Below are positions 1 to 64,000 of a stretch of DNA of 64,000 nucleotides, one piece after another. The DNA comes from Rapana venosa. Its lineage: Eukaryota > Mollusca > Gastropoda > Neogastropoda > Muricidae. The position numbers were made by a program, and so were the translations under genes. The first letter of the stretch is position 1. Every line of letters starts with the position of its first letter. The notes beneath the pieces are model-generated. The model saw nothing but the letters and a program-made list of their open reading frames with translations, made no database searches and was not told where the DNA came from. The stretch is from the NCBI GenBank assembly GCA_028751875.1, contig CM054145.1, positions 49,747,066-49,811,065 on the forward strand, given 5' to 3'.

Positions 1-489
1 GTTGTTTTTTGTTTGGGAGGGGGGGGGAGGTAGACTTTCAGACTGGTTTTGTTTTTGCTTCTCTTGCTATCAGAGTTTCAAATGTAATCCGACGTTGCTG
101 TTGTTTTCCCCTATGATCAAACTTGATCAACGGAGGACTACTCATCATCATCATCATCATCAGACCCGTGACCTTGGCGGTCGTGGGGGAGACACGAAAG
201 ACGATGCCGTGGTAAGCCTCCTCCATCCATCTCGGTCCTCGGCTCTGCGTAGTAGTTACGTCCAGGCAAAAAACAATCCCATATTGAGTGGCTGCAAAGT
301 TATAATGTATGATAAGGTGTAAGCCATGGGCCTGTACAGGCCAACCTACGTGGCAAAGGCGGTAGATCTTTTCATAAACGAGTGATGCATAACATCGGGA
401 ACATTATTTCCTTACCAAATTTTAGCCTTTAGTCAGGCAGTGTGACGAAGAACGTTCGCACAACATGGGCAGAAGCCCCTTGAAAGCTA

Positions 490-490
490 T

Positions 491-556
<66 letters not shown>

Positions 557-607
557 TGTGTGTGTGTTGTGTGTGTGTGTGTGTGTGTGTGTCTCTGTCT
601 GTCTGTC

Positions 608-660
<53 letters not shown>
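490..660. repeat. Compound (CT)n/(GT)n/(CTGT)n microsatellite
   Basis: About 30 CT units, then GT units, then a TGTC tetranucleotide block and more CT. Confidence 0.95.
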
Positions 661-662
<2 letters not shown>

Positions 663-1199
663 TCTCTCTTTCTCCCCAGTTCCTGGGTTTCCGATTGCTT
701 GGGAGGCTGTGTCAGTTGCGATATACTATTATTATACTTCACCCTCAAATACCGGACAAGAGGCTATGATTTAGGCGTAAAGCACAAATATTTAATGGAG
801 AAATAAACTAAAAACAATAAACAGTCATAAACATTCACTCCAGATACTGATTAATAACTAACATCGATAGAATTTGATTTTACTTTTCACGTAAGAATTT
901 TACTCTTCGAATATCTTTGACTTTTCTTTCTGCGTTTTTATCGGGAGGGAGGGGGGCTTTTGGGTTGGTTTTTGTTGTTGTTGTTGTTTTGCATTTGTCA
1001 GATAGACAGCTTCGTCTTTGCAGTGAAGGCAGTAGTAAGCTGATTTGACACGCAAACAAATGATGTGGGAGGGGGGGGGGGGGGGGGGGCGGGAAAGGGT
1101 AGAAACGACATCGCTGGGCCAGTTTGAAAAGAATAAAACCAAAGTGATGCAGAGAAAGAAATATGTGTAATTGGTTTAAAAAAATACATGAATGAAGAG

Positions 1200-1218
1200 A
1201 GAAGAAGAAGAGAGGAGA

Positions 1219-1287
<69 letters not shown>
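1200..1287. repeat. (GA)n microsatellite
   Basis: About 35 GA units. Similar GA/GACA tracts follow at about 1495-1640, just 3' of the NHS-family exon donor on the gene strand. Confidence 0.95.
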
Positions 1288-1291
<4 letters not shown>

Positions 1292-1522
1292 ACTTTGAAA
1301 CTTTTTGTTTACTTGTTTCTTTCTTCACGTTATTAAATGCTGCTTAAACTTCAGTCTCTTTTTGCGAATGACATTCTTTTATTTCGAGGATAATGAGAAT
1401 AATCCAGTCCCCGCACTTTCTAGGGATAGCCTCGTGGTAGAAGAAAAACAAACAAAACCAAAACTATAAACGACACATACACACAAAACCAAACAGAGAG
1501 AGAAGAGAGAGAGAGAGAGGAG

Positions 1523-1565
<43 letters not shown>

Positions 1566-1754
1566 AGACAGACAGACAGACAGACAGACAGAGAGAGAGA
1601 GACAGAGACAGAGAGGCAGACAGACACAGACAGAGAGAAACATACAACAACTAAAGATTTTACTCCACCCCCAATACAAAATAAATAAAAACAAAAGGAG
1701 AGAAAAACAAAGAAACAAAAACAACAAAAAGAAGCTTTTTCATCATCAACTTAC

Positions 1755-2034
1755 GTATGGAAACAGCCTTAGAATCAAGACGTCCCACTTTCTCTTTAAT
1801 CCGCTTGACATGATGTATAATCCTCTCCGTCTGTTCGAACACTTTCTGGCACTCATCGGCCAAATCACAAAACAGATCATCGGCATGACGAACCAAACTG
1901 GCCAACTGGACCAAAGCTCCCAAAACGGCATTTTGTGTCACTGCCACTTGAACCACCTCTTCCCCCTTTTCCTCTTCTCTCAACTGTCGTCTGCCCAGGT
2001 AAACAGGCTCGATGGTTCTTGCTGCGAGAGGCAT
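1755..2034 (-). CDS. NHS-family (Nance-Horan syndrome-like) protein, first coding exon
   Basis: The exon encodes 93 residues plus one base. It opens with MPLAARTIEPVYLGR at the ATG 2034-2032 and ends at a consensus donor (GTAAGT, complement of 1749-1754). The start follows the MP-x(4)-(I/V)EP pattern seen at the N terminus of NHS-like and WAVE proteins. The later part (NAVLGALVQLASLVRHADDL, then a heptad-like helix ending GRLDSKAVSI) matches the WAVE-homology segment of NHS proteins better than WASF, in my judgement. NHS proteins act at the plasma membrane and cell junctions, where they regulate actin through the WAVE complex. All later exons lie off the left edge. A WASF-like gene is the main alternative. 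The exon is less AT-rich than its surroundings, and no in-frame stop interrupts it. Confidence 0.68.
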
Positions 2035-2460
2035 GGCTTTTTAGATTTGAAGTTTTCTTTCACATGATAAAGTTTGAAGAAAAACTGTCCACGAAACGTT
2101 TTTTTGTTTTTGTTTTACAGAATCAGATTACCGGACGTCAGTTTTCAAAAACGTGGCCATGAGTTTAGGTTGACAACACCCTCACAACACCGTGCGTGCG
2201 AGTGCGTGTGTGCGCAAGCAGACGACACTTCATAAAACTGCCGTGAAATGGGGACGACCCCACGCGCGATAAAACTCTTCCGTCAAACGGCCGCTGTTCT
2301 GTCAAACGAACTCCCTCCCCCTGTTTGCTGTGGAGTAAGGGACTGTTGGGGTCAGTTGCTGACCTTTTCACTGTGGTCGTTTTTGCACGCGAGGTCATTG
2401 GCTCGTGACGGGGAAGGTGGGAGTTTTCGCGCTTGACTAACTGAAGGTGTCATTGTAACG
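2035..2460 (-). promoter_or_regulatory. Probable promoter / 5' UTR of the NHS-family gene
   Basis: This is the segment directly upstream of the ATG at 2034. It is richer in CpG than the flanks (about 2240-2460) and has an inverted CCAAT box on the gene strand at 2397-2401, next to a CRE-half-like CGTGACG at 2404-2410. No TATA box stands out. The transcription start cannot be fixed from sequence alone. Confidence 0.33.
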
Positions 2461-4489
2461 GGATTATGCTATATGGAGTCCCCCGGCCGCTGGAGCTTTT
2501 ACCTGTCTATGATTATCTTAACCGTTTGCCGCTACAACTGTTCGATTTGAACCAATCGTGTTGCGTTAGTGACATAAAAATTCAGCTGAGGTTTATGTTT
2601 TGTTGCCCGCGGTTTTCTCTTTAAAAGCTATGTTGGGTGTTTTTTTGTTTTCCTGTTTTAAATTCAACTTTTTGTTGCTGTCGACAATGCCCTGGCAGAT
2701 AAAGGCGGAGTGGTTGAAACAGTGCGATGAAAGTAGGCCCTATAGGTCAGATACTTTTGTTTGTTGTTGTCAGTAGCCCTATATAAGTTATACGCACATA
2801 ATAGAGCAGTCAAAGGAGCTCAAGACCACTACAGATGTCTTTTTTGTCTCAAACATTTCTCCACACACAGATTCTAAGCATTTTCATTTTTTCCTGATGA
2901 GTGTGGCCCTCAAATACTTGACTAAAATTACAAGAGAGGAAGACCCTACTTAAAGACTAACATTACAGGCTGACAGTTCATGCTGGAAGACTAAGATTAC
3001 AGGCTTACAAGAGAGAAGTATTAACCGTCACACTTTCCAGTTGTGGGGTTAAAACCCCTGCAAATGTGCTTTTCCCATAATTGGTATGATCAACATGGGT
3101 TTCCAGGTCCATCTCAGTTGTAGCATAGTAAACTAGTCGAGTGCATCAATCAAATAATATGCATGTACAAGCGACTTGATTTGCTTTTGTTCTGCCTCTG
3201 ACACTCCTGATCTGCTGCTCCCACGCAGCTCATTCCAATCTCTCCACCCCAGCGATACCCAGGCTCATCTAATGCACCCCAGGGCCAGAAATCTACGGGA
3301 AGCAGATCAATGTTTGGCCACTGCTGCTGGGTCACTTTAGTGGTGCTTGTTCTGAGCCAATATACTCGGGATACCATATCCTGTGCTACCTACTGACATG
3401 GAGCCAGACTGTGAGACACCCACTGGGTTGGCGACCACCACATCCCTCCAACAACCATCTCCCATGACTCTCTGATCCCTAAGGCTCCTAGTCAACTTAC
3501 CACAGGCAGGGCAGTCTTCAGGAAACCAAAGCTGTGAGGTCACTTGAGACCGCAGCAACAGGAGCCAATGAAATCAAATTTCTTTTTTGCATGATGGTTA
3601 ATGGTGATGAGGGCAATGTAGTCTGGTTGTGATGCTATGGAGGCACACCAGCTTTGAGGCTGCTTCACAGGGTTGTAATCTACATTTCCCATCATAATAA
3701 TAATAGTTATCATGATCTTAGCATCAACCAGGCTCAAGAGTTGCAAATGCAAATTGTCCATTTTCTTTCCTGCAGAGTTGTGTATATACCATGCCTGATT
3801 TCCCAGTATATTGAAATGGTCCGTTTTATATATGAATGTTTGAATACTTAACTTTTCCCCAATGACCTGGGCACCAGTTACAGAAAAATATAGTTACCTA
3901 TTGCCAACACACTGTGCAATGGTTATGGTGTGGCTGGTCATACTAAAACAAAAACATCCTGTTCTATTGTTCATGGCCTGAAGGATGCAACCACCCTAAA
4001 TACTTAGTTGAAGGTCACAGCTAATGGAAACAGTCAGTCTGCTTGTGCTAGCGGTACACTTACTGACCCAACAGTAGTCCTAATTAATATTCCCCCCCCT
4101 CCACCAAGTTTGTGCCTGTTTGTATATATGCTTACAAGTTACATGTGAGCATGGAGGGGGAAAATAACTGTATAAATGTGTGTGTGTGCACGCACGCACC
4201 GGCATGCCTACATTTCTGTCTCCTTTTTACATCCCTTCCTCCTCCCATGGAAGCATTTCTCCCCACACAGTTACATCACACCACCCTTGTTTTGGTTATG
4301 TTATTTCCGTCTTAAAAGCTTTCTTATAGACAAACAGCAAAAGAACACTTAATAGAATGCTTTTTTCCCCGCATTCATTGGCTTAAGCTCCAAGTTTACC
4401 AATGGCAAGATTTTGTGTGTATGCAACTGTTTTAACCCACCATTAAGGTTGCCCTAGACACCTGTGCGCATGATTTCCACACACAAAAA
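2461..4489. other. Intergenic sequence with no supported gene
   Basis: This lies upstream of the NHS-family exon and beyond the 3' end of macoilin. I see no splice-bounded coding segment. About 3180-3660 has more balanced composition and short open frames on the minus strand. It may be an old dispersed repeat, but I do not recognise it. Confidence 0.4.
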
Positions 4490-4980
4490 TTGTCATCCAT
4501 TCCTACAGGCACAAAACGGCTTACTCTTCCAAAAGGCAGAACAGGTTTTTAACGTGTGCACCAGGCTCTCCGAGACCATACTGTGAGGAACAGTGCAGGG
4601 GAAGAGAAGGTGAGGCAGGCCTTAGAAGAAATGGGCAGACATCACTGAATGGACCGGAAAGAGCTTCTCCACATCCCAGGCACTTGCACACAACTGCAAC
4701 AAATGGAGCCAACTGGTGCAACGTTCATCATTGCAGTGCCCCTACCACCCCGGAGGGGGTTATGGGAACAGATGAGATGAGATGATGACCAGATGTTCTG
4801 CATGCATTCACAAGGGGCCTTAGTTCATAGTCTCATTCAAAGGACATCAAGGGAGTGAAGTCAGTACTGATGTTAACTCCAGGGTAAATTCCCCTGAAAT
4901 GGGTACCTCAGATGTGCTCAATCCTGGGCCATCAGATCTGGAGTGCAGAGCTCTTAACCACTAAGCTATCCTGCCCCCAA
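4490..4980 (-). mobile_element. SINE-A (tRNA-derived), minus orientation, split by a LINE 3' end
   Basis: The body matches the other SINE-A copies: AAGGCAGAACAGG near 4531, a tail of ATGTTCTGCATGCATTC near 4793, and the tRNA-like head ending in TAAGCTATCCTGCCCCC near 4962-4978. It is interrupted at about 4545-4790 by plus-strand LINE sequence. The two halves continue each other as in uninterrupted copies. Confidence 0.7.
4545..4790 (+). mobile_element. 3' end of an RTE-like non-LTR retrotransposon inserted in a SINE
   Basis: On the plus strand one frame reads KKWADITEWTGKSF, then a stretch with NKWSQLVQRSS and PYHPGG. This is the characteristic C-terminal tail of RTE-like reverse-transcriptase ORFs (DNI-x-EWTG ... 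W-x-x-LV). It ends in a GATGA-type simple tail near 4766-4788. The copy is strongly 5'-truncated and has a small frame break near 4590. Confidence 0.65.
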
Positions 4981-5229
4981 TGCTCTTTGAAAGATTGCAT
5001 CTTTCTCTTCCTGTTGATGTATAACACTTGCCTGTTGCATCTTTTAAAACAGAAGTAAAATAAAATGTTAAAAAGTGCAAAAACAACACATCTGCAGGGA
5101 ATGTAAGCACCTGCAGAGCACGCGGCATGGGGGAAGTGATGTTGCTACGTCATGTTTGTACAGATTGTTGGGAAAGAACTTATCTGCAGTGTAGGTCTGG
5201 GAATTTGAAAGAAAAAAAGGTAAAGAAAA

Positions 5230-5352
5230 AACTCAACATTCTCCAATATCCCTGGAGTTGGAATGTGGCTACCTTCATGGTAGGAAAAAAACCAGTCACA
5301 TTCATAAAATCTCACTCACCACTTGGTGAACTGTAGAGCTATAGGAACAGGC
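5230..5352 (+). mobile_element. SINE 3' body fragment
   Basis: The segment runs from GTTGGAATGTGGCTACCTTC (near 5257) through AAATCTCACTCACC to GTGAACTGTAGAGCTATAGG. This is the shared 3' body of the SINE-A and SINE-B families seen elsewhere in the window. Confidence 0.6.
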
Positions 5353-5693
5353 AAAAAAACAATTCTTGAATATGTTCCGACCTTAACTGTCACATTTCAA
5401 CAAGGGGGTGGGGCTTAATGATTTATTGAAGATTCCAAAAATTAATAATCATAAGAGATAACATCTTTCAATGGCAGATTTCCATGCATATCTGATTAAA
5501 AACCATCATTCCTTTTGCCTGACCAGATTTGAGTTTCGGCTCCTGTGTGAGCACTCTTCAGAGGTCATCCCATCTCAAATCACTTGACCGAGTCTGGAGA
5601 AATAATAAAAATAAAACGTGTAACAATATCACAGTTTTGAGCCAATGTCAAATTAAGTGATCATTTTCAACAGATATTTACAAGGCCACTGGA

Positions 5694-6021
5694 GAGTGGG
5701 ATAGCCTAGTGGTTAGAACCTTGCACTCATGATCTGACAAGAGTGGGATAGCCTAGTGGTTAGAACCTTGCACTCATGATCTGACAAGAGTGGGATAGCC
5801 TAGTGGTTAGAACCTTGCACACATGATCTGACAAGAGTGGGATAGCCTAGTGGTTAGAACCTTGCACTCATGATCTGACAAGAGTGGGATAGCCTAGTGG
5901 TTAGAACCTTGCACACATGATCTGACAAGAGTGGGATAGCCTAGTGGTTAGAACCTTGCACTCATGATCTGACAAGAGTGGGATAGCTAGTGGTTAGAAC
6001 CTTGCACTCATGATCTCACAG
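5694..6021 (+). repeat. 47-bp tandem repeat made from a SINE tRNA head (7 copies)
   Basis: There are seven near-perfect 47-bp units starting at 5694, 5741, 5788, 5835, 5882, 5929 and 5976. Each begins GAGTGGGATAGCCTAGTGG. Units differ only in CACTCATG versus CACACATG, and the last unit has lost one C. The unit is the A-box part of the SINE-A head. Confidence 0.95.
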
Positions 6022-6146
6022 ACACATGCACGCTGGTGTCGTGTTTAGAAACCATCCCCAAAGTCAGAATGTGGCTACCTTAATGGTAGTAAGAACAGTC
6101 GCATACGCAAATTATTACTATTAATGACAGTTCTAGCCAAGGAACA
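6022..6146 (+). mobile_element. SINE-A 3' body following the amplified head
   Basis: Directly after the 47-bp array comes the usual SINE body, with ACCATCCCCAAAGTCAGAAT and a final TCTAGCCAAGGAAC. The array therefore lies inside a SINE and is not a separate satellite. Confidence 0.7.
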
Positions 6147-9100
6147 ACACACCAAAAACCCTCATCTATATTGGTCCAAGTGTCTCTAAAATACACTCAG
6201 CAGTTTCTAAGTACATTAAGTGCTTATTCCATTATCCTCGATATAAAAGAATAAAATAAAAAACCAACTAAGTAACAACTGTCCACAGCCAGAAATATCC
6301 GTTCCCTTGGAAATTATATTTCAATTTCATCTTGGTTTCTCTCTACCCCCCTCCCCCCCAATGCCCACTAACTTCTGTCAAATTTGGCACACAATAACCA
6401 CATCACAACATACACTGTAATTCTTGACCACACACAGTCACACACACAAACTGACAAGAGTTAAACCAAAAAAATCCAAACACTTGCACATTTCACAGAC
6501 TTGAAAGCCCCAGAATCCAGGGCCTGTGTTTTAATGTTTCTTGTCACGAAAAAAGTGGCAGCTTACACATCATACCATATCAGTTCATGTTCAGTACTGC
6601 AGCGATACATTCTAACAGCAGCTGAGACAGAGTATTATTAGTATTTCCTTTCATTTAGGTCTTCTCACCACTGTTCAGTCTCACGCAGCTTTTTCTCTAT
6701 ATTATCATCTTTGTTCCCTTTCAATCAATATAGGAACAGCAATGGAGAGAGAACGAGGTTAACCAGGGAAACATTTTGTGCAGGTAAGCTCTGGATGTTA
6801 GTGTAAAACCGATAGGTGAAATCAAGTTTAGTGTACAACATTTTACATTGAAAAAAAAAACCTTTGAAAAAGAAATAACTGCCATAGAAAATGGTAAGTA
6901 GCTGCTATTTTCCTTCATCAAATTAAAAAAAAAGAGATGTTGAAGGAGGATTGGGGAATCAAACCACTTATGTTCAAAGCACGAATGCATACACAACGTA
7001 AAAACGAATAAAGTGAGGTCATGCAAAGCTGCCTCCAGTTTATGTCTGTCGCAAATGTATGCTGGGGTTATGATTATTTTTGTTTCTTAGTGCCCTTCCA
7101 CTGCAAATCCATTGTTTAATTATAAAATGAGTGTCTTTGGAATCAGGAGTGATCAGATAATAACTGATAAAATGTGACAGTTGCGCAGTGTGTGTATGTG
7201 TGTGTGTGTGTATGTGTGTGTGAGTGAGTGAGTGAGTGAGTGAATGCTTGCATGTACTAGGATATTATGAGAGCAAAAATATAACAAATTATATTTTCTT
7301 GAAATCTTAAAAAAATATATATAAAAAATGACGCAAACATCTGATAAATGTGTGGTTGACAACTATAGCTTTCATCTTTTCTCTTGTGTTTCCAAATGTT
7401 TGGATTCGTAATAAGTATACTGCATCGCGTGACTGTTGTTTGTGTACACAAGCGCAAACTTTGACTAAGGACACACAATTCTCACATGGAGTGTAGGAAA
7501 AGACAGAGAGATGTGTGTGTGCGCGCGCGTGCACGCATGCAAGGAAGCTAGGGAGAAAGAAATAGATTGAGAGGAGGGCCAAAAGAGAGAAGGAAACGGA
7601 GAGCATGTAATGATATGAAGGAGAGTAAGCATCTGCCAAGGCCAATACCATGCATACACACATTGATATGTATGTACATGTGTATCTGTGCTTTAACTGC
7701 CAATGACCACAGACCAGTTCTCTATCTTGCTGGGCAATGCCGCTTCTTCAATATATAAAAAAGATTCACAATAATTCAAATTGGGAAACTGCCAAAAAAG
7801 CAGACATTGGGAAAAGAAGAAGAAAAAAAATCTGAGAGCAATGGCACACCTAACACCAATATAACAAAACACTGAAGGAAAACATTCTAGCTTTGTGAAT
7901 ATTGCATTTTCATTCCATCGCCACTGCACATAGCAGACTCAGTTCGCTGAACAGTACACAATCAACACAATATTGACGACAAGATGACTCTCATCCTGTC
8001 ACATAAAAGGCGGAAATAACAAAAAGCAAAAAAATTAGTTAAAAAAATTACTAACAGCAATAAAACTGACTTTTCAGTCTTTTCAATGAACAACACTGTC
8101 ACTAGACTGTGAGGACTCCATGACAAAAGCAACAACAACAACAATAACCAGCTCAATCCTTACATCTTTCTTCTCATTCTCGTACTTGTGTAGTTTGGTT
8201 CACCAAAGGACTGAGAGGAGAAAAACAGCTGCTTTGGAAAATGTGTGTTTCCAGAATGTACAAAAGATAACACAGCCATACACGATTTGATGTTTTAAAG
8301 GTGACATTACTGTATACTGCTTCCTGATCAGTGACATGACCAAACAATACATTACTGTTTTGCTTAAAAATAAAACACATGGCAAGTAACAGAAGTGACA
8401 GTAATATAACTATTTGATTCATTTCGTTTTCTTGTGTGCTATTTTAGCAATAACAGATCTGGTAAGACAGATTCTCTGCCCTTGACAGAGTAATCACAGA
8501 AGGAAAAACATTTCAATATGTTTTACTTATGGAAAAATAGTGTATTTCTTCTTTGCGTTTTTCTTCTTTTTTCAAACACAGTTTTGGAGGGATACAATAA
8601 TTATATCATCATTTTGTCTCCTTATTTTTTTTAAAAAGTTGTCCTTTTTTTCCTCATTAATGTTAAAACACTTTTTATACAACATAACAGATTTGTTTTG
8701 GTATTTCTGTACACTTAACGACTTAGGGGAAGAAAACCCAGAGAAGACACCAACCAAACTATGTTGAAATAAAGACAACAAAAAATAGAAACGTCAACTG
8801 ATATACAACAAAGTTGATGACAACTCAATAACAAATTAAAACTTGTGTTAACTTCACAAATCTTTTGAACAAAAGAGGAAATGAAAACCAATCCATGTAG
8901 AGATATTTGAAAACACTTTTCAAAGGAAAAAAATAAAGCATAGAAATAAACGTAAACATAATCACACCAAAAATCAAATGAATATACATATCCATCCAGT
9001 AACACTAATGTTGATGGCAATCTTCACCAAACAGGTCATTTCGGACACAAAAGCAACTCGGTAGTTTCTGTGTGGTTTTTCAAGAAGTGGTTCCTGACTC

Positions 9101-10060
9101 TGCTACACAAGAGCAGAAGACTTCCAAAAATCTTCCAATACAATCTGATCCGATAAATTATCTTACTCATAGCCTAACTGACAGCTAAGGCCATATCAGG
9201 ATTATTAAGGCAGTTACCAAATTTGACAAAAATAATTTTTAAAAACATCTCTTGTCACAGATTTGTCACATGCCACACAAGTTTGTCACCCTGCAATAGA
9301 ATACAGTCCCTGGTGTACCATCTTCACCATTGAATTCCTGGAGGTAAATAAGACCAGCCCCCTGCTGAGAACAAAAGACTATCTGCTTTACTTGTCCTCA
9401 GAGATTTTGTAACAAAACAAAATGAAACAAAACACTGCTTCCTTCTTCTTCATCAAAAACAGAACAAGTCATACAAACTTAAGAAATTGAATGCCCAAGT
9501 GTTTTAAAATACAACAACTTAACAGCCAGGAAAAATAAAACTGTACTAATAATTTGACCACCTACCAACCCAAATAAAACTGTGTATATATTAAGTCACA
9601 GAATATGGAAGGAAAAAAGTGATGAAGGGCAATGAATTTGGATGGCAGAAAATAGGAAAGAGACAACAGAAAGATCACCAAAAAAAACCCATTAACAATA
9701 AAGAAAATTTTTTGCAGACATTTCCATCAGATGGGCATGCTACAAATCAGATTTGTCATGGATAAATCAAGTGACCATAAGACCTGATCACATATTATAG
9801 AGAAACATTTATAAGAATCCCTTTTCTACATAACTAGATATTGAAGATTTTGTGACAAAATTCCACAGGAGAAACATCACGTTAATGCTGTTAATCCTGT
9901 TACCCCCACCTCCCCCAAATTAAAATAATTCATTGATGTGACTTAGTATAATATTCAGCAAGATTTAAACACTTTCACGATTACTTTTAAGGATCATATT
10001 TCAAAGAGAAAACATAGGGAGAACTGATGCTGTCAAAGCTTTCCAGATTATTAAGGGGAT
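6147..10060. other. Gene-poor stretch downstream of macoilin
   Basis: This AT-rich sequence lies 3' of the macoilin stop codon. It may include part of a long 3' UTR, but no poly(A) signal can be singled out. It holds a GT/GA-type microsatellite at about 7189-7240 and poly-purine runs. No splice-bounded coding exon was recognised. Confidence 0.4.
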
Positions 10061-10412
10061 GGGGCAGGTTATAGCCTAGTGATTAGAGTGTTGTGCAAGC
10101 AATTTGAGGGACTGGGATCAAGCCCAGCTTTAAGCTAATGCCGAGATATCCGTTCAAGAGGATTTTTCCCCTGGAGTTAACATCACTCCTCCAAAAGTCC
10201 TTCAGAGGAGACTAGAAACTGAGGCCCTGAGTGCGCACACATGCAGAACATCTTGTGCATTCTGCCTTTCGGAAGAGTAGGCCATTCATGCAGGTAAGGA
10301 TGGATGATGTCATCCCCAAAGTTGGAATGCAGCTGCCTTAATACTGGGCAAAACTGGTCACATATGCAAAAATCTCACCATTGGTAAATCTCGGCGCTCT
10401 AGCCATGGAATA
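10061..10412 (+). mobile_element. SINE-A, nearly full length
   Basis: The tRNA-like head has an A-box-like TAGCCTAGTGATTAG near 10072. The body follows: GTTCAAGAGGATTTTTCCCC, AGTCCTTCAGAGGAGACTAG, a pyrimidine-rich middle, and a 3' end of CAAAGTTGGAATGCAGC to GCGCTCTAGCC. Confidence 0.75.
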
Positions 10413-11010
10413 GAAGAAAAACATTATTAGAAACCTAAATGAAAGTAGCAGGGTGACCCATGTGTCAGTATATCCAAATAGCTCACTACTAAAATGCTCC
10501 ATAGCCTAACAGATTTTTCCCACTTCAATTCTTATTCATCATACCAGAGTGTATTCCGACAAATCTGTTACAGATTTTTAAAGATGAAACTTGAGAAGAA
10601 AAAAAAAGTGCACTTAATTCAAATCTGCCGGTGTGCTTATTTTTCTTACTTTCATTACTTTAAAGACAGAAGAAAAAAAACCCACATTACCAATGGATTA
10701 TCATTCTAGTCAAAACACGTTCAAAAGAAAGGAGAGATCACATACAGACCAAAAAAAAGTAGTTCAAGTGCCCCAGGTTACATATCATTATGTTCCATAA
10801 ATTCCCTTTTCAGAGATCTCTTCAAGTCAAAACACTCAAAAGGAAATGTTTATTTTCCCTTTTGAAATGTTTTAGACCACCACAAACAGTAAATAAATCC
10901 AAATGAAATATAAATCTGTCAATTCCCTGTTCTCCAACACATATGAACTACTATACTATAAATTCTTTTTTCAATTTCTTTCTTTCTCGCTTTCCCCTTC
11001 TCTCTCTGCC

Positions 11011-11056
11011 CCCCCCCCCCCCCCCCCCCCCATGCCTCACACACACACACACAGGG
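11011..11056. repeat. Poly-C tract followed by (CA)n
   Basis: An uninterrupted C run of about 22 bases (near 11010-11031) is followed after ATGCCTCA by about 8 CA repeats. Confidence 0.9.
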
Positions 11057-12386
11057 TTGATCATAATGCTGCTCACTTTAGGAGAGAAGGGAAATTGAAC
11101 TCCAGCAGTTACAGTAAGGGAGACTGGATTATGTGAATCCCAGACTGTACCCAAATATTTTAAATGAAGAAAATTTCAGCATGTACTGAATGATATACTG
11201 CAGTGCAGCAGACTGAAAGGATGATGACATGACAAACTGCCATGACTGACAACCTTGGGGCGGACTGTTGACATCATGAAGATATTACAAATGTGTTGGG
11301 ACTTAGGGTTGACACATGAAAATAAAACTGTCCTGGGATAGACTGAAGTGAAATCCAGAATTATCCATGACCAAAAATTGTTAGTCAGATGCAGCATACT
11401 TTGGTCATGTTGCTTTAATGGACAGCAGCGTTAGTATAAAATCATCTTGCGCTACATGTTCCACAAATGATACAAATGTGCACAGATCAAGACATCTCAA
11501 TCCAAAAGAAGATAAAGTAAATCATCCCCATTTAATCTCCCTTCTATTATTCAATATTCCTTCAACTTGTAATAACTTTCATTTAAGTAATCTTGAAAAG
11601 CACTATATTCTGGATTTAAGCTTCTTTATTTGCAACGGTGCCACAGTTTATGCACTATTGTGATTTAGGAAACTCTTACATAGTTTTTAAAAAATCCACT
11701 TTCTAAGAGTATATCTGTTTTGTTTTGGGTTTTTCTACCTTACATATTACTTCCTATCTGATATTCAATTGCACAACAACAACAACAAAAATTTAAAATC
11801 AAATACTGCTGTCTTTATGTTTCCTTACTCATTAATACCAAACCCTTTGAAAAAAAATACAAGAAAGAAAAAATTCACTTTTTCAACAACAACAACAAAA
11901 GCTAATAATCAATGCCATCCCTTTACGACTGGCAATTACATATCAGAGTAATCATCTTTGGTGAACATTCCTGCTTTAAACAACCACCACTTGCATCAAA
12001 TAAATAAATAAATGAATAAATAAACAGAAAACAAACAAATAAATCAAATGTTTCTCTGAAACCAGAATTACTTCTTAACTGGGCTGGATCCTTGCCTTCA
12101 TAGACATGTCTGTGTATAAAGATTTTTTTAAAAACCAACAGCAACAAAAACCCCACCCTAACGGCACTATCTGAAATTTCTGTGAGTAGTTAATTCTTTC
12201 CAGTAGCATAACACACACAGCAGCAAACGTAATTGGAAATTCCAAGATAAAAACTGCACAACTCGGGAGGGCATTAGACACTGAGCGATGTGAAGAAGTC
12301 CAAAGGATGCTGGTTACTTTGATGGAAGATGCAGCTGTCATGGAGCAGGGAGGAGGAGGACAAGGAGAGGAGGGAGGGAGAGCAGT

Positions 12387-12607
12387 CTAAATGGCAGTCT
12401 TGGGAGTGTAGTCAGAGGCATTGGGATTGAGGTCGGAGGCCACTACCAAATCCTCCTGGCAAAACTTGGCGGCAGAAAACAGCGGGGAAGAGTTGCGGTC
12501 AGAAGCCAGGCTCTGGTAGGAGGAGGTGGTGCTGGGGATGAGGGCCATGACTTCTGCAATCTTCGACTTCAGCTCTGTGATCTCCCCGTCCTTCTCCCCG
12601 ATTGTGT
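12387..12607 (-). CDS. MACO1: MACO1 coding exon 12 (C terminus and stop)
   Basis: Acceptor GTGCAG. It encodes [20 protein letters not shown], then a Ser-rich tail and [16 protein letters not shown]. The stop TAG lies at 12389-12387. Vertebrate macoilin ends in the same LDPNASVYQP-type motif. Confidence 0.95.
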
Positions 12608-15600
12608 CTGCACACAACGCCAGTTTCATATGACTAACAGCGCAGCTTGCGTAGCAGCCTGTGCAACATATCTGAAACCACCATTATCTACTCACTTGCA
12701 TTTTCTACTGATGAATAAAAGAATCTAAAAAGCTTATTGTTTTCTTCTGCTGTTTGTTTTTGTTTCAATATCAAACTGCTATCACATAATATATCAACTA
12801 GACAGTATATCACAAAAATGTGACATGTGCTCCATTTTGTCTTACACTACAGTTTTCCTCTATCTTACTATTATAATATAATAATAAATAGAATTCATAC
12901 AGGGCTTTATCTTGCAAAGGCAAATCAAAGCGCTTGCATTCAACCTATCCTTTCACAATCATGCAACCAATTATTCTCACTTACAGTCTTGCAGAATTTT
13001 TATGGCACTTTCCATATCATTAACATTCCTTCATCTTGTCCAGTGTTTTGCCCCTTTGTTTTCTTTTCCCCTTCTTTGTTTTCATCTTTTCACTTGGCCT
13101 TTTGTCATGTAAGGAGGCACTGTGGTCGAGTGGTTTAGGTGGTCAACTCGTGATCCAGAGGTCGCGGGTTCGATCCCCACTCGGCTCGGTGTTGTGTCCT
13201 TGGGAAAGACACTTTACTCCTATTTCCTCACTCCACCCAGGTGTACAAGTGGGTACCAGCTCTGCTGGGGAAGTATCTGGCGACAGACTAGCGTCCTGTC
13301 ACAGGGGTGGTGAAAAACCATCAGTTCGCTTAACGCTACAGAAACCGGGATACGCTCCGGCTCTATGGGCCTTCTGGCTCGAAAGAACATACTTTTTTTT
13401 TTGTCATGTATCAAAACAAGCAATCCAACAATCAGCAAACTACAGAACTCAACCAGATTAACACCTCCGCTCACAATCAATCAATGAACACTCAGGGGTA
13501 AGGAAAAAAAGGCCGAGAGACACAACGCGCAAAAACTAGCATTATTTAGTCAAGGGCCCAGTGCCAAAATCAGCCCCTTCCTTTTACCAAGTCTAAGTGC
13601 GGTCAGCTCCTGTCATAATTAGCACCAGCTGGGTTGGGATGGATAGCAGCTGAGAGAAGCTGAAAGTGGGAGAAACTGACAGGTGTGTGCACTGACTTTG
13701 AAGGACTTTGATGACCCGGCGCTCCTCCCCCAGGGCGGAGAAGAGGTCCTGCTTGAAGCGGGTCTCTGCGGACAGGCTGTTCTCCAGCTCCACGTTCTTG
13801 TCCTGCATGTCCGCCAGGGCCTTCAGCAGCACCTCAGCCTCCTTCTGCGCATCTTTGTACTGACGCAAGGACTGCACACACGTTAACCATCTTGTTGTCG
13901 GAAGTACGCTGTGTGTGTGTGTGTGTCGTGTTGTGTGTGTCTGTGGTGGGGGTGGGTTGAGTGAATATATATGTGTGAGAGTAAGTGTGCGTAAGTGTGT
14001 GCATGGCATGACACGATGACTGATGAAAAAGAAGTCAATTTCACCAATATCATGTTGGCATACCCTTCAATCCAAACAGAAAAGGCTGTTGATTAAAAAG
14101 TATTGTCGCCCATACATATAGTATTTTGGTTTGTTAAAGTGCTTTCAATTATAAAAGAGTTTTGTATTCTACTGTAATTTCTCTCATGCCCAGTATGCTT
14201 TGAATTATAGTTGACCCCCCACCCAAAACATGTTGGTCTGGTATATACGTTCATCACATTCAAAATACTCTGAATTGTACTGTATTGTCATCCACACAAA
14301 ACTATAATGTACTTTTATCTACACTGCTCTTTCATTATGCACCAAGTAATTATAACTGGATTGTAATGCACATTTTCTTCCACTGACAAAAAGTTTTAAA
14401 TTGTGAAGAACCTTCCCTCACAAACAAAGAGCTTTGGGTCACAATATTGGTCCCTTCATCCGCAACACAAACCCCACCCTTTTAAAAACTATTCATCCTG
14501 ATCACTTTAGCAAACACAGACATACATGCTTCATGGAAGTACAAATCTATTAAAAAACAAAACCCATACACTGCACTGACAGTGACATGTTTCCTTACCT
14601 GTGCTTCTCTATCTAAAAGGCGATACTGCTCTTCTCGCACTTTGAGATCGCGGCGGAGCTGCTTGGCATCGTTTTCTAGCTCTCTCCTCCTGGACTTGCA
14701 GCTGTCGGTACACTCCGCCCTGTCATTCAGCACACAAACACGCACAGAGAGAAAGATGAGATGGCTCATTTTTCAGCAATTCAAATCACTAGTACCTTCA
14801 ATTGGATAGGTACCATATGCCAGTCAGCACTTGAATATGGTGTAATAATATAATAATATGATTTACTGTAGCAAAATGTTTTTGAAAAAAAAGAAGAAAA
14901 AAACCCAGCTTGTTTCTGGAAATAAACGTCCACAGAAGAAAGATCTTGTATGCCTGTTTCTACTGGACGGGACAGATCTGGTCAGAACATTGCGCTCACA
15001 ATCGGACAACCCAGGTTCGATTCCCGTTCAAGGGGATATTTTCCCCTGGAGTTAACATCAGTGCAGACTCCACTCTCACCAAAAGTCCTTTGGATGAGAC
15101 TATAAACCAAGGCCCCGTGTGCGAACACACAGAGAAATCTTGCGCACACGTTAAATCCTGTTCCGCTTTTCGCAAGAGTAGGCCATTGTGTGCCAGTGGG
15201 AACAGATGACAGAATTTACAAAAACAATACACGCGGGCTCTAGATGTAAAAAAAGCACACAAGTGCTTATTCCATTATCCTTGATATAAAAGAACAAATA
15301 AATAAATACTGTGTTCTCCTTACAACAGATTACTAAGATGCCCTCTGACAGCTGCACTGTTGTTTCCCTCCACTGTGAGCTTGTACACTTGCTTGCCTAT
15401 GGCAGTACATTTTACTGCAGTATTTTACATTCTTCTTGTCAAAGTTTTCATGTGCAAAAGTTGTAAATCAGATCTAAACTTATCCTTTCATCCTGAAGAC
15501 TACCACTCAAGTTCTAGTAGAACTGGGAAGGAAAACAAAAACTGGCCACAGAAAAGACTGAAACTATGGATGTTTTATTGTTTACAAACCAACATAATGA

Positions 15601-18600
15601 CTGCTTGCATTCCTTCAGGACACAGTTCAAAGAGTAAAAACCAACAACAACAGCGGTTTGAGCATATGTTACAACTAAGATAAGGGCCCTGAGCTTATAA
15701 AAACAATCACCTCTGACTCAAATCAGTCATAAGAAGTATCGACATATGCACATGCACACACATATGAGCACTTCCAGACCAATCCTGTTGTTTATACCCC
15801 CACTGACCACAGAAGCCATATGAGGGCTGTCATCTCGTCAAATTTTAAATCTCAGATTAAAACTGTGCAGCTATATACAGATTAAAACAGGGTATAAAAG
15901 CACTTGTGGACACACACAAACAACTGAATTAGGCAAGCTAGATGTGCATGCACTAAATTTTCTACTGGGATGAATACCAAACATTTATTTACTTCTTCTT
16001 CCTCAAACACTCAGACAGAAACTCACTATTGTCTGTCATATGAGCGAAAATGTGTCACACTACTGTTAAGTGCCTGGTAAGTCAGGGCCAGCTCATCCTA
16101 CTTCGGCACAAAAGAGAATTGTTATCTTCAAAGTCTTTCTGGAAAAAAGGCAGGAGAATGGACCAATATGGCAGAAAACAGACAAGAAAGAGGTGACAGG
16201 AAGAAAAGGAACTAGGCAGAAACAGAACTAGGCAGAAACAGAAGGACAGAAAAGAGGGAATTCCTTAGCACAGAATTTGCAGAAGGTGGTAATGCTATTT
16301 ATACTGACAGGCCCCCAGCATCCCCACGGGGCATTTTACTTCCAAAATGAGTGCATAGGGTCAGTTTATCAGACTTCCACGGGCAATGCACTGTACATGA
16401 TGGTAACATTGTATGAGTAATGACAGTTCTCCCTGGTCAAACCCTAGATAAATGAAATTATCATCCACTGTTTGTTCCTTTTTACCTCTCTTTTTGAATA
16501 TGTTTTCCACCAACTAATGAGGATTTTTCCTCAGGTTTTCATGGGAACAACTGATGCCACACTTATTCTTACACAAAAGCATACTTCCCACAGCACTCCA
16601 GTTTACCACCTTATTCTTAATTTGCATACACAGGACTGCAATTTCGGTAATCAACCATAAATCTAAGCTGCACACAGAATCACGATAAACATACTTATCT
16701 AATCTCATAGGCAGACTTTCCCACGATTAACCCTTTGCTGGGCATAGCGTCCCAAAACGTCCGAACCTATCCTTGGGCACAACGGCCAAAAACGGCCGGC
16801 GTCGTGACCGTCACTTCAGTGCGTTCATACATTCGAAATTCCCGCCAATCTCGCTTCAAATCTCGTCAAAATAAAAGCAACGAGACTGCCCACGTGACTT
16901 CCGCATGTACATTGCAAATGGCGGCGGTTGGAATGTGTTTGTGGCAAGTTTTGGAAGAAAAAAATCGCAATTTTTCCCAAGATGGACGCTATCTTCGAAT
17001 CCGACATGTACGATCGTTTTTATGGCTTTCATGCCGAAAATATGACGCTGTGAGATGTGTATCCAGGCTCAAATATCGATGTAAGCGATCTGAGTAGTGT
17101 GTGTGCTTCTGACTTTGTTGATTGAAGCGAGAAAGACCGGCTTTGACAACAACGAAGTTCGAGACGTAAATCGATCGTCAAATCTAACTCGGCCGATGCG
17201 CGTTTTGAATTCTGCTCATAGAATTGGGGAAAATATCGCGGATTTCGAGTTTGGCAATGGTTCACAACTTGATATATTTTGTGAATTGATTGCTATTTCA
17301 GGGTTCATACAGACTTTGTGGGGAAAAATTTAGGGCCTTTTTAGGGCTTTTTAGGGGCCATTTATTTCCAAATTTAGGGCCTAGCTGGGGGGGCATCAAA
17401 GTATCACCCTGTGTACACGTTTACTTTGATAAACCAATTTCAAACTCATGTAAGCAAAGTCTCCTTGTCTAAAACTGCATGTTGAATATTGATTATTGAC
17501 ACAAATTCAACTTCAATTCTAGAATAAAATGTCTTTCAATCATAGATACCACAATGAATTAAATCCTCACACAATAAAACATCAAGTCATGGTGTGATGG
17601 AAGTCTCCATGTCTTGAAATACTAAGTAAAGTGAAAACTGAAATAAGTGTCTCTGATTTTAATAGGACTTTTCACAAACAACTAGTAAAGTGAACTAAGA
17701 CACTATCCCTCAAACTTCATCTGATGTGAACTAGTCTCCTTGCCTTACCAAAGATGCAGATGGTTACCGGGTACTAGAACTGGTAATAACAATACCCTCA
17801 CACAGTCACAGTGCCTCTTCCAAATTCTGCTCCTTTATTTCAATCTCACACATGCGTACGTGCAGGCATTCACACACAATGCACACACACACACATGTAC
17901 GCATGCACACGCACACAAGCATCCACAAAAGAGACAGACAGAGAGAGAGGTTGCTGGACGCAAGTTCTCTTCACTATGAATACATGTACAAGTCCTGTAT
18001 CATCAATGCAGACCGAGTGGTAGGCCTAACACTGACTTGAAAAGGATGCCCACACCCTCTCCCCACAGTTGTTTTTTTTAATCAAGTCTGCCAAAAACTG
18101 AATAATTTGCGAATTTTAAAGAAAGTCAAATGAACCGACCACGTTGAGCAGTGGAAAATATGCAAAGTGCTGGCATTTCTGACTTGCCTTATCAACTGGA
18201 TTTGTTTCTGTATGACTTCTGCAGGAAATCTGTGGGATAATCTCCTCAAATAAAGAACAGATTTGGCTACAGGTTTTGTTATTTTCCCATTCTGACACCT
18301 GATTGCCATTTTGTAAACTGTGCACGCCCACTGGAGAAACAATAGGCCTTGCTATTCACAGCGCAGCTGTGCTAAAATTGAAAAATCTTGTAGAGAAGAA
18401 CTTAAGCACAGTAAACAGAAAACTGGTGTTTTTTTGACTCATAATTGCAGTTCCATAGTTTAGCATCATTTTCCAAACAAATTACGGACATACCATAGGG
18501 GTAGGTAGTCCCTCGCATGTAAAAAATAACTGGTGAAAGCAAAGTGTATATGCTCTTTCAATGGAGGCAAATTACCTCCCTTGGCAAAATAGGTGACGCA

Positions 18601-19705
18601 ACATGAATAGCAGACGACAGGCATTCTATCGGCGAAAATACGATCTTTGGTCACCCTTCTTGCTTTCATTTCTCATAAGTTTTATTTTGTGTATCTGTTT
18701 AATCTACATTTTAACAGAAACTCTCACTCATGATTCCCATTTTTAGGGCTTTTTAGGGCCTCCAGGGTAATACATCTCATTTTTAGGGCTTTTTAGGGGC
18801 CTTATTTTGAATCTTCAAAAATCAGGGCCTTTTAGGGCTTTTTAAGACTTGTACGAACCCTGTATTTGGGACTTTTGTTATGGTAGCGGCTCGAACTGTA
18901 AAGTTAACATGCATCGCGATCGTCGGCGATCGTTGGCAAACAAAATGGCGACCGTCGGAATGTTTCATGTTTTCGTGCATCATTCATAAAAAAAACTAAA
19001 AACACAACAGTAGGTTGAAAACTTTTCTTCTGTAATTGTTTCTGAATGTTTTACTTTTTATTTTATCAAAATCCATGCATGCATTCCAAAGCTATTGCAA
19101 CACTAACTGTGACACATACAAACCGATCAATGACTTTGTGTGTTTATGCATTATAATTCTTTTTTAAAAAAATAACAACAACACACAATAGCAAATAGCA
19201 GTTTCTTTATTCATTTCTGCATTTTGCTGTTTTTATTTCATTACAATCCATTAAGCCATTGTGGAGTTATTGCATGTTAAATACACCCACCCACTCAGAG
19301 GCCATCCACCTCCATTTTGCTTGCCCAGCAGGAAGTGAACAAATGATTTTGCTGTGCCCAGCAAAGGGTTAAGTGGAGTTTTTGTTTGTTTTTTGTTCCA
19401 ACTATGCCATTTAAAGCATTCAGTTTACTACCTTATCCACAATACTGACACTTTACACTGCTCCACAAACATTCATGTGTCAATAGTCTTCTCCTCAGAT
19501 TTAAACTTGATAAAGAGTGTGAATATTTACAAATATTATATCAATGAACAGTATGCAATATTCCACAAGGTATAAAAACAATACACGTCATAAAGCCATT
19601 CTTAATGACTGGTAGTTAGTTTTTCATTTCAACATCTTTCCACTAATTAGTGATATCAGAAGGAGAAAGTGTGAGCGAGTGTGTGTGTGAGCGAGTGTGT
19701 ATGTG

Positions 19706-19739
<34 letters not shown>

Positions 19740-22700
19740 GGGGTGTATCCGCAGATGTTTGCCCCTCAACTCACCGTGTAGCTGCCGCCAATGCAACTGC
19801 CCTGGCCGCTGCAGCCTCTTCCGCCTTTCTGTTTTTACGCTCCGTCTGCAACTGCTGCTCCACAGCTGCCTTGCAGCGCTTTTCGTCTGACAGCTTCCGC
19901 TCTAAAGATGCCAATGCTGCTTTATCCTGCTGCCGGCCTGTTACCAGGTTATGAAGTCTGCAACAAGGACAGCAAGATTTGTCATGTGTAAGAAATAAAC
20001 TACATTTCAAAACCGATCGACACACATTATGGCATTCCTCTCAAGTTCTTACACGGATGTACGTACCACACAGCACACAAATCCAACATCTATCAGTCAA
20101 GAGTGCTGCATTTAACCCGCCCCTCTCATTTACCTAGTCCAAGTGTGGACAGTTCCTGCTATAATTAGCACCAGCTGGGCGGGGATGGGATGGAATAGAT
20201 AGCAGCTGAGAGCAGTTGAAAATGGGGCAAACTGACAGCTGTGATTATAATATATTCGCAGATTGGTAACAAGAATATCTAACATCAACCAACATTTCTG
20301 CACAATGATATTGACACCATCTTCCTCATACTCCGTTCCCCATTTCTTTTCTTTTTTATTTCTTACCACTTTCTTAATCTGCTTATTTATCTAACAAACT
20401 TAAAGATTTTAACATTTTTGTTAATAAATTCTACTTTTTCCATTTTCAATACATTTTCCCTGTTAGATATTGAATCATATTCCTGGATCCAAAACAAAAT
20501 CATATCCCTACAACCAAACCTGGAAAGGCACAAGAATGACAAATGTTACAGAAATCATTAAAAAATAATAATAATAATAATTTAAATGTACATTAATAGT
20601 AATAAAAGAAAGCTATGCAACTACTGGAGACTTAAAAACATTTTATTAAGAAACCTAAACCAGCATCAAACTGAAAGTACATCTCAAAAGACTAATACAT
20701 GTTCAGGAGGAGAGAGGGGGGAGAGGGTTGTTTGTTTTGTTTTTATTTTATTTTTACAACATCTTTAGTTCTCTATACAACAACACAACATCAATATCAA
20801 TGCATCAATGCTGTACATCTTGTGTTTATGTCACACAATCAATACTGTACAACATATCTTCATGTCACACCATCAATACTATACAATGCCTTTACTATGT
20901 GACAGTTTTTTTCTTCTTCCCCCCCCCCCCTTCATTTCTCAGTTAAATACATGTACATAATACAACCTTAACTCACTTGTTTTGTAAATTTTCATTGTCC
21001 TGCTGTAACTGGTAGAGCTCTGAATGGGTGGACTTTTCGCTGGCTAGCAAGCTGTTGATCTGTAGCCTCAGCTCTTGCTCTGTGTTGCGGCTGCTCTGTA
21101 AATCTGCTTTCAACTTTTTTACATCTGTCTCTAACCTGAAAAATAAAGGACACCGAGTAATGTCCGCCAATCATTAATGGGTTGGGTTTATAAGAAATTA
21201 AAATGATAAATATGTTATGACAAACAAAAATTAATAAAAATGAATGTGCCTTTCCTGGTTACTCTTCAAAGCTTATGACAAGCAAACATGCAGAAACATT
21301 TGTGCACACATATATTAAAAATGGGCATAAATAGTCAACTGTATACAACAGTATGACTGTACCAGTACTTCACACACACATACACACAGACACAACACAC
21401 ACACATATGTCAGTATGACCTCACCAATCAGGCAATGAGCAAGAGGTAACACTATCTGCAGAAGTGACGGACATGGATTTTTGTAACAAATTATTACTAG
21501 GATCTCACATATAACAAAAAGAGACGCAAACGGGCTTTTATTTCACGAGGGTAATAGATGAAGTTGAAAGACTTGTTTTCATCCAGCCCTCAAAGACACT
21601 AATTAATGTATAAAGCTCACTCATTAAAAAATGTGTGCAACTTTAGTAGCGTTCACGAGTGCCAGTTCTGATTGTATAGTCAACCAAGAATCATGAAAGA
21701 GAGAGAGAGGTAGGAAAAATATCACAGATGTGATGGACAATATGTTTTCAGGTTATTTTTCAAGAGAGAATGAGAGAGCAAGACAGATAGGCAGACGGCC
21801 AGCCAGACAGTGAGTGATCTTTACAGTGACTGTGTGTATGTGTTTGTTTATTAATCAATTTATCTATTTATTTTATTCTTTATGTTGAGGATAATGGAAT
21901 AAGCGCTTATGTGCTTTTTTACATCCAGTCCCTGTGAGTATGCAGTTTTGTAAAATCTGTCATCTGTTCCTACTGGCACACAATGGCTACTCTTATGAAA
22001 AGCAGAACAGGATTTAACGTGTGTGTAAGATGTTCAGCGTGTGTTCGCACACGGGACCTCGGTTTATAGTCTCATCCGAAGGACTTTTGGGGAGAGTGGA
22101 GTCTGCACTGATGTTAACTCCAGGGTAAAATATCCCCTTGAACGGAAATCGAACCCGGGTCATCAGATTACGAGCGCAATGTTCTAACCACTAGGTTATC
22201 CTGTCCCCGTGTGTGAGTGTGTGTGTGAGTGTGCGCATGTGTTACAATATAAAAGAATATAAGTTGTGTTCATCATAGAAATGCAGCTACCAAATTAATT
22301 TTATGACATGAATCAGAGGCCAGATAATATCTAGATTATGAATGAGAGAGATGATTTAATTTGGCTATGGTTTTGTAGAGAAAACAATGTTGCCTGTTTC
22401 ATTGTCTACTAGGAAATGGTTGAGTGGAACAACCATGTACAGGTCAATGACTCTTTAAAGGCCTGTGGTTACCCTTCCTTGCTGGCAGCCTCTACCTGAA
22501 TTTATTAAACTTTCCATTTGTCAAAGGCATTTTTCAATTACCTGTAGTTGCCAATCAAAGCTTTTCAGACTTCCGTTTTATAGTAAAGCATGCTCTACGT
22601 TTTGAAAAGTCTTTATTTAGGATTATTACCCATTTTTTACAATATTAGACCAGCCTAATCCTCTCAAGATGTTCTTCAGAGGGTTTTTCCATCCTGAAAA

Positions 22701-23844
22701 TGCTCATTTTTAGAGGTTCTGTTTCTCCTACTAGTAGCAGTTTTACCTCTGAGTGAGTGTGAGTGTATGTGAGTGTGAGTATGTGCGTGTGCAGGGACGC
22801 ACATGTGTGTGTTACTGAGAGGGAGGAATATAGTCTTTGAAAAATGCATGTACCACTTTATGCTCTCACTTGTGTACATACACTCAAGTGCTCACGCACA
22901 CATACAGAAGAAATACTTTTTAAGGAGCATGAGCAACAGTATGCTCAAAATGTGCACACACACACACACACATTGAAGAAATGAAAAAAGTACTTGACAG
23001 CAACTCACACTGCCGCAGCCCTGTAAATAGAAAATCATCATTTTGATCAAACAAAAGTCACATTTTTCACTTACAACTATCATTTACAAGCTTCCCTATC
23101 TTTCTCTGAAGAAACCACCAATGAATCATAGCAGTGGGGGATATACAATATGCATAAGATATGATACCAAACAGAACAGTCACTGCCATGGAAGTAAACA
23201 CTCCACACACACACATTTTCACAGAATAAAACGGCACAGAATGAGCCCCTGAGGCAATGCAACTGCACACTCACCTACTGATGTGCTCATCTTTGTTGTT
23301 GGTGAAGCTGGGGGAGGAAGCTGGGAGCTGCTCCTTCCAGTAATTTTTCCCTTTCTTGGCACTATTGTCTTTACTACTGTTTAACTGTTTGCTGCTCACT
23401 GTTTTTGTCGCTGGTGTAGACGAGCTTGTGACTGTGGACGACGAGGGCGAAACACTGCCAACTGACACTGCCCCGTTTGTGGCTTTGTAGGCTTTCGTCA
23501 GCTGCTCTCCCGAAAAACTGTCCAAGTTCTCATCAAAATGATTGACATTTGGCTGCTTCTTCGGCAAACTTTTTTCAATATATTCTATTTCATCGTCTTC
23601 GTTCACATCTGCACTTTTGGAGGGTGGGGAAGAGGAAGAGTTTGTTGACTTCTTGTTTTCCTTTTCCTCCTCCCCTTTTAACTTCTTGTTAGGCACAGGC
23701 ACACCATTGGAGATTACTTCCTCTTCTGACTTTGGAGGTAAAGCTGAAATGCAGCAAATGGCATCAGTTAATCAACAATCTTGACCCAATAAAACGAAAC
23801 ACACACACACACGCACGCAAGATAAAAACACTGATGTACAGAGA

Positions 23845-23923
<79 letters not shown>

Positions 23924-26900
23924 AAGTAAATTTTATTTAATTGCTGCAAAACTATTTTGTCTCCCACTGTCATACCATTCAGCACCCTAATGTCAAGCCA
24001 GAGCAAGCAGGTCAAAGGCAGCAATCCATTGAGAGAGCTTCAGAAGGCCCTGCAAAGCTACAAAGTCACTCCAGTAACATTCAGGAGTGCTTTTTCTGAC
24101 CAGACAAACAAGGACCTACATATAAAGAAAGGAGAAAACACTAAAAACAACAATAGCTCACTCACTGAACTATGTGAGCAACTTTAGTAGCATTCATGAG
24201 TGCTAGTTCTGACTGTATAGTCAACTATGAATTATGACATTGCTGCTGAAAATTATAGCTTATTCATAAAGGCAAACTCAGTCTCAGCAGTAATATTCAG
24301 GAGCATGTCCTTCCCTATTCCACAGAGTACTGTAAACCACATTTCAATGTAGCAATATGTGAAGTAGGTGTGATATAACACATCCTGCCTGACGTGACAC
24401 ATAGATACCAGCTAAAACATAACAACAAAAACAAAAAAAAGAAAGAAAAATCTGACTGCTGGAAACTGATCAGCATCTTCCACTAACAGTCGTTTGCAGT
24501 GCAATGAGAGTTGGTCACAGCTAGACTTGATTTTAAAATGGCATTAACTAATTCACTATTAGCATAAATATCACAATACAAGCTTTTCAAAACCATACGT
24601 ACCTTTAGGTTTGTCTGAATACTGCATTTCTAGTGGTAATGCCTGCTGTAATATCTGCATGTAAAACTCATTTTCCTTTTGTACTACTTTCTGCCGTCTC
24701 TGTAACACACAAAAGATCAGTTGTCAAGACATGGTTTAATACATATTACACATTTTATATAATCAAAATACCTATATCAACCATTGTATGAAAACTGCAT
24801 GGAACACACAAGACAATCATGACCAAATTCAAGGTGAATTTCACTTCATCAGATTCAACTAAAAGCGGATGTATTTTTTCAACCATTCCTACCAGCATGA
24901 TATTGCCAACTCTTCTAAAACAAAACAAAAAACTTCTTCTTCCTTTTTTGTCATGTTTCTCCCAGGGGAGGTTTGACATTGATGAGCCTTCTCTCTCTGT
25001 TTTGAGCTTCCTCCTTATTTATGCCCCTTTCTCTAAGATCATCTGCAATACAGGCAGCCCAGGTTTTGCTAGGTCTTCCCTTTGGTCTCTTTCCATCCAC
25101 TACGAAGTTCATTGCTCTTTTTATGATGTGGTGGTCTGCTTTCCGTTGAACGTGCCCAAACCAGCGCAGTCTATTGCTACTAGCTACAGACTTCAGATCA
25201 TCAACTTGCACATTCTCCATAGTTCTTCATTCGTGATCCTGTCTTCCCATTTGATCTTTGTCATGTAGCATAGCATTCAGTTTTCACAGCTCTTCAACAA
25301 ACATTCAACGGTTTTTGTGAAAACCCACGTCTCCGAACAATACAGGAGAACAGGTCTGATGCAGGCCTTATATATCAGACAGCGTCTTTCCAGTGGGATT
25401 TTCTGATTTCCGAGCAGACCTGCCAATTCTTTCCATTTCTTCCAAGCATTCGCAATCCTGGTTCTGACAGCTAACTCAGATTTTGCTTCGCAGCTCATCA
25501 TCTCTCCCAGGTAGCAGAATTCGTCTACCACTTCTATCTTCCCTTGTTCAAATTCTAGCTCCTCCTTTCCTGCATCGGTATTGTCTTCACCCTTCTTATT
25601 CATACAACTGGGGCAGACAAATACTCTGTGCTCCTTCTTCATACTTTTGAGCTTTGAGCATCTTTTGTGACACCAATATTGACAGTTGGAGCATTTGATC
25701 GAATTGTTCCCTACACCTTTGTGGCAGACACCACACGGGTATTTGCCTTGCTCTCTATGTGTTCTGCGGTCTTTTCCAACTGTCATTGCTTTGGTCTTGT
25801 CAACATTTACCTTCATTTCTCTGCGTTCTAATAATAATAAATGGAACTTATATAATGCATTCAAACTAATCTTACACAGTCATGCAATCAATGATAAATA
25901 ATCAATAGTTTAAACAAACAGATATTACAAACATGGTGCGCTGCAGACAAAATCTATGAAATAAAATTTCAATAGTCAAATGTTTTTCAAAAGCACACAC
26001 ACTCACTCACACAGGTCGTATACTTTAGCAGGGTGATAGGACATGGGATAGTGAAGGTGGGATAGTTCTGATATGAAACAGGAGGGGGGAAATCTTAGGT
26101 TTGAAATAAATGTCTTGAGGCTGGATTTAAAAGTGTCATAACTAGGTTTCTGGCGAAGAGAGAGAGGGAGCTCATTCCAGGTCAATGGACCCGAAATAGA
26201 GAAAGAGCGGTGGCCAACAGTGGATTGGTTGAATCTAGGTATTTGCAGGCACAAGGTATCTGCAGCAGAGAGGAGGGAACGTGAAGGAGTGTACAGGTTA
26301 AGACATTCACAGAGGTAGGAAGGTGCTGTTTTGTGGAGACCTTTGTAACAGAGGGTACTGATCTTATAATTTACTCTCTGTGGCACAGGCAGCCAGTGGA
26401 GAGATCACAAGAGAGGGTAATGTGCTCAGAGTTTTTCTTTCTGAGAACTAGTCGAGCTGCGGAGTTTTGTATATGTTGAAGGGAGTGGATAGATGATGCT
26501 GGCAGACCAGACAAAAGAGAATTGCAATAGTCCAGACATAAAAGAATGAGAGAAGTGACAAGTTTGGCTGTTGCATCTGTGGACAGGTACCTTCAAATTG
26601 CACTAATACGCTGTAATTGATAGTAGCACAACTGACAGGTCTGGGTGATGAATTTTTTAATAGAGAGTGTGTTGTCGATAAACACCTAGATACTTCACAG
26701 CAGTAGATAGAGGGACTGATGTATTGCAGAGTTCTATTGAAGCTGTTGTAATGGAAGGGAGTTTGTGTTTGGTCCCTACAAGCATGGCTTCAGTTTTATC
26801 TGCATTTAGCTGTAATTTGTTCTGTGTCATCAAGTTTTGAATATCTTCAAAGCAGTGGGCCATATTTGTCAGCAGAGAAGGCAGATTTTCAGGAGTAACA

Positions 26901-29900
26901 CTCTCTGAATCTGAGAGTCATCTGCGTAAAGATGATGGTTTATCATATGTGACAATGGGGCAGTGTAAAGAGTGAAAAGAACAGGGCCTAGAACTGATCC
27001 CTGTGGGACTCCGCATTCCAGTTTGGCAGGTATTGATTGAATCTTGTTTACTGCAACTGTCTGGAATCGGTCAGTAAGGTATGAATTAAGCCAGGTGAAG
27101 GCTGTGCCAGTAACACAGAATGTTTTTTTAAGACAGGGGAGAAGAATTGAGTGGTCTATAGTATCGAAGGCTGCTGATAAGTCAAGTAGAGTGAGAAGGG
27201 AGATTTTCCCTGAGTCAGAAGCGAGTAGAAGCGTGTTTAAAGTGTGTACTAGGGTGGTTTCGGTGCTGTGGTTGACGCGATTGTTGCTGTTTCCGTAACA
27301 AATGTTTTTTTACAGAACAGGGTTGTTAGCCCTGTGTCTAACGCGGTTGACGCGATAGGCAGACTGAAACTCAGGAAGAAGATTGTTGGAGAGAAGATGG
27401 TTGTTGAGCTGTTTAAGAACTACTTTTTCAAGGACTTTAGAAATAAAAGGTAGATTGGAAACAGGCCTATAATTCTTCAGAATGTTAGGGTCAAGGTCAT
27501 GCTTTTTGAGTAGAGGTGTGACTATAGCAGTTTTGAGAGATGATGGAACATTTCCTGAAACAAGAGATGAGTCAGGGTTCATACAGACTTGGTTGGAAAA
27601 AATTTAGGGCCTTTTTAGGGCTTTTTAGGGGCCATTATTTCCAAATTTAGGGCCTAGCCACAGGGTATCAAAGTACATTTTATCAACCTGTGTACACGTT
27701 TACATTGATAAACTAATCTCAAACTCATGTAAGCAAAGTCTTCTTGTCTACAACTGCATGTTGGATATTGATTATTGACACAAATTCAAGTGAAGTTCTA
27801 GAATAAAATGTCTTTCACTCATAGATACTACAATGAATGAAAATCCTCACACAGTAAAACATCCATGGTGTGATGGAAGAGTCCATGTCTTGAAATACGA
27901 AGTAAAGTAAAAACTGAAATAAGTGTCTCTGATTCTAAGATGTTTTTCACAAACAGCTAGCAAAGTGAACTTAAAAGACACTATCCCTCAAACTTGTGAA
28001 CTAGTCTCCTTGCCTTATCAAAGATGCAGATGGTTGCCTGGTACTAGAACTGTAATAAACAATACCCTCACACAGTCACAGTGCCTCTTCCAAATTCTAT
28101 TATTTTATTTCAATCTCACACATGCCTACATGCAGGCATTCACACACACACACACACACACACCACACACACACACGTGCATGCATGCACACGCATGCAT
28201 GCACAAGAGAGACAGAAAGACACAGAGAGAGGCCGCTGGATGCAAGTTCTCTTCACTATGAATACATGCACAAGTCCCGTATCGTCAATGCAGACAGAGA
28301 GGTGGGCCTAACACTGGCTTGAAAAGGATGCCAACACCCTCTCCCCATAGGTTTTTTTCTTTTTAAGCAAGAATCTTCAAATCAAGTTGGCCAATAACTG
28401 AATAATCTGCGAATTTTAAAGTAAAGTCAACTGAATCGACTACATTGAGTGGTGGAAAATATTCAAATAATATTTGTATTTTTCCTGTACATTTGTAAAT
28501 ATTCAGGCATTTGTGACTTGCCTTATGAACTGGATTCGTTTCTGTATGCGTTCTGCAGGAAATCTGTGGGATAATCTCCTCAAATAAAGAATAGATCTGG
28601 CTACAGGTTTTATTGTATTCCCATTCTGACACACGACTCTATCACTGACTGCCATTTTGTAAACTGCCCACAGGAGAAACAATAGGCCTTGCTATTCACA
28701 GTGCAGCTGTGCTAAAATTGACAAATCTCGTAGAGAAGGACTGTAGGGCAGTAAACAGAAAACTGGTATGTTTTTGACTCATGATTGCAGTTTCATAGTT
28801 AAACATCATTTTCCAAGCAAATTACGGGCATACCATAGGGGTAGGTAGTTTTCGGCATGTAAAAAATAACTGGTGAAAGCAAAGGAATATGCACTTCCAA
28901 TGGAGGCAAATTACCTCCCTTGGCAAAATAGGTGGCGCGACATGAATAGCAGACGACAGGCTCTATCGGCGATAATATGATCTTTGGATACCCTTCTTGC
29001 TTTCATTTCTCGTAAGTTTTTTGTGTATTTGTTTAATCTACATTTCAACAGAAACTCTCACTCATGGTTCCCAATTTTAGGGCTTTTTAGGGCCTCCAGG
29101 GCCATAGGTATCATTTTTAGGGCTTTTTAGGGGCCTTATTTTGGATCTTCAAAAATCAGGGCCTTTTAGGGCTTTTTAAGATTTGTACGAACCCTGTGAG
29201 TTTACTATTTTCGTGATACCAGGTATAAGTTGTGGTAGGCACTGTGTGAAAAGAGAAGCAGGTATGGGATCAAGATCACATGATTTTATAGTCATTTCTT
29301 TCAGAATTGTCATGATTTCTTTCTCACTTGTCAGATGAAAGAAAAGGAGAGGAGTGCCAGAGAATTGGGGATCAGAAATTGCAGGCTGGAAAGGAGTCTG
29401 ATCCAGCTTGGATCAAATGTTATGGACTTTTTCAGAAAAGAATGCAGAAAATATAGAAGGAAGTTCAGAGTGGTTGTGTTTCCAATTGCCAAATCTTTGA
29501 GTAGTGTCATCACTGTTTTCAGCTACCAGTACTAAGTCATCAACATATAGCAGTTCCCATATCTCTTCTGGCCTCTCCACTTACTTGGATATGTCATTCA
29601 TCACAAGGATAAAGAGAAGAGGGCTTGATGCAGATCCTTGGTGCACTCCTACTTTTATCTCAAAGCTTTCTGACATCCCAAGTATAGTTTTCACTTTTGA
29701 TTTAGAGTTCTTGTACAAAGTCATAACCATTGAGATGGTGTGCTCCGGTACACCTTGTTTCCTCAAGGCCCATTGAATTGCCTTTCTAGGTACTCTATCA
29801 AAAAATTTTTCCAGGTCAACAAAGATGTGCGTCAAGCTCTTTTTCTTCTCCATATACTTTTCCTGCAGTTGTGTCACAATAAATATTGCATCTGGCTGAT

Positions 29901-32604
29901 TTGCCAGCCTGGAATCCAAACTGTTTTTCATCAATATTGCACAGGCTCTTCAGTCTTCTTTCCAATACTTTTTCCCAGATCTTCATGTCATGTTCCAGAA
30001 GCCTGATTCCTCTGTATTTTCCACATACTAGTGCATCTCCTTTACCCTTGAAAATGGGAACAGTAATACTGTCTTCCCATTCTTCAGGCATTTGTTCTGT
30101 CCGCTGTATCTTCTGACATATTTTCGTAAGTTGTTTTACTCCTTCAAAAAACAAAACAAAAACTGGAACAGGTTTTCCGTGTATGCAAGATGTTCTGCAT
30201 GCATTTGTAAATGGAATGTGGGTTTACTGTCTCATTTGAAGGACTTTGCGGGGCGTGGAGTCAGTACTGATGTTAACTTCAGGGGCAAAAAAAAAAGGCC
30301 TTGAACAGGTGCCTTTGTGGTGACTCAAACCCAGGCTGTGAGATCACCACAAGGCTATCTTGCCCCCAGATGTCCTTTTGCGCTCACTCTCAGTAAAATG
30401 ATTTTTAAAAAAGACTCTAGATTTGCACCCCCCAAAAAAGAAATTATTTAGGCTAAATGGTTTGAGGGTTTTTTTTATAGTTGCTATAATCAAGCAGAGA
30501 GACAGACCTTTTTCCAACCAGTGGCAAATTAAATCACTCTGTGTGTTTCTGCTCATGCATGCCTTTGATTTTCCACAAAAAAGCCATCACACAGACCTTA
30601 GAATGCCTAAAACTTTCTTCAGTTTCCACCCAATGGACTTGCAAAAATATTTCTATCAACAGTCCTGTATCAGAATTTGGACCATATCAAAAGTGCTTGA
30701 TTGCACAACTGACAATGGAATGCGATTTAAAATGAAAAACATGTGAATGTTAACTACGTTCATACTATATCTCAGCTGTTTGCAAAGGGCCTTGAAAAAG
30801 TTGAAAACTAAAAAGTAAACTGGGAAAAAAAATAATGAACAGGAACAAATACACCATTCAAGCAATTAATCACAGTATCTGTTCCTGGCAATACTAGCCA
30901 GGAGCACATATGAAAAAAAACCCACCCTCCTCCAGGGCTATGAGGACAGACAGAACACACCCCAGCCACCACGCTCAGCATCCCAGGTGTCTGGAGCAGA
31001 CTGCCACATAGAAGCTGACCTAAAGTCACTGACACTGGGGGGAAAAAGTGGCTTTACAGTCTGTGAATTGAGGTTTTCCAAATCAGTGATATTGAAGTTG
31101 AGAAAAAAATCTGTTTTTTGTTATAGCTTCTGAAGCACACAGATGACTTCCAACAGAAGAAAACTTCAGATTGAAATTCAACCACCCAAAGACTTACCAA
31201 TCTCAATCTGTAAGAAATGTAGCTCTTGAAACCGAAGCCTAACGTTACCACAGGATAGCCAATACTGAAACAACAAAAAATGGACAGATCACTTACATGA
31301 AAAAGTTTAACAATCTTGAAAGTTTACAAACAGATATGTTACTGGTTGACCTATATCCTTCATTCCTTACTGAAGTGGATTTTTTTTCATTCCATGGCTA
31401 GGTGAGAATTTTATGCATGCAATTCCCCCCCCCACCCCCTCCCCTGCATGCATGCGTTTTTGTAACTTCTGTTACCCATTTCTACGGGCACACAATGGCC
31501 TATTCTTCCAAAAGGCAGGACAGCTTTTTAATGTGTGAGCAAGATGTTCTGTATGCATTCACAGATGGGGTCTTTGTTTACAGTCTCATCCGAAGGACTT
31601 TGGCATTCAGTTCAATTTTCTCGTCAAACTGGGAAGAAAGGGCAAGGCTGGGAATTGAATCCAGAACCTCACAGTTTACTTGTTATGCCTGTGGGCATCT
31701 TAACCATCCTGCCACATTCCTTCTTACTAAAGTGTTTTCATTTCTAAGTAAAATATATATAAGCGCTTCAAAATCCATGGGCATTCTATTTGATCTGAAT
31801 ATTGTCATCAAAAACTCCCCAAACCATTGGCTACATTTAACACAAAATCGCTTAAGTCCAAGCACACATTAACATTAAAAATGCAGAACAAAAACTTAAA
31901 TTTAACAGATGCTATAAAATTCCTTTAAAACAACGATTTCTTATCACATAACACACTGTTTTAAAAGTGATTTTTAAAAAACCACTTCATATCCAACTTT
32001 TCAATAAATACACTGACAAGTACACAATCAACATACCAATGTGCTGCAAACGGTCGACAGAGGTCTAGATAGTATGGTAAATTTCTCAGTTCTCTCAACC
32101 TGACAGAGGCCTCTATGTAGACAAACAGTAGCCACAATGACACAGTCGGAAGGCATATCCCTCGTTCTGCAAAATATCAAAATGATAAACACATCAATTT
32201 ACCGCTATTCAAACCCTTCTGACTGTAATTTTTCAAACAGGCAGTTTTAAAACATTTATGGTACTTGAATTTTGCACCCTTATCTGGGTATTCCAAATCC
32301 AATCAGCTATTATCCTCAGTACAACAAGAGGAAAGGGGAGAGGAGAGGAGTTTACAATACCAAATTACAAAGCAGACTATATACTATGAAAATGAATAAC
32401 ATCAACCATGATCTACATTCAGTCAGTTTAAATTATTGTCCATAGCTGTAAAATCTGTAAAATGACTAAATACTTCCTTTTGATGGCTTCATTTTTTCAA
32501 ATTCAAGCAATTCAGCAAGCAGAATATGTCCCTGTCTTTTACAGCTGCATGCTTTTGTGTTCACTATCACTAGAACACCTAATCTTTACAAATTAAATAC
32601 TTTA

Positions 32605-32679
<75 letters not shown>

Positions 32680-34211
32680 GATACAACAGAAATGAGGTTC
32701 TTTCCCTCTTATCTCTTTTCTGTTGTTGCTGCTGCTGTTGTTATTGCTTTGTCATCTTTTTTCCCCCCCATAGAAGTCAGAGATTTACTCTCTTGATATT
32801 TAGAACTTGCAAGTCTGTCTCACTTTATTTTTTAATTGACAGAATAATGATAATGACAATGCCTACATAAGTTCAAATGTAATTCTTATTTATATTTCCA
32901 ACTCATATACCAGCATGAGAAATCAGACATATTAATTAGTCAAGCACACCTGAAATAAAGTTTGCTTCCTCTTTTAAACCCTCCACAACATTCTTTTACC
33001 TTGCTGTCTCTCCTCTTAAAAACAAAGTAATGTAAATCTCTTTCAAGCAATTTAAGTGGAAAAAAAAAGTCCAAAAACGAAATGAGCAAATACCTGCTTA
33101 AAGTACATGCAGCATACCTGTGTGCCAGACATATTGAACCCAGACGTAAGTGCTTGCAGCAAAGAAGAGCCACTGGACAGGTATGAACAGGTAGCAGATG
33201 ACATCAGATGTGATGGCGATACACACAAAGAAGACAGAAAAAGCCTGCAACCAAATACACACAGTGCACTTACTTCCAGACAAAAACACAAATTTAAATA
33301 GGCTTAGCAATCTGGATACCTTCTATGATATCAGCTGAGGAATCACCGAACTTCCTAAAATTGAATAATTACATTTTACTAATGAGTTGGGGGTGGGGTG
33401 TCTTTTAAAAAAAATCTTTTTTGTACCTTGGCAAAAGCTCCAAGGTTCCTAATGGTGTGATTTTGCATGTTAACTTTGGGAATTAACTAACGAGTATAAT
33501 TTCTGCACCAAAAATCCTTGTTCATACTTTAAGGTAATATCAATGAATATGATATATAATTCAACTTTTTTTTTAAAATCAATCCGCTGATTATGAACTT
33601 TTCTTTTCACTCACATCAAATATAAACGACCTTTTCCACAAACAGCAAGACACTAAAAAGCATAAAATAGCAAGACGCTAAAAAGCATTCTGATCAATTA
33701 CTCTAACTAAAAAGAGCAAACTGATAAAAATATTTTCATTCACATCATATGGTTGTGTCGGGACATAATCTCTTTTCACTTACTACAAGATATTAAAACG
33801 CTCGATTGGTTATTCCACCTCAGAAGCTAATGCAAACTGAAGAAATGGCAAAACATACTTTTACTAAGCAGGAAAAAAAATTATTCTCTAAATAAAAAAA
33901 ATGTGGCACATCTGTAAACAAAACAACTTGGTCAAGTATGTACCTAAAATATCACCTATTATGCTGAAACAACTTGCACTTTTGACAGACTTATTCTCCC
34001 CAAACACCTCACTAGATTTAATTCTTCAAGTAAGTATACAATGAGAAGCACATAGACACAGTATCATGTATGCCCACACACCTGAGAACATATGTTTATG
34101 CACACACACACCCCTATGGGCCACACAAACGGTGTCCACACGTAGTGACTCACATGTACACACAGCACATAAAACATACCAGCCCTTCTTGTTTTTCAAA
34201 CTCTCATGTGT

Positions 34212-34257
<46 letters not shown>

Positions 34258-37200
34258 TCTGGCTATACATAACAACATAATACAAAAACATACCAGCCCT
34301 TGATATTTGAAGGAGTCGTAGACACTGCGCAACAGCAACCAGAAAGGCCAGAGATACTCAAAGCGGAACTCCAGGATGAAATCAGCCATCAGCACCAGTG
34401 CCCACACCATCAAGAAACGCAGGTAAAGGAAGGTGCTGTAAACACCAGAATGACTATGATTAGATAATTAATATAAAAAATATCAGAATGACTATGATTA
34501 GATATTTATTATCAAAATCAATACTTTATTGCTCAAAACTTGAACAGTTCAAATAACACAACTGATATCAATTCATAACAAAATCAACCAGTTTAGAACG
34601 TCTTCCTCTTTTTTGAACACTCAGACAGTAACTATTGCTGTCTGTCATATGAGTGAAAATGTGTTGTGCTGCTGTTACGTGCTTGACAAGTCAGGACCAG
34701 CACATCCAACTTTGGCGTGGGAGAGAATTGTTATCTTTTTATGTCTTTCTGGGGGGAAAAAAGGCAGGAGAATAAACCAAGAATGCAGAAAATAGACAAG
34801 AAGGTGACAGGATGAAGGAGAAAATTTTTTTAAAGCAAAGACAAAGAAAGGGATAGAAAAAAGAAAATTTCTAGCACAGAATTTCCAGGTAGGCCCTTGG
34901 CATCCCCATGGGGGAAAACAGCTTCATGATTCTACCACTATCAATTCAAAGGCTAAGGGAGCTCAGAGATCAGTGCTATCATGTGCTTTTGTCCTGTAAC
35001 CTATCTCTATCACTGTGGACCTAAAACTAAATTTAGAGAAACAAAGCTTCTTTAGATGAATTATAAAAGCATAATATATAATGTAACTAATGACACAAAC
35101 AAAAGCTGTATTACTATTAGTGTACAGTATAGGGATACCAGCTACTTTTGGTTTCACTTCCTTACTACTTGAACTGGCAAAAGCACAATCATGAGATGAA
35201 GAAGTGGACTATGCATTTTTGCTTATTTAAGTAACATAAATGAGACCTGTTTTTACAAAAGGAGTCTTAAGGTATAATTGGGTCAAATTGAGTTGTTACA
35301 TTTTCTTAAATCTACAGATTTACCTTTCTTTTTGATGTGTGATACATTATTCTACCTATAAAATTGACAAAGTTATGGGTGTTTGATTCTGAGAAAATTG
35401 GGTTTAAAGTTTTTCACCACTCTAGCTAACACCTTAGCAACGGGTACTTCTATTCAACTGATGATGGCCAAATTTAACATGGTGTTAAAACATACCATTT
35501 CACAGCATCAGACAAAAAATATTTTATATATTGACTGTCATTGCTGTGATATTTAGCTCATAACCCACCCACCCCCACCACCACCCCCGAAAAAGGGCAT
35601 GAAGTGGAAGAAGCTTGGACAGGGGTTAATGAGGAGACTTGTTAGTATCTGACTAGCATATTTCCAATAGAATTAACTCAGTCAGATGAAAACATGTAGA
35701 AGCTTATAAACAATACTTGGTTGCATATGAATTAAAATATTATAATAGACTAATTAAAAATGATAATACCTACATACCCGGTTGTCTGTTATTCATTTCA
35801 CACACACACACACATTTTCGATTTTCCTTTGTTGTTGCTTTATTAATTTTTAGAATGATGGCTTTATAAAAGGCAACAATAGTATTATGCATAGCTTATT
35901 CAATGTTGTCATCTGGAAATAAAATGTTGACTTTAATTTTTGCTCTCTCTCTCTCTCCCCTCGCCATACACACACACGCACACACATACATGCACAAATA
36001 CATGCAAGTGAAATCAGATACAATCACACTCAATAGCATTTGATTGCTCAGAAAAAAAGAAAATAGATTATCAGTATGACATCATCCAGAGGGAACAGAT
36101 GACAAAATACTGCATGCACACAGAGACTGCATGTAGAAAAAAGCAATCGAGTACTCATTCATTTTCCTTGAATCAAAACAATCAAAGAAATACACACACA
36201 GAACACACACAGATTACTTATTCATTAGACATTACCCTTGAAAGAAAATGATCTTTAAAAATAGAGAAGAAAAACCACACACACACACACACGTGCGCGC
36301 TCGGTGTTATGAAAAGAAAGCTGTGTAAACTTAATCTTTTACCCTCAATACAGATCATTTTGACTCGATCATTTTCACACACTGACACAGACACACTAAT
36401 TTATCCAGTTTAGCAACACCAACAACAACAGCACACACACACACACACACACACGACAGTCAAGTAAGTTGAAAACAGCTCCCACATTTTCTCATGTCAT
36501 GCACTGACAGCTGAAATGCTAAGTCTCCCCAGTAGTATCATCTGAACAGTCTAGATCTGCAGCTTTGATCTGTATGCATACCCAAGTTTATTAACATTGC
36601 ATACAGATACCAGCGCTTCGTGCATCTCATCTTGAACCCTAATACAAAGATTGCCGTTCATTTCATTCAAGTCGACTCCCGAAGTTACCTGGGCCTTCCT
36701 CACGATAGTTTGATTTTTTGTCTTCACAATAAGATGCAGCAGAGTATTTGGTAAAAAATACATGTGGTTTTTACTGATCTGCTATTCGCAGAGTGAACGA
36801 TCAGCTAGAAATGAGCAAAAATGCCCATTATTCTTTGCAAATGGCGAAGTTTCCTAGCCATGCGGTTCTTAAAATAGAAAAGAGACATCACCGGTGATCC
36901 CCCTCCCAACCAATCATAGCCAAGCTGCCTGTTCATTACTACAGGCGGTGTGCCTCCTCAACTCTCGTTGGTCAATCTTCTCAAGCTTTCAGGTCTTTGT
37001 TTATGCCTAAATAACTCGAAACAGTATTTCTGATCTGTTAGATTTCACGTAAAGACTGTGTGTAATGGAAAATATAGGTCACAGTCTTTGAATGGTATAT
37101 GACATGTGTGGGGCTCTGTCAGGGGTAAGGATAACGAGATGACTGAAATCATGGTCGTTACGACGAAACTGGAAAACTGCAGTAGGGTAGGTCAATAAAA

Positions 37201-38049
37201 ATGGTTTAAAAACACATTTTAAAATCATATCTACCCTTTTCAAGTACATAGATAGGAAATTTAATGACTGCAGATTCCATTTTTGATGAAAAGTCAAAAT
37301 TGGCAAAGTGGACGGCACTTTCCCTTTTTTTGGCCTCTGTCCTTTTCACTGCTGCCAGTTAAGACTCATTTCGTAAAAAGGGGTCACAAATCGTAATTTG
37401 GAGATGGGGGGGGGGGGGGGGGGGGGGAGAAGAATAAAAGTTCTCTTTGAGTTGTATGCACTCAGACTCTGCATGTGTGTGTGTGGTTTAATTTTTTTTA
37501 TTCTGAGGTTAATGTAATAAGCACTCATGTGCTTCTTTACATTCAGTCCTCAAGTGTATGCAGTTTTGTCAATTATGTCATCCATTCAATCTTTTATTTA
37601 TTTATTCTTTTATATCGAGGATAATGGAATAAGCACGCATGTGCTTTTTTACATCCAGTCCCTGTGTGCATGCGGTGTGTAAATTTTGTCATCTGTTTCC
37701 ACCGGCACACAATGGCCTACTCTTCCGAAAAGCGGAACAGGATTTAACGTGTGCGCAAGATGTTCTGCATGTGTTCGCACACGGGGTCTCGGTTTATAGT
37801 CTCATCCGAAGGACTTTAGACTTTGACATCGGCACACAATGGCCTACTCTTCCGAAAAACAGAACAGGTTTTAATGTGTGGCAAGATCTGCATGCATTCG
37901 CACATGGGACCTTAGTTTATAGTCTCATCTGAAGGACTTTTATGGGGAGTGGAGTAGGCACTGATGTTAGCTCCAGAGGAAAAATCCTCTTGAATGAGAT
38001 TCGAACCCAGGCCAGCAGGTGTGAAGGTGCATGTGTGTGTGCATGTGTG

Positions 38050-38087
<38 letters not shown>

Positions 38088-38342
38088 GAACACAGATCAT
38101 TATCATGACTAGGGCAACTGTGCACTTCTTCGCTGTCTTTAGCCAGATGAGACAGCCTCTAGCAAACACGACAGTCAAGTGGTTCAAGCTTCATATCTGA
38201 GTGGTCTTGAAGAACTCACAGGCTCAAATCTCTGTCATGTTTGGTTGACCAAGGAGAATTTTACAATCAAGATGCCAAATCAAAAAAACTTTTTAATTAT
38301 ATTCATGAAGACCTGCTGGTCTTTCTCTCCTTGGTTTAACTG

Positions 38343-38409
<67 letters not shown>

Positions 38410-39161
38410 GATTATGTTAAAAATCCCACAATTCATACCAGTATCTGGTGGGTGGTGGAAACACAAAAATGCCCAGATCCATACTTCAGCTTGATCAGTG
38501 CAATTGGTTGTGTAGAAATTGGTCTAACACAGTCTGGATAGATCTTCTAAGTGGATTTCTTGGTAAATGTGATGTAATATTATAGGGTTGTTTTTTTGTT
38601 TGGGGTTTTTAAGCATGTAAAGAGACATCTCTTTGTGAAAATGAAAAACTTTGGCTCCCCAAAAATCAGTTAACATTAATAATAATGCCTGTATTGTATC
38701 AAATTTCTTTGTGTGTGTGTGTTACAAAACTTCCTTGAGATATCTGAAATGTGCTTTGAAATACTCAAGATTAAGCCAGACCAGGAAATTATGTGTGCTG
38801 TCAGAATCAGCACATACTTGTACAGTTGTGTGTGCTGAACCTGCAGATTACAAAGGAAACAGTTATAAATTAAATAGTTTACATATACATCTTGAAAGCA
38901 GAGAACTGATGACTGTTATGTGCAATCAGAATCACAGTGTACTTCCTTTTAAAGCTTACTATTAAAATAGCATTTCCTAGTTTTTTTTGTTCTAAAAAAG
39001 TGCAAACATGAAACAAAACCCTGACTTTGGCTGTAAAATTGGATGTTGAAAAGGAGAACACACTACAAGTACAACCATATCTGTTAGACTGCCAAATCTA
39101 ATGCATCTTTAACTCATCAATTAAAAAGAGCTCTCTGTTTATCTAGATCTGTACAAATGTC

Positions 39162-39219
<58 letters not shown>

Positions 39220-40290
39220 CTCTCTCTCTCTCTCTCTCTCTCTCGCACACACACAAAGATAACAAACACACACCCATGTGTACACATACATGCTGTAACA
39301 CAGCACCCGTACTGTAAGTAGCTGAGGCAACCTAGATTGAAACAAAGGTTATGTCTAAATCGAATGTTTCCTTATCATACTTAAAACAATGACCTATCAA
39401 GTTTCATATTGTGCTCAAGACATTGTTGATTATCACCAAAAGGTCTACAACCTTATAAATACTATACTGTCTATAGAATACAACAAGTGTTTCCTTCTCT
39501 GTAACAACATGAATAGGACAGTTATGGTACTAACTTCCTCTTGTCTGTGTGACCCAGCATGGTGTGATGTGCTGTTGATATGTAGTCTAGTGTAGTATGG
39601 AGAACTTGTAAGACCTGGTATGGTGTGGAGTGGTGTGGTGTGGAGATATTGTGTGGGTGGAGTGGTGTGGTGTGGTGTGGTACACTATATAATATATTAC
39701 AATTACTGAATTACTACAATTAGTATCACTGTAGTGTATAATGCCCACTGATCCATTTTATGATGTGTGTCTAGGGCCAAGGAATAAATAATCTGTAACA
39801 AGACATCATCAAAATGATCTGTCATAATCATATAGATGATAATTATATTCTATAAAATAAAATTGAGAAAATAATCACTTTTCACATCCTCCTCAATCTT
39901 ATTATGATCAAGACTGATTTCACTTTCAAGCTGTTCGTATTACTACCCTGGCTCGGCTGAAATTTATATTTAACTTAAGAAAACAAAACAAGTTAACAGA
40001 TCTGAAACCTTTCTTAAACACAAGTTAATGGACTTTGCTGACAACTGTGACTAACATAACCACATATATATATGTGAAAATATTATAATATAAAAAAATA
40101 AACCTAAAGAACACCACTCTTACAACTTGATCTCCATTCTCATAGCTCTGGATGTTTACAGAAAGACTTTTTTTTTTAAAGAATAAAATGGACTTGTAAG
40201 CAATGGGCAACAAGAGCAGCTAAACCGAGACATGAGACATCAAGTCTTTCTGTTGATCAGCTGATAAAAAGCAACAAAAAAAACTCTGGC

Positions 40291-40362
<72 letters not shown>

Positions 40363-40441
40363 GAGAGACAGACAGACAGACAGACAGAAAGAGATTGACT
40401 CATTGAGTGTGTGTGTGTGAGTGAGACTGAGAGAGACTCTG

Positions 40442-40473
<32 letters not shown>

Positions 40474-41776
40474 TGTGTATGCGTGCATGTGATATCAGAT
40501 TTCACTAAATTATAAAAAGTTTAATCTACTATTACAGTATTGCTATCAGTAATTTAAAAGAAAACATCTTAAATAACTAGTCAAGTGCTTCAATTTTGGA
40601 CTTTTCTCCCCTTAAGCTAAGGAAGACCACTGGTTAAAATAAAAAAAAGGTAGGCAGTATCATGAGTATAGCCACAAGATCAACACAATGTAGATAATAT
40701 AGATCTAGCTTTGTGAGGAAAAACAAGACAAAAAGGAATTTCTTAACAAGCACAAAAAGAAAGAACTATGACGATTGCAGAAAACTTCCCTGTAACCAGT
40801 GTAGGCTCCTAATTAAAGCATTTTATTATCTTCCTCAAGGACTTCTTTTTTCTGACTTGATGAAAAATTTAGGATAATTACCTTTTTTTTTAAAGATCAC
40901 TTGAACTTCTTTTAACTTAAAATCTAAGATCTTTTAAAAATTACATAATGGCGCTTTGGCTTTCAACAGGTGCTCTTAGTCTTATAATCTTTACTATTTG
41001 AAAATACATGACTGCTAGTTTTAGTCCCAATTATCTAATTCTCAAGCTATGGGTTTTGTTTTTTTGGGTGTTGTTTTTTTCAAATAAACAGGTCTTTCCT
41101 CTCACTGCTAGAATCAATTATACTATATAATAATAATAATAATAAACAACTGAACATCAAGTATTTTAACCAGGCTACAAGTTAACAGTTTCTGGTAGAA
41201 TCTTACAGTCACTTTGTTTTTCATACATCTAACTCTGTATATGTCTTTTTGGCAAGTATTAAAACCTTCAGGGTGCACAATGATTATTTCCCTCCTCGTC
41301 TAATTTGTTTGTCTTACATAGACCTACAGAAGCAGAGCTTTAAGTTTAACTCCTAAGTCAAGTTAAGACCATATGAGAAAACCATACTTGTCAGGACGTG
41401 GGCTAGATGTCTACAACAGCTTGTAATTTTTTTTTTAACAACAAAATGCACTTGAAGAATGAACAAACTAAACTATAATTTTCTTTATCAGTTTGTGAAA
41501 TCTGTATAAATTACATGAATTCATGAATGAATTATACTCCAAACCACTAAATTTACATCTTGATAATTTAGAATATTTCTTTGCAATAGTGGGAGAGAAG
41601 AAAAATCATGAAACGGAAATGAGGAATTTAAGGAATTTACAATTACGGTAAAATGAAATGAGCTACACACACCTGTACTAACAATTTGTAACTTACAATT
41701 AACATGATAGTTGTATACGCAAACACACAACTTAAGTACTTATCTTGATTTATGAAACATTTATTATGTTTTGATA

Positions 41777-41837
<61 letters not shown>

Positions 41838-43089
41838 GATAGAATAAATTTCTCCGACATCCTTGGCGAGAGCAATCCACAAATACTTGAAAAAGGTTAT
41901 AAGGGAACACTTGCTGGATGCATTTCATTCTGATGATGTCTTTAGTTATGGATTAGTAATTTTACAGACTAAGTAACTTAGTATTTAGTAACTAGTACTC
42001 AGTACTAGTAGTAGTACAAGTAGTAGTGGGTTTACTGAGACTACTGACAGACTCTGAGACTGGACTTTTCAGTTGTCAGCTGACCTGAGACAGTGAGAGC
42101 AATAGTATCCATTGGCAATTGTCACAGAGGAAGTTGGGCAATTTTCTTTAGCAACAGAAAATCAGAATGCTAATCATGTACAGACTTTTTTTTTTAAGTT
42201 AATTAATCACTCTAATGACATTAGCTATCCAATGTGGCTGAGCACTTCAAAATTATAAAGAGATCATGCAAACAGGCATGTAATTATCTGTTCTATTTTA
42301 CAACTCAAACTTCCTAAAGTTTCAAAACCTTACCAATAACAACAGTCATCTCAGATGAATCATTCATAATTATTTCATGGTTATGGTACAGCATTGAGTA
42401 AAGTACTAAATTATAAAAAGCATGAGATGCTCACAGTCATAAATATATGTGTGTCTAAAACAACATAATTTTGCTCTTTAGTTCGTTGTGATTTTTAAAA
42501 AAAACAACTTCTGTCAATATTCACAGCATACATCAATGTATAGTATAACTTATAAGTCTATAAAACGATGTAGTTTGTTTTTACTTTAGTGTGTTGCGGT
42601 TTTTCATGCTTTTCGATCTTAATAACTTTTGTCAATTCACTACAATCAGAATTAAGAATGTAAAATATTCAACTGCAGCAAAGAGATATGCATTTTCAAC
42701 AAAATATATGCTGCCGTATCCAGGTAACGAACGTTATGGTATAAACCGATAAACTGATGTTCTCAAACATTTCTACAGATACACTCTTGTACCAGTTTAT
42801 GATGTGTGAACGCTGATCTGCACACACTCCGCCACTTATAATAAACGTGACCGGGCTGCCTAAAAATCACTGTTTTAATCAAACTGTACGTCACTTGAAT
42901 GCTATCTGCACAGCGTTGCCAAAGGAACGGCTGCCAGATAACAGGCTGGAACTTCACGTAAAATATGCAATGAACTGCCATATTGAAAAGTGAAATGCAA
43001 ATCTACCTTCCATAGATACCATCCGTTATCTTGCTCCGTTTCAGTGGTCTTCGTATTTTACCGCAGTCAACATTCCGCGGCCTCTTCAT
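12387..43089 (-). CDS. MACO1: Macoilin (MACO1/TMEM57), complete 12-exon gene
   Basis: Macoilin is a conserved multipass ER-membrane protein; its C. elegans form is needed for normal neuronal excitability. Twelve coding exons join in phase: 43007-43089, 34294-34435, 33118-33244, 32037-32166, 31198-31264, 24603-24699, 23275-23743, 20977-21135, 19775-19957, 14599-14719, 13697-13871 and 12387-12607. The product is about 657 residues (human 664). Residues 1-28 are the basic N terminus ([20 protein letters not shown]). Residues 29-183 are the membrane region, with [37 protein letters not shown] and [10 protein letters not shown] all matching vertebrate macoilin. Residues 216-372 are a low-complexity acidic and serine-rich linker. 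Residues 373-610 are coiled coil ([27 protein letters not shown]), and the C terminus is [16 protein letters not shown]. All internal introns have GT donors and AG acceptors. Intron 1 exceeds 8.5 kb, and introns 5 and 9 hold nested transposons. Confidence 0.96.
12868..12985 (-). mobile_element. CR1/L2-like LINE, short 3' end fragment
   Basis: A TAATAATA-type simple tail is followed by a decayed version of the LINE 3' end seen intact at 45800 and 56960 (AAATCAAAGCGCTTGCATTC, CATGCAACCAAT). Confidence 0.6.
13111..13392 (+). mobile_element. tRNA-derived SINE (SINE-C, Meta/Deu-like central domain)
   Basis: The head has an A-box-like TGGTCGAGTGGTTTAGG and a B box GGTTCGATCCC. A core with GTGTCCTTGGGAAAGACACT and a pyrimidine-rich segment up to GGGTACCAGC follows, then a 3' body ending TCTGGCTCGAAAGAACATAC. 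The core resembles the central domain shared by many metazoan SINEs. It lies in macoilin intron 11, between exons 11 and 12. Confidence 0.75.
13697..13871 (-). CDS. MACO1: MACO1 coding exon 11
   Basis: Acceptor GTGCAG, donor GTCAGT. Residues 527-584. It contains [20 protein letters not shown] and [11 protein letters not shown], matching vertebrate macoilin. The donor is the only one in the gene with a C at +3. It was chosen because it alone gives the phase-1 exit needed by exon 12. Confidence 0.93.
14599..14719 (-). CDS. MACO1: MACO1 coding exon 10
   Basis: Acceptor TGACAG, donor GTAAGG. It completes Arg486 and encodes [20 protein letters not shown] through LLDREAQ (residues 487-526), coiled coil. 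Confidence 0.95.
14960..15300 (+). mobile_element. SINE-A, full-length type
   Basis: Head with GGGACAGATCTGGTCAGAAC and B box GGTTCGATTCCC. The body carries GAGTTAACATCAGTGC, AGTCCTTTGGATGAGACTAT and GGAACAGATGACAGAATTTA, ending in CTTATTCCATTATCCTTGAT. It lies in macoilin intron 9, upstream of exon 10. Confidence 0.75.
16000..16345. repeat. Dispersed repeat family D, copy 1
   Basis: Segments such as CTGTCATATGAGCGAAAATG, AAAAAAGGCAGGAGAATGGA and CTAGCACAGAATTTC-like sequence recur in the same order at 34600-34930. Parts recur at 50280-50420 and 61600-61810. No coding capacity or clear terminal repeats were seen. Confidence 0.6.
16731..19368. mobile_element. Non-autonomous piggyBac-like element (TTAA target), split by another transposon
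   Basis: The ends are CCCTTTGCTGGGCATAG on the left and its inverse TGTGCCCAGCAAAGGG on the right. TTAA lies on both sides (16727-16730 and 19369-19372). TIRs starting CCCT with TTAA duplication are typical of piggyBac; Kolobok elements also use TTAA. Without the insert at 17299-18867 the element is about 1.07 kb and has no transposase. It lies in macoilin intron 9. Confidence 0.82.
17299..18862. mobile_element. Non-autonomous DNA transposon T1, copy 1 (5-bp duplication TATTT)
   Basis: The termini are CAGGGTTCATACAGA and, inverted, TGTACGAACCCTG. TATTT is duplicated at 17294-17298 and 18863-18867. Both ends carry repeated AGGGCTTTTTAGGG subterminal motifs. It is about 1.56 kb, has no recognisable transposase, and is nested inside the piggyBac-like element. 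The CAGGG ends suggest a hAT relative with 5-bp duplications, but this is not proven. Confidence 0.82.
19775..19957 (-). CDS. MACO1: MACO1 coding exon 9
   Basis: Acceptor TTGCAG, donor GTGAGT. It completes Lys425 and encodes [20 protein letters not shown] through [13 protein letters not shown] (residues 426-485), the coiled coil followed by the Ala-rich block characteristic of macoilin. Confidence 0.96.
20977..21135 (-). CDS. MACO1: MACO1 coding exon 8
   Basis: Acceptor TTTCAG, donor GTGAGT. It completes Arg372 and encodes [20 protein letters not shown] through NENLQN (residues 373-424), the first C-terminal coiled coil. Confidence 0.96.
21862..22211 (-). mobile_element. SINE-A, minus orientation
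   Basis: In plus-strand order: TTGAGGATAATGGAATAAGC, the body with AGCAGAACAGGATTTAACG, then the head with B box as GGAAATCGAACCCGGG and a final CTAGGTTATCCTGTCCCC. It lies in macoilin intron 7. Confidence 0.75.
23275..23743 (-). CDS. MACO1: MACO1 coding exon 7 (acidic/serine-rich linker)
   Basis: Acceptor TTTCAG, donor GTGAGT. The exon encodes 155 residues rich in Ser, Lys and Glu ([35 protein letters not shown] acidic motif, [17 protein letters not shown]). It corresponds to the poorly conserved disordered linker of macoilin, in which [10 protein letters not shown] parallels the vertebrate EIEYMEN motif. Confidence 0.95.
23850..23921. repeat. (GA)n microsatellite
   Basis: An uninterrupted AG repeat of about 35 units lies in macoilin intron 6, just upstream of exon 7 on the gene strand. 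Confidence 0.95.
24603..24699 (-). CDS. MACO1: MACO1 coding exon 6
   Basis: Acceptor TTACAG, donor GTACGT. Residues 184-215. It contains [20 protein letters not shown], the start of the cytoplasmic region and highly conserved in macoilin. Confidence 0.96.
24940..25829 (-). mobile_element. RTE-like non-LTR retrotransposon, 3' half (zinc finger and C-terminal tail)
   Basis: Minus-strand frames encode [19 protein letters not shown], then a Cys/His cluster [19 protein letters not shown] with WCHKRC and a C-x2-C pair. [12 protein letters not shown] and [11 protein letters not shown] follow. These are typical of a reverse-transcriptase polyprotein downstream of the catalytic core, with an inserted PHD/RING-like zinc finger. 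Frame breaks show it is dead. It continues at 29481-30145, beyond an inserted LINE. Confidence 0.82.
25830..27572 (-). mobile_element. CR1/L2-like LINE copy A, 3' part
   Basis: The 3' tail is TAATAATAATAA on the plus strand at 25830. Minus-strand frames match LINE copies B and [37 protein letters not shown], and [20 protein letters not shown] near 27440. It has many frame breaks. It is interrupted after 27572 by transposon T1 and resumes at 29202. Confidence 0.85.
27573..29196. mobile_element. Non-autonomous DNA transposon T1, copy 2 (5-bp duplication TGAGT)
   Basis: It has the same termini as copy 1 (CAGGGTTCATACAGA and TGTACGAACCCTG) and TGAGT duplicated at 27568-27572 and 29197-29201. LINE copy B at 47411-47425 shows the uninterrupted site GATGAGTTTACT, which confirms the insertion point. 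Length is about 1.62 kb. The interior is colinear with copy 1 and holds an expanded CA microsatellite near 28140-28175. Confidence 0.88.
29202..29480 (-). mobile_element. CR1/L2-like LINE copy A, 5' remnant
   Basis: This continues LINE copy A beyond transposon T1 and is colinear with 47420-47690 of copy B (ATTTCTTTCTCACTTGTCAG, GGAAGTTCAGAGTGG). The boundary with the surrounding RTE-like element lies near 29480. Confidence 0.8.
29481..30145 (-). mobile_element. RTE-like non-LTR retrotransposon, reverse-transcriptase core
   Basis: Minus-strand frames encode [60 protein letters not shown] and [20 protein letters not shown]. These are the fingers, A-domain aspartate, HQGS and YVDD blocks of a reverse transcriptase. 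At least two frameshifts make it non-functional. It is truncated at the 5' end near 30145, where a SINE begins. Confidence 0.85.
30146..30368 (-). mobile_element. SINE-A fragment, minus orientation
   Basis: In plus-strand order: AACAGGTTTTCCGTGTATGC, ATGTTCTGCATGCATTTG, GTCAGTACTGATGTTAACTT, and a degenerate head ending AAGGCTATCTTGCCCCC. Confidence 0.65.
31198..31264 (-). CDS. MACO1: MACO1 coding exon 5
   Basis: Acceptor TTTCAG, donor GTAAGT. The exon completes Cys161 and encodes [20 protein letters not shown] then RL (residues 162-183), the last membrane-associated block. Confidence 0.95.
31391..31730 (-). mobile_element. SINE-B, minus orientation
   Basis: The body is shared with SINE-A (AAAAGGCAGGACAGC, TGTTCTGTATGCATTC). 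It then carries the SINE-B head, seen on the plus strand as GGGAATTGAATCCAGAACC and ATCCTGCCACATTCC. It lies in macoilin intron 4, upstream of exon 5 on the gene strand. Confidence 0.7.
32037..32166 (-). CDS. MACO1: MACO1 coding exon 4
   Basis: Acceptor TTTTGCAG, donor GTATGT. The exon completes Glu118 and encodes [20 protein letters not shown] through DLCRPFAAH (to residue 160), ending with two bases of Cys161. Confidence 0.96.
32607..32676. repeat. (GT)n microsatellite
   Basis: About 35 perfect GT units in macoilin intron 3. Confidence 0.95.
33118..33244 (-). CDS. MACO1: MACO1 coding exon 3
   Basis: Acceptor TTGCAG, donor GTATGC. Residues 76-117 plus one base. It carries [20 protein letters not shown] and [20 protein letters not shown], membrane segments almost identical to vertebrate macoilin. 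Confidence 0.96.
34211..34254. repeat. (CA)n microsatellite next to macoilin exon 2
   Basis: About 21 CA units, ending 39 bases short of the exon-2 donor on the gene strand. Confidence 0.92.
34294..34435 (-). CDS. MACO1: MACO1 coding exon 2
   Basis: The acceptor TTTACAG completes the Ser codon and the donor is GTATGT. The exon encodes [19 protein letters not shown]... through [11 protein letters not shown] (residues 29-75), the first hydrophobic membrane segments. Confidence 0.96.
34600..34930. repeat. Dispersed repeat family D, copy 2
   Basis: Colinear with 16000-16345 (CTGTCATATGAGTGAAAATG, GGCAGGAGAATAAACC, CTAGCACAGAATTTCC, GGCATCCCCATGGGG). Confidence 0.6.
36780..37010. promoter_or_regulatory. 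CCAAT-rich, CpG-containing segment inside macoilin intron 1
   Basis: A moderately GC-richer island lies in an AT-rich intron, with CCAATCA at about 36918 and an inverted TTGGTCAATC at about 36969. A 70-codon open frame runs on the minus strand just downstream (36763-36551). This could be an alternative promoter, but nothing else supports it. Confidence 0.2.
37407..37427. repeat. Poly-G tract
   Basis: A G run of about 21 bases in macoilin intron 1. Confidence 0.9.
37578..38025 (-). mobile_element. SINE-A, minus orientation, with internally duplicated middle
   Basis: The block CACACAATGGCCTACTCTTC to TCATC-GAAGGACTTT occurs twice in direct order (37706-37815 and 37832-37935). The head with GAGATTCGAACCCAGG follows near 37999. 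The second block differs by several substitutions. Confidence 0.75.
38347..38406. repeat. (TA)n microsatellite
   Basis: About 30 TA units, fully self-complementary. Confidence 0.95.
39163..39244. repeat. (TC)n microsatellite
   Basis: About 40 TC units with a single CCTCC interruption. Confidence 0.95.
40296..40475. repeat. Compound microsatellite (GT)n, (GACA)n, (GT)n, (GCGT)n
   Basis: About 31 GT units are followed by four to five GACA units, a short GT/GA part and about eight GCGT units. Confidence 0.93.
41780..41834. repeat. (TA)n microsatellite
   Basis: About 27 TA units in macoilin intron 1. Confidence 0.95.
43007..43089 (-). CDS. MACO1: MACO1 coding exon 1
   Basis: The ATG is at 43089-43087. 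The exon encodes 27 residues plus two bases of Ser28 and ends at donor GTAGAT. It reads [20 protein letters not shown] then ITDGIYG, close to the macoilin N terminus in vertebrates. Confidence 0.95.
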
Positions 43090-43300
43090 ACTTTTGTCAA
43101 ATTCCGACCATCAATGGTCTCCCGATCTCTCCTTCGACAGAAACAGTCCTTCCTAATTATTATGACAGTCCTGGAAGTACTTCCTCGGCTTGATGTCCTT
43201 GCACATGCGCCATTGGTCATTTAGTTTAGACCGAAATGCATTTTGGGTACAGATAAAAAGTAAACATGGCGGTGATGTACTGATAGACAGGTCACCATCT
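43090..43300 (-). promoter_or_regulatory. Probable macoilin promoter / 5' UTR
   Basis: Immediately upstream of the macoilin ATG. It has a CCAAT box on the gene strand (complement of 43212-43216) directly beside an NRF1-like GCGCATGTGC (complement of 43201-43210). A YY1-like ACATGGCGG sits at 43264-43272. This set is typical of TATA-less housekeeping promoters. The exact start site is unknown. Confidence 0.45.
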
Positions 43301-44136
43301 GATGGCAACCTTGTGTGCGATTTTGACCTGAGGACTGAGCAAAAGAAAATGGGATATTAAATGCTGTTTTTTTCAACAGAAAGGCCTAATAATTAAAAAT
43401 AACAAAAGCTGACAAAATACTGAATGAACTAAAAGGAACAACTCTGCACACAATCTTAAAACTTTAAGAAGCTAGTATCATGAGTTGTCTCCCGAGATGT
43501 GGGTTCATTTTAAGAAAGAAACGCAAAGTAGCCCAACGCTTGATATTGTGAATAAATCTTCTCTTTGAGTAATATAAATGTTTCAACATTGTATACGAAT
43601 GTCTTAACTGGCAAAACACATGTAACTTCGTGGTGTTTTTTTTAACCACCATGGAAGTAGATGCTAAGCTTTGTAGGTTGAAGAATATAGCAGAAGAGAA
43701 TGAACACAGAAGCATCTCCTGAAAATCTAAGAATTTATTCACCCCAAGTCATGCCACACAATAGCCTACAATGGGAACTTGACAATGATGACACAAAAAC
43801 AGAAGTAAAGTTAAATCAGTGCTAGGCTTTGGAAGAGTGATGACTAATTCTTGCTAGAAGCAGTCATCACAGAAAGATATACTACTGCCTTGAACTGTGC
43901 AAATAAACAAAATAAAGATAAAGGTTTCTAAGTGTGTACTCTCCCCCCCCCCCCCCCTACTAAAAAAAAAAAAAAAATGAAGACTGAAGATATATCAGTC
44001 TAGAAAATGATGGACCAACCTGGCGCCCCCCCCACCCCCCAGCCCCCAACTAGGTCATGGGGCTGTTAGTGATGCCGAATAATTTTTTTTTCAGTTGAGA
44101 ACTTACAAACAAAAAAAAAAAAAAAAAAAAAAAAAT

Positions 44137-44218
44137 CGGCAGCGGTGGGATTCGAACCCACGCCTCCGAAGAGACTGGTGCCTTAAACCAGCGCCTTAGA
44201 CCGCTCGGCCACGCTACC
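44137..44218 (-). tRNA. tRNA-Leu (anticodon AAG)
   Basis: On the minus strand, acceptor GGTAGCG pairs with CGCTGCC. The A box is TGGCCGAGCGG. The anticodon arm CTGGT / TTAAGGC / ACCAG gives AAG. A long variable arm (TCTCTTCGGAGG region) marks the class II tRNA-Leu type, and the B box is GGGTTCGAATCCC. A run of more than 20 T on the minus strand follows as a Pol III terminator. The discriminator base is G, whereas eukaryotic tRNA-Leu normally has A. No intron. Confidence 0.93.
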
Positions 44219-44639
44219 TATTGACAATCTGGGATCAATTTATTGTACTTATTTCTTGTTTTTTAAAACTTTTTCTCAAGATTGATTCACTCTAGATTTC
44301 AATACAATAGTTCTTTCTAGTTTCTGAATGTTTATACAAAAGGTATTTCCAGCATATGTTAGTGGGTTTATTTATCTTCAGATCCTCGACTTTGAAGTGT
44401 GACCTTTCACAGAACATTGGAACATACCCATCAAGCTATATCTGTAGAACATGGGCCTAAGGTCCAGAGCAGTGAAACTCTGGCTTAGATGATCAATGGT
44501 GCTTGTCCCTAGCCTAAAAATAATAGGTTAGCTTAGCTCCACTGAGATACAATCAAACCAACAGGTTCAAAACAAACTGACAGCAAGAAGCAATGCATCT
44601 TGACTCTCAGTTAATATGTTGTTTCTTATCCACAAAAAG

Positions 44640-45010
44640 AATAATTGACTACACAAATAAACTCAATATCACAATAATGATGTTCAATGACCTCCAAAAC
44701 AGCAGAGGAAGCAGCTGCTATTTCGGAAATTGGGCAGAAATTTGATAATAGTGGAGATGCCTTGCCCACAGTATGTCCCCACTCTCTCAGCAAGTGGGCA
44801 TAGGGACAGTCATGTTGGAGATGTTCTCCAAAGGCCACCCACCCCCCCCCCCCCCCCCCCCCCCAAGGCTGCAGCATATAAGGACTGTGCAAGTCAGAGA
44901 GTCATAGTCATCACTAAAGACTAAGCTGTAAAGTGGAATTCCATGGATGGGAAAGCTACTGATCACACAGCCTCTCACTTTGCTGTTGCCCCCAGTGTCA
45001 ATGGTTTAAT
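44640..45010. repeat. Inverted dispersed repeat I, copy 1
   Basis: About 370 bp that recur in inverted orientation at 53925-54290. Shared blocks include GGAATTCCATGGATGGGAAA, CACAGTATGTCCCCACTCTC and GAAATTTGATA-type sequence. A poly-C tract (44843-44864) has expanded in this copy only. Function unknown. Confidence 0.7.
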
Positions 45011-45532
45011 CAAGAACTGTGATAGACCTAAACCCCAACAATAATGATAAAGACATGGTATTGATATAATAGGCCTTGTAGAATGGTAGCCTTTCAGCTA
45101 ACATTGTCTGGGGTCAGCATCTATAGCCTAGGGCCTAATGGACAGTTGACATCCTGTTGCTTGTTAGGCCTAGCCTATTTTGGGTGTGAATGTGGTGTGG
45201 TGTGTGTGTGTGGGTGGGTGCTGGTGGTGATGTGTGTGTGTGTGTTGTGGGTGCATGTGTGGTGTGTTCCATAATTATAGCAAGCATGGTGACATGGATG
45301 GAACCATAGTGGTCGAATAGGCCTATATGCTTGAGTAGATTAAACTCATTGTCATTTGAGATTTATGATAATTATCCACTTGACACAAGCCTTTACGTTT
45401 TGAGTGTACAAGGGTAAGAATATAAAAGACATCCCGAATTATTTCATGAGAAAAACGAAGGCACCTGTGGCGGAGAGGAGGGGAAATTGTGTCTACCGAC
45501 TTAGTGCATGTTTTTCGGAGATGACCCATGAC

Positions 45533-45614
45533 GGTAGCGTGGCCGAGCGGTCTAAGGCGCTGGTTTTAGGCACCAGTCTCTTCGGAGGCGTGGGTTCGAA
45601 TCCCACCGCTGCCA
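45533..45614 (+). tRNA. tRNA-Leu (anticodon TAG)
   Basis: Acceptor GGTAGCG pairs with CGCTGCC and the discriminator is A. The A box is TGGCCGAGCGG. The anticodon arm CTGGT / TTTAGGC / ACCAG gives TAG (UAG). It has a class II long variable arm and B box GGGTTCGAATCCC. A terminator of about 9-10 T follows one base after the gene. It is identical to the tRNA at 44137-44218 except for base 34 and the discriminator. Confidence 0.96.
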
Positions 45615-45741
45615 GTTTTTTTTTTTCCCCCATCATTAAAAAAATAATGTGAATTTTCACAAAATTTTAATGAAAAACATATAATCGTACACATACATAC
45701 ACTAATATAATGATTATGACTAATTTTTATTTGTATGCCTA

Positions 45742-45782
45742 GGATGGAAGGTGGCAGGACAGTTTAGACTTTCATCTGCCTA
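45742..45782 (+). mobile_element. SINE-B head, left piece split off by LINE copy B
   Basis: It reads GGAAGGTGGCAGGACAGTTT and then CATCTGCCTAA, where intact copies continue CAAGTAAAC. The continuation AAGTAAACC is at 47798, on the other side of the LINE. Confidence 0.8.
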
Positions 45783-47797
45783 ATAATAATAATAATAATA
45801 ATATATGGAATTTATATAGCGCTGAATCTTGTAAAAAACAAACAAATCCAAGCCCTTGCACTCAATCATCTACAGGCATGCAACTCTCCCCAAACACAAC
45901 CAGCAACAGACCCCAAATCCATGCGCGCGCACTACGCACGCACACGCACGCACACACACACACACACAGGAACAACACCCAGAAGGGAAAGACAGCTGCC
46001 GAAAACCAGGGACAGACACGTGGGGGGAAAGCCCCAGGCAGGAAACAAGCGTGCCCTGAGGCTGGGACCCGAAGGAACCAAGCGAAGGCCCCCAACCAAG
46101 CGAAAGAGGGAGGCCACCCCAGGCGGATGGACCAGAAACAGAGAAGGAGCAACGGCCAACAGTGGCCTGCCCGAACCCCCGGTGCCCGAAAGCACAAAGC
46201 ATCCGAGGCCGAACGAAGGGAACGGGAGGGAGTGTACAGGTGAAGACAGCCACAGAGACAAGAGGGTGCAGACCCGTGGAGACATCCAAAACAGAGGGCA
46301 TCGACAGGCAACCATCAAGAGACTGCAGAAGAGGAGCGACGTGCCCAGACCTCCTCCCTCCCAGGACCAGCCGAGCCGCGAACCCCGCATGCGCCGAAGA
46401 GAGTGGACAGACGACGCCGGCAGGCCAGCCAAGAGAACTACAGCAGTCTAAACGTGAAAGAACGAGACAAGCCGGAAGCTGCACCAGTGGACAGACACCC
46501 GTGAAATGCGCCCATGCGCTGCAACCGAGAGCAGCAAGACTGGCAGGTCTGGGCGATGAATCCCCCCACAGAGAGCGCGCTGCCAAGAACTACTCCCAAA
46601 CACCTCACAGAGCCGGACAAAGGAACTGACGCATTGCCGAACTCCACTGAAGTCTTTGTGATAGAGGAAAGTCCATGCTGGGTCCCCACGAGCATGGCCT
46701 CGGTTTTATCGGCACCAAGCTGCAACCCGCTCCAAGTCATCCAGTCCTGAATGTCCTGAAGGCAGCAGGACACACCTGCCAGGAGGGAAGGCAAGCCTTC
46801 AACAGCATCGCTGCACCGAAGCTGAGCACCATCAGCACAGAAATGACGACCAATAGGGTGGTTGTTTATTATATGTGAGAGTGGAGCAGTGTAGAGAGAA
46901 CAGGGCCCAGGACTGATCCCTGCGGGACTCCACATTCCATTTTGACAGGTTTTGATTGAATTTTGTTTACAATAACTTTCTGGAACCAGTCTGTGAGGTA
47001 TGAAGTAAACCAGGTGAGGGCTGTGCCATTAATACCAAACGTATTTTGGAGGCGAGAAAGAAGAATTGAGTGATCTATGGTATCAAAGGCTGCAGATAAG
47101 TCAAGAAGAGTGAGGAGGGAGATTTTTCCTGCATCAGAAGCAAGTAGAAGTGTATCTAAAGTATGGACTAGGGTGGTTTCGGTGCTGTGGTTGGGGCGAT
47201 AGGCAGACTGAAAAGTGGGAAGAAGATCATTGGAATGAAGGTGACTGTTGAGCTGTTTGAGAACAACTTTTTCTAGTACTTTAGAGACAAAGGGTAAGTT
47301 TGAGACAGGCCTGTAATTCTTCAGAATGTTGGGATCGAGGTCATGCTTTTTCAGTAGAGGTGTGACTATTGCTGTTTTAAGAGCTGATGGAAAATTTCCT
47401 GACTGAAGAGATGAGTTTACTATTTTAGTGATAATAGGCACAAGTTGTGGAAGGCATTGTGAGAAAACAGGAGCAGGTATGGGATCAAGGTCGCATGATT
47501 TTATAGTCATTTCCTTCAGAGTTGTCATGATTTCTTTTTCACTTGTGGGATGGAAGGAAAAGAGAGGAGTGCCAGTGAACTGGGGGTCAGGAGGCGCAGG
47601 CTGGAATTGAGTTTGATCAAGTCTGGAGCGTATGTTTCGAACTTTGTCTGAAAAGAAGGCAGAAAATATGGATGGAAGTTCAGACAGGCTGTGGGTGTTA
47701 GGCAGAGGAGTTGTTTTTGCAGATCCAAGGAGATTTGAGGTGAGGAAAAAAAGAGATTTTATGGATGTAGCACAGAGAATTTGGGAAGAGTAGTAAT
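45783..47797 (-). mobile_element. CR1/L2-like LINE copy B with A-to-G hypermutated 3' half
   Basis: Non-LTR retrotransposon inserted in a SINE, with TAATAATAA at its 3' end. The unaltered 5' half (46860-47790) encodes [39 protein letters not shown] and [12 protein letters not shown], all reverse-transcriptase blocks. A 7-bp loss near 46899 relative to copy C breaks the frame. From about 46857 down to 45870 nearly every T in TT or TA context in copy C is C here. The catalytic YADD has become CADG, and Lys/Asn/Tyr/Thr/Ile codons have become Gly/Ser/Cys/Ala/Val. The element is truncated at the 5' end and dead. Confidence 0.9.
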
Positions 47798-48125
47798 AAG
47801 TAAACCATGAGGTTCTGAGTTTGTTTCCCAGCCTCGCTCTTTCTTCCCAGTTTGATGGGAAAATCAAAATGAATGTCAAGTCTGTGGGAGGAGACTCTAG
47901 ACCAATTGGACCTGTGTGCTTACTGACTTGTGCATGTCAAAAGAACCCACAACAGATGAAAATTGGAACCAGAAGGGCAACTCAACTGTTTTAGAAAAAT
48001 TGTTAAGTCCAATTCCTTACTGTTTTCCTGAAGTCAGAATGTGGCTACCTTAATGGCGGGCAAAAAATCGGTCACATGCAAAAAAATCTCGCCATTGGTG
48101 AACCTGGAGCTCTAGCCAAGGAATG
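47798..48125 (+). mobile_element. SINE-B, right piece
   Basis: It continues the head at 45742-45782: GAGGTTCTGAGTTTGTTTCC, CTTTCTTCCCAGTTTGATGG, then the 3' body GTCAGAATGTGGCTACC to GAGCTCTAGCCAAGGAATG. Confidence 0.8.
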
Positions 48126-48460
48126 AAAAATAAAAAGTGATGAGCACAGGCACAAACCTCAACTCACATTTCAGAGACCCAGTTAAATAATCTTTACAAA
48201 ACAAGCTCTTATATTCAGGCAGCGTTTTATGGAACAAGGCCCCAAGAAGTTTAAAATGTATCAAAAAACAAAAATCAGTTCAAGACACAGCTGAAAAATC
48301 ATTTAATGCATAACTGTTTAGGAATTGACTTACAAGTCAAATAACCATGCTTAAATGAAATGCATCAGCACTTTCAACATTCCCTAAACATGTTTCAGTT
48401 GTGATTGCTGTGACTGGAAATATTACACTGTTGCATGTTGTGTATGTGTATGGAGATGAG

Positions 48461-48484
48461 GGGGGGGGGGGGGGGGGGGGGGGG
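48461..48484. repeat. Poly-G tract
   Basis: A G run of about 24 bases, followed by GA repeats. A complementary poly-C run lies at about 48641-48659. Confidence 0.9.
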
Positions 48485-49186
48485 TTGAGAGAGAGAAAGA
48501 GACGCTTTTGTTTAGCTATTATTAATGTTAATGAAAGCATATGAGTAATCTATAAAAGTACATGTATAATCTGCAAGTTTAACAACAGAAAGGAGAAAAG
48601 CATTAATGGTTGAGGTGATGGCTAGATATTGTGAAATGACCCCCCCCCCCCCCCCCCCCTTCTCTCTTGCCCCAATTCAACAGGTTTTATTATGTATGTT
48701 ACTTTTGCTGTTGTTAGTAATGGGAAAACTTGTACTACTTTAAATGCAATTATTATGGTTTGATAGGCTGGTTGTTTTTGTGGGCTTTTGTTTTTTGTTA
48801 TTATGTAGGGGTTTTTGGTGGCTTGTAAGACTGCTTTTTATTATCATTTTTTTCCCATACTTGTTTTCCCCTTCCTCCCCCACTGTCCTCTTCCATCGCC
48901 TTTTCTGTTATTGCTGTGTTGCTGCTCTTTGTGGGGATGAGTGATCATCATTATTCTTGTATCAGTTTTATCATTATCTTTATGTATTCATTTGTTTGAT
49001 TTTTTAATGTTTGTTTTATTGTTATTGAATGGATTCTCTATATGTTAAAAACACACTAGTTTAAGAGGATGAGCACATATGAGTACAAGGTATGTGGAGG
49101 GGGAGTCAGAGAGGAGGGATACCATTGCTGACAATATTGCCCATACTAACGGCATTGAATGCCTAGGGTGGTTTTTGTGTGTGTCA

Positions 49187-50107
49187 AAGTCAAAGATGGT
49201 ACATTGAATAAGCAGTGCATTTGCTTTTTTTCATCAAGCCATCTAGCTAAAGAAAAAAAAAAGAAGCGAGAAAAAAAGATAATGTATATGCAGACATAGA
49301 ATAAAAAAAACACCCTAATCTATGGTAAACTATACAAATCAAACCAGAAAAGACAATAACATATGCATATATGGAATTAAAAACAAAACAAAAAACCCAG
49401 AAAAATATTAAACCATACAATTCAAATAATTCAAAAATCTTGAAAAGATATCCGTCATAACACAAACAAACAAGCAACAAAGAAAAACCAAAACAAAACA
49501 AACAAAGAAGACAAAACAGAATAAAAAAACAAATTAAAAAAAACACACCAACTGCTTCCCCCCCCCTCTCACACACACATAAACCTTCAACCATACAAAC
49601 AACTGAATAAAACAACAAAAAAAAGATGAATCAACAAGAGCAACCACAAGAAGGAAATATGTGTGTGTGTGTGTGTGTTATTCTGTTTTGTGTTTGTTTT
49701 GTTTTTGTTGCTTGTTTTTGTGTCGTTTATTGTTTTTGTTTGTTTGTTTAAGGGGTTGTTTAAAAAAAAAATGAACATGAAAGAATGGGTGATATTGTAA
49801 CCAATATAATTTGTTTGACATTTTATGATTTGCTCTTTTTTTTTTTTAATTAAGAAAAATCCAAATCTAAGTGTGTGCACATGTGCACACAAGCGTGAGT
49901 GTGTGTGTGTGTGTGTGAGTTCTGCAGTGTATTTTTTTCTTTTATTGTATTGTATTTTATTGTTATGGGTTGTCGGAATAATGTAGTTAGATATTATTGA
50001 TGAAGTTAGTTTTGTTCCTATAAAGATGGCTTAATGAAAAAAAAAAAGCAAATGCATGTTTATTCAATGTACCATCTGGAAATAAACATTTGACTTCGAC
50101 TTTGACA
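49187..50107. mobile_element. Possible 0.9-kb inverted-repeat element (family F)
   Basis: The left end (GTCAAAGTCAAAGATGG, GTACATTGAATAAGCAGTGC, CATCAAGCCATCT) recurs inverted at the right end (AGATGGCTTAATG, ATTCAATGTACCATCTGG, GACTTCGACTTTGACAC). Each arm is about 65-75 bp. The interior is A/T-rich with no coding sequence. Lone ends of the same family occur near 35885-35935, 55474-55550 and 59648-59757. Confidence 0.55.
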
Positions 50108-50280
50108 CATACACACAAGTTTTAGCTTTTCCAAAGAAGCCTCCTTATAAGCAGAACATTTCATAAACTACTTCACATCTTTGACCGAGGCCAAAATGTT
50201 TGTCCGTTATTGATGTAAAGTAAGAGCCAAGGTATACATTAATATGTTGTTCTGCTTTAAGATATTCTTCTTTGTGGATC

Positions 50281-50430
50281 ACTCACACAGCAACCATTGT
50301 TGTCTGTCATATGAGCAAAAATACGTTGCTCTGCTGTTAAGCACCTTGATAGATCAGGCCCAGCGCATCCGACTTTGGCGTGCTTTGAGATATTATGATG
50401 AGACTGTCTTCAGCCATGAGAGTTAGCTTA
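50281..50430. repeat. Dispersed repeat family D, copy 3 (partial)
   Basis: TTGTCTGTCATATGAGCAAA, GTTAAGCACCTTGATAG and CATCCGACTTTGGCGTG match copies 1 and 2. Confidence 0.55.
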
Positions 50431-50729
50431 ACAATTTGAAAAAAAAAAAATTCTCTGAAGTCAGAGTATGACTGCCTCTGTGGCAAGGTAACTGAAAACA
50501 CAAACTTCTCATTCAGTGTGTACTTTTAGTCTCAGGGTGATTCTCATGTCCGATGAGTGAGACAGAATAATTACATTCTGGGTGACCCCCAGAAAACACA
50601 CAACAACAATATTTCATATCTGCTAGCAAATCTGTTTCACAGACCAATGCATAACCAAGCACCACACTACACTATGCAGCATACATTTTGATTGGAACTA
50701 GCAGTACTTGTGAAAAACTCAATATCTGT

Positions 50730-51018
50730 TTGGGATAGCTCAGTGGTCAGAGCACTCGCTTTCCCCAAGCTAAGGTTAAGCAGCATTGAGTGTGGTTATC
50801 AAATGATGGGTGACTGTTTGCACATCTTGGCTTCAGTATAGTCCCCCAGTTCACCCAGCTGTAAATGGGTACCTGCCCTCTTTAGGGTCAGGGAAGGTAA
50901 AGCAGCGAGGGAGAGGAGATGGGCGCCGCCCTCAATATGCTGGCCCCTAGAGAAGTGAGGTCTCTGATGCCTCGCTCCCCTACGACCACAGGTTATGGGA
51001 CACCTTTACCTTTACCAA
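50730..51018 (+). mobile_element. SINE with tRNA-like A box and 5S-rRNA-like segment, copy 1
   Basis: It starts GGGATAGCTCAGTGGTCAGA (tRNA A-box type). A 5S-rRNA-like block follows (GGTTAAGCAGCATTGAGTGT, then ATGATGGGTGACTG). A core with CCCAGCTGTAAATGGGTACC comes next, and the tail ends ACACCTTTACCTTTACC. It is about 88% alike to 62820-63108 by eye. Confidence 0.75.
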
Positions 51019-51317
51019 TGTCTTTCATCAACTTTCACACAATCAGGTTTTCAAATACTCATACATCATCTGTCTTTTTTATTTTTAATTGTCAACAATA
51101 TGCAATACCTGAAACCACATCACATAATTTGCAACAAATTATGCTGATACATTTATATATCATACACATCAAAGTCCAATAAGAATAAAGTATATCATTC
51201 AAAGAGGGATAAAGAGCAAAAGAGAATTCACAAGAAGTAACACTGTATTAATACCATAGTATTTAAAAATAAAACAAAAACAAAAAACAATACACCAAAC
51301 CTCCTGACGCAGAGCAA

Positions 51318-51400
51318 TTATAATAATAATAATAATAATAATGTATGGAATTTATATAGCGCTGAATCTTGTAAAGCAATAAATCAAAGCGGTCAATTAT
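51318..51400 (-). mobile_element. CR1/L2-like LINE, very short 3' end
   Basis: A TAATAATAA tail is followed by GGAATTTATATAGCGCTGAA and TCTTGTAAAGC, identical to the LINE 3' ends at 45800 and 56960, then truncated after about 70 bp. Confidence 0.8.
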
Positions 51401-51496
51401 ATCTGAATCATAATCTGATAATTCCAAACACCATCTGGTACACCAATATTGACCTTCCAAAATCTTCTTTAAAAAACCATGTGATTAGAGCTACAA

Positions 51497-51540
<44 letters not shown>

Positions 51541-52890
51541 AGATACATTTATGTGTGTGTATATATATAAAACACAAAATCAATCATATCAGACAAGCTT
51601 TGTATACAAACAGATTTAAGTGGAATAAAGACCCACAAGAGAGTAAATTTTATCACACAAGCTTTACATATGAATAATCAGCAGATCCATAAAATCAAAG
51701 TGATGGTGAAGGCAAATTCTTCCCACACTCATCAGAGGTACAACTGGAGACCCAGAAAAAGTCTAAATCAACCACACGAACAGATACAAAGACAAGAAAT
51801 AAATAAATATACGCCGATTCTTTTACCATGACTGAAAACAAAAGACAAAGACAGGTGAATCTTCCCAAACCTACCACCATTACGCAATGAATATATCGTC
51901 TATCCAGAGCCACTACCATACATCTCCTAAACAGCCATTTTGGGAAATCGCCAGTTGAAACTTTCAAAAACCATTGTAGACAGAAAACAGATGCCATTTT
52001 AGTTAAATCAGGGATAAAAAGATTTTACAACAAATACCTTCCAAAAAAGGTGAAAACAAACAATCACAATTTATGTTTTGGTCCCCCCCCCCCCCCCCCC
52101 ACTCCCCCCCCCCCCCCCCCCCACTCCAGCTTTCTTTCTCCCTTTCTCAAGTTTCTGCTACAACCAAACATGCCTAGATATTCCTGGTGGTAAGAACTGA
52201 GCCACTGTAAGACTGAGATTCAAGCCACAGTCCACATGGACTGGAAGTTTGATTGTTGCATGTTATTAATATAGGTTCCTGCTGTTGGTGACACTAAGTA
52301 GAGCTGGCATTCCCCTTGAGGCTCTACAGCCACAAGGAGGTAATGGGGACATGAGTTTTTGTTGCTAATGGTCAGATTACAACTCCCAGATAAATGGGTA
52401 GGGCTGCACTACAGGGCTCTTACTTAAAACCTCCCTTCTTTTTCAACAGGAAACGATGTCTGCCAGAAAGGGAATTGCCTGTTGTAGGGTTGTGGCATAT
52501 CAAAACAGCAACAACCACATTTGGGTCATATCTCACTAAAGATATCAGTACAGCTGATAGTGAACATAATGTGTTATGAAATAAATAACGTACAAAAAGA
52601 AAAAAAAGGAAAATTTGGAGATACATGGTGGTGGTTCTGAATAAACAATACATCAGGCAGACTAGCCAAAAGAGTCAGACCCCACTGAACATTTATCACT
52701 AAAATTTCAGCACACCAAGATTCCGTCTGCTTCGCTCCATGTCTGGCAGAAGAAAGTGTTCTGTAATATACCATGTAACCTTGTAAGTGTTGTTATGACC
52801 GTGCTTGTGAATTTCCTGGCAGACTAGGCATGAAATATGTATTTAAAAAAAATAATAATAATAAAGACACAGACATCACTTGGTTGTTGT
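51400..52890. other. Intergenic sequence without recognised gene
   Basis: AT-rich, with a (TA)n/(GTAT)n tract at 51498-51570 and a double poly-C run at 52084-52122. No coding segment or known repeat was recognised. Confidence 0.4.
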
Positions 52891-53013
52891 TTTTTAAATA
52901 TCCTTCACAACATCCCAGCGGGTGGAATGGGGCTATGTTCATTGTAGACAAAAACGGTCGCGTATGCAAAATCTTGCCATAGGTGAACCCAACCCCCTGA
53001 GCTCTAGCCGAGG

Positions 53014-53018
<5 letters not shown>
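52890..53018 (+). mobile_element. SINE 3' body fragment
   Basis: GTGGAATGGGGCTATGTTC, GGTCGCGTATGCAAAATC and GAGCTCTAGCCGAGGAAC match the shared SINE-A/B 3' body. It is followed directly by (TA)n at 53019-53067. Confidence 0.7.

Positions 53019-53067
<49 letters not shown>
53019..53067. repeat. (TA)n microsatellite at a SINE 3' end
   Basis: About 24 TA units starting at the SINE terminus. Confidence 0.93.
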
Positions 53068-53070
<3 letters not shown>

Positions 53071-53924
53071 AAATTATTTTTAATTTAATTTTTTTTTTTT
53101 TTTTTAAAACAACCCTTCACAGCAACACGGCAATGTTTCATGAAGCCTGGACACATATTCAGAAGGGCACAACAATATCACACCCTCCAAATTAATCTTT
53201 AAAAACAAAAATAAGGGCAAGAATGAAGCATCTGAACAAGTCTCCACACTTCTGAACAATGCAGCGTGGTTTACTTTAACTCATTTAACACACACATACA
53301 TATATAGATATATATAAGAGATATATATATATAGAGAGAGATATATAGATAGATATAGATAGATAGACAGACAGAGACAGACAGACAGACAGATAGATAG
53401 ATAGATAGATAGATATAGATATACACTATGCCCCACCATTCACGTCAGCTAATGGGAAGATTACGTGTTTTGGCTTTTGGATGTGATTAACACAGCCAGT
53501 TCGTAACCACATGAAAAATCCTGATACAAGCTATACAACTGAGATATGAAAACATTTTATTGGTGAGAGGAGGAGAGAGAGGGAGGGAAGGGAGAGAGAG
53601 AGAGAGAGAGAGAAACAGAGAGACAGACAAGAGAGAGAGACAAGAGAAACAGAGTAGTTTGGGGGTGGGTAGGGGGGGGGCAGTTTCTACAAAATTATAT
53701 CAATCAAGAATACATAATAAACAAATGAGCCAACAGCTTATGGAATATTTCCAGCCTAAAGGCCCCAAAGCCACACGGCACCAGAGGTAAATGGCTATTT
53801 GGAGGAACTAGCTGACTCCTACAACACTTGAGAACAAGCAGTGAGCTCTTTGAAGGACCTGAAAAGGGGCGTCACCTACTGTACAGATGCAAATCTTAGA
53901 GGGACAATCAAAGTGTCTGACCGA

Positions 53925-54290
53925 GCCTTCAGCACCTGGGCTTTATCACAGTACTTGATAAAACCAATGACACTGGGGGCAACAGCAAAGTGAGAGGCTG
54001 TATGACCAGTGGCTTTCCCACTCATGGAATTCCACTTCACAGCTTAGTCTTTAGTGATCGACTATGACTCTGATAAGAGGCTTGACTTGCACAGTCCTTA
54101 CGTGCTGCAGCCCTGGAGGCTAGTTAGCCTTTCGAGAATATCTCCAATGCTGACTGTCCTTATGCCACTTGGCCGAGAGAGTGGGGATGTACTGTGGGCA
54201 AGGCATCTTCACTATAATCAAATTTCTGCCCAATTTCCGAAACAGCAGCTGCCTCCTCTGCTGTTTTAGAGGTCATCATCAAACATGACG
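53925..54290. repeat. Inverted dispersed repeat I, copy 2
   Basis: The reverse complement matches 44640-45010, about 9.3 kb away. Examples are ACTGGGGGCAACAGCAAAGT, GGAATTCCACTTCACAGC and CTTAGTCTTTAGTGAT. An open frame of 71 codons on the plus strand has no recognised relatives. Confidence 0.7.
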
Positions 54291-54684
54291 GACAAACATA
54301 TCAGTCACCAAATCTGCGGGTACATACCTGTCTTTCTCAAACAAGACTGATGCCAGGGTACAAAATGAAAGGAAGCGTACAGTTTAAAACTATCATGTAC
54401 TCTCCTATATATTTGGATCTCCATTGCACCATCAGACTTATCCTATCCTATGTATGCCTGTTGAGAACTAGATGATTTACCCATGTCAATTGACCAATGT
54501 TTCTCTTAAAACTTTCAGCCTATCTGGTGTGGATTTTTGGCCTTTAATTGTTGTTGTTGTTGTTGTTGTTTTTCTATAATAGAATCATGGAAGAAAGATG
54601 CCTGGGAATGTAAAAGTCACTGGCGAAAAGCAGACTACAGTGCTAGTCACTCACTTTGAAAAGACTCCATATTTTGTTTATTTG

Positions 54685-54845
54685 TTTGCATTGTATTGTA
54701 CTGTATTGTATGATATTGTGTTGTATTATATGATATTGTATTTCATACCATTTAAGATACAGCGGATTTCTCTACGTGAAATTCGGGCTGCTCTCCTTGT
54801 GGAGAGCACATCGCCACAAGAACAGCGCCACCCATTATTTTGGGG
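54685..54845 (-). mobile_element. Short SINE-like repeat with ATACA-type tail
   Basis: On the minus strand a stem of GAGAGCA and TGCTCTC-type complement surrounds the core. It is followed by CAGCCCGAATTTCACGTAG and a tail of ATACA repeats. A truncated copy of the same unit lies inside the SINE-B at 62400-62470. Confidence 0.6.
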
Positions 54846-54933
54846 GGTCTTTTTCTCTCTCTCTCTATGCATGCATGCATATGTGCGTGCGTGCTTATTA
54901 ACTTATTCATTACTCATTTTATAGCTGATGTCT

Positions 54934-55150
54934 GTGATCTGCTTCGATACACTTAACATACCCCCTCCTCTGTTCTTCATTGTCTATGTCCATAGCGATG
55001 CAAACCTGTCAGTCTTTTTTGGATTTCACTGAAAATTTGAAATAAAGCCAAACCAAAAACCAAGACATTCTGCCACCACCACCACCCCAAATATCAATAA
55101 ATCAGTTTTCAGCAGTAAAGTGTACCAGAAATGATACAAGTGTGTGTACG
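54934..55150 (-). pseudogene. Decayed tandem copy of the RDEL terminal exon
   Basis: It aligns with 55770-55960, including intron sequence beyond the acceptor (CAGCAGTAAAGT). Shared blocks are CCTCTGTTCTTCATTG, ATAGCGATG and TTTTTTGGATTTC. In the exon frame a stop appears early after the Lys-Lys-Asp stretch. The acceptor has shifted, so it cannot replace the active exon. Confidence 0.7.
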
Positions 55151-55759
55151 CATGCGCTTGGATGCTGAGGTGCATTCTTGTGAGTGAGTGAGTGATGTGT
55201 GTGCGCGCGTCCATGTGTGTGCGTGCGTGTGCACACGTGTGTGCATGTGTGTGTATGTGTGTATGCGTGCATATGTTTGTGTGTGTGTGATGCATGGATG
55301 GACACAGATCCATGTATGTATGAGGCACACACGCACACATGCGGGCGTGTGTGTATGATGCTTGGATGCACATGCGTACATCTATGCATGTACGTGATTG
55401 TGTGTGTGTATGAGTGTGTGTGTGCATGTGCATTTTGTGTGCACTGTGTGTGTGCATTGTGTGTGTGTGTCAAGTCAAAGTCAAACTTTTATTTTCAGAT
55501 GGTACATTGAATAAGCAGTGCATTGCTTTTTTTCATCAAGCCATCTATGTGTAAGTGTATGTGTGTGAGTGTGTGTGTGTGTTTGTGTGTGTATATATAT
55601 TTGTGTGTGTGTGTGTGTGTGCGTGTGTATCAACTTATTTATCAGTCATCTCAGAGCTCATCTCTACTGTGTGTAAGTGTGTGTGTGCGCGCATGCACAT
55701 GCGTGTGTGCGCATGCTTGCATGCATGTGTGTGTTTCTTAACCCTATGAATCAGTCATC

Positions 55760-55879
55760 TCAGAGTTCATCTCTTCGATCAGCTTCCACAGACTCGATGT
55801 ATTCCCTTCTCTGTTCCTCCTCATCCATGCTCAACAGCGATGAAAACTCTTCAAAGTCTTTTTGGATTTCGTTGTAAAC
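55760..55879 (-). CDS. JmjC/EF-hand gene: terminal exon ending RDEL
   Basis: Acceptor TACTTCCAG. 39 codons from VYNEIQKDFEEFSSLLSMDE to VEADRRDEL, then TGA at 55762-55760. The C-terminal RDEL is a KDEL-type ER-retention signal. The helix before it is acidic, as in many ER EF-hand proteins. Confidence 0.8.
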   Translation of the reverse strand, partial: VYNEIQKDFEEFSSLLSMDEEEQRREYIESVEADRRDEL

Positions 55880-56182
55880 CTGGAAGTAAAGAAGGGAAAA
55901 AAGCACATTGAATATCAATAGATTAATTTACAGCAGTAAAGTTACCAAGATTGTGTGTGTGTGAGAGGGAGAGGGAGAGAGAAAGAGTGAGAGAGAGAGT
56001 GAGAGAGAGAGAGTGTGTGTGTGTGTGTGTGTTAGTGTGTGTACGAATGTGCATGGGTATGCAAGCATCTGTGCGTGCATGTGATTGCTTTTGTGTGGTG
56101 TGTGTGTGTGCACGTACATGTATGTGTTGATTATGCATGCATATGTGCTGCGTTGTGTGAGTGAGTAGAGAGAGAGAGAGAT

Positions 56183-56253
<71 letters not shown>

Positions 56254-59200
56254 GGGGACAGAAACTGAGACAGAAAGAGAAAGAGAAACAGACAATTTAT
56301 TTTTTATATTTATTTATTCTTTTATATCGAGGATAATGGAATAAGCATTTATGTGCTTTTTTACATCCAGTCCCCGTGTGTATGCAGATTTGTGAATTCT
56401 GTCATCTGTTCCCACCGGTACACAATGGCCTACTCTTACGAAAAGCGGAACAGGATTTAACGTGTGCGCAAGATGTTCTGCGTTCTGCGTGCGTTCCCAC
56501 ACGGGACCTCGGTTTATAGTCTCATCCGAAGGACTTTTGGGGAGAGTGGAGTTTGCACTAATGCTAACTCCAGAGGAAAGTATCACCTTAAACGGGAATT
56601 AAACCCGGGTAGTCAGATTGCGAGCGCAATGTTCTGACCACTAGGCTATCCAGAGAGAATGACCAAGCTGAGAAGCAAACTCAGTATTTTTTCCACAAAC
56701 CTCCTTGTCGATCTGGTCATGCTCTTCTTTGGTGAACACCCCGTCATGATCCAGGTCAAGCTTCTCAAAGATCTGCACACGCAGCAGCAACAGACACATG
56801 TAACGGTCACAGGCCACACAAACAGCACATGCAGCAGCAACAGACACATGTAACGGTCACAGGCCACACAAACAGCACATGAAGCAGAAACAGACACATA
56901 TAACGGTCACGGGCCAAACAAACAGCACATGAAGCAGAAACAGACACATGTAATAATAATAATATATGGAATTTATATAGCGCTGAATCTTGTAAAAAAC
57001 AAACAAATCAAAGCGCTTGCACTCAATCATTTACAGGCATGCAACTCTCCTTAAACATAATGAACAACAGATTTCAAATCCATGCGCGCGCACGTACGCA
57101 CGCACACGCATGCACGCACACACACACACACGGAACAACACTTAGAAGGTGAAAGATGCTGTTGAAAATTAGGGACAGATACGTGGGGGGAAAGTCTCAG
57201 GTAGGAAATAAGTGTGTTTTGAGGCTGGACTTGAAGGTATCAAGTAAAGGCTTTTGGCGAAGTGAAAGAGGGAGGTCATTCCAGGTGGATGGACCAGAAA
57301 CAGAAGGAGCGACGGCCAACAGTGGTTTGTTTGAATCTGGGTGTTCGAAAGCACAAAGTATCTGCGGCTGAACGAAGGGAACGGGATGGAGTGCACAGAT
57401 GAAGACAGTTACAGAGATAAGAGTGCAGATTTGTGGAGACATTTGAAACAGAGGGTATTGATTTTATACTCCAGTCTTTGTGAGACAGGCAACCAGTGAA
57501 GAGATCGCAGAAGAGGAGTGATGTGTTCAGATTTTTTCTTTCTAAGGACCAGTCGAGCTGCAGAGTTTTGTATGTGTTGAAGAGAGTGGATAGATGATGC
57601 TGGTAGGCCAGCCAAAAGAGAATTACAGTAGTCTAAACGTGAAAGAATGAGAGATGTGACAAGCTTGGAAGTTGCATCAGTGGACAGATACTTGCGAATC
57701 GCGCTTATGCGCCGTAATTGATAGTAGCAAGACTGGCAGGTCTGGGTGATGAATTTTTTCATAGAGAGTGTGTTGTCAAGAACTACTCCTAAATATTTCA
57801 CAGAGTGGGACAAAGGAACTGACGTATTGCCGAATTCTATTGAAGTTTTTGCGATAGAGGAAAGTTTATGTTGGGTCCCTATGAGCATGGCTTCGGTTTT
57901 ATCGGCATTAAGTTGTAACTTGTTCTGAGTCATCCAGTTTTGAATGTCTTGAAGGCAGTAGGACATATTTGTCAGGAGGGAAGGCAAGTTTTCAACAGTA
58001 TCGCTGCACTGAAGCTGAGTATCATCGGCATAGAAATGATGATCAATATGGTGGTTGTTTATTATATGTGAGAGTGGAGCAGTGTAGAGAGTAAAGAGAA
58101 CAGGGCCCAGGACTGATCCCTGCGGGACTCCACATTCCATTTTGACAGGTTTTGATTGAATCTTGTTTACAATAACTTTCTGAAACCGGTCTGTGAGGTA
58201 TGAAGTAAACCAGGTGAGGGCTGTGCCGTTAATACCAAACGTATTTTGGAGGCGAGAAAGAAGAATTGAGTGATCTATGGTATCAAAGGCTGCAGATAAG
58301 TCAAGAAGAGTGAGGAGGGAGATTTTTCCTGCATCAGAAGCAAGTAGAAGTGTATCTAAAGTGTGGACTAGGGTGGTTTCGGTGCTGTGGTTGGGGCGAT
58401 AGGCAGATGAAAAGTGGGAAAAAGATCATTGGAATGAAGGTGACTGTTGAGCTGTTTGAGAACAAGCCACACAAACGGTCACAAGCCACACAAACAGCAC
58501 ATGAAGCAGAAACAGACACATGTAACGGTCACAGGCCACACAAACAGCACACACAGCAGCAACACACATGTAACGGTCACAAGCCACACAAAAAGCACAC
58601 ACAGCAGCAACAGACACATGTAACAGTCACAAGCCACACAAAGAGCACATGAAGCAGCAACAGACACATGTAACGGTCACAGGCCACACAAACAGCACAC
58701 ACAGCAGCAACAGACACATGTAACGGTCACAAGCCAAACAAACAGCACACGACAGCAGCAACAGACACATGTAACGGTCACAAGCCACACAAACAGCACA
58801 CGCAGCAGCAACAGACACATGTAACGGTCACAAGCCAAACAAACAGCACACGCAGCAGCAACAGACACATGTAACGGTCACAGGCCAAACAAACAGCACA
58901 TGAAGCAGCAACAGACACATGTAACAGTCACAAACCACACAAACAGCACACGCAGCAGCAACAGACACATGTAACGATCGCAGGCCAAACAGCACATGAA
59001 GCAGAAACAGACACATGTAACAGTCACAAGCCACACAAACAGCACATGAAGCAGAAACAGACACATGTAACAGTCACAAGCCACACACAGCAACATGAAG
59101 CAGAAACAGACACATGTAACAGTCACAAGCCACCAAAAGCACATGAAGCAGAACAGACACATGTAACAGTCACAGCCAAAGCAAACAGCACATGAAGCAA

Positions 59201-60436
59201 GCAAAGAACATGTACATGAATGCAGCAACAGACATTAATGGTGATGTGTGTGTGTGTGGTGTTGTGTGTGATGCATGTAGTGTATGTGACAAGATTGGAC
59301 ATATGGTGTATCATTTTGATGTGTGATATTAAAACATCCCGGCTTTGCATGTATGTAATCACACAAGCACTTGAATATTGGTGTATACATTTATGTGTGA
59401 TATTTAAAAAAAAAACAAAGGTTGCCACTGATTACCATCACCAGCATCAGCAATAATCATCCATATTACCACAATAACCATCTTCATCATCATCATCATC
59501 ATCACTGCCACAGTTATACCATCCTATGAGAAGGAAGGTGGCAGGATGGTTTAGACAATCACCTGCCTAACAAGTAAATTGTGAGGTTCTGGGTTCGATT
59601 CCCAGCTCTGCCTTTCTTCCCCATTTGACAGGAAAATTGAACTGAATGTCAAAGTCAAACTTTTATTTTCAGATGGTACATTGAATAAGCAGTGCATTTG
59701 CTTTTTTTCATCAAGCCATCTATCTAAAGAAAAAAAAAGCGAGAAAAAAAAGATAAGTCAAGTCTTTCAGAAGAGACTCTAAACCTGTGTTCTTACCGAC
59801 TTATGCACATCAAAAGAACCCACAACAGCTGACAATTAGAAAGGGCGGGGAGGTACTTCCAACCTTTCCTAGCAAAATGGGTAGGTTCAATTCAACTGTA
59901 TCACCCAAGTCGGAATGTGACTACTTTAATTTAATGGTGAGCAAAATTGGTAACATAGCAAAAGTCACTCCATCAGTAGGCCTCATGAGCTCTAGTCAAG
60001 GAATGGAGGAAAAAACAACACCCAACAAAGTATCATTCAATCATCCCAAAAGCCATAACCATCGACATCACAACAATACAAAACAGACACAAAGCAATCA
60101 GAATTCATACCTGAAGAATCACCTGCTGGGCAGGGGCGATTAACTCTTCCAATTAAAATCCTGAAATGACAAAGAATAATATTATAGTACCAATCACAGT
60201 TGCAAAAAAAAAAAATCAATTATGCCTCACTCTCATCCCTTCCTTCCCAACACCAAAAAAAAAAAAGTCACAACATATAGCAAAGCCATAAAAAGGTGAA
60301 AAAGACAGGTTTAAAGGCATAACAAGGCATAAAATTATCATGATATGATATCATCAATGAAGATGATGGTAGTGATGATGAGGAGTAGGGGGACAATAAG
60401 AATGTGCTTATATTCATATTGTTTACAGGGAGGGGG

Positions 60437-60486
<50 letters not shown>

Positions 60487-60544
60487 GAGAGAGATGAGAG
60501 AGAGAGAGAGAGGAGAGAGAGGAGAGAGAGAGAGAGACTCAGAT

Positions 60545-60578
<34 letters not shown>

Positions 60579-60705
60579 GGGAGAGAGAGAGAGAGACAGA
60601 GAAAGAGAGAGGACAGAGAGAGAGAGAGAGGGAGAGAGGAGAGGGAGAGAGAGAGAGAATGAGTGACAGATAGCTAGAGCGAGAAAGCATGAGAGAGCAA
60701 GAGAG

Positions 60706-60737
<32 letters not shown>

Positions 60738-63338
60738 CTCAGACTTCAGACAGTTTAATCATTAAGGCCATAGCCCCATATGACAGGGGGCCCCCCAAAA
60801 AAAATGTCGTGTGAACAGAACGACTAATGAAAGAAAAAACATTGCAAGTAAGAGGGACAGACAGACAGCAGACAGACAGCGACAGACAGACAAGAAACAG
60901 AGAGAAGAAAACAGAAGAATGAAGAGGGTGGTCAACTTTTTTAGCAGCATGCAAACTATATGATAACAATGTCAGGATACCCTCTCACCTGCTTCACGTG
61001 GTCCATGGCTGCTGTTAGTGTAAGCGGTTCGTTCGTAACCATGCTCTTCAGCCAGTCCCTGAAAAACGGAAGAAATATCATCAACAAACATGCACACAAC
61101 CTCCCCCTCCTCCCACCCTCCCCCTTTCATTCATTTCATTTTGTTGATAGCCCTACCGACCACGAAAGCCATATCAGGGCTGTCTGTCACCTCAATCAGT
61201 TTCAGTTGCTCCAGTGAGACGTTCACTTCAAATTCAAAACCAACGCTTTCTAAAACCGTGAAATATCTAACACTGTCCTTCTGAGAGAAGAAAAAAAACA
61301 ACATTAAATGACACATTACCTGAATCATTTCATTCCTTAAGGCTGATAAACCAGGCTGTGCTGAGGACGCCAGCCATTCCGCTTAATTTATTATCCCCAG
61401 ATTACAAAAAAGCGTTAAAAAAATTAAATAATAACAAACATTTTAAAGTACAAAAAATATACACAAAAAGTACCACATGGGCAAATAACACTGCAGAATG
61501 GACATCCTGTGCCCATCCCAGTGTTTAAATATCACTACCTGGCTGCCAGAACAAAAGAACACAGGCAAACTGCCATATAATGAAAACAGAATTTTTTTGG
61601 GAAAGATTTGCTTGAAAAAAGGCAGGAGAATGGACCAGGAAGGCAGAAAATAAGCAAGAGAGATGATAGAAAGGTAAGGAGAAAGACCGAAACAAAGAGA
61701 GAAAGATACAAAAAAGTGGACATTTCTTGCACAGAATTTCCTGAAGGTGGGGATGCTATTTATACTGAAAGAGCCCCCGACATCCCCACCAGAGGACTCC
61801 CTTAAGGACAAAGGGCAACATACATACTGACCAAAATATGCTCTGTAAACTTCACAGAGGAAGAACAGTCAATCAATAAGATGGTCTCAAAAATGTTTTA
61901 TCATTTTCTCCAAACTTAGCAGATACTGTGTGTTTTATTGTTTGGATACTCCCTCTTCATTTATGAAGCAGTTCAATACTGCAAGGCTCATTCAAGAAGA
62001 CAGTCATCAAACCGACAGTCATCAAAACAATTCACCACAATATTACGTACTTGTCTGCCTCTCAGGGTGTACAGCAGGGCAAGCCTAGACATGGTTTTAG
62101 CATTGTGAATGGAACGAGCAGCATAGAAACAGTAAGTCTAGTATATCCCCAAGAGTAAGAAGGGAAGGTGGCAGGACAGTTAAGACGTTCACCTGCCTAA
62201 CAAGTACACCGTGAGGTTCTGGGTTCGAGTCCTGGCCTTGCCCTTTCTTTCCAGTTTGATGAGAAAATCGAACTGAATGTCAAAAGTCCTATGAGTGAGA
62301 CTATAAACGAGGCCCCACCTGCGAATGCATGCAGAACATCTTGTGCACACATTAAAAACCTGTTCTGCCTTTCGGAAGAGTAGGCAATTTTGCGCTTGTA
62401 CTCCCCGGGGAGAGCAGCCCGAATTTCATGCAGAGAAATTTGCGTGACTTAAAGTGGTATAAATGAAATGAAAACCTTTAAAAATGCATGCACATAGGTG
62501 TCATGATTAGACACTATCCCCAAAGTTGAAATGCGGCTAGCTAAATGTGGGGGGAAAAAATGGTCGCATATGCATAAATCTCACCATTGGTGAACCTCAG
62601 AGCTCTAGCTGAGGACTGAAAAAAACACCCCATTATCATCAAGAAAATGAAGCATCAAAAAACAATATCACAATATAAACCAGCCTTACACTGAAAAAAA
62701 GAGTAAAAAAAACAAAAAGAAAAATGAACATATTCCAGCAAAAAAAACAATCTGGACTAAGCACAACTCACATACAGTTTCTACAGTGGAAGCTTACTCC
62801 CAGCTGACGCACTTCTTGGGGACGGGATAGCTCAATGGTTGGAGCACTCCCTTTCCACCAACCAAGGTTAAGCAGCATCAAGTGTGGTTACCACTTGGAT
62901 GGGTGACTGTTTGCGCGCCTTGGCTTTAGTACAGTTCCCCAGTTCACCCAGCTGTAAATGGGTACCTGCCCTCTTTAGGGTCAGGGAAGGTAAAGCAGCG
63001 AGGGAGAGGAGATGGGTGCCGCCCTCAATATGCTGGCCCTAGAGAAGTGAGGTCTCTGACACCTCACTCCCCTACGACCTTATAGGTTATGGGACACCTT
63101 TACCTTTAGCTTACCCACCTGATAGAAGAAGGGTCTTCAAACAAATAGTCATCCTTCTGAAGCGTAATCTGGTCCAAGGTCAGGTTGGGGTCACACTGAC
63201 CTGGGCAGATCGTCTCTGGGTTCGTTTCCAGCAGGTTGGTGCAGGTGTGGTGGTTCCACCAGAAATTGATCGCCACGTTGCTGTTGTGGGACCGCACCTG
63301 GTGAATCCTGGTGACAATTCCATCCACGAATCCACTGT
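55760..63338 (-). CDS. Putative ER-lumen JmjC/cupin-type oxygenase with EF-hand and RDEL tail (3' part)
   Basis: This is a partial gene whose 5' exons lie beyond the right edge. The exons called are 63115-63338, 62051-62137, 61191-61280, 60989-61058, about 60111-60143, 56701-56772 and 55760-55879. The upstream exon carries IHQVRSHNSNVAINFWWNHH, the second metal-binding His and the N-x-x-I-N-F-W-W strand of JmjC/cupin_8 hydroxylases. Two helical exons follow, then one perfect EF-hand loop (DLDHDGVFTKEE) and an acidic tail ending ADRRDEL, an ER-retention signal. I infer a calcium-binding Fe(II)/2-oxoglutarate oxygenase of the ER lumen; substrate unknown. The junctions 61191-to-61058 and 60989-to-60143 are the weak points. 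The phases of the best splice sites do not fully close there, so one boundary is wrong or a small indel is present. Confidence 0.62.
56163..56262. repeat. (GA)n microsatellite
   Basis: GA repeats with occasional GGA interruptions, upstream of the terminal exon on the gene strand. Confidence 0.93.
56306..56652 (-). mobile_element. SINE-A, minus orientation, beside the EF-hand exon
   Basis: In plus order: TATCGAGGATAATGGAATAA, AAAAGCGGAACAGGATTTAA, CGGGAATTAAACCCGGG (B box region), CCACTAGGCTATCC. It ends about 48 bp from the EF-hand exon donor. Confidence 0.78.
56701..56772 (-). CDS. JmjC/EF-hand gene: EF-hand exon
   Basis: 24 codons, phase 0 on both sides: IFEKLDLDHDGVFTKEEHDQ, then IDKE. 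The 12-residue loop has Asp at 1, 3 and 5, Gly at 6, Phe at 8 and Glu at 12, a canonical calcium-binding EF-hand. The acceptor lies inside a 50-bp minisatellite, and a SINE starts about 48 bp beyond the donor GTTTGT. Confidence 0.82.
56771..56953. repeat. 50-bp minisatellite, left block (3-4 copies)
   Basis: The unit contains CAGCAGCAACAGACACATGT and AACGGTCACAGGCCACACAA. Copies are near identical. The array starts at the EF-hand exon acceptor and is cut off by LINE copy C. Confidence 0.93.
56954..58463 (-). mobile_element. CR1/L2-like LINE copy C inserted in the minisatellite
   Basis: 5'-truncated, with TAATAATAAT tail at the 3' end. Open frames encode most of the reverse transcriptase: [111 protein letters not shown]. 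The longest intact frame is 243 codons (57409-58140). It is the best-preserved of the three long copies and serves as the reference for copy B. Confidence 0.92.
58463..59225. repeat. 50-bp minisatellite, right block (about 15 copies)
   Basis: The same unit resumes beyond the LINE (CAAGCCACACAAAC...). Units alternate between CACATGAAGCAGAAACAG and CACACGCAGCAGCAACAG types. Units decay, with small deletions, toward 59225. Confidence 0.93.
59531..60010 (+). mobile_element. SINE-B carrying an inserted family-F end
   Basis: The SINE-B head (GGAAGGTGGCAGGATGGTTT, GGGTTCGATTCCCAGC) runs to about 59647. A family-F segment (CAGATGGTACATTGAATAAG to about 59757) is followed by the SINE body (GTCGGAATGTGACTAC, GAGCTCTAGTCAAGGAATGG). 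Confidence 0.7.
60111..60143 (-). CDS. JmjC/EF-hand gene: small exon LIAPAQQVILQ
   Basis: Donor GTATGA. The phase-0 frame LIAPAQQVILQ fits exons on both sides. The strong acceptor (TTTCAG, exon start 60160) would place a TAA in this frame, so a weaker acceptor at GGAAGAG is assumed. Confidence 0.45.
60430..60735. repeat. Long (GA)n-rich tract
   Basis: About 300 bp of GA repeats with interspersed GGA, CAGA and GAAA units, in an intron of the JmjC/EF-hand gene. Confidence 0.93.
60989..61058 (-). CDS. JmjC/EF-hand gene: exon DWLKSMVTNEPL
   Basis: Acceptor TTTTTCAG, donor GTGAGA. The protein-like frame reads DWLKSMVTNEPLTLTAAMDH, then VKQ. It requires a phase-2 exit from the previous exon, which the best donor there does not give. 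Confidence 0.55.
61191..61280 (-). CDS. JmjC/EF-hand gene: exon KDSVRYFTVLES
   Basis: Strong acceptor (TTCTCTCAG). It encodes KDSVRYFTVLESVGFEFEVN, then VSLEQLKLIE. The donor was chosen as GAG/GTGACA because sequence beyond it (61141-61185) resembles a dispersed repeat also found at about 15788-15835. A second possible donor, GTAGGG at 61156-61151, would extend the exon to 61157. Confidence 0.65.
61600..61810. repeat. Dispersed repeat family D, copy 4
   Basis: AAAAAAGGCAGGAGAATGGA, CTTGCACAGAATTTCC and CATCCCCACCAGAGGA match copies 1 and 2. Confidence 0.6.
62051..62137 (-). CDS. JmjC/EF-hand gene: helical exon
   Basis: 29 codons, phase 0 on both sides, between acceptor ATACTAG and donor GTACGT. 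It reads TYCFYAARSIHNAKTMSRLA, then LLYTLRGRQ. The acceptor lacks a long pyrimidine tract. The call rests on perfect phase fit and protein-like composition. Confidence 0.65.
62160..62622 (+). mobile_element. SINE-B with an inserted short ATACA-tailed repeat
   Basis: Head GGAAGGTGGCAGGACAGTTA with B box GGGTTCGAGTCCTGG. The body runs to about 62400. An insert of about 75 bp (CCGGGGAGAGCAGCCCGAA, GTGGTATAAATGAAATG) is followed by the SINE 3' body to GAGCTCTAGCTGAGG. Confidence 0.75.
62820..63108 (+). mobile_element. SINE with tRNA-like A box and 5S-rRNA-like segment, copy 2
   Basis: GGGATAGCTCAATGGTTGGA is followed by a 5S-rRNA-like block (GTTAAGCAGCATCAAGTGTG, then CCACTTGGATGGGTGAC). The common core and a tail ACACCTTTACCTTTAGC end at the splice donor of the 63115-63338 exon. 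Confidence 0.78.
63115..63338 (-). CDS. JmjC/EF-hand gene: exon with metal-binding His and INFWW strand
   Basis: Acceptor TGATCAG, donor GTAAGC; 74 codons entered in phase 1 and left in phase 0. It reads SGFVDGIVTRIHQVRSHNSN, then VAINFWWNHH, a Cys-containing loop (TCTNLL, TICPGQCDP) and EDPSSIRW. The alternative donor GTGGGT five bases upstream gives a phase that fails with the next exon. Confidence 0.75.
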
Positions 63339-63414
63339 CTGATCAAAAGGAAGGATCAATCCTGTACAGCATAATTGTAACACTTAATACAGATACAGAA
63401 TTTAGATACAGCGT

Positions 63415-63620
63415 GTAAGAAGGAAGGTGGCAGGACAGTTAAGACATCCAACTGCCCAACAAGTAGACCGTGAGGTTCTGGGTTCAACAAAAGCACACAA
63501 GTGTTGTGTTTAGACGCCATCCTCGAAGTTGGAATGTGGCTACCTAAACAGCAATAAAAAAATTGTCGCATACACAGAAATCCCACCTTTGGTGAACCTC
63601 CGAGCTCTAGGCCGAGAAAC
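63415..63620 (+). mobile_element. SINE-B with an internal deletion
   Basis: The head (GGAAGGTGGCAGGACAGTTA, GTGAGGTTCTGGGTTC) joins directly to the 3' body (CACAAGTGTTGTGTTTAGAC to GAGCTCTAGGCCGAG). The middle is missing. Confidence 0.72.
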
Positions 63621-63694
63621 AAATACACAAACCAACATTAAAAGACGAAAAGAAAAAAGACACAGCATGTAAAACCTAAATCAGACGGTGGATT

Positions 63695-64000
63695 TTGTAA
63701 CAGCATCATACCACACTGCAGACGTAATATTCAGAGACAGCTTACATCACTTACTACAGATAAAGAATGTAAAAGATACAATATGTAACACCGACTACAG
63801 ACAATGATTTTCGGTCACAGCATACAACTCTACAAAAACATCAAACTCAGAGACAGCTTACATCACTTACTATAGATAAAGGATGTAAAAGATACAGTAT
63901 GTAACACTGACTACACACAATGATTTTCGGTCACAGCATACAACTCTACAAAAACATCAAACTCAGAGACAGCTTACATCACTTACTATAGATAAAGGAT
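63695..64000. repeat. 116-bp tandem satellite reaching the right edge
   Basis: CAGAGACAGCTTACATCACT occurs at 63732, 63848 and 63964, exactly 116 bp apart. The second and third units are almost identical and the first is more diverged. The array continues off the window. Confidence 0.92.

Follow-up and report, generated by a model that had tools for sequence, protein, structure and literature searches.

Hyperediting of repeat-derived double-stranded RNA by ADAR has been described as clustered A-to-G changes, with U or A favoured on the 5' side of the edited base, G favoured over U on the 3' side, and young repeats as targets (PMC9989829). The LINE copies reported here share these features; in that account, however, the editing is known in RNA, whereas here it stands in germline DNA, which it would have reached by retrotransposition. 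In the A-to-G hyperedited retroviruses RAV-1 and avian leukosis virus (Felder 1994; Hajjar and Linial 1995, both cited through PMC8586724), the edited RNA likewise belongs to a reverse-transcribing element; these viruses are infectious, while the element here is a non-LTR one that inserted separately many times in a single genome. APOBEC-edited retrotransposons also preserve an editing enzyme's trace in the DNA of retrotransposon copies, yet that trace is described as G-to-A through cytosine deamination of cDNA (PMC2873906), and here it is A-to-G. Our literature search, outside which most subscription journals lie so that an earlier report is possible, returned no recognisable report of a genomic LINE insertion with A-to-G hyperediting. 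As for the element itself, vertebrate L2-type LINEs have one reverse-transcriptase frame with YADD, a short-unit 3' repeat and frequent 5' truncation. The LINE family studied here resembles them in those features.

Results

The window, i.e. the whole 64,000-nucleotide stretch of Rapana venosa DNA that was analysed (G000:C12:49747066-49811065, in a searched genome of 2.28 Gb and 2004 contigs), holds LINE copies A, B and C, all on the minus strand. Copy B (45783..47795) is 5'-truncated and at 47795 diverges from the eight other copies compared; the full length of its family is about 3.99 kb, taken from the span of B's relatives, which reach up to 3.99 kb. Copy C (56954..58465), with an open frame and YADD, is the normal comparison copy, and copy A (26078..27572), whose similarity to B resumes at 29197-29478, is an older relative that serves as the outgroup. 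Among the features of a retrotransposed LINE, a reverse transcriptase domain, 5' truncation and a 3' repeat tail were found in B's family; no clear target-site duplication was seen by eye in the flanks inspected, where the TAA repeat tail blurs the element end. Pfam placed an RVT_1 domain in B's unedited 5' part and in copy C, and the open frame 45870-46586 across B's edited part was without match to any Pfam family. A protein search matched 4131 proteins, and among the best 120 listed the relatives had no useful names; no relatives were found in viral contigs, and the protein of copy C had no match in the phage collection.

Several neighbouring features were also recorded. Two tRNA-Leu genes adjoin B at 44137-44218 (minus strand) and 45533-45614 (plus strand), with anticodons aag and tag; they lie in opposite orientation as an inverted repeat, 97% alike. 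Copy C is flanked on both sides by similar head-to-tail repeats (56757-56962 and 58474-59238). A match to the LINE's final ~73 bases (45781-45853) lies at 51321-51390 with 90% identity, perhaps in a SINE or another element with the same tail.

Compared with C on the plus strand, B carries 154 T>C, 8 C>T and 37 changes of all other types up to 46880, and no T>C from 46881 on, which bears out the T-to-C bias that a sequence-only reading of the window had described; in the sense strand of the LINE this is A to G. Against the family consensus, 156 of the 248 sense As inside 45870-46850 (~63%) read G, as against 0 of 292 outside, and the hyperedited tract (45870..46850, minus strand) was delimited by a two-edge likelihood fit with a gain of 161 log units. 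The sequence-only reading had set the tract at 45870..46857 with a single sharp edge: the edge at 45870 stands and the fit puts the other at 46850, and the boundary is indeed sharp, but there are two edges rather than one, as the last ~87 bases at the element end (45783..45869, minus strand) are unedited too. The unedited 5' part (46851..47795, minus strand) shows 5 substitutions in 938-945 aligned bases, none of them A>G.

In the first alignment to the consensus, B's tract differed at 185 of 971 bases, with A>G accounting for 155; a realignment that merged A and G counted 159 A>G plus 18 changes of other types over 973 bases. By type, B's changes comprise 158 A>G as against 25 of all other listed types together, and G>A numbers 4, i.e. 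the strand asymmetry holds against a true family consensus, to which B is 98.8% identical when A>G is ignored. APOBEC editing of DNA, which would give G-to-A in the sense strand, was rejected on these 4 G>A versus 158 A>G, the opposite type, as had been argued from the sequence. At 143 A>G sites, outgroup A has the unedited state of C at 120, the edited state of B at 10 and another base at 13; since it mostly carries the unedited state, B is the copy that changed, from A to G. Setting B directly against A alone shows the excess as well (A>G 142, G>A 7, C>T 41, T>C 37). An all-against-all scan of the window yielded 73 repeat pairs of at least 120 bp, with strong bias only in the two pairs covering B's tract.

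Editing in B is blind to codon position (47/76, 47/78 and 45/66 edited; p = 0.59), and the codons changed by A>G only include 73 nonsynonymous and 24 synonymous ones. At the reverse transcriptase catalytic motif (46828..46839, minus strand), located from the alignment and the consensus frame, the family YADD reads CADG in B, the recoding that had been read from the letters. Within the tract, six successive As remain unedited in two places, which is compatible with chance (p = 0.29). Two apparent peculiarities were dropped: other changes in the tract, in excess at 30/971 in the first alignment, came to 18/973 after realignment versus 3-18 in other copies, and the 11 indels of the tract are equalled or exceeded in L016, L018 and L025.

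The relatives behind the consensus came from a first genome search, in which 40 of 3805 candidate places were scored and all 40 taken (L001 being B); their ranking reflected similarity to the unedited part rather than to the tract. The consensus was built from 39 rows, C and L003-L040; B was left out, as was L002, which lies on a 14-kb contig and is a patchwork of mismatches. All 39 consensus rows have 0-5 A>G in the tract, so that B's G states are not those of many copies, and the tract of L002 has 7 A>G among 115 mixed changes. After realignment, A>G changes in rows other than B numbered 0-5 and those of other types 3-18, ranges that do not include L002 or L029, the latter having only 230 tract bases. 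No hyperedited tract was found among the 39 other genomic copies of this search, nor in C, and when 34 longer copies were compared with L009 no A>G clusters appeared elsewhere, the largest A>G count among the 12 of 37 rows listed being 4 per 300 bp. In L002 (G000:C1389:6878-10820) the 5' part is perfect and the 3' kilobase has patches of mixed mismatches, which probably reflect poor assembly. Assembly noise is also visible as many single-base indels in some copies.

A second genome search used the edited B tract as the query, and 40 of 3669 candidates were scored. We read 17 of the 39 non-B places, picked for high identity and therefore not a random sample: 10 were hyperedited, four were A>G-rich but diverged (L046, L047, L055 and L056, which are not relied upon) and three were normal (L052, L053 and L054). 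The scan for clustered A-to-G copies that the sequence-only reading had proposed has thus yielded ten more hyperedited copies besides B. The edited fractions of their tract As are 287/500 (L041), 228/380 (L042), 114/218 (L043), 184/378 (L044), 309/421 (L045), 265/375 (L048), 210/336 (L049), 36/120 (L050), 127/315 (L051) and 78/119 (L057), with L045 and L057 carrying more non-A>G changes than the remaining edited copies. All 11 edited copies are A>G in the sense strand, but an A>G query picked them out, which biases this strand count. With longer flanks, L048 (as L058) has 403 of 639 As edited along the aligned stretch, and L051 (as L060, 1-3807) is edited over bases 88-3464 of the 3988-base reference (302/864 As). 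L060 is a nearly full-length LINE copy edited over ~3.4 kb, for which a very long duplex would be needed.

A probe with all As turned to G was also run, and 40 of 1055 candidates were scored. Identity to this probe was ~73% for presumed normal copies and 79-91% for known edited copies, and among the 15 A>G-rich copies read, which include B, the probe picked up 13 and missed L056 and L057. Further candidates lie above the normal level, e.g. C19:17028391 (81%), C13:29026615 (79%) and C5:79639000 (78%).

The ADAR-like 5'-neighbour preference claimed for B was confirmed by count: 102 of 125 As after A or U are edited, versus 54 of 123 after C or G (Fisher p = 8e-10). By position, the effect in B alone is at -1 (p = 3e-8), with p = 0.06 at -2 and above 0.3 for the rest, and no 3'-neighbour preference is seen in B alone (p = 0.84). 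Pooling B with the ten other copies gives 1996 edited of 3384 As, with rates by 5' neighbour of.757 (U),.702 (A),.488 (C) and.357 (G), and by 3' neighbour of.692 (G),.590 (A),.582 (C) and.537 (U); the 5' preference for A/U over C/G is present in each of the 11 copies singly (p from 1.6e-13 to 0.047). The metazoan ADAR rule is that 5' U and A are favoured and G disfavoured, and that 3' G is favoured and U disfavoured in most species (PMC9989829). The pooled rates match this rule on both the 5' and the 3' side. The genome has 21 exon matches above the cut-off to the ADAR-type deaminase domain PF02137. This domain also occurs in non-ADAR relatives.

Separate editing events are indicated by edit sites that are nearly independent among the six copies compared. 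Over the 15 pairs of these six, phi for the edit states ranges from 0.17 to 0.37, and joint edits exceed the expectation from 5' context by 4-16%. No related 3' flanks were found among the 9 testable of the 11 copies (L050 and L051 excluded). L045, L048, L049 and L051 have 7-12 non-A>G differences in common, and only L045 of these entered the independence test. L042 and L044 have practically the same two tract edges, the starts being at 514 and 513 and the ends at 1997 and 1996 in consensus coordinates. Their edit states (GG 132, AA 99, GA 94, AG 51) differ at 145 of 376 A sites and are correlated (odds ratio 2.7, p = 3.5e-6), with a phi of 0.24, within the range of the other pairs. Their 7 common variants do not establish descent from one locus: these are a subfamily mark, 6-7 of them being carried by 7 of 40 other copies. 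The same edges with partly different edits suggest that duplexes of one kind underwent editing in different RNA molecules, in which case editing would precede insertion.

The tract ends at consensus 1996-1997 in 5 of the 11 copies (B, L042, L044, L048 and L057) and at 1976 in L041 and L045, and the ends vary across copies. Past consensus 1998, the 13 copies counted have G at only 3 of 299 A sites. A stable fold of the 3' tail does not account for its lack of edits (z = +1.15). Either the tail was shielded, as if by bound reverse transcriptase, or it lies beyond the start of an antisense partner, which would have begun there.

At B's edited CA sites, 4 of 34 read TG and 30 read CG (three TG sites after realignment), whereas C>T at the first base was 0/67 for CC and 2/100 for CT, the two latter falling in a stretch taken as misaligned. 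The TG sites, though few, suggest that CpGs made by editing afterwards lost their C. Decay at edit-made CpGs points to old germline DNA and not to a read error. The CA editing rate may be slightly underestimated, since CpG loss in the other direction would resemble an unedited A.

Discussion

We consider it highly probable that ADAR hyperedited a LINE RNA duplex and that the RNA was then retrotransposed, which is the best explanation for B and its edited relatives. A stretch of sense LINE transcript would pair with antisense LINE RNA, and ADAR would deaminate ~60% of the adenosines in the duplex, favouring A after U or A. Target-primed reverse transcription of the edited RNA by the LINE's own enzyme would follow, with inosine read as G, and the edited cDNA would become a germline insertion. 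Three reverse transcriptases are reported to read inosine mostly as G in most cases (PMC10877575). This is in essence what the sequence-only reading had proposed, and the proposal of hyperedited LINE RNA that was reverse transcribed is supported; we infer that the enzyme was ADAR, that the transcript paired with antisense LINE RNA and that editing preceded insertion. The sharp tract edges speak for a double-stranded substrate only indirectly.

The alternative that survives best, although improbable, is that adenine was deaminated in DNA, e.g. by ADAR on an RNA:DNA hybrid at insertion or in an R-loop. Editing by ADARs has been reported for either strand of hybrids, RNA as well as DNA (Zheng et al., cited in PMC7693803), yet the DNA strand of such a hybrid would be the antisense one and its deamination should appear as T>C in sense, whereas 11 of 11 copies are A>G, a count biased by the A>G query. 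The edges common to L042 and L044 also fit a defined duplex better. Editing of the hybrid's RNA strand is a possible form of this alternative.

A sequencing or assembly artefact is more improbable still. The assembly is noisy in places, as the single-base indels of some copies and the mosaic L002 on its 14-kb contig illustrate, but the changes in B are of a single type, on one strand, and follow a neighbour rule. The signs of CpG decay at edit-made sites and the recurrence of edited copies on several chromosome-sized contigs likewise argue against an artefact. Least credible is that the tract belongs to a LINE subfamily rich in GC, or that B recombined with such a subfamily or with another LINE family: the discrete, sharp-edged form of the tract speaks for this, but its 158 A>G against 25 other changes, its 98.8% identity ignoring A>G, its lack of codon-position bias and the occurrence of B's states in none of the copies compared leave this next to no room.

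Beyond the hyperediting and retrotransposition of single copies, we give even weight for and against the broader proposition that ADAR repeatedly edits germline LINE RNA from defined duplexes, and that the genome is a countable archive of single RNA molecules which could retrotranspose in spite of their hyperediting. If this is true, inosine-rich RNA can undergo reverse transcription and insertion. Each edited copy would then be a snapshot of one RNA molecule, so that germline editing, duplex boundaries and enzyme preference would be readable from DNA, even without RNA data.
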